Under the pieces are notes generated by a model. The model worked only from the letters and a program-made list of their open reading frames with translations, was not told where the DNA came from and ran no database searches. From Frankia casuarinae (GTDB lineage Bacteria; Actinomycetota; Actinomycetes; Frankiales; Frankiaceae): a stretch of DNA of 64,000 bases. The position numbers were made by a program, and so were the translations under genes. The DNA lies in NCBI RefSeq assembly GCF_000013345.1, contig NC_007777.1:496001-560000 (forward strand), written 5' to 3'. The stretch's first letter is position 1. Every line of letters starts with the position of its first letter. Positions 1-64,000 of the stretch are shown one piece after another.

Positions 1-146
1 GTTCGCTGAGGGTCGGTAGGCTGGGGCAGTCATCTCTGGAGTAGTCATCTGCAGGATGGCGATCCGTCATCTGGCCCGCCCGGGAGCGTTCACGAAACGC
101 CACCCTCGTGGCTAGCTGGTGCTTTCTGCGGCAAGAGGGTGTGTTG

Positions 147-1598
147 ATGTCGATCGAGGAGTCCGGGGTAACCGAGGCGGCGGGGCCGCGGTCCGGCTAC
201 CGGACCGACGCGGTCGCGGCCGATGCCGCAGCCGCTCCCGACGGGACGGCTGTCCGTCTCGCCGGCCGCGTGGTCCTGTGGCGCCGTATGGGCGGGCTGA
301 TCTTCGGGCATCTCCAGGACCGTAGCGGCCGGGTGCAGGTTTCCCTGTCCAAGACCGATCTGGGCGCCGAGGTCGTCAAGGAATGGTCCCGGGCCGTGAA
401 GATCGGCGACTTCGTCGGGATCGCCGGCAGCCTCTACACCACCCGCCGCGGCGAACGGACCGTCGCCATCTCCGAGATGACGGTGCTGAACCGGACCGTA
501 CGTGCCCTTCCGGACAAGTGGCAGGGCCTGTCCAACGTCGAGGCTCGTTACCGCCGCCGCTACCTCGACCTGCTTGTCAACGCCGAGTCCCGGGAACGCT
601 TCCAGACCAGAGCGAACATCATCAGGCGGATTCGCCGTCTCCTTGACGACAACGACTTTCTCGAAGTCGAAACCCCGATTCTGCAAGAGGCAGCGTCCGG
701 TGCCGCGGCCCGCCCGTTCATCACCAGGCACAACGCCCTCGGTGAGGACTTCTACCTGCGGATCTCCCCCGAGACCTATCTCAAGCGGATCGTCGTCGGC
801 GCCTATGACCGCGTCTACGAACTTGGCCGCAACTTCCGCAACGAAGGCATGGACTCCTCGCACCTCCAGGAGTTCACGATGCTGGAGTGGTACGCCGCCT
901 ACTGGGACTATCGCGACAACATGGCCTTCGTCCGCGAACTGATCCTCACGGTCCTCGACGACGTCCTCGGCACCCGGGCGGTTACCTACGAGGGTGTCAA
1001 GCTCGACTTCGGCGCAGACTGGCCGGAGATCGACTACCGGGCCGAGGTGGAGCGGCGCACCGGCATCGACCTTACCGTTGTCCGCGATCTTCCCACTCTG
1101 CGTGCCCGAGTGGCCGAGCTCGGCTTGGACGTCGGGACCTCCCCGTCCTACGCCGGCCTGGTAGACCTGCTCTACAAGAAGACGGTCCGACCCGATCTCG
1201 TCCAGCCGTGCTTCCTCGTGCACCACCCGGCGGAACTGGTCCCGCTGGCCCGGCGCAGCGACACCGACCCCACCGCGCTTGACATGTTCCAGGTCGTGGT
1301 GAACGGCGTGGAGATCGTCAAGGCTTACTCCGAACTCGTCGACCCCGCCGAGCAGCGGCAGCGGCTTGAGGAACAGGCCGCGCTGCGGGAGGCCGGCGAC
1401 GACGAGACCATGATGCTCGAAGAGGACTTCATCGAGGCCATGGAATACGGGATGCCCCCGATGTCCGGCCTCGGGCTCGGCATCGACCGGTTCGTTGCCC
1501 TGCTCACCGGCGCCCCGACCCTCCGCGACGTCGTCCTCTTCCCCACCATGCGCGGCGCCCACAAAGACCAGACAGCCCCCGTTGAAGATGACCTGTGA
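147..1598 (+). CDS. lysS: Lysyl-tRNA synthetase, class II
   Basis: Charges tRNA-Lys with lysine in the cytoplasm. The 483-residue product has the class II architecture: an N-terminal OB fold (about residues 35-130, RVVLWRRMGGLIFGHLQD), motif 2 (FRNEGMDSSHLQEFTMLEW) and motif 3 (GLGLGIDRFVALL, then LRDVVLFP). Length fits the family (about 490-510). The ATG at 147 was preferred over an in-frame ATG at 108 because a purine-rich stretch (gcaagagggt) lies just upstream and the extra residues look unrelated. Motif 3 is slightly unusual (MPPMSGLGLGIDRF where most LysRS read MPPTAGLGIGIDR), and actinomycetes often carry two lysS copies, so this could be the secondary copy. The 3' end runs into a GC-rich inverted repeat. 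Confidence 0.93.
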   Translation: MSIEESGVTEAAGPRSGYRTDAVAADAAAAPDGTAVRLAGRVVLWRRMGGLIFGHLQDRSGRVQVSLSKTDLGAEVVKEWSRAVKIGDFVGIAGSLYTTRRGERTVAISEMTVLNRTVRALPDKWQGLSNVEARYRRRYLDLLVNAESRERFQTRANIIRRIRRLLDDNDFLEVETPILQEAASGAAARPFITRHNALGEDFYLRISPETYLKRIVVGAYDRVYELGRNFRNEGMDSSHLQEFTMLEWYAAYWDYRDNMAFVRELILTVLDDVLGTRAVTYEGVKLDFGADWPEIDYRAEVERRTGIDLTVVRDLPTLRARVAELGLDVGTSPSYAGLVDLLYKKTVRPDLVQPCFLVHHPAELVPLARRSDTDPTALDMFQVVVNGVEIVKAYSELVDPAEQRQRLEEQAALREAGDDETMMLEEDFIEAMEYGMPPMSGLGLGIDRFVALLTGAPTLRDVVLFPTMRGAHKDQTAPVEDDL

Positions 1599-1605
1599 CG
1601 GGGGC
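1575..1605 (+). terminator. Possible terminator hairpin over the lysS stop codon
   Basis: An 8-bp perfect inverted repeat (GCCCCCGT at 1575-1582, ACGGGGGC at 1598-1605) encloses the last codons of lysS. There is no T-run, which is common in actinobacteria. The placement between lysS and a converging transposase remnant suits termination, but the long 15-nt loop makes this tentative. Confidence 0.35.
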
Positions 1606-1760
1606 CCCTAAAGAAACTCTCGAACACGTCGCCGCCGACCGCTACAGAGCCCTCCCACTCCTTGCTACCAGAGTGCGGGCCAGTGCTCCGGTCTTCAGGC
1701 CGGGGGTGAAGGCCCGCGTGTGGGGTGCGAGAACTCGGCCACCGGCGTTGGCCTGGTCTT

Positions 1761-2264
1761 TTAGGCGGCTCGTTCGTATTCGTTGATCAGGCCGCCGAGG
1801 ACGGGCTGACGTTTGATCCGTTCCTGGCTCAGGTCCGCGGCGGGGTGGTCGGGCCGTGGTCGTTGAAGGTCGCGGCCGCGGTGGGGGCGTCGTCCGTTGT
1901 AGCGCCGTGCGTACTCGGCCAGGACAACGCGCAGGTGCCGTTCACCGAAGATCAGCATCCGGTCGGTGACCTCGGTCCGGACGGTTCGGACTAACCGTTC
2001 CGCGTAGGCGTTCGCCCGCGGGGTCCGGGGTGGGATCCTGATCGCGGTGATGCCGGCGTCGGCGAGGAGCGCGTCGAACGACGCGGTGAACTGTCCGGCG
2101 CGGTCACGGACCGGGAACCGGAAGTCGGCCGCCCGGTCACCGAGGTCCAGGAGGAGGTTCCGGGCTTGTTGGGTGCTCCACGGTCCGTCGGGGTGGGCGG
2201 TGACCCCGAGGATGTGGACGGAGCGGGAGCCGACCTCGATGGCGAAGAAGCAGTACAGACGCCG
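1761..2264 (-). pseudogene. IS-type transposase, C-terminal half only (rve integrase core)
   Basis: The reading frame encodes the catalytic-core and C-terminal parts of an rve-family DDE transposase: a core beginning RLYCFFAIEVGSRSVHILGV, then VRDRAGQFTASFDALL (a DxxGQF element), then PPRTPRANAYAERLVRTVR with the family's late acidic residue, ending in a natural C-terminus GGLINEYERAA. The N-terminal HTH region and the start of the catalytic core are missing. The homology stops around 2262, where the other strand begins to match a tyrosine integrase, so this is a deletion/insertion junction rather than an intact element. No terminal inverted repeats were recognised. Almost certainly not functional. 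Confidence 0.85.
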
Positions 2265-2269
2265 CGGCG

Positions 2270-2494
2270 ATGCCCCTTCCCCCGATCCGCTTTCACGACC
2301 TTCGACCCGGGGCGGCAACGATGCTCCTCGCGGCCGGAGTTGACATGAAGCTGGTCGCCGATGTGCTCGGTCACGCTTCGTCGAACTTTACCCGAGATGT
2401 CTACGCGGTCGTGGCCGAGGAGTTGGCGGAGGCTGCGGCGGTGGCGATCGAGGAGTTCGTCCCCCGGCGGAGCCGGAGAGCAGGCGCCGGATGA
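2270..2494 (+). pseudogene. Tyrosine recombinase (integrase), C-terminal stub
   Basis: The frame keeps only the end of the catalytic domain of a phage/ICE-type tyrosine recombinase: the HxxR box (FHDLRPGAATMLL), the LGH box (VADVLGHASSN) and the nucleophile tyrosine context (FTRDVYAVV). The DNA-binding domain and first catalytic Arg are absent. It points toward the tRNA-Ser gene about 100 bp away, the usual position for an integrase that uses a tRNA 3' end as attB. The inference is that an integrative element once sat here and was lost after an IS-related rearrangement truncated the integrase at about 2265. Confidence 0.8.
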
Positions 2495-2596
2495 AGATCC
2501 ACGCCGTTTGTTCCATCCACGTTCCATCCGCCGGCCATCCTGATCTTAAGGAAAGACCGGGCGTCTCGAACGTATGTTCAAAACGCCTGGTCGACG

Positions 2597-2687
2597 CGGA
2601 GGCTCGGGGATTTGAACCCCGGAGGGGGTGTATGCCCCCAACCGCATTAGCAGTGCGGCGCCATAGACCGGACTAGGCGAAGCCTCC
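2597..2687 (-). tRNA. tRNA-Ser (GCT anticodon)
   Basis: Read on the minus strand, the 5' acceptor arm GGAGGCT (2681-2687) pairs with AGCCTCC (2598-2604), followed by discriminator G at 2597. The anticodon loop is CTGCTAA, giving anticodon GCT (AGC/AGU codons). A long variable arm and a TTTGAATCCC T-loop support serine. CCA is not encoded. About 91 nt. Confidence 0.95.
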
Positions 2688-2761
2688 CAACGTGCCTGCT
2701 CATCATAGCGTCTCCCACGACGGTGCTGACGCTCGGTCCGAGCGGATCCCGGCGGGCTGGA

Positions 2762-5119
2762 TCACGTCTGTGTGGTCCGGCCCGCCGATTCCGCGCGGTC
2801 TATGGGTTCCATCGGTCCCAGGGCCGCGAGGATCGCGTCCGCGATCTCACGGCGCCGTCCGCCGTCCGCCACCGGACCACCATCGGCCTCCCGCACGTAG
2901 AAGGCGTCCACCACGTCTAGTCCGAGGGTCGCGACGATGGCGGTGGCGACATCGAGTCGCAACCCGGACAGCGCCCGTACGATCCGGTACAGCACGCCGG
3001 CCTGGTCTGGGGCGCGCACCTCGATCACGGTCATCGATCCCAGGTCGTCATCGAAGATCACCTGAGGGGCGCCGGGCGTGGTCCACCGCCTGGCCCCGGC
3101 GTAGTCGCGTTCCCGGGCGGCGAGCCGACCGGCGACGTCGAGGGTGCCGGCGAGCGCGGCCCGCAGGTCGGCGAGCAACCGCGCCGGTTCCGGTACCCGT
3201 TCGTGCGGCGCCGCCACGGCGGCCTGCAGCAGCGCCCGACCGCCGTTCCTCCGGGCCGAGGCCCGCCGGATGTCCAATCGGTTCAGCGCGAGGACACCAG
3301 CGATGATCGCCAGCAGCCCGACGTGGTCGGCGTTGACCACCACGATCTCGAACATGCCCTCGTCCGGCAGCGGATTGACCTGGACGACGTGCTCGTCGGG
3401 CAGCGCGAGCAGGCCACGCTGCCGATCGTCGAGGCTCGGGGGAGACGGGACCCGCTCGCCGCCGAGGACGGCTCGGGCCCGCTCGACGAGGTCACCGATC
3501 AGCCGCGCCTTCCAGGCGTTCCACGCGGTCGGACCGGTGGCCCGGGAGTCGGCCTCGGTCAGTCGGTGCAGCAGGGTGAGGATCCGCACGCTGCCGGCGG
3601 ACGCGGCGACGCTCGCGATTGTCCCGGGATCGTCGATGTCCCGCCTGGTCGCGGCCTCGCCGAGAAGCAGGTGGTGGCGGACCATGGCGACAAGCACGTC
3701 GACGTCCTCGGGCGGCAGGCCCAGCCGCGGGCCGATCCGTTCGATCTGCACGATGCCCGCGTCGGTGTGGTCGCCGGGGAAGCCCTTACCGATATCGTGC
3801 AGGAGGGCGCCGAGCAGCAACAGATCCGGCCGGTCCACCTCGCGGGTGTGCGCGGCGGCCCGCGCCGCGGCCTCCATCAGATGCCGGTCGACGGTATAGC
3901 GGTGGTAGGGATTGCGTTGCGGTCTGCTGCGCACCGCCGCCCACTCCGGGATGAGCCGGACGAGCAGCCCCACCTGGTCGAGGGATTCCAGCACCCCCAC
4001 GGCCGCGTCGCCGGTGGCCAGCAGCGCGACCAGCGCGTCACGGGCGGCGTCAGGCCAGGGGTCGGGCATCGGTGGGGCCTCCCGGGCCAGCCGGTCGACG
4101 GCGTAGCGGCCCAACGGGAGCCCGCTTCGTGCGGCCGCGGCGGCGGCCCGCAGCACCAGGACCGGGTCCTTCGCCGGATCGACGTCCCGGGCGAGCTGGA
4201 CCTCGCCGTCCTGGTCGACCACCCCTTCGCCGAGGGGGCGGCGGGCCGGCCGCCGGCCGCCACCGCGCCACCGCGCCACCGACCGCAGGCCGGCCGCGAC
4301 CCGGTACCAGGTGGTGTCCCAGGTCCAGGAGATGGCGCGTCCGGCGTCGGCGACCGCGTGCGCGAGCGCGAACGCGTCGGCGTAGCCGAGCATGGTGGCG
4401 AGCGACTCGGAGTCCTGGAGCAGGAGCCGATCGTGGGCTCGTCCCCGGCTCAGCCGGCGGATCTCGCCGCGGGCATCGAGCAGCACCTGACCGGCGGCGA
4501 TCACCCGCGCGGGGGGGGACTCGGCGACCCAGGCCGCCGCGAGGGCGTGCAGGGCATGGACGTCACGCAGCCCGCCGCGGGATTCCTTCAGGTCGGGTTC
4601 GAGCAGGAACGCGACCTCACCGAGTCGGGTGGCCCGTTCCGCGACGGCCTCGGCGAGCTCGGGTAGTCGTTTCGGAGCATGGGACCGCCAGCGGGCGCGA
4701 GCCCGCTGGGCAAGCTGCGTGGCCAGCGTCGCGTCACCCGCGACGTGGCGGGCGTCGAGCAGGCCGAGCGCGGCCTTGAGGTTACCGTCGGCCACCATGA
4801 TGGCCTCGTCGACGGTGCGCACGCTGTGATCGAGACCCACCCCCGAATCCCACAGCGGATACCAGACCGCGTCGGCGACGGCGGAGATGTCGTTCCGTTT
4901 GCCGTCGTGGACGAGGACGAGGTCGAGATCGCTGCCGAACGCGGGTTCCGCGCGTCCGTAGCCGCCGACGGCCACCAGGGCAATTCCCGGTCCGGGATCG
5001 CCGAACAGGTCGACTAGGGCATCGTCGGCGAGGTCGGTGAGGATGCGGCGCAGCCGTGGGCCGGTCGCCGTGGGCAGGTGCTCGGAGCGGCCCTTGAGGA
5101 TCTCCAGGCGGTCCGTCAT
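2762..5119 (-). CDS. glnD: Bifunctional PII nucleotidyltransferase / removing enzyme
   Basis: Sensor of nitrogen status that modifies and demodifies the PII protein. In actinobacteria the GlnD homologue has been shown to adenylylate rather than uridylylate GlnK, and the same is inferred here. The 785-residue protein contains in order: a nucleotidyltransferase domain with GYGRAEPAFGSDLDLVLV, an HD hydrolase domain (LLLGALLHDIGKGFPGDHT), and two C-terminal ACT domains (FEIVVVNADHVGLLAIIAGV and MTVIEVRAPDQAGVLYRIV) expected to sense glutamine. The ATG at 5119 is chosen over the longer frame because AGGAGG lies 6 nt upstream. Third gene of amtB-glnK-glnD, with 250 bp before it. Confidence 0.95.
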   Translation of the reverse strand: MTDRLEILKGRSEHLPTATGPRLRRILTDLADDALVDLFGDPGPGIALVAVGGYGRAEPAFGSDLDLVLVHDGKRNDISAVADAVWYPLWDSGVGLDHSVRTVDEAIMVADGNLKAALGLLDARHVAGDATLATQLAQRARARWRSHAPKRLPELAEAVAERATRLGEVAFLLEPDLKESRGGLRDVHALHALAAAWVAESPPARVIAAGQVLLDARGEIRRLSRGRAHDRLLLQDSESLATMLGYADAFALAHAVADAGRAISWTWDTTWYRVAAGLRSVARWRGGGRRPARRPLGEGVVDQDGEVQLARDVDPAKDPVLVLRAAAAAARSGLPLGRYAVDRLAREAPPMPDPWPDAARDALVALLATGDAAVGVLESLDQVGLLVRLIPEWAAVRSRPQRNPYHRYTVDRHLMEAAARAAAHTREVDRPDLLLLGALLHDIGKGFPGDHTDAGIVQIERIGPRLGLPPEDVDVLVAMVRHHLLLGEAATRRDIDDPGTIASVAASAGSVRILTLLHRLTEADSRATGPTAWNAWKARLIGDLVERARAVLGGERVPSPPSLDDRQRGLLALPDEHVVQVNPLPDEGMFEIVVVNADHVGLLAIIAGVLALNRLDIRRASARRNGGRALLQAAVAAPHERVPEPARLLADLRAALAGTLDVAGRLAARERDYAGARRWTTPGAPQVIFDDDLGSMTVIEVRAPDQAGVLYRIVRALSGLRLDVATAIVATLGLDVVDAFYVREADGGPVADGGRRREIADAILAALGPMEPIDRAESAGRTTQT

Positions 5120-5369
5120 GGCTGTCCTCCTCCGTTCGGCCGTCTGGCCGTGATCGATCTCGGGTCCGGATCGATCACGGCCAGTGGAGCGCCGAGCCGA
5201 GGACACAGAAACGCGCACCAGCGCAACTGTGGTCTCGGGTGGTACCAGCTCGTGCGGTGTCGCGGGTGGTGCGTGGTGCCGGGTGCCGGGGGTGCGTGGT
5301 AACAGTGATGGATGGAGTCGGGTGGTGCGATGGAGCCGTGCCGCGGTGGCGTTGCCACGCCCGGCACTA

Positions 5370-6997
<1,628 letters not shown>

Positions 6998-7101
6998 GTC
7001 TCTCCTGTCATTCCCCGCGCGATGCGCGGACTGCGCTCACCCGGTCCCCGGCCACGCTGCGCTCGTCCCGGATCCTCGGGTCCGAAGAGTCGGCAAGATC
7101 T

Positions 7102-7139
7102 GTTCCCGACCTGTGTCTTAGCTGTTTCTGGCATGTGAA
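7102..7139 (-). promoter_or_regulatory. Candidate GlnR box upstream of amtB
   Basis: Read toward amtB, four 5-mers stand exactly 11 bp apart: TTCAC, GAAAC, GACAC, GGAAC (plus-strand positions 7135-7139, 7124-7128, 7113-7117, 7102-7106). This matches the described actinobacterial GlnR operator pattern gTnAC-n6-GaAAC repeated twice, with a few mismatches. The glnR gene is in this window at 29625-30377, and amtB-glnK-glnD is the classic GlnR-activated operon. The spacing match was counted by eye and was not scored against a matrix. Confidence 0.6.
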
Positions 7140-7261
7140 ATCGCTAAATTGGGTGGCCTGTGACCCGATCTCATCGGCTGGCGGTGGGTGCTTGGAGACT
7201 CTCCGCTCGTCGCGGCGTGCTTCCGTGACTGTATAACTGCATAGAGTTACCGTCCGGCGGT

Positions 7262-8641
7262 GTGAGCAGTGTCCCCACGGAGGGCTGGCATAGCGCCGGC
7301 GAACCGCGCCCCGGGCCCCGCCGTCCCCGTGATGTCCCGCCATCCGGGTTCGGCCGGCGAACTTCGAAACACGTCGCAAGGCAGACTCCCGCCGCCGGCC
7401 CGACCGACGATCCCCAGCCGACCGGGAACGATCCGACCGGATGGCGTCCGAAAGCCGGAGCGCCCATTGTTCTCGGACTGGTCGGCATTCTCGTCGCCGG
7501 ACCTCCGGTTGTCTGGGGGTTTGCCGGATCCGCCTGGGCGGCGCCGACGACTCCGGCCTCCGGGTCGGCCCCGGAGAGCCCGGAGAGCCTGCAGAGCCTG
7601 CAGGCGGAGATCAACGGTACCCGGGTACGGCTGGACGAATCCACTCGTCAGACGGCGATTGCCACTGAGGTGTTCAACGCCGAACGTATTCGGCTGGCCG
7701 AGGCCGAGCGGGCCGCGGCTGCCGCGGCCGGGCGGGTCGACCGCGCTGACGACGCTGTACGGCAGGCCTCGGACAAACACCGGGGGTTGGCGGTGTCGGC
7801 GAATCGGGCCGGGGGATTCGGGCAACTGTCGTTGCTGCTGACCGGCGACCCCCGACAGGTACTCGACCGGGCCGGTGCGGTCGATGCGCTGGCCCGCCGG
7901 CAACGCGTGGCGGACACTGGCCTGCGGCTCGCGCGTCGGGATCTCACCGAGGCACGCCGGAGCGCTGACGTGGCACTTGCGGGCAAGAGGAAGATCGTCA
8001 TGCGGCTCGCCGCACGTAAGCGGTCCATCGAGGCGTCCGCCGCCGAGCAGCGCAGCCTGCTGCAGCGGCTCGAATCCCGCTACGCATCGCTGGAGCGGCG
8101 GGCCAGGGAGCGCCAAGCCGCCGCCGCGCGGGCCCGCAGGGCGGCGGCGGCCGCCGCCGCGGCATCGGCGGCCAGGAAGGCCGCGGCCGAACGGGTCCGT
8201 TATCGGAAGGAGTCGGCCGCGGTCGCGGCCGCGGGCCGGGCGTTCGCCGCGGCCCCGACTACCCCGGCACCCATCCCGCCGACGGGCGGCGGTGGCGCGT
8301 CGCGCGCGGTGCAGGAGGCATACGCCCAGCTGGGCAAGCCCTACGTGTGGGCTGCGGCGGGGCCGAAGTCCTTCGACTGCTCCGGCCTGACGCAGTGGGT
8401 CTGGGGGAAGGCCGGGGTCTCGCTGAGCCACTACACCGGATCACAATGGAATGAGGGGCGCCGCGTGAACCGGGCGGGCCTCATTCCCGGCGATCTCGTC
8501 TTCTTCCATGCCGATCTTGATCATGTCGGGATCTACATCGGGGGCGGGAAGATGATCCACGCTCCGCGGACCGGGGAGGTGGTCAAGGTGGAGAAGATCT
8601 GGTGGTCGAGCTTCCGGGGGGGTGTGCGGCCGGGAGCGTGA
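7262..8641 (+). CDS. Secreted NlpC/P60 peptidoglycan endopeptidase
   Basis: Predicted cell-wall hydrolase that cleaves peptide stems. The 459-residue product has a polar N-terminus of about 65 residues, a hydrophobic segment (VLGLVGILVAGPPVVWGFA) ending at an AWA site that looks like a signal peptide, a long Ala/Arg-rich coiled coil (about residues 100-330), and a C-terminal NlpC/P60 domain with catalytic Cys in KSFDCSGLTQWVW, His in DHVGIYIGGG and the third polar position in MIHAPRTGE. This is the RipA/RipC-like layout. The GTG at 7262 is the only start that includes the unusually long region before the signal sequence; a start nearer the hydrophobic segment is possible. Confidence 0.88.
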   Translation: MSSVPTEGWHSAGEPRPGPRRPRDVPPSGFGRRTSKHVARQTPAAGPTDDPQPTGNDPTGWRPKAGAPIVLGLVGILVAGPPVVWGFAGSAWAAPTTPASGSAPESPESLQSLQAEINGTRVRLDESTRQTAIATEVFNAERIRLAEAERAAAAAAGRVDRADDAVRQASDKHRGLAVSANRAGGFGQLSLLLTGDPRQVLDRAGAVDALARRQRVADTGLRLARRDLTEARRSADVALAGKRKIVMRLAARKRSIEASAAEQRSLLQRLESRYASLERRARERQAAAARARRAAAAAAAASAARKAAAERVRYRKESAAVAAAGRAFAAAPTTPAPIPPTGGGGASRAVQEAYAQLGKPYVWAAAGPKSFDCSGLTQWVWGKAGVSLSHYTGSQWNEGRRVNRAGLIPGDLVFFHADLDHVGIYIGGGKMIHAPRTGEVVKVEKIWWSSFRGGVRPGA

Positions 8642-8715
8642 CACCATCGGCCGCTGGCGGAAGCGATCAGGATGGCGACGGCGACGGTGCCGTGGGCGAC
8701 GACTCAGCGGTCGAC

Positions 8716-9408
8716 TCAGCGGTCGACGTAAACGAGAGCCGCGGTGCTACGGCTGATCTCCGCGTCGGTCTGGCCGTTGGGAGTGACGATGTGGATCAGG
8801 TTGCCGCGGGAGCCCGGCGTGATCTGCGCGCCGGGGACGATCGCGGCGTCCTGAAGCCGGCGCATGATGCTTTCGTCCGTCTGCAACCGCTCGGAGATCC
8901 AGCTCACCGTGACCGGCCTGCCACCACCGGACGAGGCGAGGTCGGCCGACGCCAGTAGGCTCACCGGGGCGGAAGCCGGCCGTGCCGTGGTGTGGTGCTG
9001 CTGGGAAGGCGGGATCTCGTTACCGAATGGGCAGCGCTTCGGATCGCCGAGCAGGACGGTGAGGCGCGCCTCGACCTCGTCGGAGATTACATGCTCCCAC
9101 CGACAGGCCTCGTTGTGTACCAGCGCCCAGTCCAACCCGATGACCTTCGTGAGCAGCAGCTCGGCCAAGCGGTGCTTGCGCATGACGGCGGTGGCCCGCA
9201 GCAGGCCCTTCTCCGTGAACTGCACGGTCCGGTCGTCGGCGAGGCACACCAGCCCCTCGTTGGCCAGACGAGCCGTCGACTCGCTCGCGGCCGGCGCGCT
9301 GACATGCAGGCGCTCCACCAGACGCGCGCGCAGCGGGGGGATGCCCTCCTCCCTCAGCTCGTACAGGGTTCGGAGGTACATCTCGGTACTGTCGATCAAT
9401 CCAGTCAC
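8716..9408 (-). CDS. DtxR/IdeR-family metal-dependent repressor
   Basis: Iron- (or manganese-) responsive transcriptional repressor. The 230-residue product matches DtxR end to end: start VTGLIDSTEMYLRTLYEL containing the metal-ligand Met, winged-helix DNA-binding domain (LHVSAPAASESTARLANEG), metal-site residues in RKHRLAELLL and HNEACRWEHVISDEVE (Cys, Glu, His), and a C-terminal SH3-like domain after a Ser/Ala-rich linker. The GTG at 9408 is chosen because AAGGAG stands 7 nt upstream and the protein then aligns exactly with the family start; the same frame extends much further upstream but without homology. Divergent from the DUF3039 gene. Confidence 0.92.
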   Translation of the reverse strand: MTGLIDSTEMYLRTLYELREEGIPPLRARLVERLHVSAPAASESTARLANEGLVCLADDRTVQFTEKGLLRATAVMRKHRLAELLLTKVIGLDWALVHNEACRWEHVISDEVEARLTVLLGDPKRCPFGNEIPPSQQHHTTARPASAPVSLLASADLASSGGGRPVTVSWISERLQTDESIMRRLQDAAIVPGAQITPGSRGNLIHIVTPNGQTDAEISRSTAALVYVDR

Positions 9409-9672
9409 CGGTCTCCTTCGTCCTCTCCAGGGTACGCTCAGCCTGGGACTCACAAGAGCCATCTGCCCCCCGAAGACCATGCCGGCTGGTCGGTTTCGAT
9501 GTCCCGTCGGTCCCTTCCCCCGGACCGGGGTCGGTGTTCCACGACGTGTTCCATGGCCTCGGTTCGGCGGGTATGGCCTCGGTCCGGCGGCGTGTCCTCG
9601 TGCGGCACCCGTCCCGCGCGCGGGCTTGCACCCAGGGCCGGCATCGGCGCCCGCGGCACTAGACTCGACGCC

Positions 9673-9897
9673 ATGAGCACGACTCAGATCGCGCCCGAGA
9701 CATCGAACACCCAGACGGACGAAGGTGACGATCACTCTCACTACGCTCGTCGTGAGGAGATCGTTCGCGCGTCCATCGAGGGTGGCCGGGTTACGGCGTT
9801 GTGCGGCTACAAGTTCGAACCGGTGCGGGACCCCTCGCGTTTCCCGATCTGTCCGAAATGCAAGGAACTCGTCGAGATGGCCGAGCAGTTCGGCTGA
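9673..9897 (+). CDS. DUF3039 small zinc-ribbon-like protein
   Basis: The 74-residue acidic protein starts MSTTQIAPETSN and has a conserved C-terminal half: HYARREEIVRASIEGGRV, LCGYKF, then FPICPKCKELVEMAE with a CxxC pair. Together with the earlier Cys this could bind zinc. It belongs to the actinobacterial DUF3039 family of unknown function. The ATG at 9673 is the start that gives the usual family length (about 75-95). It is divergent from the DtxR regulator across a 264-bp gap. Confidence 0.85.
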   Translation: MSTTQIAPETSNTQTDEGDDHSHYARREEIVRASIEGGRVTALCGYKFEPVRDPSRFPICPKCKELVEMAEQFG

Positions 9898-10115
9898 TTG
9901 CGCTGCGCCGGTACACAGTGCCGGGCGGCCACGGTCCTCGATGGCGGTCATTAGCCTTCGGTAATAATCGGTCGTTGCGGTAGATCGAGCGTGCCGACGG
10001 GCTGTGGACGGTGTGCGGATGCCTTGCCGATCGGGATCCATGGTGTCCCCTCGGGCCGGCTGCTCCGCGGCCCCGTATGATCTGTTGCACGAGCCAGACC
10101 CGGTGTCCCTCGCCG

Positions 10116-10188
10116 GCCCCAGTAGCTCAGTGGATAGAGCGACCGCCTCCTAAGCGGTAGGCCGCAGGTCCGATTCCTGCCTGGGGCA
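10116..10188 (+). tRNA. tRNA-Arg (CCT anticodon)
   Basis: A 73-nt cloverleaf: acceptor arm GCCCCAG (10116-10122) pairs with CTGGGGC (10181-10187), discriminator A at 10188. The D-arm contains AGCTCAGTGGATAGAGC, the anticodon arm is ACCGC-CTCCTAA-GCGGT (anticodon CCT, AGG codons) and the T-loop is TCCGATT. CCA is not encoded. Confidence 0.95.
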
Positions 10189-10305
10189 CATCCGTCATGT
10201 CGATCGCCAGCCTCCGGCTGGTGGGACCAGAGTCCCCTGTGGGGCGGGCTGCGTCGCGAGCCGCGCGACCGCGGCTAGCGCCGCGTGGGCTAACGCCGCG
10301 TGGGC

Positions 10306-12054
10306 TCAGGTGGGGACGGCAGCCAGGGCGCCGGTGTGGTGGAGATGGTCCCGGGCAGCCTGGATGGCCGACGGGGTGGAGTCGAACAGGCGTCCCTGGC
10401 CGCGCAGCCGGTCCACCAGACCGACGGCGGCCACCGCTTTGGCATGCTCGGGTCGCAGCCCCGACACATACACCTTGACGCCGCGGTGTTCGAGCCGGTC
10501 GATGACGTCGCGCAGGACGAGGGCGCCGGTGCCGTCGACGGCGCTGACCCGGGACAGCCGGAGGATGAGGATCTCGACGTCGGCCACCTCGGTGAGCTCC
10601 AGCAGGAAGCGGTGGGCGGCGGCGAAGAACAGGGGGCCGTCGATACGGTAGGCGACGATGTGCTCGGCGAGTAGCGCGTGTTCGGAATCGTGATGATCGC
10701 CGGGGTCCAGCGGCACCTCCTCGACCCGCGCGGTTCGGGCGATTGCGCGCAGGGCGAGGGCGCCGGCGACCGCGAGGCCGAGGACGACGGCGATGACGAG
10801 GTCGAGCGCCAGGGTCGCCCCGGCGGTCAGCGCCATGACCAGGGCATCGGAGTGTGACGCACGGCCGAGGGTGCGCAACGAGGAGACCTCGACCATCCGC
10901 ACCGCCGTGGCGAGCAGAACACCGGCGAGCGCGGCGAGCGGGATGCGCGCGACCAGGGGAGCGGCTGCGAGCATCACCCCGGCGAGGACCACGGCGTGCG
11001 CGAGGGCGGCGAGCCGGGACGAGGCACCCGAGCGGACGTTGACCGCGGTGCGGGCGATCGCGCCGGTGGCGGGCACCCCGCCGAACAGCGGGACGGCGAG
11101 GTTGGCCAGCCCTTGGCCGAATAGCTCCCGGTCGGGGTCGTGGTTCTGGCCGACGGTCATCCCGTCGGCCACACTGGCCGAGAGCAGGCTCTCCAAGGCT
11201 GCGAGCGCGGCCACGGCGACGGCGGCCGTGGCGAGCGTCGGGATCGCGGTGATGTCGAGGAAGCCGAGCGAGGGACCGGGCAGGGTGGCGGGGATTGCGC
11301 CGAGGGTCGTGACGTCCCACTCGCGGGCCGTGACGAGGGCCGTCGCGAGGGCCACGGCGAGCAGCGAGAACGGGACCGTGGGCCGCAGCCGGGCGCCGAC
11401 CAGCATCGTCGCCGCGACGCCGACGGCGAGCGCCAGCGCGAGCCAGTGCGGCCGGTGGACGAAGTCGGCCACGGCCGCCCAGGCCACGCCGGTCACCCGG
11501 TCACCGTTTCGGGCGTGCACCCCCAGGGCCGAGGGAACCTGCTGAAGGAAGATCACCGCGGCGATGCCGACGGTGAATCCCTCCACCACGGGCGCCGGCA
11601 CATATCGCACGGAGCGGCCGACCCGCAGGACCGCGAGCGCGAGCAGGATCATCCCGGCGAGCAGCCCGACGGTCAGCACACCAGCCGGCCCGTGCCGGTG
11701 CACGATCGGCACGAGCACGACGGTCATCGCGCCGGTCGGCCCGGACACCTGCAGGTTCGACCCGCCGAAGACCGCCGCGAGAGCACCCGCCACGATCGCC
11801 GTCACCAGTCCGGCGGCCGCGCCGAGGCCGGAGGAGACCCCGAATCCCAGCGCGAGCGGCAGCGCGACCACCGCGACGGTCATCCCCGCGAGCAGGTCAC
11901 GGCCTGGCTGGCGGCGCATGCTCTCGATATCGGCCCGGCCGGGCAGGAGCCGGCCGAGTTCCAGCCGGCCGAGTGGCCTGGGCCAGCGTGACGGGGCCGT
12001 CCTTATGGGGGCGGGGCAGTGGGGCCGGGGGTCCTCGGCCTGCCCCGTCGTCAT
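10306..12054 (-). CDS. SulP-family anion transporter with STAS domain
   Basis: Predicted sulfate/bicarbonate-type anion transporter of the SLC26/SulP family. The 582-residue product has a cytoplasmic N-terminus, 10-12 hydrophobic segments starting at LLAGMTVAVVALPLALGFGV, the family phrase NLQVSGPTGAMTVVL, and a C-terminal STAS domain (about residues 450-560; ILILRLSRVSAVDGTGALVL). The start was placed at the ATG at 12054 with GGGAGGA about 17 nt upstream. The upstream extension of the same frame is AT-rich promoter sequence. It diverges from an ArsR-type regulator, and an almost perfect operator-like palindrome lies 40 bp upstream, so expression is probably controlled by that regulator. Confidence 0.88.
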   Translation of the reverse strand: MTTGQAEDPRPHCPAPIRTAPSRWPRPLGRLELGRLLPGRADIESMRRQPGRDLLAGMTVAVVALPLALGFGVSSGLGAAAGLVTAIVAGALAAVFGGSNLQVSGPTGAMTVVLVPIVHRHGPAGVLTVGLLAGMILLALAVLRVGRSVRYVPAPVVEGFTVGIAAVIFLQQVPSALGVHARNGDRVTGVAWAAVADFVHRPHWLALALAVGVAATMLVGARLRPTVPFSLLAVALATALVTAREWDVTTLGAIPATLPGPSLGFLDITAIPTLATAAVAVAALAALESLLSASVADGMTVGQNHDPDRELFGQGLANLAVPLFGGVPATGAIARTAVNVRSGASSRLAALAHAVVLAGVMLAAAPLVARIPLAALAGVLLATAVRMVEVSSLRTLGRASHSDALVMALTAGATLALDLVIAVVLGLAVAGALALRAIARTARVEEVPLDPGDHHDSEHALLAEHIVAYRIDGPLFFAAAHRFLLELTEVADVEILILRLSRVSAVDGTGALVLRDVIDRLEHRGVKVYVSGLRPEHAKAVAAVGLVDRLRGQGRLFDSTPSAIQAARDHLHHTGALAAVPT

Positions 12055-12092
12055 CTCGATGCGGATCCGATCCTCCCATATACTGGGATGAA

Positions 12093-12114
12093 AAATTGAA
12101 GGTTTCTTCAATTT
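12093..12114. promoter_or_regulatory. Perfect palindrome, candidate ArsR operator for SulP
   Basis: AAATTGAAG (12093-12101) and CTTCAATTT (12106-12114) form a 9-bp perfect inverted repeat around a 4-bp centre. ArsR/SmtB operators typically carry TTCAA-type half-sites in an AT-rich palindrome, and an ArsR-like gene is divergently encoded 280 bp away. Position is 39 bp upstream of the SulP start. The surrounding 12055-12395 gap is AT-rich for this genome and holds no other gene that I can see. Confidence 0.6.
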
Positions 12115-12395
12115 ACATGCTAAAAAGTATGGAGTGGGCGAGATCTCGGACACAGCGGCCCCCGCAGAGCCGTGCCGTGCGATAAAGAGCTGTTTCCCGA
12201 CTCCGAAGTGTGGTAACGAACAGTTGATAAATTCTGTAACTGGCGGGGAGGTCGCCATCGGGCGCGAACGGGTCGTGGCGCTACTCACCGTGCCGGCGTG
12301 ATCTCTGGGTGGGCGGTCGCCGGTACTCCGGCCAGGCCGGTACCTCGGCCGGTAGGCCTCGGCCGGAGCTGCGTGGGGTCGACGGGAGGTGGCTC

Positions 12396-12743
12396 GTGAC
12401 GAGGCGGGTTCCGCTGTACCAGGCTAAAGCGGAGTTTTTTCGCATGCTTGGCCATCCGGTGCGAATTAGGGTGCTGGAGTTGCTGCAGGACGGGCCGATG
12501 CCGGTGCGGGATCTCCTGGCCGCGATCGAGGTGGAGTCGTCGAACCTTTCCCAACAGCTCGCGGTGCTGCGCCGGTCCGGGATCGTGACCGCGACGCGGG
12601 ACGGCCCGACGGTGGTGTACGCGCTCGCGGGCGGGGACGTGGCGGAGCTGATGCGCGCGGCCCGGCGGATTCTGACCGAGATGGCGGCCGGGCAGGCCGG
12701 ACTGTTGGCCGAGTTGCGCGAAGCGGAGACAAGCCCCTCATGA
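12396..12743 (+). CDS. ArsR-family winged-helix regulator
   Basis: The 115-residue protein is a single winged helix: FFRMLGHPVRIRVLELLQDG, then recognition helix region VESSNLSQQLAVLRRSGIV and wing RDGPTVVYALAG. This is the ArsR/SmtB fold. No obvious CxC metal-site pair is visible in the recognition helix, so the signal may not be a classic metal ion. Start GTG at 12396 has GGGAGG 8 nt upstream. Being divergent from the SulP gene with an intervening palindrome, it most likely regulates that transporter. Confidence 0.87.
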   Translation: MTRRVPLYQAKAEFFRMLGHPVRIRVLELLQDGPMPVRDLLAAIEVESSNLSQQLAVLRRSGIVTATRDGPTVVYALAGGDVAELMRAARRILTEMAAGQAGLLAELREAETSPS

Positions 12744-12870
12744 GCATGAAATGTGGTGGACCGATGCCCGGGACTCCCGCAGGTGGGACTCCCGCGGAGG
12801 GGAGCCCCGCCGAGGGGCCGGCTGGGGGACCGGCGCGCACCGGACGGAGTCGGGCACGGGTGGAGCCGGC

Positions 12871-14115
12871 GTGACGCCCCCTGGTCCGGCCGGTCCGGCC
12901 GGTTCAGCCGGAGTCAACCCCGCCTACAGCGTCACGGTCCGCGTTCCGCACCGGGCCACGATGATCATCGAGGCGGTCGTCGCCGCAGCCCCCGGCCCCG
13001 TGACGTGCTACGCGGACGAGCCGGACCCCGGGGGCGGCCGGCGGATCACGTTGGATGCCGACAGCGGGTCCACATTGACCTGGCTGGTCCGGGCGCTGCG
13101 GGAGCGGCTGGGTGCCGACCTGTTGCAGACCGAGGATCCCGTCTTCACCGTCGCGTCGACCGGCAAACTCGCCCAGTGTCTCCGCGCGTCGGTCACGACC
13201 GGTCACGATCTTGCGTTGTTGGACGCTGACGCCGACCGCCGCGTCATCAGTCACCTGGCCATGCACCCGACGCACACCGACCGGTTCACCGGCCGGCCGC
13301 GTCGAGTGGCGCTGCTCACCGACGGCAGCGCCGTCTTGGACTTTGAGCCGCTGGCCGCCGAGGCGGCCCTGCCAGCGGTCGAGTCCCAGGCGGTCCACCT
13401 ACACCGGGCGACCGGGTTCGACGTCATCCCCATGCCGATCGCAGCCCGTACCGCCGCCGAGCTCGCCGCGGCGATCGGCATGATCGCTCCGGGATTCGCC
13501 GCCACCGTCCTGGTCCACACGCATGTCCGCCGCATCGACGCCGCCCGCGCCGCGCTGCGGTCCGCCGCCCCGCATCTGCTGCTCGACACCGTCAACGACG
13601 GTCTCGCCGTCGCCGCCGCGGCCGCGGTCCTCAACCATCTCCGGGCGCGTGACATCGCGCCGGGGCGGGCCCGCGTCGCCGTCGTGGACCCGGCTCGGGG
13701 CGGCGATCTCGCCGGCTTACTGATCGGTGTCGGCCTCCACGAGATCACCCTCTACGATCCGGTCGACTACGGCATCCAGCCGCTGCACCTGCTTGCCCCC
13801 GAACTCGATCTGATCGTCGACCTGATCGGCTTGGCGGCGCCGCCCAAGGGCGTTCCCGTCCTGCGGATCCGCCCGGAGACGCCCCCTCCGCTGGCCCGCG
13901 CCACCTCGGGCCCGCGTCCGCTGCACGCGCTGCCCGGACTGCTGCGGGCGGTCGTCACCACTCGCCGCCCGGTCACCCCCGCTGCCCGCCTCGCCGCCGT
14001 GCACGCCCTCGTCGGTCAGACGCCGCCCGGCAGCGTGCTGCCTCCCCTCGACCATCCACGGCTAGCCCCCGCCGTTGCCGCGGCAGCCACCCACGCCCTC
14101 ACCGCGCAGGAGTAG
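12871..14115 (+). CDS. Malic-enzyme-like protein lacking catalytic residues
   Basis: No enzyme function can be assigned. The 414-residue product aligns by eye with ACT-domain-containing malic enzymes: an N-terminal ACT-like stretch (YSVTVRVPHRATMIIEAVV), then RVALLTDGSAVLDFEPLAAE and AALPAVESQAVHLHRATGFD, which parallel the family's VAVVTDGSAVLGLGNLGP and AALPVMEGKAALFKRFAGVD. The catalytic Tyr of AYTPGVA, the Lys of EGKAALF (here ESQAVHL) and the metal-binding EDI and FHDDQHGTA motifs (here LLDTVNDGLAV) are replaced. A nucleotide-binding-like region follows (VAVVDPARGGDLAGLL). Start is uncertain (GTG 12871, or ATG 12751 in the same frame). Likely a pseudoenzyme with a ligand-sensing role, but this is inference. 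Confidence 0.6.
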   Translation: MTPPGPAGPAGSAGVNPAYSVTVRVPHRATMIIEAVVAAAPGPVTCYADEPDPGGGRRITLDADSGSTLTWLVRALRERLGADLLQTEDPVFTVASTGKLAQCLRASVTTGHDLALLDADADRRVISHLAMHPTHTDRFTGRPRRVALLTDGSAVLDFEPLAAEAALPAVESQAVHLHRATGFDVIPMPIAARTAAELAAAIGMIAPGFAATVLVHTHVRRIDAARAALRSAAPHLLLDTVNDGLAVAAAAAVLNHLRARDIAPGRARVAVVDPARGGDLAGLLIGVGLHEITLYDPVDYGIQPLHLLAPELDLIVDLIGLAAPPKGVPVLRIRPETPPPLARATSGPRPLHALPGLLRAVVTTRRPVTPAARLAAVHALVGQTPPGSVLPPLDHPRLAPAVAAAATHALTAQE

Positions 14116-14646
14116 CTCACCGCGCTCCCGGCGGAGGTGGTCGCCTGGAGGTGGTCACCTGGTAGGGGGTGGTGGGGCCCGCCACTGCCAGGCCCACCGA
14201 CAGGTCCACTGCCAGGCCCATCGGCGAATCCCGGCGGATGATCGTCCGTTGGGAGGACCGTTCCTCATGAACGGGATGAACGGGGTGCGTTGTCATGGGC
14301 GGCACTCTCCCGCCGGCATTGCGGATGCGGAAGTACGACGGCCCCGGTCCGATCTTTGCGGCATATCACTCAAAAATATCCTAAAGGGTCATACGGCCAT
14401 ATTCCAGCAATGCGCCACCCTGCTTCTTCGGCCTGCCGGGAAGCCCGAGTCGGACCGACACGGCCGAGGAACCGACACGGCCGAGGAGATGACACCGGGC
14501 CGAGGGCGCTCGTGCGTCCGACGCCGGCCGGCCCGGCGCTGGGGAGTTCCACGTCGCGGGTGGCCTGGTCACGTCGGGAAGGGGATACGAACGCCACTTC
14601 GCGTGACCAGTCATCCGAAGAGTCGTTCCCGGTCCGGCGGGACGTC
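14116..14646. other. 531-bp gap without a convincing gene
   Basis: Holds imperfect repeats of ggaggtggtc and ccactgccaggccca near 14140-14225 and of acacggccgagg near 14458-14490, and an AT-rich patch at 14355-14405 that may be promoter DNA. No ORF with homology was seen on either strand. It separates the malic-enzyme-like gene from the AHBA region. Confidence 0.5.
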
Positions 14647-15087
14647 TCAGCTCGGCGCGGGGACGAGGTCCAGCAGCGCCTGAGCGGCAAGCTCGTATCC
14701 GAGGGCCCCCAGGCCGACGATCACTCCCCGGGCGAGTGCCGAGAGAATGGATTCGTGCCGGAAGGACTCCCGAGCCCAGACATTGGAGAGATGGACCTCG
14801 ATCCACGGGTTCGGATAATTGGCCAAAGCGTCACGAAGGCTCCAGCCGTACATCATCAGCGCACCTGGATTGACGATCGCACCGATCGAGTCGTAATTAT
14901 CCTGAATAGTGTGGATCAATTCACCTTCGGATTCACGTTGTACGGAGACAAGTTTCCATCCGCGGTCCGAGATCCGAGCCGCGACGGCCGCCTCGATATC
15001 GGCCAGTGTCGCCGTGCCGTAGACTTCCGGCTGGCGTCGGCCGAGTATGCCCAGATTGGGGCCATTCAGGAGAAGTAGCGTGGTCAC
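14647..15087 (-). CDS. rifJ: Aminodehydroquinate dehydratase (RifJ-like, type II DHQase)
   Basis: Predicted to convert aminodehydroquinate to aminodehydroshikimate in AHBA synthesis. The 146-residue type II dehydroquinase has NGPNLGILGRRQPEVYG (with the loop Arg and catalytic Tyr), SEGELIHTIQ, the anionic-site motif VNPGALMM, and EVHLSNVWARESFRHES (catalytic His). The His normally found in the INPGAxTH motif is Met here, which separates it from housekeeping AroQ. It lies divergent from the AHBA synthase gene, with the rest of the AHBA set beside it. Housekeeping shikimate function cannot be excluded from sequence alone, but context favours RifJ. Confidence 0.82.
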   Translation of the reverse strand: MTTLLLLNGPNLGILGRRQPEVYGTATLADIEAAVAARISDRGWKLVSVQRESEGELIHTIQDNYDSIGAIVNPGALMMYGWSLRDALANYPNPWIEVHLSNVWARESFRHESILSALARGVIVGLGALGYELAAQALLDLVPAPS

Positions 15088-15411
15088 GGCGCCTCACAGA
15101 CATGCTGGCCGGCTCGATGGTCGGCGTTTCTGATCCGGAACCCCACATTTATAGCAAAGCCACCTGCTGGACACCCGCAAGCAGAAAGGGCCAGCTGGGG
15201 TGTTCTTCTCAAGTCTATCTGTAGTCAGTCCGTTGATATTAGCGTGTCATGTCCGGGGGCGATGGGGAACCCGGGGGTACCGAGGTACCGTCCGTCATGC
15301 ATCCTCTCGCGTAGATTCCTTCGCCGATCGCGATAATGGAACCGTCGACGGAACCTCGATCCCGGCGCGAAGAACAACGATACGGTCACGGGCAAGAAAA
15401 GGGTGGGGATC
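15088..15411. promoter_or_regulatory. Divergent promoter region between rifJ-like and rifK-like genes
   Basis: A 324-bp AT-richer gap that must carry the promoters for both transcription directions. It contains an isolated double palindrome (GGTACC, 2 bp, GGTACC at 15276-15289). No clear -35/-10 pair could be fixed by eye, and no additional gene is seen. Confidence 0.5.
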
Positions 15412-16578
15412 ATGATCGGTAGAGCACGGCCAGCGCCGGAGTTGCCGGCCTGGCCGCAGTACTCCGACGAGGAGCGCGGTGGTCTGATCCGGGCGTTGGA
15501 ACAGGGCCAGTGGTGGCGCATGGGCGGCAGTGAGGTCGACGCTTTCGAGCGGGAATTCGCTGCCTACCACGGGGCCGGCTACGCCCTCGCCGTAACCAAC
15601 GGGACGCACGCGTTGGAGCTCGCGTTGCAGGTCCTGGGGGTTGGACCCGGCAGTGAGGTCATCGTGCCGGCGTTCACCTTCATCTCCTCCTCGCAGGCGG
15701 CCCAGCGCCTCGGCGCGGTGGCCGTGCCGGTCGACATCGACCCGGGCACGTACTGCATCGGGGTCACCGCCGCGGCGGCCGCGGTGACCCCGCGCACTCG
15801 GGCGATCATGCCGGTGCATATGGCGGGCCAGGTCTGCGACATGGACGCCCTGGCGAAGCTGTCCGCGGATGCCGGGGTTCCGCTGATCCAGGACGCGGCG
15901 CACGCGCACGGTGCGCAGTGGCAGGGTAAGAAGCTCGGCGAGCTGGGCTCGGTGGCGGCGTTCAGCTTCCAGAACGGCAAGCTCATGACCGCCGGCGAGG
16001 GCGGCGCCGTCACCTTCCCCGACGCCGAGCTGTACGAACTCGGCTTCCTGCGGCACAGTTGCGGGCGGCCACGCACGGACCGCCGGTACCTCCACCAGAC
16101 CTCCGGGTCGAATTTCCGGCTCAACGAGTTCTCCGCCGCGGTCCTGCGTGCCCAGCTCGGCCGCCTGGCCGGCCAGATTGACACGCGTGAGGAGCGCTGG
16201 CCGGTGCTGGCGGGCGCGCTTGCCGACATCCCGGGCGTCGTCCCGCAGGGCCGCGACGACCGGTGTGACCGCAATCCGCACTACATGGCGATGTTCCGGT
16301 TGCCCGGGTTCAGTGAGGAGCGCCGCAACGCGTTCGTCGACGCCCTTGTGGACCGCGGGCTGCCCGCTTTCGCCGCGTTCCGGGCGATCTACCGGTCCAA
16401 CGGCTTCTGGGAGACCGGCGCCCCGGACGAAACGGTGGACGAGATCGCGAAGCGCTGCCCGAACACCGAGGCGATCAGCGCGGACGGCGTCTGGCTGCAC
16501 CATCGGACGTTGCTCGGCACCGAAGAACAGATGCACCAGGTCGCGGCCATCGTGGCCGAGACCCTGGCCGAGCTGTGA
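15412..16578 (+). CDS. rifK: 3-amino-5-hydroxybenzoate (AHBA) synthase
   Basis: PLP enzyme that aromatises aminodehydroshikimate to AHBA; with the adjacent oxidoreductase it also acts in kanosamine formation. The 388-residue product is the same length as RifK and shares its hallmarks: PAWPQYSDEERGGLIRALEQ, EQGQWWRMGG, AVTNGTHALELALQVLGVG, DAAHAHGAQWQGK, the PLP-lysine site SFQNGKLMTAGEGGAV and the late motif VWLHHRTLLG. This phrase set distinguishes AHBA synthases from other DegT/DnrJ/EryC1 sugar aminotransferases. ATG 15412 follows a purine-rich stretch; the GTG at 15403 is an alternative. Its stop overlaps the next start by 4 bp (GTGA). Confidence 0.95.
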   Translation: MIGRARPAPELPAWPQYSDEERGGLIRALEQGQWWRMGGSEVDAFEREFAAYHGAGYALAVTNGTHALELALQVLGVGPGSEVIVPAFTFISSSQAAQRLGAVAVPVDIDPGTYCIGVTAAAAAVTPRTRAIMPVHMAGQVCDMDALAKLSADAGVPLIQDAAHAHGAQWQGKKLGELGSVAAFSFQNGKLMTAGEGGAVTFPDAELYELGFLRHSCGRPRTDRRYLHQTSGSNFRLNEFSAAVLRAQLGRLAGQIDTREERWPVLAGALADIPGVVPQGRDDRCDRNPHYMAMFRLPGFSEERRNAFVDALVDRGLPAFAAFRAIYRSNGFWETGAPDETVDEIAKRCPNTEAISADGVWLHHRTLLGTEEQMHQVAAIVAETLAEL

Positions 16579-17705
16579 GCCGAGGCGAGACCGGCAACCC
16601 CACGCGGACTCCGCTGCGGGTCGCCGTGGTGGGGCTGGGCTGGGCCGGCCGGTCGATCTGGCTTCCCCGGCTGCGAGAACACCCGGAGTTCGTCGTGGTC
16701 ACGGCCGTCGATTCCGATTCCGGGGCCCGCCGGGCGGCGGCCGGGGCCGACCCGGGCCTGGCCGTGCTCGCCGACGTCGACGAGATCGACCGGACTCAGG
16801 TCGACCTCGCGGTCGTGGCGGTGCCCAACCACCGGCACGCCGACATCGCAGCCCGGCTGCTGAGCGCCGGTATTCCGGTTTTCCTGGAGAAGCCGGTGTG
16901 CCTGAGCTCGGCCGAGGCCGACCGGCTCGCGGCGGCCGAGCGCGCGGGCGACACCATCCTGCTCGCTGGGAGCGCCGCGCGGTACCGGGCGGATGTCAGC
17001 CGGCTCTACGAGCTCGCCGACGGGCTCGGTGCCATCCGGCACGTCGATCTCGCCTGGATCCGGGCCCGGGGCATTCCCGACGCCGGTGGCTGGTTCACCC
17101 GGCGGGACCTCTCCGGCGGCGGAGCCCTGGTAGACCTCGGCTGGCACCTGCTCGACACCCTCACCCCGCTGCTGGGCAGCGTCCGTTTCCAGCAGGTGGT
17201 CGGGACGATCTCGGACGACTTCGTCAGCGACGGCTCCTGGGTGGCCTCCTGGCGTCACGACGATGGCACCGGGCCGGCTGTCGGCGTCGGCGGTGACGTC
17301 GAGGACACCGCACGTGGCTTCCTGGTCACCGAGAACGGGGTCTCGGTGTCGTTGCGGGCGAGCTGGGCCTCGCACGAGGCCCGGGACGTCACCCTGATCA
17401 ACGTCGAGGGTGCCGCGGGCACCGCGTCGCTGCGCTGCACGTTCGGTTTCGGTCCAAACCGGCAGGATCGTTCGGTTCTGACCCGCACCCGGGCCGGCGA
17501 GACCGTGGCGGTGCCTGTGCCCGACGAACCGATCGGAACGGAGTACCGCCGCCAGCTCGATGAACTGCCCGCGCTGCTGGCGGATCCCGCGTCCCGGGGG
17601 CGGGCGATCGAGGAGGTCCGCCCGACGATCGCCGCCATCGAGAGGTTCTACGACTCCGCGCGCTCGCACCGGTCCGTCGCGCCGCTCGCGCACGCGACTC
17701 GCTGA
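16575..17705 (+). CDS. rifL: GFO/IDH/MocA oxidoreductase (RifL-like)
   Basis: NAD(P)-dependent oxidoreductase that pairs with AHBA synthase to make 3-amino-3-deoxyglucose nucleotide (kanosamine precursor). The 376-residue product opens with a Rossmann motif (LRVAVVGLGWAGRSIWLP), has the family Lys in FLEKPVCLSSAEA and GGGALVDLGWHLLDTL in the C-terminal substrate domain. The GTG start overlaps the AHBA synthase stop (GTGA), and the gene is followed 78 bp later by a RifM-like phosphatase, the same order rifK-L-M as in the rifamycin cluster. A 12-bp unit (cacgacctgtgt) is duplicated at 17717-17740 just after the stop. Confidence 0.88.
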   Translation: MSRGETGNPTRTPLRVAVVGLGWAGRSIWLPRLREHPEFVVVTAVDSDSGARRAAAGADPGLAVLADVDEIDRTQVDLAVVAVPNHRHADIAARLLSAGIPVFLEKPVCLSSAEADRLAAAERAGDTILLAGSAARYRADVSRLYELADGLGAIRHVDLAWIRARGIPDAGGWFTRRDLSGGGALVDLGWHLLDTLTPLLGSVRFQQVVGTISDDFVSDGSWVASWRHDDGTGPAVGVGGDVEDTARGFLVTENGVSVSLRASWASHEARDVTLINVEGAAGTASLRCTFGFGPNRQDRSVLTRTRAGETVAVPVPDEPIGTEYRRQLDELPALLADPASRGRAIEEVRPTIAAIERFYDSARSHRSVAPLAHATR

Positions 17706-17783
17706 GGTCACGCATCCACGACCTGTGTCACGACCTGTGTCACGAATATCGAACGGCACCCAACGTCGAGCCCGGGGGGGCAC

Positions 17784-18575
17784 GTGGGAACTGAGCTGAA
17801 ACCCTGGTCGGCCATGACCACCACCGGGACCGGTGCGGGGACGACCATCGGGACCGGTGCGGCGTCCGGAACACGGAAACGTGCGGTCATCTTCGATCTC
17901 GACGGGGTGCTGGTCGACAGCTTCGGAGTGATGCGGCAGGCGTTCACGATCGCCTACGCCGAGGTCGTGGGTCCCGGCGAGCCCCCGTTCGAGCAGTACA
18001 ACCGGCACCTGGGACGCTACTTCCCGGACATCATGCGGATTATGAATTTGCCGCTGGAGATGGAGGAGCCGTTCGTCCGCGAGAGCTATCGGCTGGCCCA
18101 CCAGGTGGTGCTCTTCGAAGGGGTCGCCGCGCTGCTGCGGAGCCTGCACGAGCGCGGCCTCGGGCTCGCGGTCGCCACCGGCAAGGCGGGTCCACGGGCC
18201 CGGCACCTGCTGGGTGAGCTCGACATTCTGCCGATCTTCGATTATGTCATCGGCTCTGATGAGATCGCCCGTCCCAAGCCGGCGCCGGACATCGTGAACC
18301 GGGCACTTGAGCTGTTGGGCGTGGCGCCGAATGAGGCGATGATGATCGGGGACGCGGTCGCCGACCTGGAGAGCGCGCGTGCGGCCGGCGTGATGGCGGT
18401 GGCCGCGCTGTGGGGCGAGGCGGACGGCGCCGAGCTGGTCGCGGCCGGGCCGGACGCGGTGCTGCGCCGGCCCGCGGAGTTGCTGTCCCTTCTCCGGCCG
18501 CACCCGGTCGAACCCGCCGGCACCGCCGGTGTCCCCGCGGCTCAGGCCAGCCGGCCGATCCTCGCCGGCGACTGA
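17784..18575 (+). CDS. rifM: HAD-family phosphatase (RifM-like)
   Basis: Predicted phosphatase of the AHBA route (dephosphorylation step upstream of kanosamine). Residues 33-260 form a HAD domain: AVIFDLDGVLVDSF (nucleophile and acid Asp), ATGKAGPRAR, and the Lys/Asp motifs SDEIARPKPAPDIV and MMIGDAVADLESARAAGV. Phrases such as NRHLGRYFPDIMRIMNLP are close to RifM. A 30-residue Thr/Gly-rich N-terminal extension (GTG 17784) may be an annotation artefact, as no better in-frame start with a ribosome site was seen. The 3' end overlaps the convergent kinase gene by 34 bp. Confidence 0.85.
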   Translation: MGTELKPWSAMTTTGTGAGTTIGTGAASGTRKRAVIFDLDGVLVDSFGVMRQAFTIAYAEVVGPGEPPFEQYNRHLGRYFPDIMRIMNLPLEMEEPFVRESYRLAHQVVLFEGVAALLRSLHERGLGLAVATGKAGPRARHLLGELDILPIFDYVIGSDEIARPKPAPDIVNRALELLGVAPNEAMMIGDAVADLESARAAGVMAVAALWGEADGAELVAAGPDAVLRRPAELLSLLRPHPVEPAGTAGVPAAQASRPILAGD

Positions 18576-19579
18576 GCCGCCAGGAGCGCTCCGAACAGGG
18601 AGGACAGGCCGCCCAGCAACGCTGGGCGGACGGGCGCGGGCGGATGTCCCGGACGGGCAAGGGTCTGGGCGTGCTCGGCGACCGCCCGCGGAAATCCAGG
18701 CAGGCCGGCCGCGAACCCGCCGCCGACCACCGCCATCGCGGGATGCAGCAGTTCGGTCAGCCCGATGACGGCCGTGGCGATCGCCGCGGCACTCTCGCCC
18801 ACCGTCCGCACCGCCCAGGCGTCGGCCGCGAGCCAGGCTGCGCGCAGTTCGGCGAAGGTCACCTCCGCACCACGCCGCTGGGTGGCCCGGCGCAGGGTGG
18901 CCGGCCCGGACGCGGTTGCCTGCACACATCCGCGGCGGCCGCAGTCGCAGCTGGGCCCGTCGGACGAGATGATCAGATGTCCGATCTCGCTGGAGCCGCG
19001 ACCGGGCCCCGGGCAGGACCGGCCGCCGAGCACGATCCCGCCGCCGACGCCCGTCCCGACTCCCAGGTAGACCACGTTCTCACAGCCGGCCGCGTCCGCC
19101 TCTGCGAGCGCGGCCAGATCGCCGTCGTCGCCGCAGACCACGGTGCTGCCCGGCAGCAGATCCCGCAGCGCGGCGCCGAGGTCGAGCCCGGTCCAGGCCG
19201 GCCGGCCCGGCCATGTTGTGACCCGGCCGGCGGCGTCGATGGTCGCGGGCATCGCCACGCCGACGGCGTCAACCCGACCGCCCCATCGGGCAGTCAGCGC
19301 GGCAACGTGTGCGGCGAGATCGTCGATGTCCTGGGTGGCGGTCGCCGACGGCGACCACTGGAAGGTTGTCTCCACCGGCCTGACGGGACCCTCCGGTCCG
19401 CTCGGCCTGCTCGGGCCGATCTGCTCGTCGCCTCCCATCGGGTTCGTCCCGGCCTGTGCGGCCCCGGCCTGTGCTGTCCTGGCCTGTGCTGTCCTGGCCT
19501 GTGCGGCCTCGATGCGCAGCGCGACCTTGGTGCCGCCCACGTCGATACCCAGACAGCCGGTTGGGGATGGTGCACGCAT
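18542..19579 (-). CDS. rifN: ROK-family sugar kinase (RifN-like, kanosamine kinase)
   Basis: Predicted to phosphorylate kanosamine to the 6-phosphate, the entry step of the aminoshikimate branch. The 345-residue product has the ATP site CLGIDVGGTKVALRI, the catalytic Asp region in VVCGDDGDLAALAEA, the glycine-rich GVGTGVGGGIVLGG and the ROK zinc motif CDCGRRGC. Odd: residues about 24-43 are a low-complexity insertion encoded by a 15-bp tandem repeat in four copies (19451-19510), placed right after the first strand pair. Convergent overlap of 34 bp with the phosphatase gene. Other sugar specificities are possible, but the neighbours point to kanosamine. Confidence 0.85.
   Translation of the reverse strand: MRAPSPTGCLGIDVGGTKVALRIEAAQARTAQARTAQAGAAQAGTNPMGGDEQIGPSRPSGPEGPVRPVETTFQWSPSATATQDIDDLAAHVAALTARWGGRVDAVGVAMPATIDAAGRVTTWPGRPAWTGLDLGAALRDLLPGSTVVCGDDGDLAALAEADAAGCENVVYLGVGTGVGGGIVLGGRSCPGPGRGSSEIGHLIISSDGPSCDCGRRGCVQATASGPATLRRATQRRGAEVTFAELRAAWLAADAWAVRTVGESAAAIATAVIGLTELLHPAMAVVGGGFAAGLPGFPRAVAEHAQTLARPGHPPAPVRPALLGGLSSLFGALLAAQSPARIGRLA
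19451..19510. repeat. 15-bp tandem repeat, four copies, inside rifN-like gene
   Basis: Units ggcctgtgcggcccc, ggcctgtgctgtcct (twice) and ggcctgtgcggcctc are arranged head to tail. The length is a multiple of 3, so the frame is kept and the repeat encodes an Ala/Thr/Gln/Arg-rich stretch in the kinase. Confidence 0.9.
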
Positions 19580-19595
19580 GAGCCCTCGCAGGTCG

Positions 19596-20417
19596 TCAGG
19601 CGGGTGCCGCCGGGACGAGATCGAAGAACGAGCGGTAGAAGCCGATCTGGTGGGCGAGCATGTGGATGCCCGGATGGGTCGGCAGGCCGAGTGCGGCCGC
19701 GGCCCGCAGCAGGCGGGTGTCGGGCGGTTTCATGATGATGTCCGCCACGACGCAGCCCGCCGCGAGCCCATCCGGCGGGAAGGGGAGCGGATCGTTCGGA
19801 CGCAGGCCGAGCGGCGTGGCGTTCACCGCGAGATCGACATCGTGCAGCAGGGGTGTCGCGACGCCGACGGCGCGGTCCGGCCAATGCTCGTCGAGGCGGG
19901 CGAGCAGGCCGTCGCGCTTCTCCCGATCCGGATCGTAGATCGACAGCCGTGTGCTGCCGGCGTCGAGCAGCGCGGCCGCGATGGCGCTGCCGGCGCCGCC
20001 CGCGCCCAGTAGCGAGACCCGCGTTCCGGCCACCGGACGTCCGGCGGCCGTCAGTCCCCGGACGAATCCCGCTCCGTCGAAGTTGTCGGCCTGCCAGCGC
20101 CCGGACGGGCCGCGGCGCAGTGCGTTGGCGCTCCCGCTGATCGCGGCCGCCGGACTGCGTTCGTCGGCAAGGGCGCAGGCGGCGGCCTTGTGCGGAATCG
20201 TGATCAGGATGCCGTCCAGGTTCTCGATGCGCCGGAGTCCATCGAGCACGGCGGGGAAGTCCGCCTGCCGGGCGTGCACCGGTACGAGGACGGCGTCAAG
20301 CCCGAGTTCGTCGAACAGCGGATTGAGTAACGACGGCGCCTGTACCTGTTCGACGGGATCCCCGACGACGGCGAACAGACGGGTGGCGCCCGTGACAGCA
20401 TGCGCGGCCGGTGGCAC
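19596..20417 (-). CDS. rifI: Aminoquinate/shikimate dehydrogenase (RifI-like)
   Basis: NAD(P)-dependent dehydrogenase of the shikimate dehydrogenase family, found in AHBA clusters although not strictly needed for AHBA. The 273-residue product has the N-terminal substrate domain (LFAVVGDPVEQVQAPSLLNP; DGILITIPHKAAA, containing the catalytic Lys), a Rossmann motif RVSLLGAGGAGSAIAAALLD and NATPLGLRPNDPLPF. In housekeeping AroE the substrate loop reads S-S-P, here V-QAPS. GTG start at 20417, 5 bp after the end of the rifG-like gene, so the two form one transcript. Confidence 0.85.
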   Translation of the reverse strand: MPPAAHAVTGATRLFAVVGDPVEQVQAPSLLNPLFDELGLDAVLVPVHARQADFPAVLDGLRRIENLDGILITIPHKAAACALADERSPAAAISGSANALRRGPSGRWQADNFDGAGFVRGLTAAGRPVAGTRVSLLGAGGAGSAIAAALLDAGSTRLSIYDPDREKRDGLLARLDEHWPDRAVGVATPLLHDVDLAVNATPLGLRPNDPLPFPPDGLAAGCVVADIIMKPPDTRLLRAAAALGLPTHPGIHMLAHQIGFYRSFFDLVPAAPA

Positions 20418-20422
20418 GGGCG

Positions 20423-21502
20423 TCAGGCCAGCGGCCCGCGCGGCATGTCGCCGAGCGTCTTCATGACCAGGTCCTCCGGAATGTCGCCCACCAGCTGTGG
20501 GCCGTCCGCACCGTCGAGCACGAAGGTGAGGCCGGTGTTCGTCGACTTCTTGTCCAGACGCATCACGGCGACGAGTTCGGCGGCGTCCGCCTCGGTGGGC
20601 AGGGCCGTCGGCAGCCCGTAGCCGCGGACCACGTCCAGGTGCTCGCGGACCCGATCGTCCCCGATCCGGCCGAGCTCCCCGGCGAGACGGCCGGCGAACA
20701 CGGTGCCGATCGCCACCGCCTCACCGTGGCGCAGCACGAAGTCGGTGACGCGCTCCAGGGCATGCCCCAGGGTGTGGCCGTAGTTGAGGATGTGGCGCAG
20801 GCTTGAGTCCCGTTCGTCCCGAGCGACGACGGCGGCCTTGAGCGCCACGCTGGCGGTGATCTGCTCCGTCACCGGCAGACCGCGCAGGTCCCCGGTGCCG
20901 ATGAAGTGGGCCCGCGCGATCTCGCCGTAGCCGTTGATCCACTCCCGCCGGGGCAGGGTCCGCAGGTGGTCGGTGTCGCAGAGGACGGCGCTGGGTTGCC
21001 AGTAGGCACCGAGGAGGTTCTTGCCGGCGGGCAGGTTCACCGCCGTCTTCCCGCCGACGCTCGCGTCCACCTGGGCGAGCAGGGATGTCGGGAGGTGTAC
21101 CACCGCCACGCCGCGGTGGTACAATGCCGCGGCGAGCCCGACGACGTCCGTGGTGGTTCCCCCGCCGCAGGAGATGACGACGTCCGACCGGGTCAGCCCG
21201 AAAGCCGCGAACCGGCCGCAGAGCGCCTCGACGTTCGACAGGTTCTTGTCCGCCTCGCCGTCCCGTGCGGCCAGCCGCAGTACCGGCACGCCCGGGTCGG
21301 GAACCGCGTCCTGCGGCCGCGCCGAGACGATGACGGCCCGCCGGGCGCCGATCCGCGCGACGATGTCGGGCAGGATTCGGCGGACCCCGGGACCGATATC
21401 GATCGGATAGCTGCGTGAGCCGAGGTCCACCGAGACCCGTCGATGATCGGCGGTGATCTGCTCGATCGGACTCGTCCGCTGTGCTGTGAGCATGCCCGTC
21501 AC
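20423..21502 (-). CDS. rifG: Aminodehydroquinate synthase (RifG-like)
   Basis: Cyclises aminoDAHP to aminodehydroquinate. The 359-residue product follows the dehydroquinate synthase fold: GGGTTTDVVGLAAALYHRGV, LPTSLLAQVDASVGGKTAVN, GKNLLGAYWQPSAVLCD, the metal-site HILNYGHTLGHALE and the late LDKKSTNTGLTFVL. Instead of the housekeeping GMAEVVKYGLI it has GYGEIARAHFI, so the second residue of the E..K pair is Arg; this kind of change is associated with the amino-DHQ synthase branch. Start taken as GTG 21502, with GGAAGG 6 nt upstream; ATG 21493 is the alternative. First gene of the rifG-I-N transcript, divergent from a MarR regulator. Confidence 0.88.
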   Translation of the reverse strand: MTGMLTAQRTSPIEQITADHRRVSVDLGSRSYPIDIGPGVRRILPDIVARIGARRAVIVSARPQDAVPDPGVPVLRLAARDGEADKNLSNVEALCGRFAAFGLTRSDVVISCGGGTTTDVVGLAAALYHRGVAVVHLPTSLLAQVDASVGGKTAVNLPAGKNLLGAYWQPSAVLCDTDHLRTLPRREWINGYGEIARAHFIGTGDLRGLPVTEQITASVALKAAVVARDERDSSLRHILNYGHTLGHALERVTDFVLRHGEAVAIGTVFAGRLAGELGRIGDDRVREHLDVVRGYGLPTALPTEADAAELVAVMRLDKKSTNTGLTFVLDGADGPQLVGDIPEDLVMKTLGDMPRGPLA

Positions 21503-21760
21503 GGTGTGCCTTCCGGATCCGCGGTCGCGTGCTGGCGCCTGCCTGGTGCCTTGCGGTGGTTCTGCACGGGGCCGCCCCGGCAATTCTGCCGTGCCCGGCA
21601 GTCGCACCCTTCCGCCGGGTCGGGTGTGAGCCATCGCACTTCCTCCTTCCGTGCGTCTTCGTCGCTCCCGCGCGCCACCGACGCCCCGCGTGGGTCGGTG
21701 CCCCCGCGTGGATCCGCACCCCGCACGAATTGGTGCATGGTGCACGCAGAGTAGGGTCGT

Positions 21761-22216
21761 GTGGTGGGTTCAGACGACGGCGCGAGGCTCGCGACAGCGC
21801 TCGGACTTCTCCTGACCCGGCCGAACCGGACGCGTCTGTTCGGGGAGTTGCTCTCCTCGGCGGACGTCGGACTCGACGAGGCTGTCTACCCCGTGCTCAA
21901 CGGTCTGGCCCGTACGGGCCCGACCACGGCGCGCAAGCTGAGCATGGAGATCGGCATCGACCGTTCGGTGGTGAGCCGGCACAGTGATCGTCTCGAGGCG
22001 CTCGGGTTGCTGCGCCGTTCGGCCGATCCCGATGACGCCCGCGCGGTCCGCCTGACGCTCACCGACGAGGGCCGGGCCGCCATCGATCGCTCTCGGCGTC
22101 GGCTGGCCGACGTCTTCCAGCGCATGCTCGACGACTGGCCCGCCGAGGACGCGCGTGCCTTCGTCGCCGGCATGGAACGCTTTGTCGCGGAGCATCTTGC
22201 CGGTCGGGACCGGTGA
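21761..22216 (+). CDS. MarR-family transcriptional regulator
   Basis: The 151-residue product is a MarR winged-helix dimer: VYPVLNGLARTGPTTARKLS, recognition helix GIDRSVVSRHSDRLEALGLL, wing RSADPDDARAVRLTLTDEGR and C-terminal dimerisation helices. Start GTG 21761 (GTG 21764 also possible). It diverges from the rifG-like gene across 258 bp that includes two tandem GGTGCA units near 21732-21744, so it is the natural candidate regulator of the AHBA genes. The ligand is unknown. Its stop overlaps the start of a tiny membrane-protein ORF by 4 bp. Confidence 0.88.
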   Translation: MVGSDDGARLATALGLLLTRPNRTRLFGELLSSADVGLDEAVYPVLNGLARTGPTTARKLSMEIGIDRSVVSRHSDRLEALGLLRRSADPDDARAVRLTLTDEGRAAIDRSRRRLADVFQRMLDDWPAEDARAFVAGMERFVAEHLAGRDR

Positions 22217-22320
22217 CCAGGCCGAACCAGGGCAGCGGACGGGGGAAGATTGCAACCTTCGTCGCCATCGCGACGACGCTCATCGGTGTGATCATCGGGA
22301 TTGCCGTTCACGGCTCCTGA
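22213..22320 (+). CDS. Predicted 35-residue single-pass membrane protein
   Basis: GTG at 22213 overlaps the MarR stop (GTGA), suggesting translational coupling. The frame encodes a polar, basic N-terminus (VTRPNQGSGRGK) and one hydrophobic helix (IATFVAIATTLIGVIIGIAV) ending HGS, with a stop at 22318-22320. The helix length and positive-inside charge are what a real small membrane protein shows. Not a family I recognise, and no experimental support can be given. A chance ORF is the alternative. Confidence 0.5.
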   Translation: MTRPNQGSGRGKIATFVAIATTLIGVIIGIAVHGS

Positions 22321-22358
22321 CGGCTTGGCCTTTTCTGGTTCGAGGAACGGGTGACGGG

Positions 22359-22394
22359 TGTTGTCAACGGATGTTGTCAACGAGTGTTGTTAAT
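22359..22394. promoter_or_regulatory. 13-bp tandem GTTGTCAAC repeats, possible operator
   Basis: Two exact copies of TGTTGTCAACG, 13 bp apart (22359-22369, 22372-22382), and a third degenerate copy (TGTTGTTAAT, 22385-22394). GTTGTCAAC is itself a near-perfect inverted repeat (GTTG-T-CAAC), typical of dimeric regulators such as MarR, whose gene ends 140 bp upstream. No gene start lies close downstream on the plus strand, so function is uncertain. Confidence 0.4.
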
Positions 22395-22518
22395 GCTTCA
22401 TCTCTCGACGCCGGCGGTTTGGAGGTTCTCGCCTTTACGCTGGCTGCTAGTGACGGGGGAGATGCGCACGGCAACATAGCGGCGCCCGCGGAACATCGGA
22501 AGGCCCGTACCTGCAGGG

Positions 22519-22553
22519 AGGCCGCCCGGCTCGGGGGGTGCCGGGCGGCCTCG
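22519..22553. terminator. Strong bidirectional terminator hairpin
   Basis: GAGGCCGCCCGGC (22519-22531) and GCCGGGCGGCCTC (22541-22553) form a 13-bp perfect stem with a 9-nt loop, in the gap between the plus-strand MarR unit and the minus-strand VOC gene. That position fits a terminator serving both converging transcripts. Confidence 0.75.
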
Positions 22554-22618
22554 ATTGATGATGACATTTGGATGGCCGCCAGGACAAGCCCGCGAGGACG
22601 GCAGGTTTCGGACAGTGA

Positions 22619-23191
22619 TCACCAACCGTTCTGTCCGGCACCCCCGGGGATGAGTTCGATCAGTAGTCCGGAACCCGCGTCGAGATAGGCCCGTCGCGGG
22701 TTCCGAGCGTCCGGCCGGAGTTGCTCGACCAGGCATCCCGCGGCGACCGCCCGGTGCAGGCACGCCGGCAGGTCGTCGACCTCGTAGCCGATGGAGAACA
22801 ACCCCTCGCCACGTTGGTCGAGAATTTCCCGCCCTGTCCACGGCCGCTCGCCGGGTTCCACCAGCTCGACCAGGCTGCTGCCGAAGCGGCCGAACGCGAT
22901 CCGGACGTCCTCGATCATGATCGGTCGATCGCGCCAGACGGCGGGGCCGGAGACGACCCGCGACTCCCACGCATCGACCCCGAGGGAGACGGCATACCGT
23001 TCCCGGGCAGCGTCGAGGTCCGCGACGAGGATGCCGAGATGGTGGAACGTCAGCTCGCCCAGCATCTCCTCGATGACCCTTGCCGCCAGCAGGGCGCAGG
23101 CCGGTGAATGGGGCGTGGTGCGGACGGACGACGACGCCGGATCCGGCGTCGTCCGGATCCAGTCCTCCCGATTCTGGATGATTGTCTCCAT
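22619..23191 (-). CDS. VOC/glyoxalase-superfamily protein
   Basis: Vicinal-oxygen-chelate fold protein of unknown substrate. The 190-residue product has an N-terminal segment of about 45 residues, then a VOC domain starting LTFHHLGILVADLDAARERY, with WRDRPIMIEDVRIAFGRFG and a second half FSIGYEVDDLPACLHRAVAAG ending YLDAGSGLLIELIPG, closest in style to methylmalonyl-CoA epimerase and related enzymes. Metal-ligand candidates are His in HHLG and Glu in LIELIPG. ATG 23191 with GGAGGG upstream; GTG 23194 is equally possible. It follows the halogenase gene on the same strand after a 192-bp gap, so the two may share a transcript. Confidence 0.75.
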   Translation of the reverse strand: METIIQNREDWIRTTPDPASSSVRTTPHSPACALLAARVIEEMLGELTFHHLGILVADLDAARERYAVSLGVDAWESRVVSGPAVWRDRPIMIEDVRIAFGRFGSSLVELVEPGERPWTGREILDQRGEGLFSIGYEVDDLPACLHRAVAAGCLVEQLRPDARNPRRAYLDAGSGLLIELIPGGAGQNGW

Positions 23192-23383
23192 CACCGCGGC
23201 TCCCTCCATGCCCCTGGCCCAGGCAGAGGGCGAGGGCGCCGATCGTATCGCCGTCCTCCGTCCTCCGTCCTCCCTGCTCTCGCCGTTCTGCGGGCTGTTC
23301 TCGCCGTTCCGCGGGTGCCGTCGATCAGGACGATCCCGTCGCGGATGGAGGCGGGATGGCCCCGACCCTCAGCGGCCCGACCT

Positions 23384-25033
23384 TTAGAGGGTTGCCGGAG
23401 TGGGCACCCCACCCGTGCGGGTGAGCAGGTCGTCGAGGTCGTACTCGTACCAGCGGCGGAGCGGCTCGGGGGAACTCGTGCGCCCCCACTCGTACATGCG
23501 GCGCTGGGCTTCGAAGGAGCCGTCGTGCCAGCGGCGCAGCACATCGCCCAGCCGGAGCGGAGCGGGGAGGAAGTCGGCGCCGCCCAGCAGAGTGGCGAGC
23601 CGTTCGACGGCGGCGGCCGGGGCCAGCCGGCCGGCCTCGACCTCGTCCATCACGGCGCTGAGCGAGTCGAAGAAGGGCTGGAATTCCGGCAGATCGGGGC
23701 AGAAAGTGCCCAGATGTGGCGCGTCGAGCAGGCGGTCGAACAGCGCCGGATCGCCCTTTTCCAGATAGCCGAAGTAGGTTCCGACGATCCGGGAGATGCC
23801 CATGTTCCAGCCCAGGAACCACACCTTCGACCACGCCCGCCACAGGTCGAAGTCGCGGAACGAGACATAGGAGCCGTGTACGAGCTTGTCATTGACGTCC
23901 AGGATCGTCTGGTTGAGCGTGTCGATGTGGCCGAAGCGTTCCGCCGAGAAGTCGTCGTCGGCGAGGGCCTCTATCAGGGTTGGTGCGAGGGCGTAGATGA
24001 CCTGCATGGTGTTGGCCATGCCACGGGAGAACAGCGCGTCGATCGCCCCGGCTGCGTGGGACATCATCGCCCAGCGGTCACCGACCGTCCGCGAGCTGGA
24101 GTACTGGGTGCGACCGGTGGAGATCCAGTCCCAGGCGGGCCGGGCACCGGCGAACTGGCGCGCGATACTGGGGAACCGCTCAAGATAAGCGTTCCATTCC
24201 TGCTCGGCGGGTACCGAGGGATCCCTGGGGAAGCGTCGCGAGTCGAGGTTGAGCCCGACGCTGCACAGTGGGTTGGTGGCCCGCTGGTGATTGTCGAACG
24301 GGATCACCCACAGCCAGCCGCCGTCGAACAGATGGTGCAGGGTGCCTTGGTGCCACAGCGACGGCTGCCCGCTCGGGAGGGTCACCTCGTCGAAGGGGGT
24401 GACCCCCACCATGTGGGTGAACAGGGTGCGGGAGTTCGTCCGGAACCGGCAGGGATCCTCTCGCAGGGCGAACTGGTTCGCCAACACGGAGTTGCGTCCT
24501 GAGGCGTCGACGACGTAGCGAACGCGGATCCGTTCGCCGGCCCCTGTCGTCAGCGTCGCGGCGTCGTCGGCGAAGTCGACTTTTTCCACCATCGTGCGTT
24601 GCCGCGGTTCGGCTCCGTAACGGACGGCCGTATAGAAGAGGTAAGCATCGATGTCCTGGCGGTGCATGTGCATTTCCGGGCCGTTCGGAAACTCCGAAAC
24701 GCTGCACTGAGTGACCTCTTCGGGGTTCTGGAGCGCACCCTCGTGGTGGTAGACGAATCCGAAGTTGCGCTTCACTCCGCAGGCCGAGGTGACGTGGGAG
24801 CGGACGCCCTCGAAGCTGCTCACATGGCCGAGCTCGGGGACGTCGAACCGCTGGGCGAGCAACTTCAGCAGATAGGTCGTCTCACCGATGGTCGACTCCC
24901 CGAGCGCGAAACGTGGATGCGTGCCACTGTCAATCAGAACCACGCGGTGACCGTGTCGGGCGAGGATATTGGCCAGCGTCGAGCCGGCGATGCCGCTACC
25001 GAGGATGGCAACCGAATAGTCGTACCCGCTCAT
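23384..25033 (-). CDS. Flavin-dependent halogenase-family protein
   Basis: Predicted FADH2-dependent halogenase acting on an aromatic or carrier-bound substrate. The 549-residue product has the FAD-binding GxGxxG (VAILGSGIAGSTLANILA), the halogenase WxWxIP motif in GGWLWVIPFDN, a lysine-containing ACGVKRNFGFVYHHEG in the region of the catalytic Lys, and VVDASGRNSVLANQF. The long C-terminal region (about residues 330-549) is helical and resembles the CmlS/CndH-like branch. An FAD monooxygenase is the alternative. A good ribosome site (AAGGAG, 8 nt) precedes ATG 25033, and a 15-codon ORF ends overlapping the start. Its place beside AHBA genes suggests halogenation of an aminobenzoate-derived compound, an inference. 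Confidence 0.82.
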   Translation of the reverse strand: MSGYDYSVAILGSGIAGSTLANILARHGHRVVLIDSGTHPRFALGESTIGETTYLLKLLAQRFDVPELGHVSSFEGVRSHVTSACGVKRNFGFVYHHEGALQNPEEVTQCSVSEFPNGPEMHMHRQDIDAYLFYTAVRYGAEPRQRTMVEKVDFADDAATLTTGAGERIRVRYVVDASGRNSVLANQFALREDPCRFRTNSRTLFTHMVGVTPFDEVTLPSGQPSLWHQGTLHHLFDGGWLWVIPFDNHQRATNPLCSVGLNLDSRRFPRDPSVPAEQEWNAYLERFPSIARQFAGARPAWDWISTGRTQYSSSRTVGDRWAMMSHAAGAIDALFSRGMANTMQVIYALAPTLIEALADDDFSAERFGHIDTLNQTILDVNDKLVHGSYVSFRDFDLWRAWSKVWFLGWNMGISRIVGTYFGYLEKGDPALFDRLLDAPHLGTFCPDLPEFQPFFDSLSAVMDEVEAGRLAPAAAVERLATLLGGADFLPAPLRLGDVLRRWHDGSFEAQRRMYEWGRTSSPEPLRRWYEYDLDDLLTRTGGVPTPATL

Positions 25034-25077
25034 TGCGTGACTCCTTGGACGCCGCTATCCGAGGTGGCCGACTGCAT
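25030..25077 (-). CDS. 15-codon upstream ORF overlapping halogenase start
   Basis: ATG at 25077 preceded by AAGGAG at 8 nt spacing opens a 15-codon frame (MQSATSDSGVQGVTQ) whose TGA overlaps the halogenase ATG (ATGA). It contains no run of a rare or regulatory amino acid, so translational coupling is more likely than attenuation. Seen directly in the sequence; function is inference. Confidence 0.45.
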   Translation of the reverse strand: MQSATSDSGVQGVTQ

Positions 25078-25098
25078 CCGCCGCACTCCTTAAAGGAT

Positions 25099-25125
25099 CA
25101 CAATCAGCACAACCAGTACACAACG
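25099..25125. repeat. Short direct repeats upstream of the halogenase unit
   Basis: CACAATCAG (25099-25107) and CACAACCAG (25108-25116) stand head to tail, followed by a third related TACACAACG (25117-25125). A GTAC-8-GTAC palindrome spans the last copy. Located 25-50 bp upstream of the mini-ORF, so these may be a regulator site. The rest of 25126-25261 is AT-rich and shows no gene. Confidence 0.4.
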
Positions 25126-25261
25126 ACGTACTGAACCACCTCTACGGCCCCTGGTCCCAGTAAGCGGTATATCGATGCCGATGGGTAATCAAGATTCCTG
25201 AATCGGAAGTTTGAGTTATATGCCGGATTTGAAACATTTGCTCTATAATGCCCTGATGTCT

Positions 25262-25279
25262 GGGCCCGTCAGCGGGCCC
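25262..25279. terminator. GC-rich hairpin
   Basis: GGGCCCG (25262-25268), TCAG loop, CGGGCCC (25273-25279): a compact 7-bp perfect stem. It sits downstream of the minus-strand selA transcript and upstream of the halogenase unit, consistent with a terminator between them. No T-run. Confidence 0.5.
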
Positions 25280-25358
25280 GCCACGTGCGAAGAAGCGATG
25301 CGGGTCCCCGCCGTCGCCGAGCGAACCGTGAATCGCTTATTTCTCCGTCGTTTTAGCG

Positions 25359-25593
25359 TTAGGTGGAGGTCTGGATCGGCCGTCCACTGATCGTGAACGA
25401 GTCGAGCAGCGTGGACTCCCCGTTCCACCGGTACCGTTCATCCGGGGTCCCCGTGGGTGCGCCGGGCCAGACGAGCAGGTGGACGAGCCCGTAGCAGAGC
25501 AGGGTCAGCGCGGCGGCGACCGAACCCAGCCGTCTCACCGCGCCGGCGAACGCCGGCGAACGCCGGGGAGTCGTAGGGGCGGCCGAGGCTCAC
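25359..25593 (-). pseudogene. Small membrane protein frameshifted by a 10-bp duplication
   Basis: A GTG at 25593 overlaps the selA stop (GTGA) and opens VSLGRPYDSPAFAG. The frame then meets two exact copies of CGCCGGCGAA (25541-25550, 25551-25560). Removing one copy joins it to a second frame that continues AVRRLGSVAAALTLLCYG, LVHLLVW and ERYRWNGESTLLDSFTISG to a TAA at 25359-25361, giving a clean 74-residue protein with one hydrophobic helix. With both copies present the frame is shifted by 1. So either the gene is broken in this strain, or it switches by slipped-strand change, or translation begins downstream at an internal GTG. Protein family not recognised. Confidence 0.6.
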
Positions 25594-27044
25594 GGCGCCC
25601 GTCGGCCGGGCACGGTGGCGCGCGGGATGGCCATGGATTCGATCGTCATGACGTCGGCATCCTCGGCGATGTGCGGCTCGGTCGGGGCGTCGGTGATCGT
25701 GGTCGCGCCGGCTTCGGTCGCGGCAGCCAGCACGGCGGCGGCGAGGACGGGATCGAGTTCCACCGGAACGGTCCGCAGATCGAGCAGGCAGCATCCCTGC
25801 TCCACCCGGCCCAACACGGACGGCTCGCCCTGGCGCAGGGGGGCGGCGATGACTGCGTCCAGGGCCACCGCGGCGCTTGGCAGCTCCGGGCCGAAGCCGC
25901 CGAACCCTTTGATCGTCAGACCACTCTCCGGGCCCGCCGGGGCCATGCCGTCTTCGTCTCGTGCGCCCTCGCGCCGGTGGCCGCCCGATCGACGGAATGC
26001 GGCGTCGTTCGGCAGCGGCGACGATCCACCCCCGCCACCGTCAACGACCGCACGACTCGCCACAGCCGAGGCTGCGATGCCCGAACGCCGTAGCCACGCG
26101 GCGAGCGTCTCGGCCCGCGTTGTCAGCCGTTCCGGTCGGGCGTGCAACGCCTGCCTGACCGGGGAGTCGGGATGGCTGAGGGTGGCTTCCAGCGCGGCGA
26201 GTGTGAGCTTTCCGACCCGCATTGCCCGGGCCATCGGATGCCGACGTATCCGGTCGATCAGGTCGGCGCGTCCCAGCAGCAGGCCGCACTGAGGCCCGCC
26301 GAGCAGCTTGTCCGCGCTGGTCGTGACCACGTTAACGCCGAAGCCGAGCCAGGTCGTGACGTCGGGTTCATCGGCGAGGAGCGGCTCGGGGTGTAGCAGC
26401 CCGGAGCCGCAGTCACCGACGAGGGGGATCTCGAAATCGGCGCAGAGCGCGGCAAGATCGTTGATCGCAGGGGTGTCAGTCAGCCCCACCACCTGATAGC
26501 TGGACGGATGCACGTGCAGCACGAGCCCGGTCTCCGGCCCGATCGCGTCGGCGTAGTCCCCGAGCGTCGTGCGGTTGGTGGTGCCGACTTCCCGCAGTCG
26601 AGCCCCGGTGCAGACCAGCAGTTCGGGCAGCCGGAACCCGTCCGCCGTCTCCACCAGCTCCCCGCGGCTCACCACGATCTCCCGCCGCCCGGCCAGCGCC
26701 GTCACCGCGAGGATCAGCCCTGCCGCGTTGTTGTTGACGATGTGCACGCCCGCCGCCGCGGGCACCGCGGCTGCCAACGCGGCCAGGGCGGTACGTCCTC
26801 GTCGTCCTCGCCGTCCGGTCCCGAGGTCAAGCTCGAGGTCGGTCGTGCCGGCTGCCAGGTCGAGGGCCGCGCGGGCGGCCGCGGACAGGGGAGCTCGGCC
26901 GAGCCCTCCGTGGAGCAGGACGCCGGTAGCGTTGATTACTGGGCGCAGTCCGGTGGCGGCGCGGGCGAGCGTCATCGGTGTCGCTACCGGCGTCGTCGGG
27001 CTGTCCTGGGCCGGGGATGCGAACAGACTTGTACGATCAATCAC
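25590..27044 (-). CDS. selA: SelA-family PLP protein (L-seryl-tRNA(Sec) selenium transferase-like)
   Basis: Family enzyme converts Ser-tRNA(Sec) to Sec-tRNA(Sec) with selenophosphate. The frame shows the SelA core: LRPVINATGVLLHGGLGRAP, VNNNAAGLILAV, REIVVSRGELVETADGFRLP, GTTNRT, the PLP-lysine site SADKLLGGPQCGLLLG and a C-terminal domain with KGFGGFGPELPSAAVAL. Odd points: the usual N-terminal helical domain is not recognisable, and about 45 residues of low-complexity sequence (a GGGGG run and after) are inserted before the C-terminal domain. Start is uncertain (ATG 27197, GTG 27044, ATG 26975). No selB, selD or tRNA-Sec is visible in the window, so a SelA-like enzyme with another substrate remains possible. 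Confidence 0.78.
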   Translation of the reverse strand: MIDRTSLFASPAQDSPTTPVATPMTLARAATGLRPVINATGVLLHGGLGRAPLSAAARAALDLAAGTTDLELDLGTGRRGRRGRTALAALAAAVPAAAGVHIVNNNAAGLILAVTALAGRREIVVSRGELVETADGFRLPELLVCTGARLREVGTTNRTTLGDYADAIGPETGLVLHVHPSSYQVVGLTDTPAINDLAALCADFEIPLVGDCGSGLLHPEPLLADEPDVTTWLGFGVNVVTTSADKLLGGPQCGLLLGRADLIDRIRRHPMARAMRVGKLTLAALEATLSHPDSPVRQALHARPERLTTRAETLAAWLRRSGIAASAVASRAVVDGGGGGSSPLPNDAAFRRSGGHRREGARDEDGMAPAGPESGLTIKGFGGFGPELPSAAVALDAVIAAPLRQGEPSVLGRVEQGCCLLDLRTVPVELDPVLAAAVLAAATEAGATTITDAPTEPHIAEDADVMTIESMAIPRATVPGRRAP

Positions 27045-27218
27045 TCTCGGTGAAGCTAGTGCTCCTCCTCGTGGGATTCCGGACCTGGCCGGGACGGCGG
27101 CGTGGCCTGTCGGGTGTCTGCCCCTGCTGGGTGCCTGTAGGATCGGCCCGCTGCCCGCACGGCTCTGGCCGTCCTTTCGATGATCAAAGCGGCGCATGGT
27201 CAGGCCTCGGACCTTCGG

Positions 27219-27719
27219 TCACCCGGACGGCCCCCCGCCCAGATTGATCGTCGGCCAGGGTGGATCGTCGACGCTGAAGATGAGGGCGACGTCGGTGTCG
27301 GAGACGAAATCGACGAGCCGTGCCCCCGCCGGTAGCAGAGCCAGCGCGTGACGGAGCTCCGCGGCGCTCGATCCTTCCTCAGCGGAGATGATGTGCCGCG
27401 AGCGGACCCCGCAGGCGAGGTCGGCAGGCGGCGGTGCAGCGCCGGAGGGCCGGGACGCGGAGCGCCCCACGCTGGAGAGCGCGGCGCTGGACAACAGAGC
27501 GGCGAGCCGGTGCGCCTCGTCCGGCACGAGATGCGCGACGCAGAGAACGTCGAGCAGGGCCGACTGGGTGCGGAGAACGACGACCGGGGTTCTCCGCGGG
27601 ACGCTGGGCTGCGTTCCCACGGTGATGACCGTGCCGTCGATCCGGCCGATGAAGGTGATGACGTCCGGGGGAGTGTCATCCGGGGTCCGGGGCGGGGTCC
27701 GGGGCGGGTCGATGTCCAT
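27219..27719 (-). CDS. Hypothetical protein
   Basis: A 166-residue frame with coding-like composition and no family I recognise. It has a proline-rich, acidic N-terminus (MDIDPPRTPPRTPDD), a beta-rich middle (VITFIGRIDGTVITVG, TPVVVLRTQSALLDVLCVA) and a late VDFVSDTDVALIFSVDD. No signal peptide or membrane segment. It lies 22 bp beyond the longest selA frame on the same strand, so cotranscription with selA is possible. The plus-strand overlapping frames here look like shadows. The 27720-28004 gap upstream contains a duplicated gcggatgacgacggg and no gene. Confidence 0.55.
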   Translation of the reverse strand: MDIDPPRTPPRTPDDTPPDVITFIGRIDGTVITVGTQPSVPRRTPVVVLRTQSALLDVLCVAHLVPDEAHRLAALLSSAALSSVGRSASRPSGAAPPPADLACGVRSRHIISAEEGSSAAELRHALALLPAGARLVDFVSDTDVALIFSVDDPPWPTINLGGGPSG

Positions 27720-28004
27720 GCGTAGACGCTCTCATCGGGCAGCTCGTCATCCCATCCCGCGCGGCGGGGAGCATGCGGGACGGACGGGCGGATGACGACG
27801 GGCGGATGACGACGGGCGGGGCGCGGACAAGCGTGCTGACGGACGCGCGATGAGAAGTCGCCCCTGGCGAGGTCGGCCGCGTGTGGAAGTACCTCGGTCG
27901 GGGTACGGGGCCATGGTCGCGCTTGCCCAAAGGCGCGGCGCGACACGGGAGGCAGCCCGGCCGGCTTCTCGTGGCGCTCACGCCGTCCGGTCGCAAGCGG
28001 AGCC

Positions 28005-28364
28005 ATGGAGCCAAGCGTGCGGGTTGAGGTGACCGACCGTGATGCCATCGTCGTGCATCCGGCCGGCGACATCGACTATTCGTCCCTGGATCCCCTGCGC
28101 GAGGCACTGCTCGACGCACGGGTCGCCGGAGTAAAAGAGATCATCGTGGATCTGGAGCAGGTGAGCTTCCTCGACTCGCAGGGGTTGGCGGTCATCCTGT
28201 TCGCCCACCAGCGTCAGCGCTCGGCCGGTGGCCGTCTCGTGCTGCGTAACCTCAACGAGGACGCCTACCGCCTGCTGCATGTCACGAACCTGAGTGCCGT
28301 GATAGACGTCGATCACGGCGACTCCGCCCCCGCGCGCGGCCTGGCGACCCGTCAGGGCGCCTGA
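28005..28364 (+). CDS. STAS-domain anti-sigma factor antagonist
   Basis: The 119-residue single-domain protein is SpoIIAA/RsbV-like: VRVEVTDRDAIVVHPAGDID, VKEIIVDLEQVSFLDSQGLAVI with the phosphorylatable serine in FLDSQGL, and RLVLRNLNEDAYRLLHVTNL. It should bind an anti-sigma kinase when unphosphorylated and release a sigma factor. No partner kinase or sigma gene is adjacent; neighbours are a hypothetical gene and mshD, so it is probably an orphan antagonist. ATG 28005 with a short purine-rich site. Confidence 0.87.
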   Translation: MEPSVRVEVTDRDAIVVHPAGDIDYSSLDPLREALLDARVAGVKEIIVDLEQVSFLDSQGLAVILFAHQRQRSAGGRLVLRNLNEDAYRLLHVTNLSAVIDVDHGDSAPARGLATRQGA

Positions 28365-28393
28365 GCCACGGGGGCCTTCCGGCCCTGGCCGGA

Positions 28394-29428
28394 TCAACCC
28401 GTGGACGGCCTCTCCCAGTGGTAGGAGACGTCGCGGACGTAGGTGATGAAGCCGAGTCCGGTGTACATCCGCACGGCGCGGACATTGTCCTCGTCCACGT
28501 ACAGCAGGACCGAGTCGAGCCCCTCGGCCTGCAGATGCCGCAGGCCGATCAGGGTAAGTGCCCGGCCGAGTCCCGCGCCGCCCGCGCCCGGGAGCACGCC
28601 CACCACGTAGACCTCGCCGATGGGCCCCGGCTGCGCGTTCCGTGGCGGCGTCTGGTCGGTCTCGTGCACCTTCGTCCAGTGGAAGCCGACGAGTGCGCCG
28701 TCGTGCTCGGCGAGGAAGAAGCCACGCGGGTCGAACCACGGCTCGGCCCGGCGCCGGGCCAGATCGTCCAGGGTCCACCGGCCCTGCTCCGGATGATCAG
28801 CGAAGGCGGCCGCATTGACGGCCAGCCAGGCCCGGTCGTCCTGGTCGGGGACGAAGGTGCGGACCGTCACACCGGCCGGCAGCCGGGGGTCCGGCAGGGG
28901 CGTCCCGGCCGCCAGCGGTCGCCGAAGCTGGAGCAGCACCCTCGTGCGAGTGAACGTGAGCCGGGTAGCCAGTGCCGCGGCGGCCGGCAGGTCGCCGTGG
29001 GCCCAGATGTCGAGGCGGGACGACGGCGCCGCGAGGGCCTCGGTCAGTCCGCCAACCAGAGCCGTGCCGACGCCGCGTCCGCGGTGGTCGGGATGGACGA
29101 CCACCTCGGCCTGCCGTGCCTGGTCCACGCCGCCCAGATGGGCGTAGCCGATGATCCGCCCGGCGGGGACGCGGCCCGGCATGGTCGACGTGTCCGCGGC
29201 GTTCTGGTCACCAGGGGTGTCCGGGACATTCGGGCCGCTCGTGTCCGCGGCGGCCGACACGGCCAGCAGGTGCCGGCCGGCGCCGATCCGCAGTCCGGGC
29301 CGGAGGGCCAGCCGGACGTCCTCGGACACCGGCCCGGTGCCGTCCGCCCGCTCCGCGGCGGCGAGGAGGCTCACGATGTCGTCCACGTCCATGGCGCTCA
29401 GGGTCTGCTGCCAGCTCAGCGAGGTCAC
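28394..29428 (-). CDS. mshD: Mycothiol synthase
   Basis: Acetylates Cys-GlcN-Ins with acetyl-CoA, the last step of mycothiol synthesis. The 344-residue product has two tandem GNAT domains: an N-terminal one with VVVHPDHRGRGVGTALVGGL and a catalytic C-terminal one with EVYVVGVLPGAGGAGLGRAL, and the MshD phrases WLAVNAAAFADHPEQGRWTL and WFDPRGFFLAEHDGALVGFHW. Length (about 300-340) fits. Start is the GTG at 29428. A low-complexity linker of about 45 residues (including TSGPNVPDTPGDQNAADTS) sits in the first domain. mshA is also in this window. Confidence 0.93.
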   Translation of the reverse strand: MTSLSWQQTLSAMDVDDIVSLLAAAERADGTGPVSEDVRLALRPGLRIGAGRHLLAVSAAADTSGPNVPDTPGDQNAADTSTMPGRVPAGRIIGYAHLGGVDQARQAEVVVHPDHRGRGVGTALVGGLTEALAAPSSRLDIWAHGDLPAAAALATRLTFTRTRVLLQLRRPLAAGTPLPDPRLPAGVTVRTFVPDQDDRAWLAVNAAAFADHPEQGRWTLDDLARRRAEPWFDPRGFFLAEHDGALVGFHWTKVHETDQTPPRNAQPGPIGEVYVVGVLPGAGGAGLGRALTLIGLRHLQAEGLDSVLLYVDEDNVRAVRMYTGLGFITYVRDVSYHWERPSTG

Positions 29429-29498
29429 CGGACGACCGTATGACGCTGGGCGGCCCTCGACGGTGCGGTCGGGAGGCCCCGGTCGCGAGGCCCCGGAC

Positions 29499-29542
29499 GC
29501 GAGGCCGAATCCTGGCTCCTGGAGCCAGGATTTGGGCCTCGC
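29499..29542 (-). terminator. Long hairpin between glnR and mshD
   Basis: GCGAGGCC plus AATCCTGGCTCC pair with GGAGCCAGGATT plus GGCCTCGC, giving about 20 paired positions with a tiny loop and one small bulge. It lies 83 bp downstream of the glnR stop and 70 bp upstream of the mshD start, on the same transcription strand, so it is most likely the glnR terminator. Confidence 0.65.
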
Positions 29543-29624
29543 GCCGGCGATGCCGTCCTACTGGCGGTGCCCGGGGTGCCGGGATGCCGGGATGCCACGC
29601 GGCGGACGGGTGTCCGCGGTGACG

Positions 29625-30377
29625 TCAGACCCGCTCGGGGGTCCGGGACTCGTCACGGCCGATCCGGCCGACCTCCCCGGGGGTGTTCTCCGGCAGCGGT
29701 GCGATGGGCGGCGCGACGAACTTGTACCCGACGTGCCGAACAGTACCGATCATCGCTTCGTGCTCGGGGCCGAGCTTCGCTCGCAGCCGCCGGACGTGGA
29801 CGTCCACCGTGCGGGTGCCGCCGTAGTAGTCGTAACCCCAGACCTCCTGCAACAGCTGGGCGCGGGTGAAGACCCGGCCCGGGTGTTGCGCGAGGTACTT
29901 CAGCAGCTCGAACTCCTTGAAGGTGAGCTCGAGCGGCCGGCCCCGCAACTTGGCCGAGTAGGTGGTCTCGTCGACCGACAGGTCGCCGGACCGGATGACA
30001 CCGGCTTCGGCCGTGCCGCCGGCGGCGGCGACCCGACCGATGGCCAGCCGCAACCGGGCCTCGACCTCGGCGGGACCCGCGGAATCGAGGACGACGTCGT
30101 CAACCCCCCAGTCCGCGGACACCGCCGCCAGCCCACCCTCGGTCACCAGCGCCAGCAGCGGCGTGGTGAGCCCGGTGGTGCGTAGCAGCCGGCACAGACC
30201 GCGGGCGATCACAAGCTCCCGGCGGCCATCCACCACGATCACATCCACCGGCGGGGCGTCCAGCAGCGCGCTCGCCTCGAGCGGGGCGACCCGTACGGTG
30301 TGGGTGAGAAGCCCAAGCGACGGAAACGACTCGGCGGACGGACCGGGGGCGTTGGTGAGCAAAAGGACGACGCTCAA
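29625..30377 (-). CDS. glnR: Orphan OmpR-type nitrogen regulator GlnR
   Basis: Global nitrogen regulator of actinobacteria, activating ammonium transport and glutamine synthetase genes. The 250-residue product has an atypical receiver domain ([40 protein letters not shown] with the conserved Asp; [21 protein letters not shown]) and a winged-helix domain ([59 protein letters not shown]) nearly identical to Streptomyces GlnR. Start is a TTG at 30377 with GGAGGAG 7 nt upstream; the longer ATG frame has no homology. No cognate kinase is adjacent, as expected. A candidate target box is upstream of amtB. Confidence 0.94.
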
Positions 30378-30504
30378 GACGACTCCTCCAGGTGGTGTGT
30401 GGTGGGGCAGCGTCGACCCGGTGAGTAACTCGATGCCCGGCGCTGGGCGTCTCACGACCGTCATGGGCATGAAACGAAGGCCGGTATGTGGGGAGGATAG
30501 CGGA

Positions 30505-31296
30505 GTGTCCTACTCGGCTCCTACCGTCTACGGGCCACTACCTACGGCGGATGGTGAGATCCCGACCACGAGTCATGATCGCTGGAGCGGTCGGGTGCCC
30601 GGTGCGTCACGCAATCTGGCTGTAGTGGTCACCCATGGCTTCTCCTGTTCGACGTCACGCCTGGCGCTGCAAACAGTGATGGTCGGATTACGTCCACATC
30701 CCGATGTCCAGGTCATGGATCTGCAAGCGTACGACCGATCCACCAGACTGTGCACTTTCGGTGACCCCGAGGTGCTGGATGTCGGTGCGGCCGTCGGCGT
30801 GGCTGCCGGCGCGGCCCGTCGACTCGGCTACCAGCGGGTCTGCCTCACGGGATGGTCGATGGGATGGTCGGTGGACGGTGCCGCCGTGCCGCGGCACGGC
30901 GTGCTGATCCAGGTGGGCGAGCCCGCCCACAGCCATCGCCGTCGGCATCCCCCGGAGGCGGTAGCCAATGCGAGCGCGGCCAGCCGGTGGTTCGTGCGGG
31001 ACACCGCTCGGATGCGCCGGATCCATCGGCTGGCCGAGCGGCCCACCGGCCGGATGGTGGCACGGCGCCTGTTACGGGTGCGTATCGGCCCCCACGCGTT
31101 CGTACCAATTCCCGCTCCTCCGGTGAAGATAGTTGGTTCGGTCGCACCGACCTCGCCGCTCATCGTCCACGGCTGTCGTGACGGGTATTTCACGCTGAGA
31201 CATCCGCGCGCGTTGGCCGCCGCGAGGACCGCGAGGACCGCGAGGACGGCGAGGACCGCCGCCGCGAGGACGGACGAAGGGCCGGAAGGACGGTGA
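30505..31296 (+). CDS. Alpha/beta-hydrolase-fold protein, degraded active site
   Basis: The 263-residue frame resembles actinobacterial alpha/beta hydrolases found beside MoaD-like genes: [10 protein letters not shown] at the oxyanion strand, a nucleophile elbow [25 protein letters not shown] and [17 protein letters not shown] (acid-residue strand). However, the usual RGHGRSGG region is scrambled ([10 protein letters not shown]), the elbow is followed by an odd Arg/His-rich stretch, and the C-terminus that should carry the catalytic His is replaced by an Ala-Arg-Thr tail from a 9-bp repeat (31222-31257). Start GTG 30505 has GGGAGGA 7 nt upstream. Probably inactive; overlaps the next gene by 4 bp. 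Confidence 0.65.
31222..31257. repeat. 9-bp tandem repeat, four copies
   Basis: Four copies of gcgaggacc (one with a final g) head to tail at the end of the degraded hydrolase frame, encoding the repeated Ala-Arg-Thr tail. Confidence 0.9.
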
Positions 31297-31586
31297 CGGA
31301 CGAGACCGCAGGGGCGGGCCGGCCCGCGTCGATCGCGCGGGTGACCGTCCGCTACTGGGCCGCCGCCAGGGACGCCGCGGGGGTGTCCCAGGAGGAGATC
31401 GGCGCGGATACGCTGGCCGCTCTGCTCGATGTCGTCGCGGCCCGCCACGGCGGGACCCTGCCGGCGCTGCTGCGACGGTGCTCCTACCTCGTCGACGACC
31501 AGCCCGTGGGCCGGCGGGATCCGGCGGGGGTCATCCTGCGTGACGGTTGCGTAGTCGAGGCCCTCCCACCCTTCGCCGGGGGATGA
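31293..31586 (+). CDS. MoaD/ThiS-family sulfur carrier protein
   Basis: The 97-residue ubiquitin-like protein has the MoaD pattern VRYWAAARDAAGVSQEEI, an internal YLVDDQPVG strand and a C-terminal diglycine (PPFAGG) that would be adenylated and thiocarboxylated. It is therefore likely a small subunit of molybdopterin synthase or a related sulfur carrier. Start GTG 31293 overlaps the preceding stop (GTGA). No moaE or moeB is adjacent; the next complete genes are a membrane protein and a thioredoxin, then a sulfur-transfer operon. Confidence 0.85.
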   Translation: MTDETAGAGRPASIARVTVRYWAAARDAAGVSQEEIGADTLAALLDVVAARHGGTLPALLRRCSYLVDDQPVGRRDPAGVILRDGCVVEALPPFAGG

Positions 31587-31708
31587 CGCTGTTCGTCGTC
31601 GGTCCGGAGATCGTCGGTCCGGAGGCCATCGCCGCTGGGGAGACCGTTGACGCGGAGGTCCTCGCCGCCCGGCCCGGGGTCGCGCCCGGCTGGGACGGCG
31701 CGACGTGA
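31583..31708 (+). CDS. Possible 41-residue ORF coupled to the MoaD-like gene
   Basis: ATG at 31583 overlaps the MoaD-like stop (ATGA) and runs to a TGA at 31706-31708. The product is acidic with repeated VGPE units (FVVGPEIVGPEAIAAGETVD). No family is recognised. Could be a chance ORF, but the ATGA junction is the same coupling device used by real genes around it. Confidence 0.3.
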   Translation: MTLFVVGPEIVGPEAIAAGETVDAEVLAARPGVAPGWDGAT

Positions 31709-31740
31709 GCCGCCCGAGCCGGACATGACAGCATGGCCCG

Positions 31741-32682
31741 GTGAGCGCAGGCGATCCCGGCACGCCCCATGGCGTCCTCGTCCCGGACGAGGCTGCGTCC
31801 ATCCCCGCAGCCCGATGGGCGCCGGGTGCTTTGCCGTTGGCGGCCCTGGTGGCTACCGGCCTGGTGATGGCGGCCGCAGCCCTCGGCACGGGAGCCCTCG
31901 CGGCGGTCCTCATCGTCGAACAGATCGCGTTTGCCTGGGCCTGGGTCCGGATACTCCGGGCGTCGACCGGTACCACCCTGCTCGTGGCGGCCTGGGGTGT
32001 CCTCGGTGACGTGGTCCTGTTGGCCTCGGACCGGCCCAGCTACGGATCGTTGGCCGGCGTCGTCGGGATCGCCGTGGCGGTCATGATCCTCTACCAGCTC
32101 GCCCGACGCCGGTCAGCTCCCGTATCCGGGGCAGGCTCGGTGTCTGCCAATGGTTCGAGTCCGGTGTCTGCCAACGGTTCGAGTCCGCCGCCCGGTCCTG
32201 CCGTGCGGGTCGGTGCGGATCTCGCCGCGGCGCTGAGTGGAATCATCTTCTGTGCGCTTTTCGCCGGTTACCTTGCGCTGCGTGTCGGGTCCGGCGCGCA
32301 CCATCCGGCCGATCTGCTGGTCATCGCCGGCCTTCTCGGCGCGGGTGGCACGGTCGTGGCGGGCCGGCTGGTGGGATGGGCGGGCGTTCCGGTGGTGCCG
32401 GCCGGGGCGGTCGGCGTTCTGGTCGGCGCGGCGCTGGGGGCCGGCTTCGGTGCCCTCGACCCCGATCGTCTGGCGGTGGGGGCCGCCGTCGCGATCGCCG
32501 CGGCGGGAGCGGCCGTGGCCGCCGTCATCGATTTGGTGCTGGCGCGGGCCCGCGACGCTGAGCCGCGGGTCGGCCCGGTCGCCACCTCGGCGCTGGTCGC
32601 GGACGTCCTGCTCACCGCCATCCTGCCGCTGGCCTCCGCGGCGCCACTGGTGTATTTCGTCGGCCGGCATCTGCCCGCGTGA
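31741..32682 (+). CDS. Polytopic membrane protein of unknown function
   Basis: The 313-residue product has about eight hydrophobic segments, for example LPLAALVATGLVMAAAALGT, VLIVEQIAFAWAWVRIL, LAGVVGIAVAVMILYQLARR, ALSGIIFCALFAGYLALRV and VADVLLTAILPLASAAPLVYF. Between segments 4 and 5 lies a Ser/Pro-rich linker made by a perfect 24-bp duplication (32140-32187), giving VSANGSSP twice. Start GTG 31741. The family is not recognised. It precedes a thioredoxin-like gene, so it could act in an envelope redox process, but nothing in its own sequence shows that. Confidence 0.7.
   Translation: MSAGDPGTPHGVLVPDEAASIPAARWAPGALPLAALVATGLVMAAAALGTGALAAVLIVEQIAFAWAWVRILRASTGTTLLVAAWGVLGDVVLLASDRPSYGSLAGVVGIAVAVMILYQLARRRSAPVSGAGSVSANGSSPVSANGSSPPPGPAVRVGADLAAALSGIIFCALFAGYLALRVGSGAHHPADLLVIAGLLGAGGTVVAGRLVGWAGVPVVPAGAVGVLVGAALGAGFGALDPDRLAVGAAVAIAAAGAAVAAVIDLVLARARDAEPRVGPVATSALVADVLLTAILPLASAAPLVYFVGRHLPA
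32140..32187. repeat. 24-bp tandem duplication inside membrane-protein gene
   Basis: Two copies (32140-32163, 32164-32187) starting gtgtctgccaa and differing at a single base. In frame, encoding VSANGSSP twice in the linker. Confidence 0.9.
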
Positions 32683-32749
32683 GTCGATCGTCGGGCCGCG
32701 GCGGGGCCTGGACGGGAAGAGCCGGGGCCTGTCGGATGCTGTAGAAGCC

Positions 32750-33214
32750 GTGACCGGAATGTGGGTGTTGTCGGTGGCGACCGTGGCTGCTCTCGGGCTG
32801 GGGGTGCTCATGCGGGTCCGGGACGGACGGTTCCGGCCGGTAGACGGCGGGCTGCGGGCCGAGTTCGCGTCGCTGGGCGAGACGATGGGGGAGCGGGCGA
32901 CGCTGCTGCAGTTCTCCACGGCGTTCTGCGCCCCCTGCCGGTCCACCCGTCGGGTGCTGGCAGGGGTTGCCGAGGTCGTGCCCGGGGTACGCCATGTCGA
33001 GGTTGATGCGGAGGCGCATCTCGACCTCGTCCGTCGGCTGGGGATCAGGCGGACTCCGACGGTACTGATCGTTGACGGTCATGGCAGGGAGGTGCGGCGC
33101 GCGAGCGGTGCCCCGCCGACGCGTGCGGCGGTGTTCGCCACTCTCGAAGAGATCGTTTCCGGTGGGATCAATCGGGCAGATGGTGATCCTTCGGATTCAT
33201 CGTCGGCGGGTTAA
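32750..33214 (+). CDS. Membrane-anchored thioredoxin-like protein
   Basis: The 154-residue product starts with a hydrophobic anchor (MWVLSVATVAALGLGVLM) and then a thioredoxin fold: ATLLQFSTAFCAPCRSTRRV with the redox motif CAPC, VRHVEVDAEAHLDLVRRLGI and RRTPTVLIVDGHGREVRR (cis-Pro after Thr). Likely a thiol reductant or oxidant in the membrane or outside it. Starts at GTG 32750 or ATG 32759. It stands directly upstream of the cysteine-rich leader peptide and sulfur operon, with stop and leader separated by about 25-37 bp. Confidence 0.83.
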   Translation: MTGMWVLSVATVAALGLGVLMRVRDGRFRPVDGGLRAEFASLGETMGERATLLQFSTAFCAPCRSTRRVLAGVAEVVPGVRHVEVDAEAHLDLVRRLGIRRTPTVLIVDGHGREVRRASGAPPTRAAVFATLEEIVSGGINRADGDPSDSSSAG

Positions 33215-33251
33215 CACAGACGTGACGTTCACTGCTACCGTGACACGAACC

Positions 33252-33329
33252 ATGTCCCAGATACAGCTTGTGAAGCGCCGCGCGGTCGATCTGTGCCGCG
33301 TACACAGCTGTCTGTGTTGTCTTTCCTGA
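33252..33329 (+). CDS. Cysteine-rich leader peptide (putative attenuator)
   Basis: A 25-codon ORF with the actinobacterial leader-peptide signature KRRAVDLCRVHSCLCC: four Cys codons at residues 15, 20, 22 and 23. Comparable polycysteine short ORFs in mycobacteria, upstream of DUF4395/sulfurtransferase operons, act as cysteine-responsive attenuators, and exactly those genes follow here. No Shine-Dalgarno is visible before ATG 33252; an in-frame GTG at 33240 might be a leaderless start. Ribosome stalling at the Cys codons when Cys-tRNA is scarce would alter folding of the 95-nt segment before the DUF4395 start (33330-33424). The regulatory role is inference from family knowledge. Confidence 0.7.
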   Translation: MSQIQLVKRRAVDLCRVHSCLCCLS

Positions 33330-33424
33330 TCGTGGGTTGATGTTCCTCAGCCGTGATCGGCTGGCCCCGGTGCATCGCCACGTCCGAGCGGGTAGTCCAA
33401 GCCGGAAGTCAGGAGAAGGCTCTC

Positions 33425-33844
33425 GTGGTAGATCCTCGTGGGATGCGGTTCGCCGCTGCCGTCACCACGATCATGCTCGCCGTGATACTGCTCGCCGGCA
33501 GCCGCTGGTTGCTGCTCGCGCAGACCGTGGTGTTCGGGGTGGGGGCGGTGGCCGGGGTCCGGCACGCGCCCTACGGGCTGGTGTTCCGTTCCCTGATCCG
33601 GCCGAGGCTGGGGCCGCCGGCCGCCACCGAGGACGCCGCGCCGCCCCGGTTCGCCCAGCTGGTCGGCGCGATCTTCGGCGTCGTGGGTCTCGTGGGATTC
33701 TTCGCGGGGATGCCGGCACTCGGTTACGTCGCGGTGGCCCTGGCCTTCGTGGCGGCCCTCCTCAATGCGGCGTTCGAGTTCTGTCTCGGGTGCCAGCTGT
33801 ATCTTTTTCTCCATTCGATAGCCGTGAAAGGAGCACGCACATGA
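33425..33844 (+). CDS. DUF4395 membrane protein
   Basis: The 139-residue product has four hydrophobic segments (AAAVTTIMLAVILLAGSRWL, VVFGVGAVAGVRH, FGVVGLVGFFAGMPAL, VAVALAFVAALLNAAFEFCL) and the family's Cys pair in FEFCLGCQLYLFLH. DUF4395 proteins are regularly linked to thiosulfate sulfurtransferases and are presumed to work in sulfur handling at the membrane. Start GTG 33425 follows AGGAGAAGG, and the family start VVDPRG supports it. Stop overlaps the rhodanese start (ATGA). Confidence 0.88.
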   Translation: MVDPRGMRFAAAVTTIMLAVILLAGSRWLLLAQTVVFGVGAVAGVRHAPYGLVFRSLIRPRLGPPAATEDAAPPRFAQLVGAIFGVVGLVGFFAGMPALGYVAVALAFVAALLNAAFEFCLGCQLYLFLHSIAVKGART

Positions 33845-34674
33845 GTCGTGAGAAGGCGCTGGTCGACGCCTCGTGGGTCGAAGCGAACCGTAACGACCCG
33901 AAGGTCGTCCTGGTCGAGGTCGACGAGGACGTCTCCGCGTACGACAAGGGGCACATCCCGGGGGCGGTGCGTCTCGACTGGAAGTCCGAGCTTCAGGACC
34001 CGGTCATTCGTGACTTCATCAACAGGGAGCAGTTCGAGAAGCTTCTCTCCGAGAAGGGGATCTCGAACGACGACATCGTCGTGCTCTACGGCGGGAACAA
34101 CAACTGGTTCGCCGCATACGCATACTGGTACTTCAGCCTCTACGGCCACGCCGACGTCCGCCTGCTCGACGGTGGTCGCAAGAAGTGGGAGCTCGACAGC
34201 CGTGAGCTGACCACCGAGGCCACCCCGCGCCAGCCCACCAGCTACACCGCCCCGGAGCCGCGCACCGACATCCGGGCCTTCCGTGAGGAGGTCATCTCCG
34301 CGATCGGTGAGAAGGCCCTGGTGGACGTCCGGTCGCCCGACGAGTTCTCCGGCAGGCTGCTCGCTCCCGCGCACCTGCCGCAGGAGCAGTCCCAGCGGGC
34401 CGGGCACATCCCCACGGCGAAGAACATCCCGTGGGCGAAGACCGCGAACGAGGACGGCACGTTCAAGAGCAATGACGAGCTGACCGGCCTCTACACCGAG
34501 GCCGGGGTCGACCTGTCCAGGGACATCATCGCCTACTGCCGTATCGGCGAGCGTTCGGCGCACACCTGGTTCGCGCTGCACGAGTTGCTCGACCTGCCGA
34601 ACGTGAAAAACTACGACGGTTCGTGGACCGAGTACGGCTCGCTCGTCGGCGTGCCGATCGAGAAGGGCGCGTGA
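33841..34674 (+). CDS. sseA: Thiosulfate sulfurtransferase (tandem rhodanese)
   Basis: Transfers sulfane sulfur from thiosulfate to a thiophilic acceptor. The 277-residue product has two rhodanese domains: an inactive N-terminal one (VLVEVDEDVSAYDKGHIPGA) and an active C-terminal one with ALVDVRSPDEFSG and the catalytic loop IAYCRIGERSAHTW. This matches the CysA/SseA group of actinobacteria. The ATG overlaps the DUF4395 stop, and the DUF1416 gene follows after 3 bp, so DUF4395-sseA-DUF1416 is one operon under the Cys-rich leader. Confidence 0.95.
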   Translation: MSREKALVDASWVEANRNDPKVVLVEVDEDVSAYDKGHIPGAVRLDWKSELQDPVIRDFINREQFEKLLSEKGISNDDIVVLYGGNNNWFAAYAYWYFSLYGHADVRLLDGGRKKWELDSRELTTEATPRQPTSYTAPEPRTDIRAFREEVISAIGEKALVDVRSPDEFSGRLLAPAHLPQEQSQRAGHIPTAKNIPWAKTANEDGTFKSNDELTGLYTEAGVDLSRDIIAYCRIGERSAHTWFALHELLDLPNVKNYDGSWTEYGSLVGVPIEKGA

Positions 34675-34677
34675 GCC

Positions 34678-34977
34678 ATGTGCGGCGCCATCAGCGGTGG
34701 ACCATCTGTGGAGGGAATTGACGTGGCCAAGGAAACCGTGATCCAGGGGGTCGTGGTGCAGGGCGGGGAGCCGGTTTCGACCGGTTATGCCCGCCTGCTG
34801 GACGAAGGCGGCGATTTCACCGCCGAGGTTCCGTTGTCCGCGACGGGTCAGTTTCGTTTCTTCGCGCGGCCGGGGCAGTGGACCGTCCGGGCTCTTGTCC
34901 CCGGCGCGACCGGCGAGCGCAAGGTCGTCGCCCGTCAGGGTGAGCCGGTCGACACCCAGGTCGAGGTCGCGGCCTGA
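34678..34977 (+). CDS. DUF1416 protein
   Basis: The 99-residue product starts MCGAISGGPSVEGIDVAKET and has the family's beta-sandwich-like pattern: VIQGVVVQGGEPVSTGYARL, FTAEVPLSATGQFRFFARPG, WTVRALVPGATGERKVVA. DUF1416 proteins nearly always follow a sulfurtransferase of the SseA type; the conserved N-terminal Cys (MCGA) could accept sulfur. Function unproven. Last gene of the operon, followed by a strong hairpin. Confidence 0.92.
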   Translation: MCGAISGGPSVEGIDVAKETVIQGVVVQGGEPVSTGYARLLDEGGDFTAEVPLSATGQFRFFARPGQWTVRALVPGATGERKVVARQGEPVDTQVEVAA

Positions 34978-34997
34978 CGTCGCGTTCCTTCGCCGGA

Positions 34998-35028
34998 CGG
35001 GGACAGCGGGTTTCTTCCGCTGTCCCCG
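34998..35028 (+). terminator. Terminator hairpin after DUF1416
   Basis: CGGGGACAGCGG (34998-35009) and CCGCTGTCCCCG (35017-35028) form a 12-bp perfect stem with a 7-nt loop, 20 bp after the stop. It is followed by a 17-bp tandem repeat (35024-35067, about 2.6 copies). Confidence 0.8.
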
Positions 35029-35065
35029 TGCTCACGTTGCCCCCGTGCTCACGTTGCCCCCGTGC

Positions 35066-35359
35066 TCATGCCCGGACCTGGCCACCGCGGTTGTTTCCCG
35101 CCGGTGACACGACGGCCGAAACGGTGCTCGCCGGTGGCGGAACCGTGGTCGCCGGTGGCGGAACCGTGGTCGGTACGGCGAAGGCCATCGGGCCGATCGA
35201 GAAACAGTGCAGACCGTTGTCGCGGGCAAACGCCACTGCGGAGCCCCGATCGGGGAACGGCGCGATGATCCGGTCGACCGCACGCTGGCCGGCGGCGGCG
35301 AAAAGGACGACCGCGAAGAGTACGTCGGACTCTGCCATCATGCGATCATGAAAGCGCAT
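35066..35359 (-). CDS. Hypothetical protein with Pro/Thr/Val repeat tail
   Basis: A 97-residue frame: a globular first half (MMAESDVLFAVVLFAAAGQR, AVDRIIAPFPDRGSAVAFAR, DNGLHCFSIGPMAFAVPTT) and a tail made by a perfect 21-bp duplication (35130-35150, 35151-35171) encoding PPPATTV and PPPASTV. No family recognised. Start could be 35359, 35344 or 35341; no clear ribosome site. Coding-like composition but modest support. Confidence 0.45.
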   Translation of the reverse strand: MRFHDRMMAESDVLFAVVLFAAAGQRAVDRIIAPFPDRGSAVAFARDNGLHCFSIGPMAFAVPTTVPPPATTVPPPASTVSAVVSPAGNNRGGQVRA

Positions 35360-35523
35360 CCCGGGAAGGCCCGAACACGTTTTCGCGTGTTCCGTTCGTG
35401 GTCTGTCGTTGCGCGTGCGATGTCTTCCGCAAAGGCTCCGTCATACCGTGAATGAAGTGTGACTCTTGGTGGACGGGCACCTCTTGGTAGACGGGCAGCT
35501 GGAGACGCCTCCGCGGAGTCGGC

Positions 35524-36090
35524 TCAGTCGGACACGCGGTGCAGGCGCGCGGACAGGTGTGACTGCATCGGCTTGCCCTCGGCCTCCATGTCGATCGCAT
35601 AGGCGAGATCGCAGCCCTCGACCAGGCCGTAGAGCCGCACCGACCGGGTGACGTCACGGGCGGTGGCGGTGCGGATCAGGACGTTGTGATCGAGATCGAT
35701 ACGGGTGCCGGTCACCGTGCCGACGTAGATCTCGGCGATGCCGAACGGGTGGGCCAGCATCACCTCGACGACCGGCTTTCCGTCCTCTCCGGGCTGGACC
35801 CGCCAGAACCCGGTCTCGGTCGCCAGCGGGCTGCCGGGCTCGCGGCCGTCCCGGGGCTCGTCCGCCCACCAGGTGTGCGACACGTATCCCAGCGCCGGGC
35901 GGCCGTCCGCGGCGAAGGTGATCTCCTGGCCGTAGTGGAATCCGTCCAGGCCCTCGTAGCCGCCGACCCCCTCGCCCCGCCAGGTCCCGACGAGGAAGGC
36001 CAGCGGTAGCAGGCTGGCGTGCAGATCAACGGTGCTCGTCGCCGTGTCGGACCGCGCCGATCCGGCCGCGGACCGCTTCCCGGCGCTCAA
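35524..36090 (-). CDS. Nitrobindin-like heme-binding beta-barrel protein
   Basis: FABP-like family (THAP4 C-terminal/nitrobindin) that binds ferric heme and may isomerise peroxynitrite. The 188-residue product has the barrel entry FLVGTWRGEGVGGYEGLDGF, HYGQEITFAADGRPALGYVS, TGFWRVQPGEDGKPVVEVML and the late His candidate for heme in KPMQSHLSARLHRV. Start is a TTG at 36090 that overlaps the stop of an upstream 33-residue membrane-protein ORF by 4 bp (TTGA), so translation is coupled. The first 20 residues are polar and probably disordered. Confidence 0.85.
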   Translation of the reverse strand: MSAGKRSAAGSARSDTATSTVDLHASLLPLAFLVGTWRGEGVGGYEGLDGFHYGQEITFAADGRPALGYVSHTWWADEPRDGREPGSPLATETGFWRVQPGEDGKPVVEVMLAHPFGIAEIYVGTVTGTRIDLDHNVLIRTATARDVTRSVRLYGLVEGCDLAYAIDMEAEGKPMQSHLSARLHRVSD

Positions 36091-36188
36091 CGCTGACCCT
36101 CGTACAGCTTGTAGACCACGTAACCGGAGAACCAGGCGATCAGGACGGACATCGCCACCAGAAGCCCGGTGAAGAAGTAGTGCAGCAC
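36087..36188 (-). CDS. 33-residue single-pass membrane protein
   Basis: GTG at 36188 opens a 33-codon frame: LHYFFTGLLVAMSVLIAWF, then SGYVVYKLYEGQR, i.e. one transmembrane helix and a short basic/polar tail. Its TGA overlaps the TTG start of the nitrobindin-like gene (TTGA). No Shine-Dalgarno, but TAGGCT stands 6 nt before the GTG, compatible with a leaderless -10 box. Its regular composition and coupling argue for a real gene. Family not recognised. Confidence 0.65.
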   Translation of the reverse strand: MLHYFFTGLLVAMSVLIAWFSGYVVYKLYEGQR

Positions 36189-36243
36189 GTCTGTAGCCTA
36201 GACGACGAGATCACGGGACTCCTCGTGGCCGTACCGGTCCTGG

Positions 36244-36462
36244 TCACCTCAGGCGCCACGCGGCATAGCTGCGCGCCAGGGCGGCTCGGTTCTGAGCGGC
36301 AAGGCTGTCCGACCGCGCCGCTCGCATGCTCCACAGTCCCGCCACGTGGCAGGCGAAGGCGGTCCCGTCCTCGTCGGTGCCGCCAGCCCAGCAGTCCAGC
36401 CCCGCAGCCCACTGCTCGGCCTGCTGGGGGGTATGTCCGGCGCAAATGAGACGGATCACCAT
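36244..36462 (-). CDS. Hypothetical short protein
   Basis: A 72-residue frame (MVIRLICAGHTPQQAEQWAA ... AALARSYAAWRLR) with plausible composition, three Cys and a basic C-terminal helix. No recognised family and no evident ribosome site. Might be a chance ORF in a gap that shows nothing better. Confidence 0.35.
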   Translation of the reverse strand: MVIRLICAGHTPQQAEQWAAGLDCWAGGTDEDGTAFACHVAGLWSMRAARSDSLAAQNRAALARSYAAWRLR

Positions 36463-36667
36463 GAACGCGGCGTCTACCCAGCCGGCCCCATGCGCCTACC
36501 TGTCAAGATGCTCCCGAACATGCATTTTTTATTTCATTACGATTCCATAGCCGCGGGCAGGCAGGACGGATGGGAGCGGCGGAGCGCTGGCCAAGTGGAA
36601 GCACGGGTCGTCGGACTCGTTCCTCGGCGGGACGCACGGGATGGGTGCGATTTGGCAGACTGGCACG

Positions 36668-37030
36668 ATGGCCCGCCCGCTCGTCGTCAAGGTCACCGCC
36701 GGGACGGATGCGCCGGAACGGTGTTCCCAGGCGTTCACGGTCGCGGCGGTCGCCGTCGCCGCCGGTACAGACGTCTCGCTCTGGCTTACCGGGGAGTCCG
36801 CCTGGTTCGCGCTGCCCGGCCGGGCGGAGGAGTTCAGCCTGCCGGAGGCGGCGCCGTTGCCCGATCTGCTCGCCGCCGTCCTCGCCGGGGGTCGCGTCAC
36901 CCTGTGCACCCAGTGTGCGGCCCGGCGCTCCATCGGCCCGGACGACGTCCTGCCCGGCGTCCGCATCGCCGGTGCCGCCGCGTTCGTCGACGAGGTTCTC
37001 GCGGACGGCGTGCAGGCCCTCGTCTACTGA
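36668..37030 (+). CDS. DsrE/DsrF-like sulfur-relay family protein
   Basis: The 120-residue product shows the DsrE fold: PLVVKVTAGTDAPERCSQAF, VAAGTDVSLWLTGESAWFAL, LAAVLAGGRVTLCTQCAARR with conserved cysteines, and GAAAFVDEVLADGVQALVY. Members are small trimeric proteins in sulfur relay or with unknown roles. ATG 36668 gives the family start (MARPLVVKV). It is followed by a six-copy 14-bp tandem repeat and no other gene until the convergent YbjN-like gene. Confidence 0.8.
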   Translation: MARPLVVKVTAGTDAPERCSQAFTVAAVAVAAGTDVSLWLTGESAWFALPGRAEEFSLPEAAPLPDLLAAVLAGGRVTLCTQCAARRSIGPDDVLPGVRIAGAAAFVDEVLADGVQALVY

Positions 37031-37039
37031 GGAGCGCCC

Positions 37040-37123
37040 GGCCTGGACGCAACGGCCTGGACGCAACGGCCTGGACGCAACGGCCTGGATGTAACAGCCT
37101 GAACGCAACGGCCTGGGTGCAAC
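37040..37123. repeat. 14-bp tandem repeat, six copies
   Basis: Three exact copies of ggcctggacgcaac (37040-37081) followed by three diverged ones (37082-37095, 37096-37109, 37110-37123). No spacers, so not a CRISPR. It begins 10 bp after the DsrE-like stop, in the convergent gap. Confidence 0.95.
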
Positions 37124-37173
37124 GGGGACGCGTGAATCGCCGGGAAGCACCGCGTCCTCCTCGGGACCGGGTC

Positions 37174-37668
37174 TCATCCCGGCTTCGTGGCCGAGCCGGC
37201 GTCGGCGGCCAGCTTGGCCCGCCACGCCTTCTCCCGCTCGATGGCGGAGGCGAATCCCAGCGCTATCGCCGGGTCGAAGTTCTCGTCGGCGTAGGAGCCG
37301 ACGCAGCCAAGGATGCGGTCGATCTCCTCCGCGGTGACCGCCAGCAGCGGGACCTGCCCGGTGAGGAAGATGTCACCGACCCGGTCGATGGAGAAGTGCA
37401 CCCCATAGGTCTTCGCGTTGCGGCCGAGTAGGAATCCGTAGGTGCCCGCCGCGTTCTCCGCCGGGGCGCGCATAAAAAACGCCTCGACGAGCAGGGTGTG
37501 GTCCTGCACGACGAGCCACGTCATCGTGCGCAGCTTGTGTTCGCCCTCCAGCGTGACGAGGAACGAGCCGGTGTCGACATGGTCGTAGGCGAGACAGAGA
37601 TCCTTAAGCGTGTCATCGATCACCACGTCGAGCCGGTTGCGTTCCGCTGCGTCGATGGGCGCCGTCAT
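37174..37668 (-). CDS. YbjN-domain protein
   Basis: The 164-residue product matches actinobacterial YbjN-like proteins (type III secretion chaperone-like fold): LDVVIDDTLKDLCLAYDHVD, SFLVTLEGEHKLRTMTWLVV, VEAFFMRAPAENAAGTYGFL and VHFSIDRVGDIFLTGQVPL. Function is uncertain. The ATG at 37668 has GGGAGG 8 nt upstream; the longer frame overlaps mshA and is rejected. It lies immediately downstream of mshA on the same strand (56 bp), a frequent actinobacterial gene order. Confidence 0.87.
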   Translation of the reverse strand: MTAPIDAAERNRLDVVIDDTLKDLCLAYDHVDTGSFLVTLEGEHKLRTMTWLVVQDHTLLVEAFFMRAPAENAAGTYGFLLGRNAKTYGVHFSIDRVGDIFLTGQVPLLAVTAEEIDRILGCVGSYADENFDPAIALGFASAIEREKAWRAKLAADAGSATKPG

Positions 37669-37724
37669 GGCTGGGGCCTCCCCGGTAGCTGGTAGACGAT
37701 GCTGGTTCCGGCGGAGATCCTCTC

Positions 37725-39032
37725 TCAGACGGCGACGGCGGTGGGGCTCAGCGCGTGCCGGTAGCTGCGCAGCACGCCATGGGCCGTGGCCGACCAGCCG
37801 AACCCACCGGCCCAGGCCACCGCTCCGGCGGAGAGCCGGGCCCGCCATCGTGGTTGGCGCAGCAGCCGGTCCAGCGCGTCGGCATAGACGGCGGGGGTCC
37901 GACCGGAGACGAGCAGCCCGGAGACACCGTCGGCGACCGCGGTGCGCAGGCCCCCGACCGCCGCGGCGACCACCGGGGTGCCGCAGGCCTGGGCCTCGAG
38001 CGCGACGAGGCCGAAGCTCTCGCTGTGACTGGGGACGACGACGGCGGTGGCCGCGCGGTACCAGTGGACGAGTTCCTGCTGCGGGGCCGGCGGTTGGAAG
38101 CGGACGCGATCGGAGATCCCGAGATACGCCGCGAGCTTGACCAGGGCGTCGGGTTGTTCCAGACCGGATCCGCTGGGGCCGCCGACCACGGCGACGGTGA
38201 GCCGCGAGCGGCGGGCGGGATCGCGCCGCAGCAGTTCCGCGGCGGCGCGCAGCAGCAGATCGGGCGCCTTGAGCGGTTGGATCCGACCGACGAACAACAG
38301 CAGGTCGTCGGCGGGATCCACGCCGACGCGGGCCCGGGACTGCGCCATGTCACCTGGCCGGAAGACCTCAAGGTCGACGCCGGGCGCGACGACGTCGACC
38401 CGGTCCGACGCCGCGTCGTACAGATCGATCAGGTGCCGGTACTCGTCCGGCGTGGAGGCGAGCAGCCGGGTGGCCCCCCCGATGACCTCCTGTTCGCCGA
38501 GTAGCCGGCCAGGCGGCTCCGGGCGGTCTCCGACGGCCAGCGCGCCGTTCTTGATCTTCGCCAGCGTATGGGAGGTGTGCACGAGCGGGATACCCCATCG
38601 TTGTGCCACCGCGAGACCGACCTGGCCCGACAGCCAGTAGTGCGAGTGGATCACATCGAACCACCCTGGTTCGTGCCCGGCCTCGGCGCGCAGCAGAGCC
38701 GCGGTGAACGCACACAGCCAGGCGGGAAGATCCTCCCGGTGGATCTCCTCGAACGGGCCGGCGTCAACGTGGCGGACCGTCACACCCGGCAACAGCTCGG
38801 CCGAGGTCGGCAGCTTGCTGCTCACCGCGCGGGTGAACACCTCGACCTCCACCCCCAGCGCCGCGAGCTGCCGAGACAGCTCGACGACGTAGACGTTGAG
38901 CCCCCCGGCATCGCCCGTTCCCGGCTGTTCCATTGGTGAGGTGTGCATGGACAGCATCGCGACCCGGCTGGGCCGCCCGCGCCGTTCGGCCTCACCGCGG
39001 ACCTGGGCGGCGCCACTTCTGATCAGACGCAT
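37725..39032 (-). CDS. mshA: D-inositol-3-phosphate glycosyltransferase
   Basis: First enzyme of mycothiol synthesis, joining GlcNAc from UDP-GlcNAc to inositol-3-phosphate. The 435-residue GT-B protein has the MshA phrases [91 protein letters not shown] and the E-x7-E nucleotide-sugar site in [23 protein letters not shown] 39032 has GGAGG 6 nt upstream. With mshD at 28 kb, two mycothiol genes fall in this window. Confidence 0.95.
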
Positions 39033-39172
39033 CGAGCACCTCCGCATCCGCACGCCACCGGCGCCTGCCCGACACGACCAACCCTGCTGTGGACGAACAC
39101 GTCTCCAACCGTTCTACCCGGCCGGTTGTCGGGTCAACTGTTGGTCTCCCCCCTTCGGGCTCCCGGCCGGTC

Positions 39173-39215
39173 CCTGGTCTGCTGGTCTGCTGGTCTGCTG
39201 GTCTGCCGGTCTGCC
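39173..39215. repeat. 8-bp tandem repeat, five copies
   Basis: Five head-to-tail copies of an 8-bp unit (ctggtctg, the last two with ccggtctg) in the divergent gap between mshA and the methyltransferase gene, ending 12 bp before the GTG start. A change in copy number would move the ribosome site relative to the promoter. Confidence 0.9.
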
Positions 39216-40174
39216 AGGGTGGATCCGTGACGAACTCCTCCCGTCGGGAGCCGCGGCTCGCGGCCGGACGGGCGCGTGCCCTCGGGATGCCCACCCGGGG
39301 TACCACCGCGCCGAACCGGTTGCGACGGATCGATCGCTGGACGCTCGACGCGGCCGCCGCGCTGCTGCGTGGGGCGGCGGATCCCCTGGTCGTCGATCTC
39401 GGCTTCGGCGCGTCTCCGGTGACCACGGTGGAGCTCTACGAGCGGCTGCGAACGGTGCGTCCGGGCGTGCGCGTCGTCGGCCTGGAGCTCGACCAGGACC
39501 GGGTCACCCGGGCCGCTCCGGCCGCGAGACCTCCCGGGCTGCGGTTCACCCGCGGCGGGTTCGAGCTTCCGCCGCCAGGGGAGCGCCCGGTGCTGGTGCG
39601 TGCCCTGAACGTGCTACGGCAGTATCCCGAGGCGGCGGTCCCCGGCGCGTGGGCGACGATGCTGGCGCGGCTCGCCCCGGGCGGGATGCTCGTCGAGGGA
39701 ACCTGCGATGAGACGGGTCGGCGCGCCTGCTGGTTCGGTCTTCCGGCCCCGGGAGCGGCGCCGGCCTGGCTGCCGTCCGGCGCGCGGGGCCCGGCCGGGC
39801 CCACGCTGACCCTCTCCGCGCATCTGGCGAGCCTCGCCCGTCCGTCCGAGCTCGCCGAGCGGCTCCCCAAGGCGCTCATCGAGCACAACGTGCCCGGCCA
39901 TGACGTCCACCGGCTGTTCACGGCCTTCGACCGCGCCTGGGAGCGGGCCGCGCCGCGGGCCGTCTTCTCCCCACGCCAGCGGTGGATCGCAGCCGTGGCG
40001 GATCTGCGGGCCCAGGGCTGGCCGGTCCGCGGCGACCGGCGGCGCTGGCGGCTGGGCGAGCTGACCATCGACTGGCCCCCGGCGGGCGGTTCGGGCGTTC
40101 TGCCGGTGCGGTGCGGGACGCCCCAGCGGAGATCTGACGGGACGTCCCGGATCGTGGATCCGTCGGTCCCGCGT

Positions 40175-41128
<954 letters not shown>

Positions 41129-41245
41129 AAGTTAATACAACACATCGGACCACGGGCCCCGGACAGCAGGCCCCGGACCCGTGGTCGACCGGAACAGGTC
41201 AATGACCGTCCGTTGGTGATCCGGTGTGTCGATGTTCGCGGGCCG

Positions 41246-41773
41246 TTACTTCTCGGGGGCGGCCTCGGTCACGGCCCGGCCGACCGCCTCGGCCGCCTTG
41301 CGACTCGAGGTGCGCGCGGCGCGGGTCTGGCTCACTGCCGTCCGGGTGCGCTGCACCGCCTCCTCCGTGGCCGGGCTGCGCCGGATGCTCGCCACCCGCT
41401 TCTCGCCCCGGGTGGCGAAGCTGTTGTAGAGGTAGGTGGCGCGTCCCTGCAGGTCGGAGATCTGGGAGGTGACGGTGGCCGGCAGCGCACGCACGGCCGT
41501 CCCGACCTGGGTCGGAACCCGCGCCGCCTGGGTAGGCAGCGCGCCGACCCGGTCGGAGATCTTCCGAACCTCGGTGCTTGTGGTCGTCGGCAGGGCGAGC
41601 AGCTTCGCCACAGCGAGATCCGCCGCTCCCACCGACGCGTAGAGCGGCTTGCGCACCTCCGCCAGCGGAACCCTGACTTCGGCCCTCGCCTCGGCCGTGT
41701 CCTCCTGGGCCTGCGCGCTGACGCGGGCGGTGGGACGGCTGGCGGGGCGGTTCGTCGTGCGCGTGGTGGCCAT
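41246..41773 (-). CDS. HbhA-like coiled-coil protein
   Basis: The 175-residue product resembles actinobacterial heparin-binding hemagglutinin homologues: a core with RVPLAEVRKPLYASVGAADL, AVAKLLALPTTTSTEVRKI and VTSQISDLQGRATYLYNSFA, and a basic Ala/Arg/Lys-rich C-terminus (RTSSRKAAEAVGRAVTEAAP). No signal peptide. In mycobacteria hbhA follows an XRE-type regulator gene; here the same pair occurs (XRE gene ends 169 bp upstream on the same strand). Surface or lipid association is inferred from the family only. Confidence 0.78.
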   Translation of the reverse strand: MATTRTTNRPASRPTARVSAQAQEDTAEARAEVRVPLAEVRKPLYASVGAADLAVAKLLALPTTTSTEVRKISDRVGALPTQAARVPTQVGTAVRALPATVTSQISDLQGRATYLYNSFATRGEKRVASIRRSPATEEAVQRTRTAVSQTRAARTSSRKAAEAVGRAVTEAAPEK

Positions 41774-41942
41774 GATGTCTCCCTCGGTTCGAAGATTCGT
41801 TGATTTCGTGTAGAGATTTCCTGTTAGCGCCTCGTCGCCGACGGGTGAAAGGTCGGGTAAATGATGTGAGGGTCAGGGTGGTGATAGGCCGTACAGGAAC
41901 GGAGTACCGCTTTCCTTTTCGTCGCGGTCTCCGCCGGTCGAT

Positions 41943-42920
41943 CTAGGTCTGATCGACCGGGTTGTCGGTGGTCGGCTGCGGAGCCGGTGCTGCCGGTGCT
42001 GCCGGTGTGGGTAGGGACGCGGGGGGAGCGCCGGTGATCGGACCGCTCTCGGTCCTCGTCGCCGCCGCCGGTTCGCCTCCCGTGGCCTTCGATCGCCTGG
42101 TGCGGCCCGGGGCGGTCCCCGGGGACGGCTTACCCGTACCGTCCGACGAGGCCGACCGCGCCGCGGTGGTGGTGCCGCCCCGGGATGTCGCCGACGCCTG
42201 TCGGGCGGATCTCCGTTTCGTCGTCGGCTCCGCGAAGGTCGCTCCCGCGGTGGCGGCCGGACCCCGTGCGGATGCCGAATCACCGATGGCGGCCGGACCC
42301 GCGGTCGGGGCGGCGGGCTCGCCGGGGACGAACCCGCGCGGCCCGGCCTCGGCGTCGCCGTCCGGGTGGCCGCGGCCGGCCCGCGCCGCGATGGCGTTCT
42401 CCCGGCAGAACGCCTCGTAGATGTCGAGCACGACCTGCTTCTGTCGTTCGGACAGGGATTCGTCCGCCAGCACGGCAGCCATGACGTTCTCTTCGCCCTG
42501 CCGTTCCTCCAGAATTCCGGCCTGCACGTAGAGCACTTCGGCGGAGATGCGGAGCGCCTTCGCGATCTGCTGAAGAATCTCCGCGGACGGCCGCCGGAGG
42601 CCTCGCTCGATCTGACTGAGGTAAGGGTTGCTCACCCCGGCCTGCTTGGCGAGTTGACGAAGGGAGATCTGTGCGCTGTGCCGCTGATCGCGGATGAAAT
42701 CGCCGAGATCGCGCACATTCAGGGCCGCCACCGGGTCGAACGCCTCCTTCGCCGGAGGGCGAGGCGGGTTGCCGCGCCCATGGCGGGCGCCCCGCCATCC
42801 GTGAACCTCGGCATACGGCTGGACCCCGCGGCCGAGGAGTCCGCGGACTCCTCGGACTCCGCGGACGACCGTCCGCCGAGAGCCCGCCGTCCGTGGACGC
42901 TGCGATTCAGGGGAGGCCAT
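41943..42920 (-). CDS. XRE-family HTH regulator paired with HbhA-like gene
   Basis: The 325-residue protein has a disordered N-terminus (VRGVRGVRG repeats), a lambda-repressor-type HTH (about residues 70-130; SLRQLAKQAGVSNPYLSQIE, RGLRRPSAEILQQIAKALRI), a short conserved helix pair (LSERQKQVVLDIYEAFC) and 150 residues of Ala/Pro/Thr/Ser-rich tail. The core matches the regulator upstream of hbhA in mycobacteria (Rv0474-like). The start (ATG 42920) is uncertain, as the N-terminal 60 residues have no clear homology. A wide promoter gap (42921-43160) separates it from the DUF349 gene. Confidence 0.8.
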   Translation of the reverse strand: MASPESQRPRTAGSRRTVVRGVRGVRGLLGRGVQPYAEVHGWRGARHGRGNPPRPPAKEAFDPVAALNVRDLGDFIRDQRHSAQISLRQLAKQAGVSNPYLSQIERGLRRPSAEILQQIAKALRISAEVLYVQAGILEERQGEENVMAAVLADESLSERQKQVVLDIYEAFCRENAIAARAGRGHPDGDAEAGPRGFVPGEPAAPTAGPAAIGDSASARGPAATAGATFAEPTTKRRSARQASATSRGGTTTAARSASSDGTGKPSPGTAPGRTRRSKATGGEPAAATRTESGPITGAPPASLPTPAAPAAPAPQPTTDNPVDQT

Positions 42921-43160
42921 GCTGCCTCGGCAAGCTCCGGTCGGCACGGAAACGAGTGCGCCGCCACAACACATCACCAACGCAGTCGACGATACGTCGG
43001 GTTGCTAACTCTGGCAAGCGGTCAGTTAGCGCTCTTTGGACGTGTCCGCCCCGAGGTGCACCACCTGGTACTCCGCGGACCTTCGCCCCTTCGACCACGG
43101 CGGATGCCGCAGTTCCCCGTTTTCGGGTCCATACGAAGCGCCCGCGCCTGCCGGCGCGGC

Positions 43161-44390
43161 TCAGTCGTTGTGGGACTGTCCCTCGGCTTGGGCCAGCCAG
43201 GCCCGCTGGGCGGCGAGGGCGGACTCGGTGTCGGCGATCTCCTTGGTGCGTCCGGCGGCCTGGGCCCGGGCCAGCTTCGCCTCCAATTTCGCGACGGATT
43301 CCCGCAGCTTCGTCACGAATGGTGAGGAAGCGAGGGAGCGCTGGGCCCAGCGGGCGTCGGAGGCCTCGCGCAGCTTGTCGCCGATGGCCGCCATCTGCCG
43401 CTCCAGGGAGCCCGCGACCTCCCGGGGGACCCGTCCGATCTCGTCCCAGCGGTCCTGGATCTCCCGGAGACGACGCAGCGAGCGGTCGGTATCGGCCGGA
43501 TCCAACGCCGTCGCCTCGGCCAGCAGTTTCTCCTTCTTGACCTGGTTTTCGCGCAACTCGGCGTCGCGCTCGGCATTGGCCTCGTTGCGGCGGGTGAAGA
43601 AGGCGTCCTGCGCCGCACGGAAGCGGTTCCACAACGCGTCGTCGATATCCTTTGCCGCGCGACCGGCGGCCTTCCAGTCGGCGAGCAACGCCCGGTAGCG
43701 GGCGGCCGTGCCGGCCCAGTCGGTGGAGTCGGACAGCGCCTCCGCCTCGGCGATGATCGCCTCCTTCCGTTCCCTCGAACGGGCCCGCTGCGTGTCGAGG
43801 GCGGCGAAGTGCGCGGTCCGGCGGCGGGTGAACTCGTCCCGGGCCGTGGCGATGCGCCGCCACAGCGCCGAGTCGGTGCGCTTGTCCAACGAGCCGGCGG
43901 CGCGGAACTCCTCGGCGAGCGCGCGGAACCGCTCCCCGGCGGTCTTCCACTCCGAGCTGCGGCCGAGCCGTTCGGCCTCGGCGACCAGCTGCTCCTTGGC
44001 CGCGGCGATCCGGCCGGCCCGCTCGGCCCGCTCGGCAGCGAGCGCGGAGCGATGTTCCTCAGTGGCGGCGACCACGGCCTCCAGCCGCGTGCGCAGCGCA
44101 TCCAGATCACCGACGACCGCGGCCTCGTCGAGGGAATCGAGCAGCCGCCGTGCGCTGCCGACGATCCCGGCCGGATCGACCCCGCTGACCGTCAGCCGCC
44201 GCTCGAGCAGCTCGACCTCGGCGGACAGATCGTCGAAGCGGCGCTCGAAGTGGGCCAGACCCTCACGGAGACTGCCGGCACGCCATGATCCGACGGCACG
44301 TTCGCCGCTGGCCGTGCGAACGAAGACCGTGCCGTCATCGGCGACACGCCCCCAGGCGGAGGCGTGGTCGGGCTCGCTGCGGTCGCTCAT
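43161..44390 (-). CDS. DUF349 repeat protein
   Basis: The 409-residue acidic, helical protein carries several DUF349 units: LVAEAERLGRSSEWKTAGER, IIAEAEALSDSTDWAGTAAR, AADWKAAGRAAKDIDDALWN-type cores (here LLADWKAAGRAAKDIDDALW) and LLAEATALDPADTDRSLRRL, each with the W...R pattern. DUF349 proteins are linked to nucleic-acid binding or stress in some bacteria, but the role is unknown. ATG 44390 gives the actinobacterial start MSDRSEPDHASAWGRVADDG. The same frame stays open far upstream, antisense to the ABC permease, and that extension is rejected. Confidence 0.88.
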   Translation of the reverse strand: MSDRSEPDHASAWGRVADDGTVFVRTASGERAVGSWRAGSLREGLAHFERRFDDLSAEVELLERRLTVSGVDPAGIVGSARRLLDSLDEAAVVGDLDALRTRLEAVVAATEEHRSALAAERAERAGRIAAAKEQLVAEAERLGRSSEWKTAGERFRALAEEFRAAGSLDKRTDSALWRRIATARDEFTRRRTAHFAALDTQRARSRERKEAIIAEAEALSDSTDWAGTAARYRALLADWKAAGRAAKDIDDALWNRFRAAQDAFFTRRNEANAERDAELRENQVKKEKLLAEATALDPADTDRSLRRLREIQDRWDEIGRVPREVAGSLERQMAAIGDKLREASDARWAQRSLASSPFVTKLRESVAKLEAKLARAQAAGRTKEIADTESALAAQRAWLAQAEGQSHND

Positions 44391-44669
44391 GGTGTTCCCG
44401 AAGATCGACTGACGTTTCCTGTCATTCTTGCAGGCGTTGGCCGTTGAGGGGACAGCCGCCACGGATCGGTCACCACGATTCGCCGTCGACCGGGTGCGGC
44501 GCGTGGGCCGTGGGGGTCGATCCGAGTCGTTGGCGGTGCCGCCTGGGCCGTTGGCGGTGGCGCGTGGGATGTGGACGGACCGGACGGCACGTGCAGGCAC
44601 CGGCTGCTCCTCCGCGGGAGCCACCCCCGTACCGGCATCCCGCCACAGGTGGGGCCAGGATGCATAACT

Positions 44670-45575
44670 GTGACGCGTGAGGCGGGTGATAGCCGGGCGG
44701 GCTGGCGAGCCGGGGTGTTGTTGCTGCCGGCGTTCGTGGGACTCGGTGTTTTCGTCATCGGGCCCGCATTGGTGTCGGCGTTCATCGCGGGCACGGACAA
44801 GACCCTGACGGGACCGCGTTTCGACTGGGTCGGCACGGCGAACCTGCGTACCGCTCTCTCCGACGCGGACCTGGCCGGCGCCGTGCGCAACACGCTGCTG
44901 TACTGCGCCCTCACGGTGGTACCCGCGATCGCGATCGGGCTGGCGCTCGCGCTGGCCGCCGAACGGGTGACCCATGGCCGGGCGCTGGTGCGATGTGCGC
45001 TGTTTCTTCCGGTCAGTGCGAATATTGTGGCCATGGCGGTCGTGTTCGCCTACATGTTCGACAGCAGCCCCGACGGTCTCGCGAACACCGTCGTCGGGCT
45101 GTTCGGGGTGGCTCCGGTCGACTGGCTCGGCGACACCTCGACCGCGTTGCCGGTGGTGGCCCTCGTCGGTGGTTGGCGGCTGACGAGCTTCGTCTTCGTC
45201 GTCTATCTCGCCGGGCTGACGGCGATCCCGAGATCGGTGTACGAGGCGGCGGACGTGGACGGCATCCACGGATTCGCCCGGCTGCGTCACATCACCCTGC
45301 CGCTGCTCGCCCCGACGACGATCTTCCTGGGGATGTTCGTCACCATTCTGACCCTGCAGACCTTCGAAACGGTCGCGGTGCTCACGAAAGGTGGCCCCCT
45401 GGACTCCAGCACGACGATCATTTACTACATTTACGAGGTCGGATTCACTGGATCGTTCCGCATCGGATATGCCTCGATGATCGCCCTGATGCTGTTTGTC
45501 GTGATCGTGGCACTGGGTGCCGCTGGTGGGCTGCTCGGGCGCCGCATCCGACGCACCCGGGAGGCCGCCGCGTGA
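44670..45575 (+). CDS. Sugar-type ABC transporter permease 1
   Basis: First inner-membrane subunit of a UgpA/MalF-like importer. The 301-residue product has six hydrophobic segments, from VLLLPAFVGLGVFVIGPALV to FRIGYASMIALMLFVVIVAL, and the EAA loop (EAADVDGIHGFARLRHITLP) that docks on the ATPase. GTG 44670 keeps a natural N-terminus just before the first helix; the ATG at 44571 adds unrelated residues. Stop overlaps the next permease start (GTGA). The 44391-44669 gap upstream, divergent from DUF349, is the likely promoter region. Confidence 0.9.
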   Translation: MTREAGDSRAGWRAGVLLLPAFVGLGVFVIGPALVSAFIAGTDKTLTGPRFDWVGTANLRTALSDADLAGAVRNTLLYCALTVVPAIAIGLALALAAERVTHGRALVRCALFLPVSANIVAMAVVFAYMFDSSPDGLANTVVGLFGVAPVDWLGDTSTALPVVALVGGWRLTSFVFVVYLAGLTAIPRSVYEAADVDGIHGFARLRHITLPLLAPTTIFLGMFVTILTLQTFETVAVLTKGGPLDSSTTIIYYIYEVGFTGSFRIGYASMIALMLFVVIVALGAAGGLLGRRIRRTREAAA

Positions 45576-46537
45576 GCGTCGACACCTCCAGTCCGGCGTC
45601 CGGGCCGACGCCCCGTGGCCACGCCGTGCGGCGAGCCTCGCGTCGGCGGGCTCCGCAACCGGGATCGGCGCCGGCGCGGATCCCGGCATCGCGGCGCGGT
45701 CGCCGCCGGTCACCGACCGGACCGACGATCGGGCGTCTCGTCCTGCTCACGATCGGCATCGTCGCGGCCGTCCTGCCCTTCGTCTGGATGGTGCGGACCG
45801 CCGTTGGGCCGCGGCAGACCGCGCTGGCGCTGACGTCGAACCCGATCCCGTCCAGCATCGACCTGAGCTCGTTCGACCGCGCCTGGTACGCCGGTGATCT
45901 CGGACCTGCCCTGCTCACGGGGGTGGCGGTGAGCCTGGCGATCCTCGCGTTGCAGCTCGCGACGGCGATCCCGGCCGCCTACGCCTTCGCCTGTCTGCGC
46001 TTTCGCGGGCGTACGGCAGCCTTCGCGGTGGTGCTCGCCACCCTGCTGGTGCCGACCCAGATCACCGCCGTGCCGAACTACGTCACCATTTCCGCGCTCG
46101 GACTCGCTGACACCCGGGTCGGCCTGGTCCTGCCGTTCATGACACACGCGGCGATGATCTTCATGCTCCGGCAGTACATGAGCACCATCCCGGGGTCGGT
46201 CCTGGAAGCCGCGCGGATGGACGGGCTCGGTACCTGGCGGACGCTGTGGACGATCATCGTGCCGCTCGCCGCGCCCGCGATCGCCTCCGTATCGGTGTTC
46301 AGCTTCCTGTTGTCGTACAACGAGTACCTGTGGCCGCTGCTGGTCGCGCGGTCGCCGGACATCGCCACCCCGCCGCTGGCGCTCGCGCGCCTGATGACCG
46401 ACTCCTCCTCCGTCATTCCGGACTTCACCGAGCTCGCCGCGGCCGCGCTGATCATCAGCCTGCCGTCGCTCGTCGTCTTCGTCGCCGCCCAACGCCGTCT
46501 CGCCGCCGGAATTACCGGTACGGGTGCCGGTGCCTGA
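45572..46537 (+). CDS. Sugar-type ABC transporter permease 2
   Basis: UgpE/MalG-like partner. The 321-residue product has a basic, disordered N-terminus of about 50 residues, six membrane segments (LVLLTIGIVAAVLPFVWMVR to SLPSLVVFVAAQRRLAAG) and the EAA loop (EAARMDGLGTWRTLWTIIVP). GTG 45572 overlaps the preceding stop. The SBP gene begins 12 bp after its stop, so permease-permease-SBP-ATPase form a single operon. Confidence 0.92.
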   Translation: MSVDTSSPASGPTPRGHAVRRASRRRAPQPGSAPARIPASRRGRRRSPTGPTIGRLVLLTIGIVAAVLPFVWMVRTAVGPRQTALALTSNPIPSSIDLSSFDRAWYAGDLGPALLTGVAVSLAILALQLATAIPAAYAFACLRFRGRTAAFAVVLATLLVPTQITAVPNYVTISALGLADTRVGLVLPFMTHAAMIFMLRQYMSTIPGSVLEAARMDGLGTWRTLWTIIVPLAAPAIASVSVFSFLLSYNEYLWPLLVARSPDIATPPLALARLMTDSSSVIPDFTELAAAALIISLPSLVVFVAAQRRLAAGITGTGAGA

Positions 46538-46549
46538 GAGGAAGAACGT

Positions 46550-47908
46550 GTGATCCGTATTCGCCGAATACTGCCGCTGCCCGTCGCCGCCACGATGATC
46601 ATCCTGACCGCGTGCGGCGGCGGTGGTGACGCGAGCCCGGCAGACCCCGCGGAGAGCCTGCGCCCCACGGCCCGTCCAGCCGACGCCGGCGTCGACAACG
46701 TGGCGGGCGCCAAGGCGTCGCCCGCCTGCGTGGCCCAGGTCAAGACGCTGCGGATGTCCGCCGTCGGCACGCTCAACGACGTCGCGAAATCCGGCAAGGC
46801 CTATCTGGAGAAGGCGCATCCCGGCCTCACCGTGGACCTCAACACGAGTGCGCCGGACTACACCTCCCTCGTCCAGCAGATCAGCGCCGACCGCTCGGCC
46901 GGCCGTTCCGTCGACGTGGCGGTCGCCGGCTTCGACCTGCTCCCGACCTTCGCCCGGGACCTCGGCGCCCAGGAGCTCTCCCCACGCCTGCTGCGCGCGT
47001 CCTACGACCAACGGCTGGTCGGCCTCGGGCAGGTCGCCGGGAAGCAGATCGGCATTCCCCAGCAGGTGTCGTCTCTGGCCCTGGTCTACAACCTCGACGT
47101 GCTGCAGAAGGCCGGCGTCGATCCGGCGACGCTGGGCACGACCGACGGGGTGATCGCCGCCGCCGACAAGATCAAGGCTTCGGGTCAGAATATCCAGCCC
47201 CTCGACCTGCCGACCGGCCAGCAGTTCGGGCAGTGGATCCTCAACACCCTGGCCAGCTCCAAGGGGACGCCGATCCAGGACGCGAACGGTCGGCCCGCCC
47301 TGAACACCCCGGCGGCCCGCGAGGCCGCCGCGTTCCTCGCGAAGGCCGCGAGCTACGGCACGCACTCCGCCGATCCGACCCAGCAGGGCCTGCTGCGGTT
47401 CGGCATCCGCCGGCAGACGGCGATGACCGCCGTGACGGTGGCCTCCGTGGCCGGCGGGCTGAAGTTCATCGCGGGGCAGGGGACGAAGGGTTTCCGGGCC
47501 GGCGCGGTCCCGTTCCCGACTCTGCCCGGCGGGACCCAGCACCCGGTCGCGGGCGGCAACGCGCTGACGGTCCTGTCCACCGACCGCTGCCAGCGGGAGA
47601 TGGCGACCGAACTGGTCGTGTCGCTGCTTTCGCCGGACGTCGTGGCCGCGAGCACGGAGGCGTTGAGCTACATCCCGGTGGATACTCAGGCCGTCAGCCA
47701 GCTCGGGTCGTTCTACGAGACCTATCCGCAGCTCAAGCCGTTCAACGCGCTCATCCCCTCGCTGGTGAAGGCGCCGGCTTGGAGCGGGGCCCGCGGCGGG
47801 GAGGTCCCGAGCGCGATCTCGGACCAGGTGCAGCGCATCCTTAAGGGCGAGGACCCGGTCAGGGCCCTCGCCGCGGCCCAGAGCCAGGCTGTGGAACTCA
47901 CCCGTTGA
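46550..47908 (+). CDS. ABC transporter solute-binding lipoprotein
   Basis: Family 1 extracellular binding protein. The 452-residue product has a lipoprotein signal (RRILPLPVAATMIILTAC, lipobox LTAC), then a Pro/Ala linker and a periplasmic-type binding fold: KTLRMSAVGTLNDVAKSGKA, GLGQVAGKQIGIPQQVSSLA, ALVYNLDVLQKAGVDPATL and a late GGNALTVLSTDRCQREMATE. This last motif (GG-x-L-xVL) is typical of sugar binding proteins. The ligand cannot be told from the sequence. GTG start at 46550 follows GAGAGGAAG. Confidence 0.92.
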   Translation: MIRIRRILPLPVAATMIILTACGGGGDASPADPAESLRPTARPADAGVDNVAGAKASPACVAQVKTLRMSAVGTLNDVAKSGKAYLEKAHPGLTVDLNTSAPDYTSLVQQISADRSAGRSVDVAVAGFDLLPTFARDLGAQELSPRLLRASYDQRLVGLGQVAGKQIGIPQQVSSLALVYNLDVLQKAGVDPATLGTTDGVIAAADKIKASGQNIQPLDLPTGQQFGQWILNTLASSKGTPIQDANGRPALNTPAAREAAAFLAKAASYGTHSADPTQQGLLRFGIRRQTAMTAVTVASVAGGLKFIAGQGTKGFRAGAVPFPTLPGGTQHPVAGGNALTVLSTDRCQREMATELVVSLLSPDVVAASTEALSYIPVDTQAVSQLGSFYETYPQLKPFNALIPSLVKAPAWSGARGGEVPSAISDQVQRILKGEDPVRALAAAQSQAVELTR

Positions 47909-47933
47909 CCGGCGGACGCCGCGGGAGAGACCG

Positions 47934-49091
47934 ATGACCCGGATCACGGAACCGGCCGACGGACCCGCCGTGGTGACGGCCGCCACCGCGGGGGTGCCGA
48001 TCGAGATCGACGGGCTGGGCCGGTCGTTCGGCCCGGTCCATGCGCTGCGCGACGTCACGCTGACGGTTGCGCCGGGGGAGATCGTCGCGCTGCTCGGACC
48101 GTCCGGCTCGGGCAAGTCGACGCTGCTGCGGATCTGCGCCGGGCTCGAGGAGCCGACGTCGGGTGATCTGCGTTTCGGCGCGGTCAGCCAGCTTGGCGTC
48201 GCACCCCACCGCCGGGACGTGTCCATGGTCTTCCAGCATTTCGCGCTCTACCCGCATCTGACGGCGCTGGAGAACCTCACTCTGGCGTTGCGTCACGGCC
48301 GCGGCCTGCCGAAGGCCGCGGCGGTGGCCCGGGCCCGTGAGACGCTGGACATGCTCGGCATCGGTGAGCTGGCAGCTCGCCGGCCCGCGAAGATGTCCGG
48401 GGGCCAGCGCCAGCGGGTCGCGATCGGCCGGGCACTCGCGACCCGGGCCCGGGTGATCCTGTTGGACGAGCCGATGTCGGGGCTCGACGCCCAGCTCCGG
48501 GTCGATCTGCGGGTCGAGATCGTGGGCCTGCTGCGCCGGCTCGGCACCACCGCCCTGTTCGTCACGCACGACCAGGCCGAGGCGATGGCGGTCGGTGACC
48601 GGGTCGCGGTGCTCAGCGGCGGCCGGCTGCAGCAGATCGGGACGCCCGACGAGATCTACGACCGGCCCGCCACGCGCTTCGTCGCGGCGTTCATCGGCAG
48701 CCCGCCGATGAACGTCCGGGAGGGACGCTGGCATGACGGCCAACTGCACGGGGACGGATTCGCCCTGCCCGCCCCCGCCGGCGCGACGGCATTCGGAGTC
48801 CGGCCCGAGCACCTGGTCCTGGTGGCGGCGGCTTCCACTGGATCGGGATCGGTACCGGCGGACGCCGTGGTGGCGCCGGTGGCGCTGGCGTCGGACGCGC
48901 TGCGGGTAACCGGTGAGGTCGTGGTGAGCGAGCGGCTCGGGGCGGAGCGGACGGTGTACGTCCGGACCTCCGCCGGGGTGCTCGCCGTCAGGGTCGACGC
49001 CGCTGAGGTGCCCGGCGTGGGCATGCGGGTCACCCTGCGCGCACCGCTGTCCACCCTGACCTTCTTCGACGCCGCCGGCGCCCGGATCTGA
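47934..49091 (+). CDS. ABC transporter ATPase (MalK/UgpC-like)
   Basis: ATP-hydrolysing subunit of the importer. The 385-residue product has Walker A GPSGSGKST, Q-loop VFQHFAL, signature MSGGQRQRVAIGRALA, Walker B VILLDEPMSGLD, H-loop LFVTHDQAEAMAVGDRV, and a C-terminal TOBE/OB region (about residues 250-385) ending VRVDAAEVPGVGMRVTLRA. ATG 47934 with GGGAGAG upstream. It closes the four-gene operon; having its own ATPase means the system does not depend on a shared MsiK-type ATPase. Confidence 0.93.
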   Translation: MTRITEPADGPAVVTAATAGVPIEIDGLGRSFGPVHALRDVTLTVAPGEIVALLGPSGSGKSTLLRICAGLEEPTSGDLRFGAVSQLGVAPHRRDVSMVFQHFALYPHLTALENLTLALRHGRGLPKAAAVARARETLDMLGIGELAARRPAKMSGGQRQRVAIGRALATRARVILLDEPMSGLDAQLRVDLRVEIVGLLRRLGTTALFVTHDQAEAMAVGDRVAVLSGGRLQQIGTPDEIYDRPATRFVAAFIGSPPMNVREGRWHDGQLHGDGFALPAPAGATAFGVRPEHLVLVAAASTGSGSVPADAVVAPVALASDALRVTGEVVVSERLGAERTVYVRTSAGVLAVRVDAAEVPGVGMRVTLRAPLSTLTFFDAAGARI

Positions 49092-49443
49092 CGCGGCGCG
49101 GCCTCGATCCGCCGCAGCCGTCCCCCCTCCCACCCCGCGCGTCCAGTCGGATCGGCGCCGCGTGAATCGCGGAGGGGCCCTCCCCGTGGGCCTGTCCCCG
49201 GCTGCCCGACTCGGGAGAATTTCTGACCGGTCGACGTGGTCGCATTCGGTCAAAAAAATATAACACGCTTTTTTCGGACGCTCGGCGGACATGCGTGCAA
49301 TCAGGGCCCGCCAGTGGTCCGGGAGTGACCTCTGTGCACGCATCGCACCGGAGTCGTCTCTTGGAGCACCAAGATGTCGTGACATAGCGTTAGTAGGTAC
49401 TCACGGAAGTGCCCCTGGAGATGCGACTGCGAGGAGATCGTCG
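49092..49443. promoter_or_regulatory. Upstream region of the XRE-TPR gene with a candidate promoter
   Basis: A TTGGAG (49361-49366) and TAGCGT (49385-49390) pair with an 18-bp spacer is a plausible SigA-type promoter 54 bp before the ATG. Further upstream, an unusual A-run/T-run pair (CAAAAAAATA ... CTTTTTTCGG, 49244-49276) can form a weak hairpin and may end the ABC operon. No gene is seen in this 352-bp gap. Confidence 0.45.
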
Positions 49444-50793
49444 ATGCTGACGGATAACGCTCATGCCTGCACTCATCCGCTTGCGTTCATCCGAGCCCAG
49501 CGCGGGTGGTCCTACCAGCGTCTGGCGCGGGTCGTGGCCCGCCGCGCACGTGACCTCGGGGTGGCGAACATGGCCGCCGAGCGGCAGAAGGTCTGGCGCT
49601 GGGAGCACCGTGGGGTCGTGCCCGACCGGGTGTCCCAGCTCGCGCTCGCCGCGGAGCTCGGCGTGCCCAACGATCGCCTGGAGTCGCACCCCTGGCCCGC
49701 GTGGCTACCGACCGGCGACGCGGTGCGCACCGAGTACCCGTGGACGCCGGGTGGCAGCATAACCTCGATCATGGACGTCGTCGAGGACGCGCTCTCCGAC
49801 CGCCGCGGCTTCCTGACGATCACTGGGACCGGGGTGGCGGAACTCGCGACGCAGTGGCTCGGCATGGAACCGGCCCGGCTGGCGGCGGCCCTGAACGGGG
49901 GACGGGTCGACGACCAGATCGTGAACCGGATCGAGCACAACATCCCCGGGCTACGGGTCATGGATGAGCGGCTCGGTGGGGAGAGCGTGCGCCGGCTGGT
50001 CGACGCCGAGCTCGGCGTGGTGGCGGACCTGCTGGCGCGCGGATCCTATACCGAGCACGTGGGCCGTCACCTGCATCTGGTGGCCGCGGAGCTCGCCCGG
50101 TTCGCGGGATGGGTCTCGTTCGACGCCGGCTTCCAGACGGCCGCCCAGCGGTACTGGATCACCGCGCTGCATGCCGCGCACGCCGGCGGGGACCGCATGC
50201 TCGGTGCGAACGTGCTGAAGAACATGTCCCTGCAATGCGTGGACTTCGCCCGCCCACGGGAGGCGGTGGATCTGGCCGAGGCCGCCGTGGCCAGCGCCGG
50301 GGGGGCGTCCGGTCGCGTCGGCGCCATGCTGCACATGCGGCGGGCCCGTGCCCATGCCGCGCTCGGGGAGGCCAGCGCCTGCGCGCAGGCGCTGGCCTGC
50401 TCGGAGGAAGCGATGGTCACCGCGCGGCCTGAGGAGCCCGCCTGGTCGTCCTACTTCGACGAGGCCGAGTACCAGGCGCAGATCGGCAGCTGCTACATCG
50501 ATCTCGGTCACCTCGCGCAGGCGGACCGGTGGCTGGAACGCTCCCTGGCGATCCAGCCGGACTCCCGGGCCCGGGACCGGGCCACCTACCTGCTTCGGTG
50601 GGCCGCGGTCCAGATGGATCTCGGTAACGTCGATCACGGGTGCGAGCTGACCCGCCAGGCCCTGCCGATGCTGGCGGCGACGCGATCCAAGCGCAACGCC
50701 CGCCGGGCCGACGAGCTGCGCCGCCGGCTGCGGCGGCACGGCACCGACCCGGCGGTGCGGGAACTCGATCAGATCCTCGCCCGGACTGTCTGA
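49444..50793 (+). CDS. XRE-type regulator with TPR-like C-terminal domain
   Basis: The 449-residue product starts MLTDNAHACTHPLAFIRAQR, has an N-terminal HTH of the actinobacterial type (LARVVARRARDLGVANMAAE, VWRWEHRGVVPDRVSQLALA), a linker, and a long helical C-terminus of TPR-like repeats (HLVAAELARFAGWVSFDAGF, AVDLAEAAVASAGG, YLLRWAAVQMDLGNVDHGCE). This architecture is common in streptomycete and frankial regulators that respond to peptides or small signals. ATG 49444 has AGGAG 8 nt upstream. It follows the ABC operon by 352 bp but a link is not shown. Confidence 0.87.
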   Translation: MLTDNAHACTHPLAFIRAQRGWSYQRLARVVARRARDLGVANMAAERQKVWRWEHRGVVPDRVSQLALAAELGVPNDRLESHPWPAWLPTGDAVRTEYPWTPGGSITSIMDVVEDALSDRRGFLTITGTGVAELATQWLGMEPARLAAALNGGRVDDQIVNRIEHNIPGLRVMDERLGGESVRRLVDAELGVVADLLARGSYTEHVGRHLHLVAAELARFAGWVSFDAGFQTAAQRYWITALHAAHAGGDRMLGANVLKNMSLQCVDFARPREAVDLAEAAVASAGGASGRVGAMLHMRRARAHAALGEASACAQALACSEEAMVTARPEEPAWSSYFDEAEYQAQIGSCYIDLGHLAQADRWLERSLAIQPDSRARDRATYLLRWAAVQMDLGNVDHGCELTRQALPMLAATRSKRNARRADELRRRLRRHGTDPAVRELDQILARTV

Positions 50794-50821
50794 GCCGGCC
50801 GGAACCCGAGCCGGCCGGGAA

Positions 50822-51979
50822 TCAGGAACGCAGCCGCCCGGCGGGACGCTTCGGCGCCGTCGTGGCTGGCTCGTCGTCCGGATCGATCGCGGCGGCCAGC
50901 GGCGCGCCGTCGGGATCGGCGACGACGAGGGAGGCATCCGTCGGCACGGACCGCTTGATCACCGCCAGGGCGATGGGGCCGAGTTCCTCGTGGACCTCGG
51001 AGCTGCCGACAAACCCGACCTCGCGCCCGCCGACCGTGACGGTGGAACGGGGCGCCGCCACCGTGCCGTCGAGATGCAGCAGCACCAGCCGCCGCGGCGG
51101 GCGACCGAGGTTGTGCACCCGGGCGACGGTTTCCTGCCCGCGGTAGCAGCCCTTGTCCAGGTGCACGGCGCTCGCCAGCCACCCCACCTCGTGCGGAATG
51201 GTGCGATGGTCGGTCTCCCGGCTGAGCCGGGGCCGTCGGGAGGCGATGCGCATGGCGTCGAAGGCGGACAGCCCGGCCAGACCCGCCCCGGCGGCGCGCA
51301 GCCGCTCGACGGTGCCGGTCAGGTCGGCCCGGCCGACGAGGAGGTCGACGCCGTGGGGCATCCGCCGGACCAGCGTGCCCGTCCCGGTACGGCCGACCGG
51401 GTAGGGACCGGTGATCGGCGCCCCGACCGGGCCGGGTGCCTGTGGTTCGGGCAGGCCCGGGCCGGGCGCGCCGTCACCCGGCCCGCCCAGTGCCGCGGCC
51501 GCGACCTGCGCGGCCCTTGGCCCGAGCACGCTGAGCACCGCCGTCACCGCGCCGAGGTCCGCTGGCTCCACTCGGAGCATGAAGCGCATCGACTCCAGGT
51601 AGCGCAGCAGGATGCCGCCGGTGCCGGGCTCGACGTCCACCCAGGTGGACGTGCCGTCGTCGGCGAGGACGAGATGGTGTTCGACGTGGCCGTGCGGGGA
51701 GAGCACCAGCGCCTCGGTGCCCCGCAGCGCGCCCAGCGCGGACAGATGCTGAGAGGTGATGCTGTGCAGCCAGGAGAGCCGGTCGGGGCCGGAGACGCGC
51801 AGCACGTCCCGATGTGATCTGTCGACGACGGCGGCACCGCCGCGCACCGCGCGCTGTTCCCGTAGCGGATCGCCGTAGTGGGCGGCGACCGCGTCGTCTT
51901 CGGCAGTGCCGGCCACCGCACCCGGCAGGCCGAGCAACGGGGAGAGCGAGGCGGGCGTCGTGAGGGACCCTGCGGTCAT
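50822..51979 (-). CDS. ygfZ: YgfZ/CAF17-like folate-binding protein
   Basis: GcvT-fold protein that helps assemble or repair certain Fe-S clusters. The 385-residue product shows VVDRSHRDVLRVSGPDRLSW, LHSITSQHLSALGALRGTEA, and the defining signature KGCYRGQETVARVHNLGRPP with its conserved Cys. A proline/glycine-rich insertion (GPGDGAPGPGLPEPQAPGPV) is in the middle. ATG 51979 aligns with actinobacterial homologues; the longer frame is rejected. It converges with the XRE-TPR gene. Confidence 0.9.
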   Translation of the reverse strand: MTAGSLTTPASLSPLLGLPGAVAGTAEDDAVAAHYGDPLREQRAVRGGAAVVDRSHRDVLRVSGPDRLSWLHSITSQHLSALGALRGTEALVLSPHGHVEHHLVLADDGTSTWVDVEPGTGGILLRYLESMRFMLRVEPADLGAVTAVLSVLGPRAAQVAAAALGGPGDGAPGPGLPEPQAPGPVGAPITGPYPVGRTGTGTLVRRMPHGVDLLVGRADLTGTVERLRAAGAGLAGLSAFDAMRIASRRPRLSRETDHRTIPHEVGWLASAVHLDKGCYRGQETVARVHNLGRPPRRLVLLHLDGTVAAPRSTVTVGGREVGFVGSSEVHEELGPIALAVIKRSVPTDASLVVADPDGAPLAAAIDPDDEPATTAPKRPAGRLRS

Positions 51980-52521
51980 GGGACTCAGTCTAGGTCCCCG
52001 TGGCGTGCCTCGGCCGGGTCCGCGCACGGTTCGGCTGTGGCCCCGGGCCCGCGCGGGTGGCCTGGCTGTTCCGACCGGCCGGTGTCAGGAGCGTCCCATC
52101 AACGCGCGCGGAAAAGCCGTTGCGATGCGCCCCTGGGTCCGCGTAGCGTCACGGGTACACGAGAAGGGAGGTGGTCCAGGCTTTGTATGCTCATAGGACT
52201 CGTGAGGTGGCTGTCCGCTAGCCGGTCTCGTGGTCCTCACCTCTAGCCGGGTGGCCCATGGGCACCGGCACCGGCGAGAACCAGGCAGACACCCGACCCC
52301 CGGGCGCCGTCGCAAGTCCCGACGGCCCGCCTCCGCTTCGCGCGGCGGCGGAGCGCCCGGGGGTCGTTCAGTTCCGGATGAATTCCTGTCGTGCCGCCGG
52401 ATTCCTGTCCTGCCGCCGGGTGACAACCGGTCGCCGGCACGACCGGCCCCGAGCCGGGGAGTCACAGGCAACAACCGGCAATGCTGGCCGAGCGGGCCGC
52501 CGAGCGGGCAGGATCTCGGGT
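51980..52521. other. 542-bp gap upstream of gpmA
   Basis: No gene with homology. A 19-codon ORF (ATG 52189, product [19 protein letters not shown]) is preceded by GGGAGGTGG, but at a 12-nt spacing that is too long to rely on. The same stretch contains tandem-like GTGAGGTGGCTG and GTGGTCCTCACC segments that could fold. A long GC-rich stretch (52290-52350) has several C- and G-runs. Promoter for gpmA presumably lies here. Confidence 0.4.
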
Positions 52522-53259
52522 ATGCCGACGCTCGTCCTGCTCCGCCACGGTGAGAGCATTTGGAACCGCGAAAACCTGTTCACCGGCTGGGTGGACGTTG
52601 ATCTTTCCGAGAAGGGTGCCAAGGAGGCCACTCGCGGGGGTGAGCTGCTGCGGGAGTCCGGCGTCCTGCCGGACGTGGTGCACACGTCCCTGCTGACCAG
52701 GGCGATCCGCACCGCCTGGCTGGCGCTGGATGCCGCCGGGCGCACCTGGGTTCCGGTTCGCCGCACCTGGCGGCTCAACGAGCGGCACTACGGCGGCCTG
52801 CAGGGCCTGAACAAGGCGGAGACGCTGGAGAAGTTCGGCGCGGAGCAGTTCCAGCTCTGGCGTCGCTCCTATGACACGCCGCCGCCGGAGATCGGTCCGG
52901 AGCAGGTCAGCGGGGTGGACGAGCGCTATGACGACCTTGCCCCCGACGTCATCCCGCGGACCGAGTGCCTCGCCGACGTCGTTGCCCGGATGCTGCCCTA
53001 CTGGTACGACGCGATCGTGCCGGACCTGCGGACCGGCCGTACCGTCCTGGTGGCGGCGCATGGCAACTCGCTGCGCGCCCTGGTGAAGCATCTCGATCAC
53101 ATCAGCGACACCGACATCGCCGGGCTCAACATCCCCACCGGCATCCCGCTGCGCTACGAGCTGGACGACCAGCTGGGTGTGGTGAGCTCGGGGTACCTCG
53201 ACCCCGACGCCGCGGCGCTCGCCGCGGCCGCCGTCGCCGCGCAGGGCACCAAGAAGTAG
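52522..53259 (+). CDS. gpmA: 2,3-bisphosphoglycerate-dependent phosphoglycerate mutase
   Basis: Interconverts 3- and 2-phosphoglycerate in glycolysis. The 245-residue product has the phosphohistidine motif [36 protein letters not shown], the family's [40 protein letters not shown] and the second His in [20 protein letters not shown]. Start ATG 52522 matches the family ([12 protein letters not shown]) although no strong ribosome site is seen. The C-terminus is extended by an Ala-rich tail. Confidence 0.95.
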
Positions 53260-53297
53260 TCAGAAAAGCAATCAAGAAGATAGTCGAGGCTAAAAAT

Positions 53298-53345
53298 AGT
53301 CGGGACTATAATCATATAGTCCCGACTGAGTCATATAGTCCCGAC
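53298..53345. terminator. Double-option hairpin between gpmA and phoU
   Basis: AGTCGGGACTAT (53298-53309) is perfectly complementary to ATAGTCCCGACT (53316-53327), a 12-bp stem with a 6-nt loop. The right arm is repeated: TCATATAGTCCCGAC occurs at 53312-53326 and 53331-53345, so the left arm can pair with either copy. It sits in an AT-rich patch between converging gpmA and phoU and is the likely bidirectional terminator; the duplicated arm is unusual. Confidence 0.7.
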
Positions 53346-53476
53346 CGGCCCGTGCCATCATCGCGGGCCATCACGGGCAGCCGCCGTAGCGCCGGCGGGA
53401 TGCACGCGGGGAACCGTCGGGCCGTGCGTGGGGGCCACGCCCGCGCGAGACCGGGGGCGGATCTCCCCGGGTGCCC

Positions 53477-54124
53477 TCACGCGCCGCTGGAATCCCCGGT
53501 GACCAGGTAGAGCACCCGGCGGGCGACCGAGACCGCATGGTCGGCGTACCGCTCGTAGTAGCGGCCGCAGAGAGTGATGTCGATCGCCGCCTCCATCCCG
53601 TGCGGCCAGGGCTTCTCGATCAGTATGTGGAACAGGGCGCGGTGCAGCCCGTCCATCGCGTCGTCGTCGGCCTCCAGCTGCTTGGCGAGGTCGGTGTCCC
53701 GGCTGGCGATCACCGATCCGGCCTTCGCGACGATGCGCTGCGCGACCTGCCCCATCTCCAGCAGGGTCGCCCGGAGCTCCGGCGGGACCGCCCGGCCCGG
53801 GTAGCGCCGGCGGGCGACCTTCGCCACGTGCAGGGCGAGGTCGCCCATCCGCTCCAGGTCGGCGACGATCCGCAGCGTGGCCACCATCATCCTCAGATCG
53901 GTGGCGACCGGGGCCTGGCGGGCCATCACGTCGAAGGCCCGCTCCTCGATCTCGTTGCGCAGCAGGTCGACCGTCTCGTCTCCGCTGATGACGTTCTCGG
54001 CGAGTTGGAGATCGGCGTCGAGGAGAGCGGTGGTGGCCCGGGCCATGGCCGAGGCGACCAGGTTGGTCATCTCGATCAGGGACCGGTTGATGCTGTCGAG
54101 TTCGTCGGTGAAGGCGTCCCGCAC
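53477..54124 (-). CDS. phoU: Phosphate signalling protein PhoU
   Basis: Negative modulator connecting the Pst transporter to the SenX3-RegX3 two-component pair. The 215-residue product is a double three-helix bundle with metal-binding repeats: MRDAFTDELDSINRSLIEMT, RNEIEERAFDVMARQAPVAT, TLRIVADLERMGDLALHVAK and DITLCGRYYERYADHAVSVA (E/D..R..D patterns). GTG 54124 has AAGGAG 7 nt upstream. Divergent from senX3-regX3, as in mycobacteria and streptomycetes. Confidence 0.94.
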   Translation of the reverse strand: MRDAFTDELDSINRSLIEMTNLVASAMARATTALLDADLQLAENVISGDETVDLLRNEIEERAFDVMARQAPVATDLRMMVATLRIVADLERMGDLALHVAKVARRRYPGRAVPPELRATLLEMGQVAQRIVAKAGSVIASRDTDLAKQLEADDDAMDGLHRALFHILIEKPWPHGMEAAIDITLCGRYYERYADHAVSVARRVLYLVTGDSSGA

Positions 54125-54453
54125 GGACGGCTCCTTCTCATTCGGTGGGGGATCGAGGGGTCAGAGATCCTGAGGGATTGATTCGATCATGGTGCTTCTG
54201 GGTACTTGCGTCGCTCCGGTTCTGACGATGATGCGGACCTCTCGCTCTCTGGTGAACATTGACGATGGGTCTGATGAACAGCTAGCGACGATCGGCGGTG
54301 GAGGCTTGCAGAGCAATACCTAGGTGGCATGCGGACACCTAGCATGCGGCGAGTGGGTGACAGGTCGGCGGATGCCATGACAACCGGTACACACCGCATC
54401 CGCGGCTCGTGCAGGTCGGCAGGCCGTACAGGGTGAGCGGACGATGGTGGACG
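54125..54453. promoter_or_regulatory. Divergent phoU/senX3 promoter region with PHO-box-like repeats
   Basis: GGTGAAC (54251-54257) and GATGAAC (54273-54279) stand 22 bp apart, two helical turns, similar to RegX3/PhoP box half-sites; the position midway between them (54262-54268) matches poorly. A second repeat, CATGCGGACACCTAG followed by CATGCGG, lies at 54330-54354. No gene is seen in this 329-bp region. Confidence 0.4.
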
Positions 54454-55731
54454 ATGACAGCGGTGCCTGGAACAGCCGGTTCGACGACTGACCTGACTAC
54501 TGGTTCGGCGTCCGGCGGGGACACCGGCGGCATGACCTTGCCGGCAAGGCTCGTGCGTCGGGTGATCGCCGGCCTGCCGACCGGTCTGCTCGTCCTCGAC
54601 GCCGCGGACCGGGTGGTCCTGGTGAACATGGTCGCGCGACGTATGGGTGTGGTCGCCGCCGACGAGATCGCGGTGGCGGAGCTGGCCGATCTCGTCCGGG
54701 CCACCCGGCTCGCGGGCAGTGACCAGGAGCGGCAGCTTGAGCTGCCGCCCGTCCCCGAGCCCCCCCTCACCCGTCCCCGACCGGACCAGGAGGGGCTGGC
54801 GGTGCGTGCCCGGGCCCGGCTGCTGGACTCGTCCGGTCATGTCGCCGTCATCGTGGATGACATTACCGAGTCGCGTCGGGTCGAGGCCGTCCGTCGGGAC
54901 TTCGTGGCGAACATCAGCCACGAGCTCAAGACGCCGGTCGGTGCGTTGCACGTCCTCGCCGAAGCGGTCGCCGCGGCCTGCGAGGACCCGGTGGCAGTCC
55001 GCCGGTTCGCCTCCCGGATGACCCACGAATCGACCCGGCTCGCCCGTCTTGTTCAGGAGATCATCGATCTCTCCCGGCTGCAGGGCGCCGATCCGCTGCC
55101 CAACCTGCGGCCGATGCGGGCGTCCGCGGTGCTCACCGAGGCGGTCGACCGCACCCGGCTGGCAGCGCAGGCCCAGGCGATCTCGGTTGCGGTGATCGGC
55201 GACGGTGACCTGCCGGTGTGTGGGGATGAGGGCCAGCTCGTGACCGCCGTCGCGAACCTGCTCGACAATGCGATCAGCTACTCGCCGCGTGGCACCCGGG
55301 TTGTGCTCGGGGTTCGGCGCAGCGGTGAGACCGTGGAGATCTCCGTCGCCGACGAGGGCATCGGGATCGCGGAGAAGGACCTGGAACGGGTCTTCGAACG
55401 CTTCTATCGGGCGGATCCGGCGCGATCCCGCGCGACCGGTGGGACCGGCCTGGGGCTCGCCATCGTCAAGCACATCGCGACCAATCACGGCGGCGTGGTC
55501 TCTGTGTGGAGCGCCGAGGGCGCGGGTTCCACCTTCACGCTCCGGTTGCCGCTGTTCACCGGCGACGATGACGATGCGATGACGGACGGCTCGGACGAAA
55601 CCCGCGAGGATGACGGGGTGGATGGCTTCGACGTCGTCGGGGCCGATGCCGACGCCCGCGGTCGGGGCGATGGTGAACATCATGGCGATGGTGAACATCA
55701 TGGCGATGATGAACTCGGTGGCGGTTCGTGA
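54454..55731 (+). CDS. senX3: SenX3-like sensor histidine kinase
   Basis: Phosphate-sensing kinase paired with RegX3. The 425-residue product has a PAS-like N-terminus (GLPTGLLVLDAADRVVLVNM), a HisKA domain with the phospho-His box FVANISHELKTPVGALHVLA, and HATPase boxes N (ANLLDNAISYSPRG), G1 (VADEGIGIAEKDLERVFERF) and G2 (GTGLGLAIVKHIATNHGG). Unlike mycobacterial SenX3 no transmembrane helix precedes the PAS domain, so it looks cytosolic in this start choice. The start is uncertain (54454 or 54532). The tail is acidic, built partly by an 18-bp repeat (55666-55714) giving GDGEHH. Confidence 0.88.
   Translation: MTAVPGTAGSTTDLTTGSASGGDTGGMTLPARLVRRVIAGLPTGLLVLDAADRVVLVNMVARRMGVVAADEIAVAELADLVRATRLAGSDQERQLELPPVPEPPLTRPRPDQEGLAVRARARLLDSSGHVAVIVDDITESRRVEAVRRDFVANISHELKTPVGALHVLAEAVAAACEDPVAVRRFASRMTHESTRLARLVQEIIDLSRLQGADPLPNLRPMRASAVLTEAVDRTRLAAQAQAISVAVIGDGDLPVCGDEGQLVTAVANLLDNAISYSPRGTRVVLGVRRSGETVEISVADEGIGIAEKDLERVFERFYRADPARSRATGGTGLGLAIVKHIATNHGGVVSVWSAEGAGSTFTLRLPLFTGDDDDAMTDGSDETREDDGVDGFDVVGADADARGRGDGEHHGDGEHHGDDELGGGS
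55666..55714. repeat. 18-bp tandem repeat in the senX3 3' end
   Basis: Two exact copies of ggcgatggtgaacatcat (55666-55683, 55684-55701) and a partial third. In frame, adding GDGEHH units to the acidic kinase tail. Confidence 0.9.
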
Positions 55732-55848
55732 ACGGTGAACGGTATCGGTCATGACCGGTAGACGCGGCGGGTCCACCCGTCCCATCGACGGTAACAGGAA
55801 GCGGTCCGGGTCGGCCGGTCCGTCCAACGTAACAAGGGGAGCGAACAG

Positions 55849-56529
55849 GTGACCCGGCTGCTCGTGGTCGAGGACGAGGAGTCCTTCTCCGACGCGTTGT
55901 CGTTCATGTTGGAACGGGAGGGCTTCGAGGTGGGGGTCGTCGCCGACGGCCCCAGCGCGTTGGCCGAGTTCGATCGGCGGGGGGCTGATCTTGTCCTGCT
56001 GGACCTCATGCTGCCGGGGCTGTCGGGCACGGAAGTGTGCCGAACCTTGCGAACCCGTTCCACTGTGCCGATCATCATGCTGACCGCTCGGGACAGCGAG
56101 ATCGACAAGGTGCTCGGGCTGGAACTCGGAGCGGACGACTACGTCACGAAGCCGTTCTCCGCCCGGGAGCTGGTGGCGCGGATCCGCGCGGTGCTGCGGC
56201 GGCGGTCGGAGAACGAGGAGGTGGGGGACGCGACGTTGGAGGCCGGCCCGGTCCGGATGGACGTTGAGCGCCATGTCGTCACCGTCGACGGGACCACGGT
56301 CACCCTGCCGCTCAAGGAGTTCGAGCTGTTGGAGATGTTCCTGCGCAACGCGGGCCGGGTGCTGACCCGGGGCCAACTGATCGACCGGGTCTGGGGGTCG
56401 GACTACGTCGGCGACACCAAGACCCTGGATGTCCACGTCAAACGACTGCGGACAAAGATTGAGCACGAACCCGGCAACCCGCGGCACCTGGTGACCGTCC
56501 GGGGACTGGGATACAAGTTCGAGCCGTGA
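55849..56529 (+). CDS. regX3: RegX3-like response regulator
   Basis: DNA-binding partner of SenX3 controlling phosphate genes. The 226-residue product has a receiver (TRLLVVEDEESFSDALSFML; phospho-Asp in ADLVLLDLMLPGLSG; Thr in IIMLTARDSE; Lys in DDYVTKPFSARELVARI) and an OmpR winged helix (LPLKEFELLEMFLRNAGRVL; RVWGSDYVGDTKTLDVHVKR; VRGLGYKFEP). GTG 55849 follows a GGGGAG stretch. Its stop overlaps the GTG of the next gene (GTGA), so ppx is probably cotranscribed. Confidence 0.95.
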   Translation: MTRLLVVEDEESFSDALSFMLEREGFEVGVVADGPSALAEFDRRGADLVLLDLMLPGLSGTEVCRTLRTRSTVPIIMLTARDSEIDKVLGLELGADDYVTKPFSARELVARIRAVLRRRSENEEVGDATLEAGPVRMDVERHVVTVDGTTVTLPLKEFELLEMFLRNAGRVLTRGQLIDRVWGSDYVGDTKTLDVHVKRLRTKIEHEPGNPRHLVTVRGLGYKFEP

Positions 56530-57626
56530 CCCCGGCGGTCGCGGCCGGAGGGAACGGTGAAGAGGTGCTCGGTGGCGTGCGTCCGGGTGCGTGGTTTCCG
56601 AAGATCGTGGCGCAGCCCGACGCCGCCGTGGCCCCGGGACGGCAGGCGGCCGTGGTGAGTCCGCTCCCGGCGGGTCCACATCCCGGTCCAATGCGTCTCG
56701 GTGTGATCGACATCGGCTCGAACACCGTCCACCTGCTTGTCGTGGACGCGCACCGGGGCGGCCAGCCGCAGCCGGCCGCCAGCGTGCGCGTGCCGTTGCG
56801 GCTGGTGGAACTGCTCGACGCGGACGGGGCGCTGGACGCCGCTGGAGAGCGCGCCCTGACCTCCTGCGTCCTGGACATGCGCCAGCAGGCCGACGCGCTC
56901 GGGGTCCACGATCTGGCGGCCTTCGCCACGTCGGCGTTGCGGGACGCCACCAACGGAGAGGCGGTCCTGCGCCGGGTGGGCGAGGCCACCGGGGTCTCCA
57001 TCGGCGTCCTGCCCGGGGAGGAGGAGGCCAGGTTGACCTTCCTCGCCGTCCGCCGGTGGTTCGGCTGGAGCGCCGGCCGGTTGCTGGCGTTGGACATCGG
57101 CGGTGGTTCCCTGGAGATCGGCGCCGGCATGCACGAGGACCCCGAGGTGGTCGCATCCCTGCCGCTTGGCGCGAGCCGGCTGACCCGGGACTGGCTGGCC
57201 CCGAGCGACCCGCCCAAGCGGTCCGAGCTCAGCGAGCTGCGCCGTTACGTCCGGTCCCAGATCGCGCCGATCGTGGGCACCATCTATCCCCTGGGGGAGC
57301 ACACGAGGGCGGTGGCGACGTCGAAGACCTTCCGGTCGCTGGCTCGGATCGCCGGTGCGGAGTCCTACAGCCGCGGTCCCTATACCCGCAGGGTGCTGCG
57401 CCGGGACGACCTCGTGGAGGTGACGGCCAAGGTGTGCCGGATGTCGGTCGAGGAGCGCGCGGCGCTGCCGGGCGTCTCCGCCTCCCGGGCGGCCCAGTTG
57501 GTCGCGGGGGCGGTCGTCGCGGACGAGGCTCTCGATCTGTTCGCCATCGACGAGGTGGAGATTTGCCCCTGGGCCCTGCGCGAAGGGGTGATCCTGCGCC
57601 GCCTGGACTGGCTCACCTCATCCTGA
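56526..57626 (+). CDS. ppx: Exopolyphosphatase/GppA family phosphatase
   Basis: Degrades polyphosphate and/or pppGpp. The 366-residue frame has the ASKHA phosphate-binding loops RLGVIDIGSNTVHLLVVDAH and RLLALDIGGGSLEIGAGMHE, with ATSALRDATNGEAVLRRVGE and LPGEEEARLTFLAVRRWFGW. Length of the core (about 310) fits the short actinobacterial Ppx1 group. GTG 56526 overlaps the regX3 stop; ATG 56691 (MRLGVIDIGS) matches the family start better, and the first 55 residues would then be non-coding. Coupling with regX3 makes biological sense for phosphate storage. Confidence 0.9.
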   Translation: MTPAVAAGGNGEEVLGGVRPGAWFPKIVAQPDAAVAPGRQAAVVSPLPAGPHPGPMRLGVIDIGSNTVHLLVVDAHRGGQPQPAASVRVPLRLVELLDADGALDAAGERALTSCVLDMRQQADALGVHDLAAFATSALRDATNGEAVLRRVGEATGVSIGVLPGEEEARLTFLAVRRWFGWSAGRLLALDIGGGSLEIGAGMHEDPEVVASLPLGASRLTRDWLAPSDPPKRSELSELRRYVRSQIAPIVGTIYPLGEHTRAVATSKTFRSLARIAGAESYSRGPYTRRVLRRDDLVEVTAKVCRMSVEERAALPGVSASRAAQLVAGAVVADEALDLFAIDEVEICPWALREGVILRRLDWLTSS

Positions 57627-57801
57627 CGCCGGAGCGATGAACTCCCTTCACCTGGCAGAGGGTGAGATGAACCTTGCAGAAAGTGTTCTTGATGCGCGTA
57701 ATTGCCCGATGTGGCCGTTGTCACGGGCGATATGAAGGTTCCGACCGTCATCCCGCGGATGTCTGTGCGGGCGGGGCCGCGGAGATGGCCTAGCCTGGGA
57801 G

Positions 57802-58824
57802 ATGAGGTCGGTCGTGACGGCCAACCCCCGGCTCGCGCGGCAGGGAGACGGATTGCAGGCATGGCGTGACGACGCGCGGTCGGTGTCGCCGACCGCGATG
57901 GCTCCCGCCCCGATCTCGTCCGGTGGGGTCGCGGGCGGTTCGGGGCCCGGTGGTGGCGGTAGCTCCTCGCTCATTGTCCCGCGCGGAGCGCCCGAGCTGG
58001 CCACGACCGCTCCGGGTGCCCGCGTGGCGCTCTCAACGGCCTCGACCTATCCCGAGTCCACCGCCTCGGCCTTCGAGATGGCGGCGCGGCTGGGGTATGA
58101 CGGGGTCGAGATCATGGTCTGGACCGATCCGGTTAGCCAGGATCCGCAGGCGCTGAAGCGGCTGATGGACTATCACGGCATCCCGATTCTGGCCATTCAT
58201 GCGCCGTGCCTGCTGCTCACCCAGCGGGTCTGGGGTACGGATCCATGGGCGAAGCTGGTGCGGGCCCGTACCGTAGCCGAGACGCTCGGCGCGTCGACGG
58301 TCGTCGTCCACCCGCCGTTTCGCTGGCAGCGAGACTATGCCCGCGAGTTCGTGACGGGCATCGAGCGGATGGCCGGCGAGACCGACATCCGCTTCGCGGT
58401 GGAGAACATGTTCCCGCTGCGGGCGCGGGGGCGGGAGGTCTCCGCCTATGCCCCGGACTGGTCCCCGGTCGAAGACGACTACGCGCATGTCACCCTCGAC
58501 CTGTCGCACACGAGTGTGTCCCGCTCGGACCCGCTCGAGATGGCCGAGCTTCTCGGCGAGCGGCTGGTCCACGTGCACATGGCCGATGGTCTGGGCTCGG
58601 CCAAGGACGAACATCTCGTCCCCGGTCGTGGCACGCAGCCCTGTGCGGAGCTGCTTGAACTGCTGGCCGCCGGCGGTTTCGACGGCACCGTGGTGGTCGA
58701 GATCAATACCAGGCGGGCCGAGTCGCGTGCCCAGCGCGAGGCCGAGCTCGCCGAGGCGCTGGCGTTCACCCGTCTGCACTTCGCCGCACCGTCCGCCGCA
58801 GGACTCCGATCCACCTACGGCTGA
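57802..58824 (+). CDS. Sugar phosphate isomerase/epimerase-like TIM barrel
   Basis: Xylose-isomerase-like (AP endonuclease family 2) protein of unknown substrate. The 340-residue product has a 70-residue low-complexity N-terminus and a barrel with [120 protein letters not shown] and [20 protein letters not shown]. The H/E/D residues at strand ends are the expected metal ligands. ATG 57802. This family is commonly encoded beside ppx and proC in actinobacteria. Confidence 0.85.
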
Positions 58825-58906
58825 TCCACCTACGGCTGATCCGCATCCGGGTCCACCGCCGGCTGACCCACCTCCGGGGCTGACACCGTTCCCGTGGCTC
58901 GCCGCC

Positions 58907-59704
58907 ATGGTCGAGTGCCACCATGACGCAGTGTCCGTCCCTTCTGGTCGTACTCCCACCGGCTCGCTGTTCGACCCGTTGGCGGATGCCTACGCCGCGG
59001 CCAGGCCGAGCTATCCCGACCACATCTTCCGTGACGTCGAGCGGTTCCTCGGGCGGCCGCTGCGCGGCGCGGACGTGCTTGACGTCGGCGCCGGGACCGG
59101 CATCGCCACGCGTCTGCTGATCGGCCGGGGCGCGCGGGTGGTACCGGTGGAACCCGGGCCGACCATGCTGGCGCGGTTGCGCCAGCGCAGCCCCGGACTG
59201 CCCGCGGTGCGCGGGGACGGGGAGGCGTTGCCCTTCCGGGACCAGGTCGTCGACCTGGTCTGCTATGCCCAGGCATGGCACTGGGTACAGGTACTGACCG
59301 CCGCGGCCGAGGCCGCCCGCGTGCTGCGGCCCGGCGGAGCCCTCGCCGTGTGGTGGAACGACGTCGACGCCGAGGAGTACCGGTGGTGGCAGTGCCAGCA
59401 GGAACGGCTCGAGCGGATGAACCCCGGATATCACCGCGGGTACCGTGCGCGACCGTTCGCCGACGAGTTGCGGTGGACCGGCCACTTCAGGGAGGTTGTC
59501 ACCCTGACCGGCCGGTGGCGGCGCCGGATTAACATCGATGACTACCTCACCTGGCAGCGGTCGAAGTCCTACGTCGCGGCCATCGGCGATCGCCTCGACG
59601 ATTTCCTTGACGCGGAGCGTCGCACGATGCTGCGCGCCTTTCCTGACGGTGTCGTCGTCGAGCCGTTTCGTACGCTCCTGGTGATTGCCCAGGTTCCCGA
59701 GTAG
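58907..59704 (+). CDS. Class I SAM-dependent methyltransferase (UbiE/Methyltransf_11 type)
   Basis: The 265-residue product has the SAM motif VLDVGAGTGIATRLLIGRGA, the acidic loop VVPVEPGPTMLARLRQRSPG, LPFRDQVVDLVCYAQAWHWV and a C-terminal substrate part TWQRSKSYVAAIGDRLDDFL. The phrase FDPLADAYAAARPSYPD at the start is typical of methyltransferases that act on small molecules. Substrate unknown. Start ATG 58907, or GTG 58931. A 15-bp duplication (gatccacctacggct, 58808-58837) spans the end of the previous gene and the gap. Confidence 0.85.
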   Translation: MVECHHDAVSVPSGRTPTGSLFDPLADAYAAARPSYPDHIFRDVERFLGRPLRGADVLDVGAGTGIATRLLIGRGARVVPVEPGPTMLARLRQRSPGLPAVRGDGEALPFRDQVVDLVCYAQAWHWVQVLTAAAEAARVLRPGGALAVWWNDVDAEEYRWWQCQQERLERMNPGYHRGYRARPFADELRWTGHFREVVTLTGRWRRRINIDDYLTWQRSKSYVAAIGDRLDDFLDAERRTMLRAFPDGVVVEPFRTLLVIAQVPE

Positions 59705-59874
59705 CGCGCGGGAGAGACAGCGTGGGCGCCTCTGCCGAGGCTCTCCCGTCCGGTGATCTTCCCCTTTCTCTGACGCGCTGTGACGCCATGGTTCGGCCGA
59801 TGTGACTTCGTAATGAACCGTGCGCACAGCGTCGCTTTTGGGGTGGCGTTGTTTTGTGGCCACCGGTACCTGCC

Positions 59875-59903
59875 TTGTCCCGAATTTTCCGATCCGTTAG
59901 TCT
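59875..59903 (+). promoter_or_regulatory. Candidate SigA-type promoter for the acyltransferase gene
   Basis: TTGTCC (59875-59880) and TAGTCT (59898-59903) with a 17-bp spacer in the 398-bp gap before the acyltransferase-3 gene. The hexamers agree with the actinobacterial TTGNCN / TANNNT pattern. A perfect palindrome follows 46 bp downstream, beyond the predicted transcription start. Confidence 0.5.
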
Positions 59904-59949
59904 TGCGTCATTCGCACAGTGATGTCTGACTTCGCTGGCGTAGCGGAGT

Positions 59950-59967
59950 GATACGGGTACCCGTATC
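59950..59967. promoter_or_regulatory. 18-bp perfect palindrome, candidate operator
   Basis: GATACGGGTACCCGTATC reads the same on both strands with no spacer. It lies 135-150 bp upstream of the acyltransferase-3 start and downstream of a promoter-like pair, the position of a roadblock operator for a dimeric repressor (TetR-, GntR- or LacI-type). No such regulator gene is adjacent. Confidence 0.55.
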
Positions 59968-60102
59968 CGGGTCATTGGTCCGACCGGCGGCATGGTTTGG
60001 GAGCGACTCACGCTCGGGTTATCGCGGCACCGTACGGTCACCCTGAGTGTCGGGTGTCGGTGCCGGGACTGCCGACGCCCGATGGAGGAGGCGACGGTCA
60101 TC

Positions 60103-62244
60103 ATGCGGCTTGCCCCGCAGCAGACTGAGGCGACAGGGATAACGAGGATAACGCGCGACGGCACCCCGGCTGGCTGGGAGCCGCCGGCCGGGCCGGCGGC
60201 GGCCGCCGCGGCGAAGTTCGCGTACAACCCGGCGCTGGACGGGCTGCGGATCGTCTGTATCTACACCATCCTCGCCGGCCACATGGGTGCGATCCAGGCC
60301 AGCAACGTCGCCGTCGACGTCTTCTTCGTGCTGAGTGGATTTCTTATCACCACGCTCCTGCTGACCGAACACAGCCGGACCGGGACGATCTCGGTGAGTC
60401 GATTCCTGGTGCGCCGGGCCTACCGGCTGATGCCCGCGATGTGGGTGTACCTGCTCGTCGGGCTCGCGGTGACGGTGGCGTTCAAATGGAACGACATCCC
60501 CTTCCGGGACGACTACGTCGGGAGTGCGCTCTCCGCCTTTTTCAATGTCAACAACTGGTACAAGGTCCTGCATCCTGCCGCCGGTGGGCGATGGTTGGCC
60601 CACGTGTGGTCCCTGTCCCTGGAGGAGCAGTTCTATCTCCTGTGGCCGGGGCTGTTCCTGATTGTCAGCCGCTCGGACCGGTTCCGGGCGCACCTGCTGA
60701 AGATGCTTTTCGCCATGATCGCCTTCGCGGCGGTCTGGACCTGGACCGTGGCCGCCGGCGGCGCCCCGCACTCGCGGGTGTACCTCGCGCTGGACACGCA
60801 CGTCGCACCGCTGCTGATCGGCTGTCTGCTGGCGGTCTGGCGTGACACCCGCCTGCGCGCCCTCGTCGCCGAGGAGCCGGACCTGGCCGCGCCGCGCCGC
60901 CGCCGGCACGCCCAGCAGATCGGCACGATGACCCCTGTCACGGCGGCGACGGTCGAGCGTTGGCGGGCGGGCCGTCGGATCGCCGATCTCGGCTTCGTCG
61001 CGGGGATCGGATTGATCTTCTTCGCCTTCCTTGGGCCGAACAAGGACGGTTATGACGCCAACTGGCTCGACCATGCCGCCTACCTGCCCAGCGCCCTGCT
61101 CGGTGCCGTGGTCATCCTGGGCGCCGACCTGCGCCGCGACGCCGGCTGGGTCCGCCTGCTCGGCAGTCCACGGATGGCCTTCCTCGGTAAGATCACCTTC
61201 AGTATCTACCTCTGGCACTATCCGGTGATCTCGGTTGCGAACGGGCAGCTGGTGCCCCGGATCGGGCTGTGGCCGTCGGTTGTCGTGGCGGCGGCGGTCA
61301 GCACGTTCATCGCGTACTTCTCGAACCGGTTCGTGGAGAAGCCTGCGCAGCGTGCCCGACCCCCGTGGGCCGACACCCCCCGTGGGCCCGCGCCGGGCGC
61401 GATCCCGGCGGCGCGGCCCGCTCCCGGAGACGACATTGGACCCGGCGCCGCCACCTGGGCGCGCATTCCCGAACCGGCCCGGGAGCCCGACCGCGGACGG
61501 TTCTCGCACCCGGCCGTCCCGCGGGCCGGCCGGTACGAGGGCCACCGGCACCACCGGTCCTGGGACCGGACCGGTGAATCCGGACAGCGTTACCGGCCTG
61601 ACGGGGACCGCCGGGCCGCCGGGCTGTACACCCTTGACGAGGTGTATCCGGCTGGCGAGCCAGACCGGCCGGCACGCGTCGCGTCGGCCACGACCGGTCG
61701 GTCTGATCGGCTGGATCACGACCGGCCCGGCGATCCGCCCGGGGCCCGGTCGCGGGGTGGCTGGTCGGGCGACGGTGGCTGGTCGGGCGACGGTGGCTGG
61801 TCGGGCGACGGTGGCTGGTCGTCGTACGAGGTCGGGTCCGATCAACCGGCGGGTGGCCCGGACGATGCCGATGAATGGGGTGATGAATGGATCGATGAGG
61901 GCTACGTCCGTCCTTGGCCGGGGTACGGGTACGGACTCACCGAGACCGCCGACCTGTCGTGGGCGGTGCGAGGCCGGCAAAACGGCGGCGAGGAGGCGCA
62001 GCGGCCGGCGGCCACGGACCGGGCATACACCGCCGAAATAATCTACGATCCTCGATCCGTCGTCGGCCGGCGGGGCGAACGTCACGAGCCCTGGACGGGT
62101 CACGAGCCCTGGACGGGTCACGAGCCCTGGACGGGTCACGAGCCCTGGACGGGTCACGAGCCCGGCCACTGGGGTGGCCACGAACGCCGGCTCGAGTACG
62201 ACGGGCGACATGGAGTTGATCGCCAGTCGGGCTACGGCTGGTAG
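60103..62244 (+). CDS. Membrane acyltransferase-3 (OafA/YrhL-like) with repetitive tail
   Basis: Predicted O-acyltransferase for a cell-envelope glycan. The 713-residue product has about ten hydrophobic segments with the family motifs YNPALDGLRIVCIYTILAGH, VDVFFVLSGFLITTLLLTEH, FLVRRAYRLMPAMWVY, LAHVWSLSLEEQFYLLWPGL and ITFSIYLWHYPVIS, up to about residue 415. The last 300 residues are hydrophilic, low-complexity and partly repetitive: an 18-bp unit three times (61756-61809, GGWSGD) and another four times (62083-62154, HEPWTG). No SGNH esterase domain is recognisable in the tail. Starts at ATG 60103 or 60082. Confidence 0.85.
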   Translation: MRLAPQQTEATGITRITRDGTPAGWEPPAGPAAAAAAKFAYNPALDGLRIVCIYTILAGHMGAIQASNVAVDVFFVLSGFLITTLLLTEHSRTGTISVSRFLVRRAYRLMPAMWVYLLVGLAVTVAFKWNDIPFRDDYVGSALSAFFNVNNWYKVLHPAAGGRWLAHVWSLSLEEQFYLLWPGLFLIVSRSDRFRAHLLKMLFAMIAFAAVWTWTVAAGGAPHSRVYLALDTHVAPLLIGCLLAVWRDTRLRALVAEEPDLAAPRRRRHAQQIGTMTPVTAATVERWRAGRRIADLGFVAGIGLIFFAFLGPNKDGYDANWLDHAAYLPSALLGAVVILGADLRRDAGWVRLLGSPRMAFLGKITFSIYLWHYPVISVANGQLVPRIGLWPSVVVAAAVSTFIAYFSNRFVEKPAQRARPPWADTPRGPAPGAIPAARPAPGDDIGPGAATWARIPEPAREPDRGRFSHPAVPRAGRYEGHRHHRSWDRTGESGQRYRPDGDRRAAGLYTLDEVYPAGEPDRPARVASATTGRSDRLDHDRPGDPPGARSRGGWSGDGGWSGDGGWSGDGGWSSYEVGSDQPAGGPDDADEWGDEWIDEGYVRPWPGYGYGLTETADLSWAVRGRQNGGEEAQRPAATDRAYTAEIIYDPRSVVGRRGERHEPWTGHEPWTGHEPWTGHEPWTGHEPGHWGGHERRLEYDGRHGVDRQSGYGW
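61756..61821. repeat. 18-bp tandem repeat, 3.6 copies
   Basis: Unit ggtggctggtcgggcgac at 61756-61773, 61774-61791 and 61792-61809, then a partial copy. In frame, encoding GGWSGD repeats in the acyltransferase tail. Confidence 0.95.
62083..62154. repeat. 18-bp tandem repeat, four copies
   Basis: Four exact copies of cacgagccctggacgggt, then a partial copy. In frame, encoding HEPWTG repeats in the acyltransferase tail. No spacers, so not a CRISPR. Confidence 0.95.
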
Positions 62245-62344
62245 CCCGCGCACGACGGCGGGCCGGGATCCGCGTTCCGCTGGCTGCCCGAGGGCGCCGT
62301 AACCTCCAGGCCGGGGTAGAAGCGGGTGGAAGGGAAGGATGGTC

Positions 62345-63142
62345 ATGATCGTTGCGGTCATGGGGGCGGGACGGCTCGGCGGGGCGATGCTGTCGGGGCT
62401 GCTGCGGTCCGGGCATGCCGCTCAGGACATCGTCGTGGCCGAACGTGATGCCGACCGGGCTGGTGAGATCGTGGCGCGTCACGGCGTCGAGGTGCAGGCG
62501 CCGACGGTGGCCGCAGCCAAGGCGGATGTTCTGATCATCGGGGTGAAGCCCCAGGACGTCGGGACCCTGCTGGCCGAGATCGGGTCGGTGGTCGCGAACG
62601 GGACGCTCGTGGTGTCGTTGGCGGCGGGCATCACCACTGATCTTCTCGAGGAGCGGCTACCTTCGCTTCCCCCGGTGGTCCGGGTGATGACGAACACCCC
62701 GCTGCTCGTCGGGGAGGCGATGTCGGCGATCTGCGGGGGCCGCTACGCCGAGGAGAAGCACCTCGCCACGGCAGAAGCCCTGCTGACGCCGGTCGGCCGG
62801 GTGACGCGGGTGGCAGAGTCCCAGCTCGACGCGGTGACGGCCCTGTCCGGCAGCGGACCGGCGTACTTCTTCTATCTTGTCGATGCGATGATCGAGGCGG
62901 GTGTGCTCCTTGGGCTGCCCCGCACCCTGGCCGCGGAACTCATGACCCAGACCGCCCTGGGCTCGGCGCGGATGCTGCGCGAGAGCGGTGAGCATCCGGC
63001 GCTGTTGCGGGAGGCCGTCACCTCTCCGGCCGGGACCACGATCGCGGCACTGCGGGAGCTGGACCGTCGCGGTGTGCGCGCGGCGCTCATGGACGCCCTG
63101 GAGGCGGCGAGCAGTCGGTCGCGGGAACTCGGCCGTAGTTGA
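62345..63142 (+). CDS. proC: Pyrroline-5-carboxylate reductase
   Basis: Last step of proline synthesis, reducing P5C with NAD(P)H. The 265-residue product has the Rossmann start MIVAVMGAGRLGGAMLSGLL, VLIIGVKPQDVGTLLAEIGS, VVRVMTNTPLLVGEAMSAIC and the C-terminal family signature AVTALSGSGPAYFFYLVDAM with EAVTSPAGTTIAALRELDRR. ATG 62345 is preferred (GGAAGG 6 nt upstream) over ATG 62339. Confidence 0.96.
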   Translation: MIVAVMGAGRLGGAMLSGLLRSGHAAQDIVVAERDADRAGEIVARHGVEVQAPTVAAAKADVLIIGVKPQDVGTLLAEIGSVVANGTLVVSLAAGITTDLLEERLPSLPPVVRVMTNTPLLVGEAMSAICGGRYAEEKHLATAEALLTPVGRVTRVAESQLDAVTALSGSGPAYFFYLVDAMIEAGVLLGLPRTLAAELMTQTALGSARMLRESGEHPALLREAVTSPAGTTIAALRELDRRGVRAALMDALEAASSRSRELGRS

Positions 63143-63238
63143 GGGCACCCGGGTACCGGAGCACCCGGGCTCCGATGGTTGCCCGCCGTGGCGGGTAGGC
63201 TCGCCCGGTAACTTCCTCAACATAGATCGGTCGGGTAC

Positions 63239-63337
63239 GTGGGTTCTGTCATCAAGAAGCGTCGTAAGCGGATGGCCAAGAAGAAGCACCGCAAGTTGCT
63301 GAAGCGGACGCGCGTTCAGCGCCGCAACAAGAAGTAG
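63239..63337 (+). CDS. bS22-like mini ribosomal protein (AURKAIP1/COX24 domain)
   Basis: A 32-residue extremely basic protein from a GTG start: [20 protein letters not shown], then [11 protein letters not shown]. It matches the actinobacterial AURKAIP1/COX24-domain proteins, identified in mycobacteria as ribosomal protein bS22. Too short for usual gene callers. It lies after proC, the usual neighbourhood. A 19-bp tandem repeat starts inside its stop codon. Confidence 0.92.
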
Positions 63338-63392
63338 GCCGCTGCCAGGAAGTCAGGCCGCTGCCAGGAAGTCAGGCCGCTGCCAGGAAGTA
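63336..63392. repeat. 19-bp tandem repeat, three copies
   Basis: Units starting aggccgctgccaggaagt at 63336-63354, 63355-63373 and 63374-63392, the last differing at its final base. The first copy includes the last two bases of the bS22 stop codon. The remaining gap to 63631 shows no gene. Confidence 0.95.
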
Positions 63393-63631
63393 GGTAGCGC
63401 ACTAGGACGCGGGTCGCCCACCGGGGGGTGGGGCGTACCCGGGAGTCCGGTCGTACCTGGAGACAGTCGGCCGATCCGCGGTCCCCGGCGTCCGGTGTCC
63501 ACCCCGCACGTCGCGAGTTCGTACCGCCATGCCGTCTCGTATCATGTGGCTTTGCGTGCTGTAACTGTCACCGTGTGACAGGCTGTTTCCCTCGGGTGGC
63601 AGCGTGGCCGGCCCGCAGCCAGGGAGACGGC

Positions 63632-64000
63632 ATGACGGGATCGTGGATCAATTTCCTGTCCGACTACGGCGTCGACGATGCCTCTGTAGGGGTGTGTCAC
63701 GGGGTTATCGCGCGGCACGCCCCGTCGGCGCGCGTCCTCGACGTCTGCCACGCCATCGCGCCGCAGGACGTCGGGCATGCGGCCGTCACCCTGGTCGGCG
63801 CGATCGGTTATCTTCCGATGGGGGTTCATCTCGTCGTCGTGGAGCGGCTCGATGCCGACGGTTACACCCGCGGCGCGGCGATCCGGAGCACGGACGGCTC
63901 GACCTTCGTCTGCCCGGACAACGGCGTGGCGTCGCTGGCCTGGGATGCGCTCGGTGGCGTCGCCGCGGTGCACGAGATCTCCAACCGGGAGCTGTGGCTG
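63632..64000 (+). CDS. SAM hydroxide adenosyltransferase (DUF62), N-terminal part
   Basis: The frame is open to the end of the window, so the gene is cut off. The 123 residues visible match the chlorinase/fluorinase fold family that hydrolyses SAM to adenosine and methionine: WINFLSDYGVDDASVGVCHG, VIARHAPSARVLDVCHAIAP, DVGHAAVTLVGAIGYLPMGV, HLVVVERLDADG and FVCPDNGVASLAWDAL. The early Asp in FLSDYG is the family's catalytic Asp; later catalytic residues lie outside. ATG 63632 with GGGAGA upstream. True halogenase activity would need a 23-residue loop that cannot be checked here. Confidence 0.85.
   Translation, partial: MTGSWINFLSDYGVDDASVGVCHGVIARHAPSARVLDVCHAIAPQDVGHAAVTLVGAIGYLPMGVHLVVVERLDADGYTRGAAIRSTDGSTFVCPDNGVASLAWDALGGVAAVHEISNRELWL

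Follow-up and report, generated by a model that had tools for sequence, protein, structure and literature searches.

The described enzymes closest to the halogenase analysed here are CtcP, the chlortetracycline halogenase (PDB 7xgb, 7v0b), and PltM, a phloroglucinol halogenase (PDB 6bza). According to the report on PltM, its K87A mutant is inactive and the mutation S404Y severely reduced activity; the enzyme accepts anilines and a carboxylated phenol and chlorinates resveratrol and catechin (PMC6424973). In AHBA-derived pathways, the halogenases Asm12, Nat1 and Sha1 have been reported, the last encoded between PKS and AHBA genes (PMC3826140). Asm12 and Nat1 are described as flavin-dependent halogenases of AHBA-derived ansamycins, whose genes lie in PKS clusters (PMC3826140, PMC4785625). 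The genus Frankia itself is represented by DklH of Frankia alni, a flavin-dependent phenolic halogenase that is reported to act on flavonoids, chlorinating daidzein and chrysin, and that was modelled by its authors on CndH (PMC8539768).

The window, a stretch of 64,000 nucleotides from Frankia casuarinae (NC_007777.1, positions 496,001 to 560,000), contains a gene at 23384..25033 (-) whose product of 549 amino acids belongs to the CtcP/PltM type of flavin-dependent phenolic halogenases. The stretch 22619-25077, which the first-pass annotation had described as a halogenase-VOC unit, encloses both open reading frames, although its end lies 44 bases past the halogenase start codon at 25033. GC3 is of the coding type for both (halogenase 0.85, VOC 0.84). 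The GxGxxG FAD motif and the WxWxIP motif named in that annotation were recovered as GSGIAG (residues 12-17) and WLWVIP (240-245); in the family alignment, W240 occurs in 85 of 85 rows and W242 in 84. The protein matches the Pfam family Trp_halogenase (PF04820, E 5.7e-13), and its best sequence matches in the PDB are CtcP (E 1.6e-144) and PltM (E 4.6e-96). The catalytic lysine, on whose absence the earlier assignment would have foundered, is present: K88 is aligned with PltM K87 and CtcP K98 and is invariant in all 85 rows. Since dN/dS amounted to 0.11-0.16 against six Frankiaceae orthologues, the sequences indicate that the gene is maintained under purifying selection.

An AlphaFold2 model of the halogenase (pLDDT 86.2, pTM 0.90) superimposed on CtcP with Z 48.9 over 526 residues (1.9 A, 42% identity in the structural alignment) and on PltM with Z 47.3 over 493 residues. 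The predicted fold matches both enzymes over the whole length including the C-terminal helical region. The next fold scored Z 29.8 and monooxygenases about 25. A FAD hydroxylase or epoxidase was thus rejected, the monooxygenase folds lying more than 20 Z units lower; halogenases were also well ahead in the sequence matches. The phylogenetic tree, from which hydroxylases, Asm12 and Nat1 had been left out, placed PltM on the same side as the Frankia enzyme with a support of 86 and a long-branch warning, whereas CtcP grouped elsewhere. By sequence and model, the protein is a flavin-dependent halogenase of the free-substrate phenolic type with predicted activity, and to this extent the interpretation given by the first-pass annotation stands. 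That the protein instead works as a flavin monooxygenase, or is a relative without activity, is extremely unlikely. Its FxxPxxSxG segment, a signature motif of halogenases, reads AIDALFSRG, with Ser and Gly retained and Phe and Pro replaced by Ala. The Trp_halogenase score is modest, and the same Pfam model also matches control genomes of E. coli and archaea. However, FxxPxxSxG varies in the whole family, as Ala replaces Pro in 74 and Phe is absent in 27 of the 85 rows, and the invariant K88, the purifying selection and the modelled CtcP/PltM fold argue for a halogenase.

The substrate pocket sets the Frankia enzyme apart from most of its relatives. G50, E51, W401, W409, N410 and F444 are fixed in the Frankiaceae (17 of 17, each genome represented by one row), and the pocket residues recur in three of three Micromonosporaceae relatives whose genomes are without AHBA synthase (two of two at positions 50-51, where L101 is gapped). 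By contrast, among 65 other relatives W409 was found in none, G50 in two, W401 in eight and E51 in at most one, while N410 and F444 are outside the five commonest residues at their positions. The alignment thereby points to a halogenase clade with a pocket of its own, otherwise found only in three Micromonosporaceae. Compared to CtcP, whose I59, F101 and R349 are kept, Q61, S421 and W456 are replaced by E51, W409 and F444. E51 and N410 correspond to E49 and N405 of PltM, which contact phloroglucinol. F91, E120 and W405 likewise equal phloroglucinol-contact residues, but these are common to nearly the whole family. The Lys, Glu, Phe, Trp and Asn of the phloroglucinol site are therefore kept, even though PltM is only 33% identical and its S404, L401, L111 and P48 are replaced by Trp, Phe, Val and Gly. 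A PltM-like reading of the pocket is imperfect because the position of S404, where a Tyr severely lowered PltM activity (PMC6424973), is occupied by W409. Neither a tetracycline-type nor a pyoluteorin-type gene was recognised among the scanned neighbours of the Frankia halogenase. DklH is a different gene, with its Lys at 72 (PMC8539768). The halogenase was rejected as its orthologue, being 25% identical over 335 residues to a 501-aa open reading frame with K72 (L197), and one Frankia genome (G001) carries both the DklH gene and a CtcP/PltM-type halogenase.

The AHBA and MarR genes that the first-pass annotation had placed beside the halogenase were confirmed. Seven AHBA genes span 14647-21745: homologues of RifJ (type II dehydroquinase family, 14647..15087 (-)), RifL (GFO/IDH/MocA oxidoreductase, 16575..17705 (+)), RifM (17784..18575 (+), above the cut-off of TIGR01454, 'AHBA synthesis associated protein'), RifN (ROK kinase, 18542..19579 (-)), RifI (shikimate-dehydrogenase family, 19596..20417 (-)) and RifG (amino-dehydroquinate synthase type, 20423..21745 (-), its true start probably downstream of 21745), together with RifK itself, the AHBA synthase (15403..16578 (+)), which matches AHBA synthase 1b9h with E 2.9e-193. 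The MarR-family regulator (21761..22216 (+)) is divergent from the rifG homologue. A scan for inverted repeats in the MarR/RifG, VOC-halogenase and halogenase-SelA gaps turned up numerous GC-rich palindromes, none of them convincing as an operator. As the annotation had stated, no PKS is nearby: of 20 ketosynthase matches in the genome none falls inside the window, the nearest lying more than 0.5 Mb beyond it. Unlike the clusters of Asm12 and Nat1, the locus has no PKS within the window, and the genome revealed no PF00797 (amide-synthase-type) protein, so that an ansamycin cluster was rejected. Literature searches returned no product for the PKS-free AHBA genes of Frankia.

It was tempting to suppose from this adjacency, as the first-pass annotation had done, that the halogenase may act on AHBA, either free or as a simple conjugate. 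Distribution and gene order in 35 Frankiaceae genomes and in outside relatives speak against this view. Seventeen of these genomes carry halogenase and AHBA synthase, two AHBA synthase only, 16 neither and none the halogenase only. The constant company of AHBA synthase does speak for a link, if weakly, as the 17 genomes belong to just two genera, and for the same 17 of 17 the link is to be regarded as weakened only. AHBA synthase is present in 13 of 13 Frankia and 6 of 6 Parafrankia genomes searched, and the halogenase in most of the Frankia and Parafrankia genomes examined. Within the genus Frankia the halogenase adjoins the AHBA genes, 2.2-5.4 kb from the nearest one in the nine other loci possessing both. 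In other genomes, the adjacency fails. In 6 of 6 Parafrankia, the orthologue (81-83% identical) is on a different contig from RifK and the AHBA genes, which in these draft assemblies gives no distance. The six Parafrankia AHBA loci, 20 kb each, contain no halogenase relative, and no Rif gene was detected within 7-10 kb around the halogenase in five of the six genomes, the flank in the sixth (G018) being only 1.5 kb. Two of the 13 Frankia genomes (G003 and G010) keep the AHBA genes without the halogenase; in G003 a 37-residue peroxiredoxin remnant is found at the vacant spot. The genomes of the three closest relatives outside Frankiaceae are without AHBA synthase (best match 45%), as are, at E 1e-100, 44 of 49 further halogenase-bearing genomes, with G035 counted in both sets. 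Moreover, 66 non-Frankiaceae halogenase loci contain no AHBA-level RifK match within the flanks examined, the AHBA loci examined from other genera no CtcP-type halogenase, and the Micromonosporaceae loci L098, L099 and L101 no shared halogenase neighbour matching the Frankia gene set.

Hence, the AHBA-tailoring role, which rested on adjacency, was not supported. Action on AHBA, with the Parafrankia loci separated but working in trans, is unlikely: it gains from the co-occurrence, from the proximity in Frankia, from the anilines and the carboxylated phenol taken by PltM and from the reported halogenases of AHBA-derived pathways, and it is opposed by the separate contigs in Parafrankia, by the two Frankia genomes without halogenase, by the identical pocket in relatives devoid of AHBA synthase and by the AHBA loci of other genera. 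The native substrate is probably, judging by the pocket and its distribution, a free phenol of small size with no relation to AHBA. We consider it likely that the halogenase acts on such a phenol, that its gene was inherited and that its proximity to the AHBA genes within Frankia reflects neighbourhood and not a pathway. Family, predicted fold, lysine, conservation and gene orders were observed directly; a halogenating activity, a phenolic substrate class and independence from AHBA are inferred. FADH2 would be supplied by a reductase encoded elsewhere (no flavin reductase was recognised among the genes beside the halogenase), HOX would be made from O2 and chloride or bromide and handed to K88, and a small, free, electron-rich phenol, polyhydroxylated and phloroglucinol-like, held by E51, F91, E120, W405 and N410, would be halogenated. 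In both Frankia and Parafrankia the gene itself would be inherited, its locus lying on the selA side. A dN/dS of 0.46 against the Micromonosporaceae locus L098 counts against this explanation. A narrower version of the small-phenol reading, in which the substrate comes from outside, e.g. flavonoids or other phenolics of plants or soil encountered by the symbiont, is conceivable but doubtful. The gene has been kept in two plant-associated Frankiaceae genera without an obvious dedicated pathway, and both DklH and PltM chlorinate compounds of this kind (PMC8539768, PMC6424973). On the other hand, DklH represents another halogenase, the pocket recurs in relatives from Micromonosporaceae, and heterologous flavonoid activity is no proof of a native role. 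It is rather unlikely that the halogenase and the AHBA genes without PKS, both retained across Frankia and Parafrankia, give rise, together or in parallel, to a small halogenated aromatic of actinorhizal symbionts that has not yet been described. The literature searches, to which most subscription journals were out of reach, returned no description of this Frankia halogenase gene. For an uncharacterised and widely kept enzyme, the analysis thus provides a concrete prediction, a small phenol in a pocket with E51, W409 and N410. Activity on AHBA in vitro would by itself be a misleading test and would not prove AHBA to be the native substrate, because the related PltM is promiscuous (anilines, carboxylated phenol).

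The VOC-fold protein announced by the first-pass annotation was also found (22619..23209 (-), 196 aa, Glyoxalase_4 PF13669, E 2.5e-13). The methylmalonyl-CoA epimerase model matches it far under its cut-off. In VOC metalloenzymes, the His of the GxHH segment is a metal ligand. GIHHIAF of 3gm5 reads GLFSIGY in the VOC protein, HH being replaced by FS, and the Frankia counterparts compared also possess Phe followed by Ala or Ser, so that the canonical metal site looks incomplete from the sequence. That halogenase and VOC protein form a functional unit, e.g. halogenation plus product binding or protection against the product, is very unlikely. The genes lie on the same strand only 174 bp apart, and in 10 of 10 other halogenase-bearing Frankia loci the VOC gene lies downstream in the same orientation, at a distance of 0.8-3.0 kb. 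However, an opposite-strand pirin gene intervenes in seven of these ten, VOC is retained in G003 and G010 in spite of the missing halogenase, no VOC match was obtained around the halogenase in any of the five Parafrankia genomes for which long flanks were available, and VOC identity is 47-62% where that of the halogenase is 83-91%. Since other genes usually separate the two in relatives, the unit originally proposed was not confirmed, and a halogenase-VOC operon as a conserved arrangement was rejected.

The tight pairing in Frankia casuarinae would rather reflect the loss of intervening genes that relatives carry. Window positions 23408-25226 are collinear with 11626-9808 of locus L097 of Frankia sp. 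QA3, and 22514-23073 with 14713-14153. At the first junction (23074..23407), L097 has about 2.5 kb with peroxiredoxin and pirin genes, which may be read as a deletion in the Frankia casuarinae lineage, and at the second (25227..25402) about 1.85 kb with two conserved genes (HD252, p86). Of 11 Frankia, among them Frankia casuarinae, 5 have a peroxiredoxin match after the halogenase, as do four of five Parafrankia genomes whose flanks suffice; in the fifth (L096) the sequence reads like a degraded copy. A conserved halogenase-peroxiredoxin operon was rejected, and the peroxiredoxin, having been repeatedly lost, was not taken to be the partner of the halogenase. The approximately 190 bp upstream of the halogenase (25034..25226 (-)) are also collinear with Frankia sp. 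QA3 and possibly represent its own promoter region.

The halogenase gene of the window (23384-25033, minus strand) is a 549-aa ORF with GSGIAG, K88 and WLWVIP. It is followed by the gene of a 196-aa VOC protein (22619-23209, minus strand), a MarR regulator gene (21761-22216, plus strand) and, beyond MarR, homologues of RifG, RifI, RifN, RifM, RifL, RifK and RifJ down to position 14647. The first-pass annotation had placed halogenase and VOC beside MarR and AHBA genes with no PKS nearby, and both statements proved correct. None of the 20 ketosynthase matches of the host genome (a single contig of 5,433,628 bases) falls inside the window; the AHBA set (14647-21745) is PKS-free. Its RifK matched the sequence of AHBA synthase 1b9h with an E value of 2.9e-193 and RifM scored above the cut-off of TIGR01454. 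RifH was not seen among the scanned genes, and the genome has its sole class II DAHP synthase at 3.65 Mb. A genome-wide search for a PF00797 amide-synthase-type protein found none, while the same search was positive in three of 14 control genomes. A literature search yielded no recognised description of this halogenase gene or of the AHBA genes.

The protein is very probably active as a halogenase. Among solved structures, a sequence search returned CtcP first (1.6e-144) and PltM second (4.6e-96), with kynurenine monooxygenases reaching only approximately 5e-4. An AlphaFold2 model built from 18 aligned sequences (pLDDT 86.2, pTM 0.90) gave the same order, with Z scores of 48.9 for CtcP (526 residues, 1.9 A) and 47.3 for PltM (493 residues); the next-best fold was ChlB4 (29.8), and monooxygenases scored about 25. 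K88 aligns to CtcP K98 and to PltM K87, whose exchange for alanine is reported to inactivate PltM (PMC6424973), and a lysine is present in all 85 distinct aligned sequences. These results support the proposed class of flavin-dependent halogenases. The halogenase motif FxxPxxSxG is only half retained in the window protein and is variable over the 85 sequences. Simple Nei-Gojobori estimates of dN/dS were 0.11 to 0.16 against six Frankiaceae orthologues, indicating that the gene is maintained, and 0.46 against a distant Micromonosporaceae relative (L098). DklH of F. alni, which is reported to halogenate flavonoids (PMC8539768), is a different gene product (25% identity). The Pfam model Trp_halogenase matched ten stretches of the host genome, which may or may not be halogenases as the model also picks up general flavoproteins; the strongest match (G000:C1:2906197-2907381; 203 bits, 505-aa frame) far exceeds that of the gene at 23384-25033.

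Regarding the substrate, nine PltM residues reported to touch phloroglucinol or to line the entrance (PMC6424973) were mapped: P48 to G50, E49 to E51, F90 to F91, L111 to V112, E115 to E120, W400 to W405, L401 to F406, S404 to W409 and N405 to N410. Glu, Phe, Glu, Trp and Asn of the phloroglucinol site are thus retained, but only E51 and N410 are informative because F91, E120 and W405 are near-universal in the family. The tryptophan in place of S404 speaks against a PltM-like pocket, as S404Y is reported to damage PltM (PMC6424973). All 17 Frankiaceae sequences, each from a different genome, carry G50, E51, W401, W409, N410 and F444, which are common also to the three nearest outside relatives from Dactylosporangium, Actinoplanes and Symbioplanes (L101 is gapped at 50-51). 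At these sites, Pro, Tyr, Val, Thr/Ser, Met/Ile and Pro predominate in the remaining 65 relatives, with W401 in eight and W409 in none. In the tree, the Frankiaceae and the three outsiders form a group with a support of 100 and a long branch, which falls on the PltM side (support 86, with a long-branch warning), whereas CtcP is placed elsewhere. Most likely, the window enzyme halogenates small phenols and belongs to a separate clade of the CtcP/PltM type, and the simplest reading is that the whole clade shares one putative substrate class.

Ansamycin halogenases are known from AHBA-derived pathways (PMC3826140, PMC4785625), and it had been proposed that the window enzyme may act on free AHBA or a simple conjugate of it. 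Among 35 Frankiaceae genomes (cut-offs E 1e-40 for the halogenase and 1e-80 for AHBA synthase), the halogenase was detected in 17 (11/13 Frankia, 6/6 Parafrankia) and the AHBA synthase of the PKS-free set in 19 (13/13 Frankia, 6/6 Parafrankia). The second genus was assigned to Parafrankia from the coinciding positions of named Parafrankia records. All 17 halogenase-bearing genomes also possess AHBA synthase, which speaks for a link, but two genera provide little independent evidence. On the other hand, the two genes lie on different contigs in all six Parafrankia genomes, which are drafts, so that no distance is implied. In five Parafrankia with long flanks, no Rif gene occurs near the halogenase, whose neighbours there are HD252, an HpnH-like gene and a peroxiredoxin gene (4/5); conversely, six Parafrankia AHBA loci of 20 kb each contained no halogenase relative. 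Two genomes (G003 and G010) retain AHBA genes, VOC and pirin without the halogenase, and in G003 a 37-residue peroxiredoxin remnant at its place fits the expectation of halogenase loss. The three nearest outside genomes lack AHBA synthase (best RifK match 45%). Together with the separate contigs and the absences in G003 and G010, this makes it unlikely that the halogenase belongs to the AHBA pathway with AHBA as its native substrate.

More distant relatives point in the same direction. AHBA synthase (E 1e-100) occurred in only five of 49 further halogenase-bearing genomes, which represent 50 of 63 loci with one left out and include one of the three nearest outsiders (G035), and none of six AHBA loci taken from them (6-40 kb examined each) contained a CtcP-type halogenase. 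The flanks of 66 non-Frankiaceae loci, some ending at a contig edge, contained no AHBA-level RifK match but only two matches of 34% and 40%. Of 20 compounds offered to PltM, 18 are reported to have been halogenated, including every phenol and aniline in the set, one of which bears a carboxylic acid (PMC6424973); by analogy, in-vitro activity on AHBA is quite possible even if the native substrate is a different one.

The close spacing of halogenase and VOC is largely local. The window is collinear with Frankia sp. QA3 (L097) at 23408-25226 and 22514-23073, but the blocks are separated by 334 bases in the window versus about 2.5 kb carrying peroxiredoxin and pirin genes in QA3. In each of the ten other Frankia loci examined, VOC is encoded 0.8-3.0 kb downstream of the halogenase and in the same orientation, and in seven of them an opposite-strand pirin gene intervenes. 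Similarly, where the window has 176 bases (25227-25402), QA3 has two conserved genes in a stretch of about 1.85 kb. The VOC protein, which lacks the HH of the 3gm5 metal-binding segment, is 47-62% identical to its counterparts versus 83-91% for the halogenase. A 27-residue remnant (22228-22308; 74% identity) of the p156 gene, which is longer in other Frankia and located between MarR/RifG and VOC, is another sign of local gene decay.

Adjoining RifJ is a 454-aa ORF (12751-14115) without Pfam match, presumably resembling a degenerate malic enzyme; counterparts of 73-79% identity exist in other Frankia at four loci (L176, L177, L195, L196), but L178 has none. The AHBA genes have genes resembling amtB-glnK (identified by eye) on one side and glnR (Pfam GlnR_1st) on the other, at 5370-6997 and 29625-30470; activation of the rif cluster by GlnR has been reported (PMC7062684).

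On the AHBA contig of five of the six Parafrankia (L189:16285-19017; likewise G017, G018, G019 and G021), a protein consisting of one A-T-TE module (AMP-binding, PP-binding, thioesterase) is encoded near RifG and might load and release AHBA; some drafts show it split or with a stop. Among the 25 candidates scored per genome, its Frankia relatives are 44-50% identical and located elsewhere. The neighbours of the halogenase in Parafrankia (L183, L185, L093-L096) include a radical SAM gene resembling HpnH and the gene of a small roadblock-like protein (both named by eye), the latter protein without Pfam match. One Frankia has a second AHBA locus (L180, G005:C1290) that looks like a genuine ansamycin cluster: besides RifK/L/M it contains a flavoprotein distantly related to the halogenase (25%) and, judged by eye, an ACP-like end and an ORF of amide-synthase-like type. 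Within about 11 kb, Frankia sp. AgB32 (L182, G006:C239; strain assigned by matching position) harbors two further halogenase relatives (50% and 34%) together with a third flavoprotein (28-30%).
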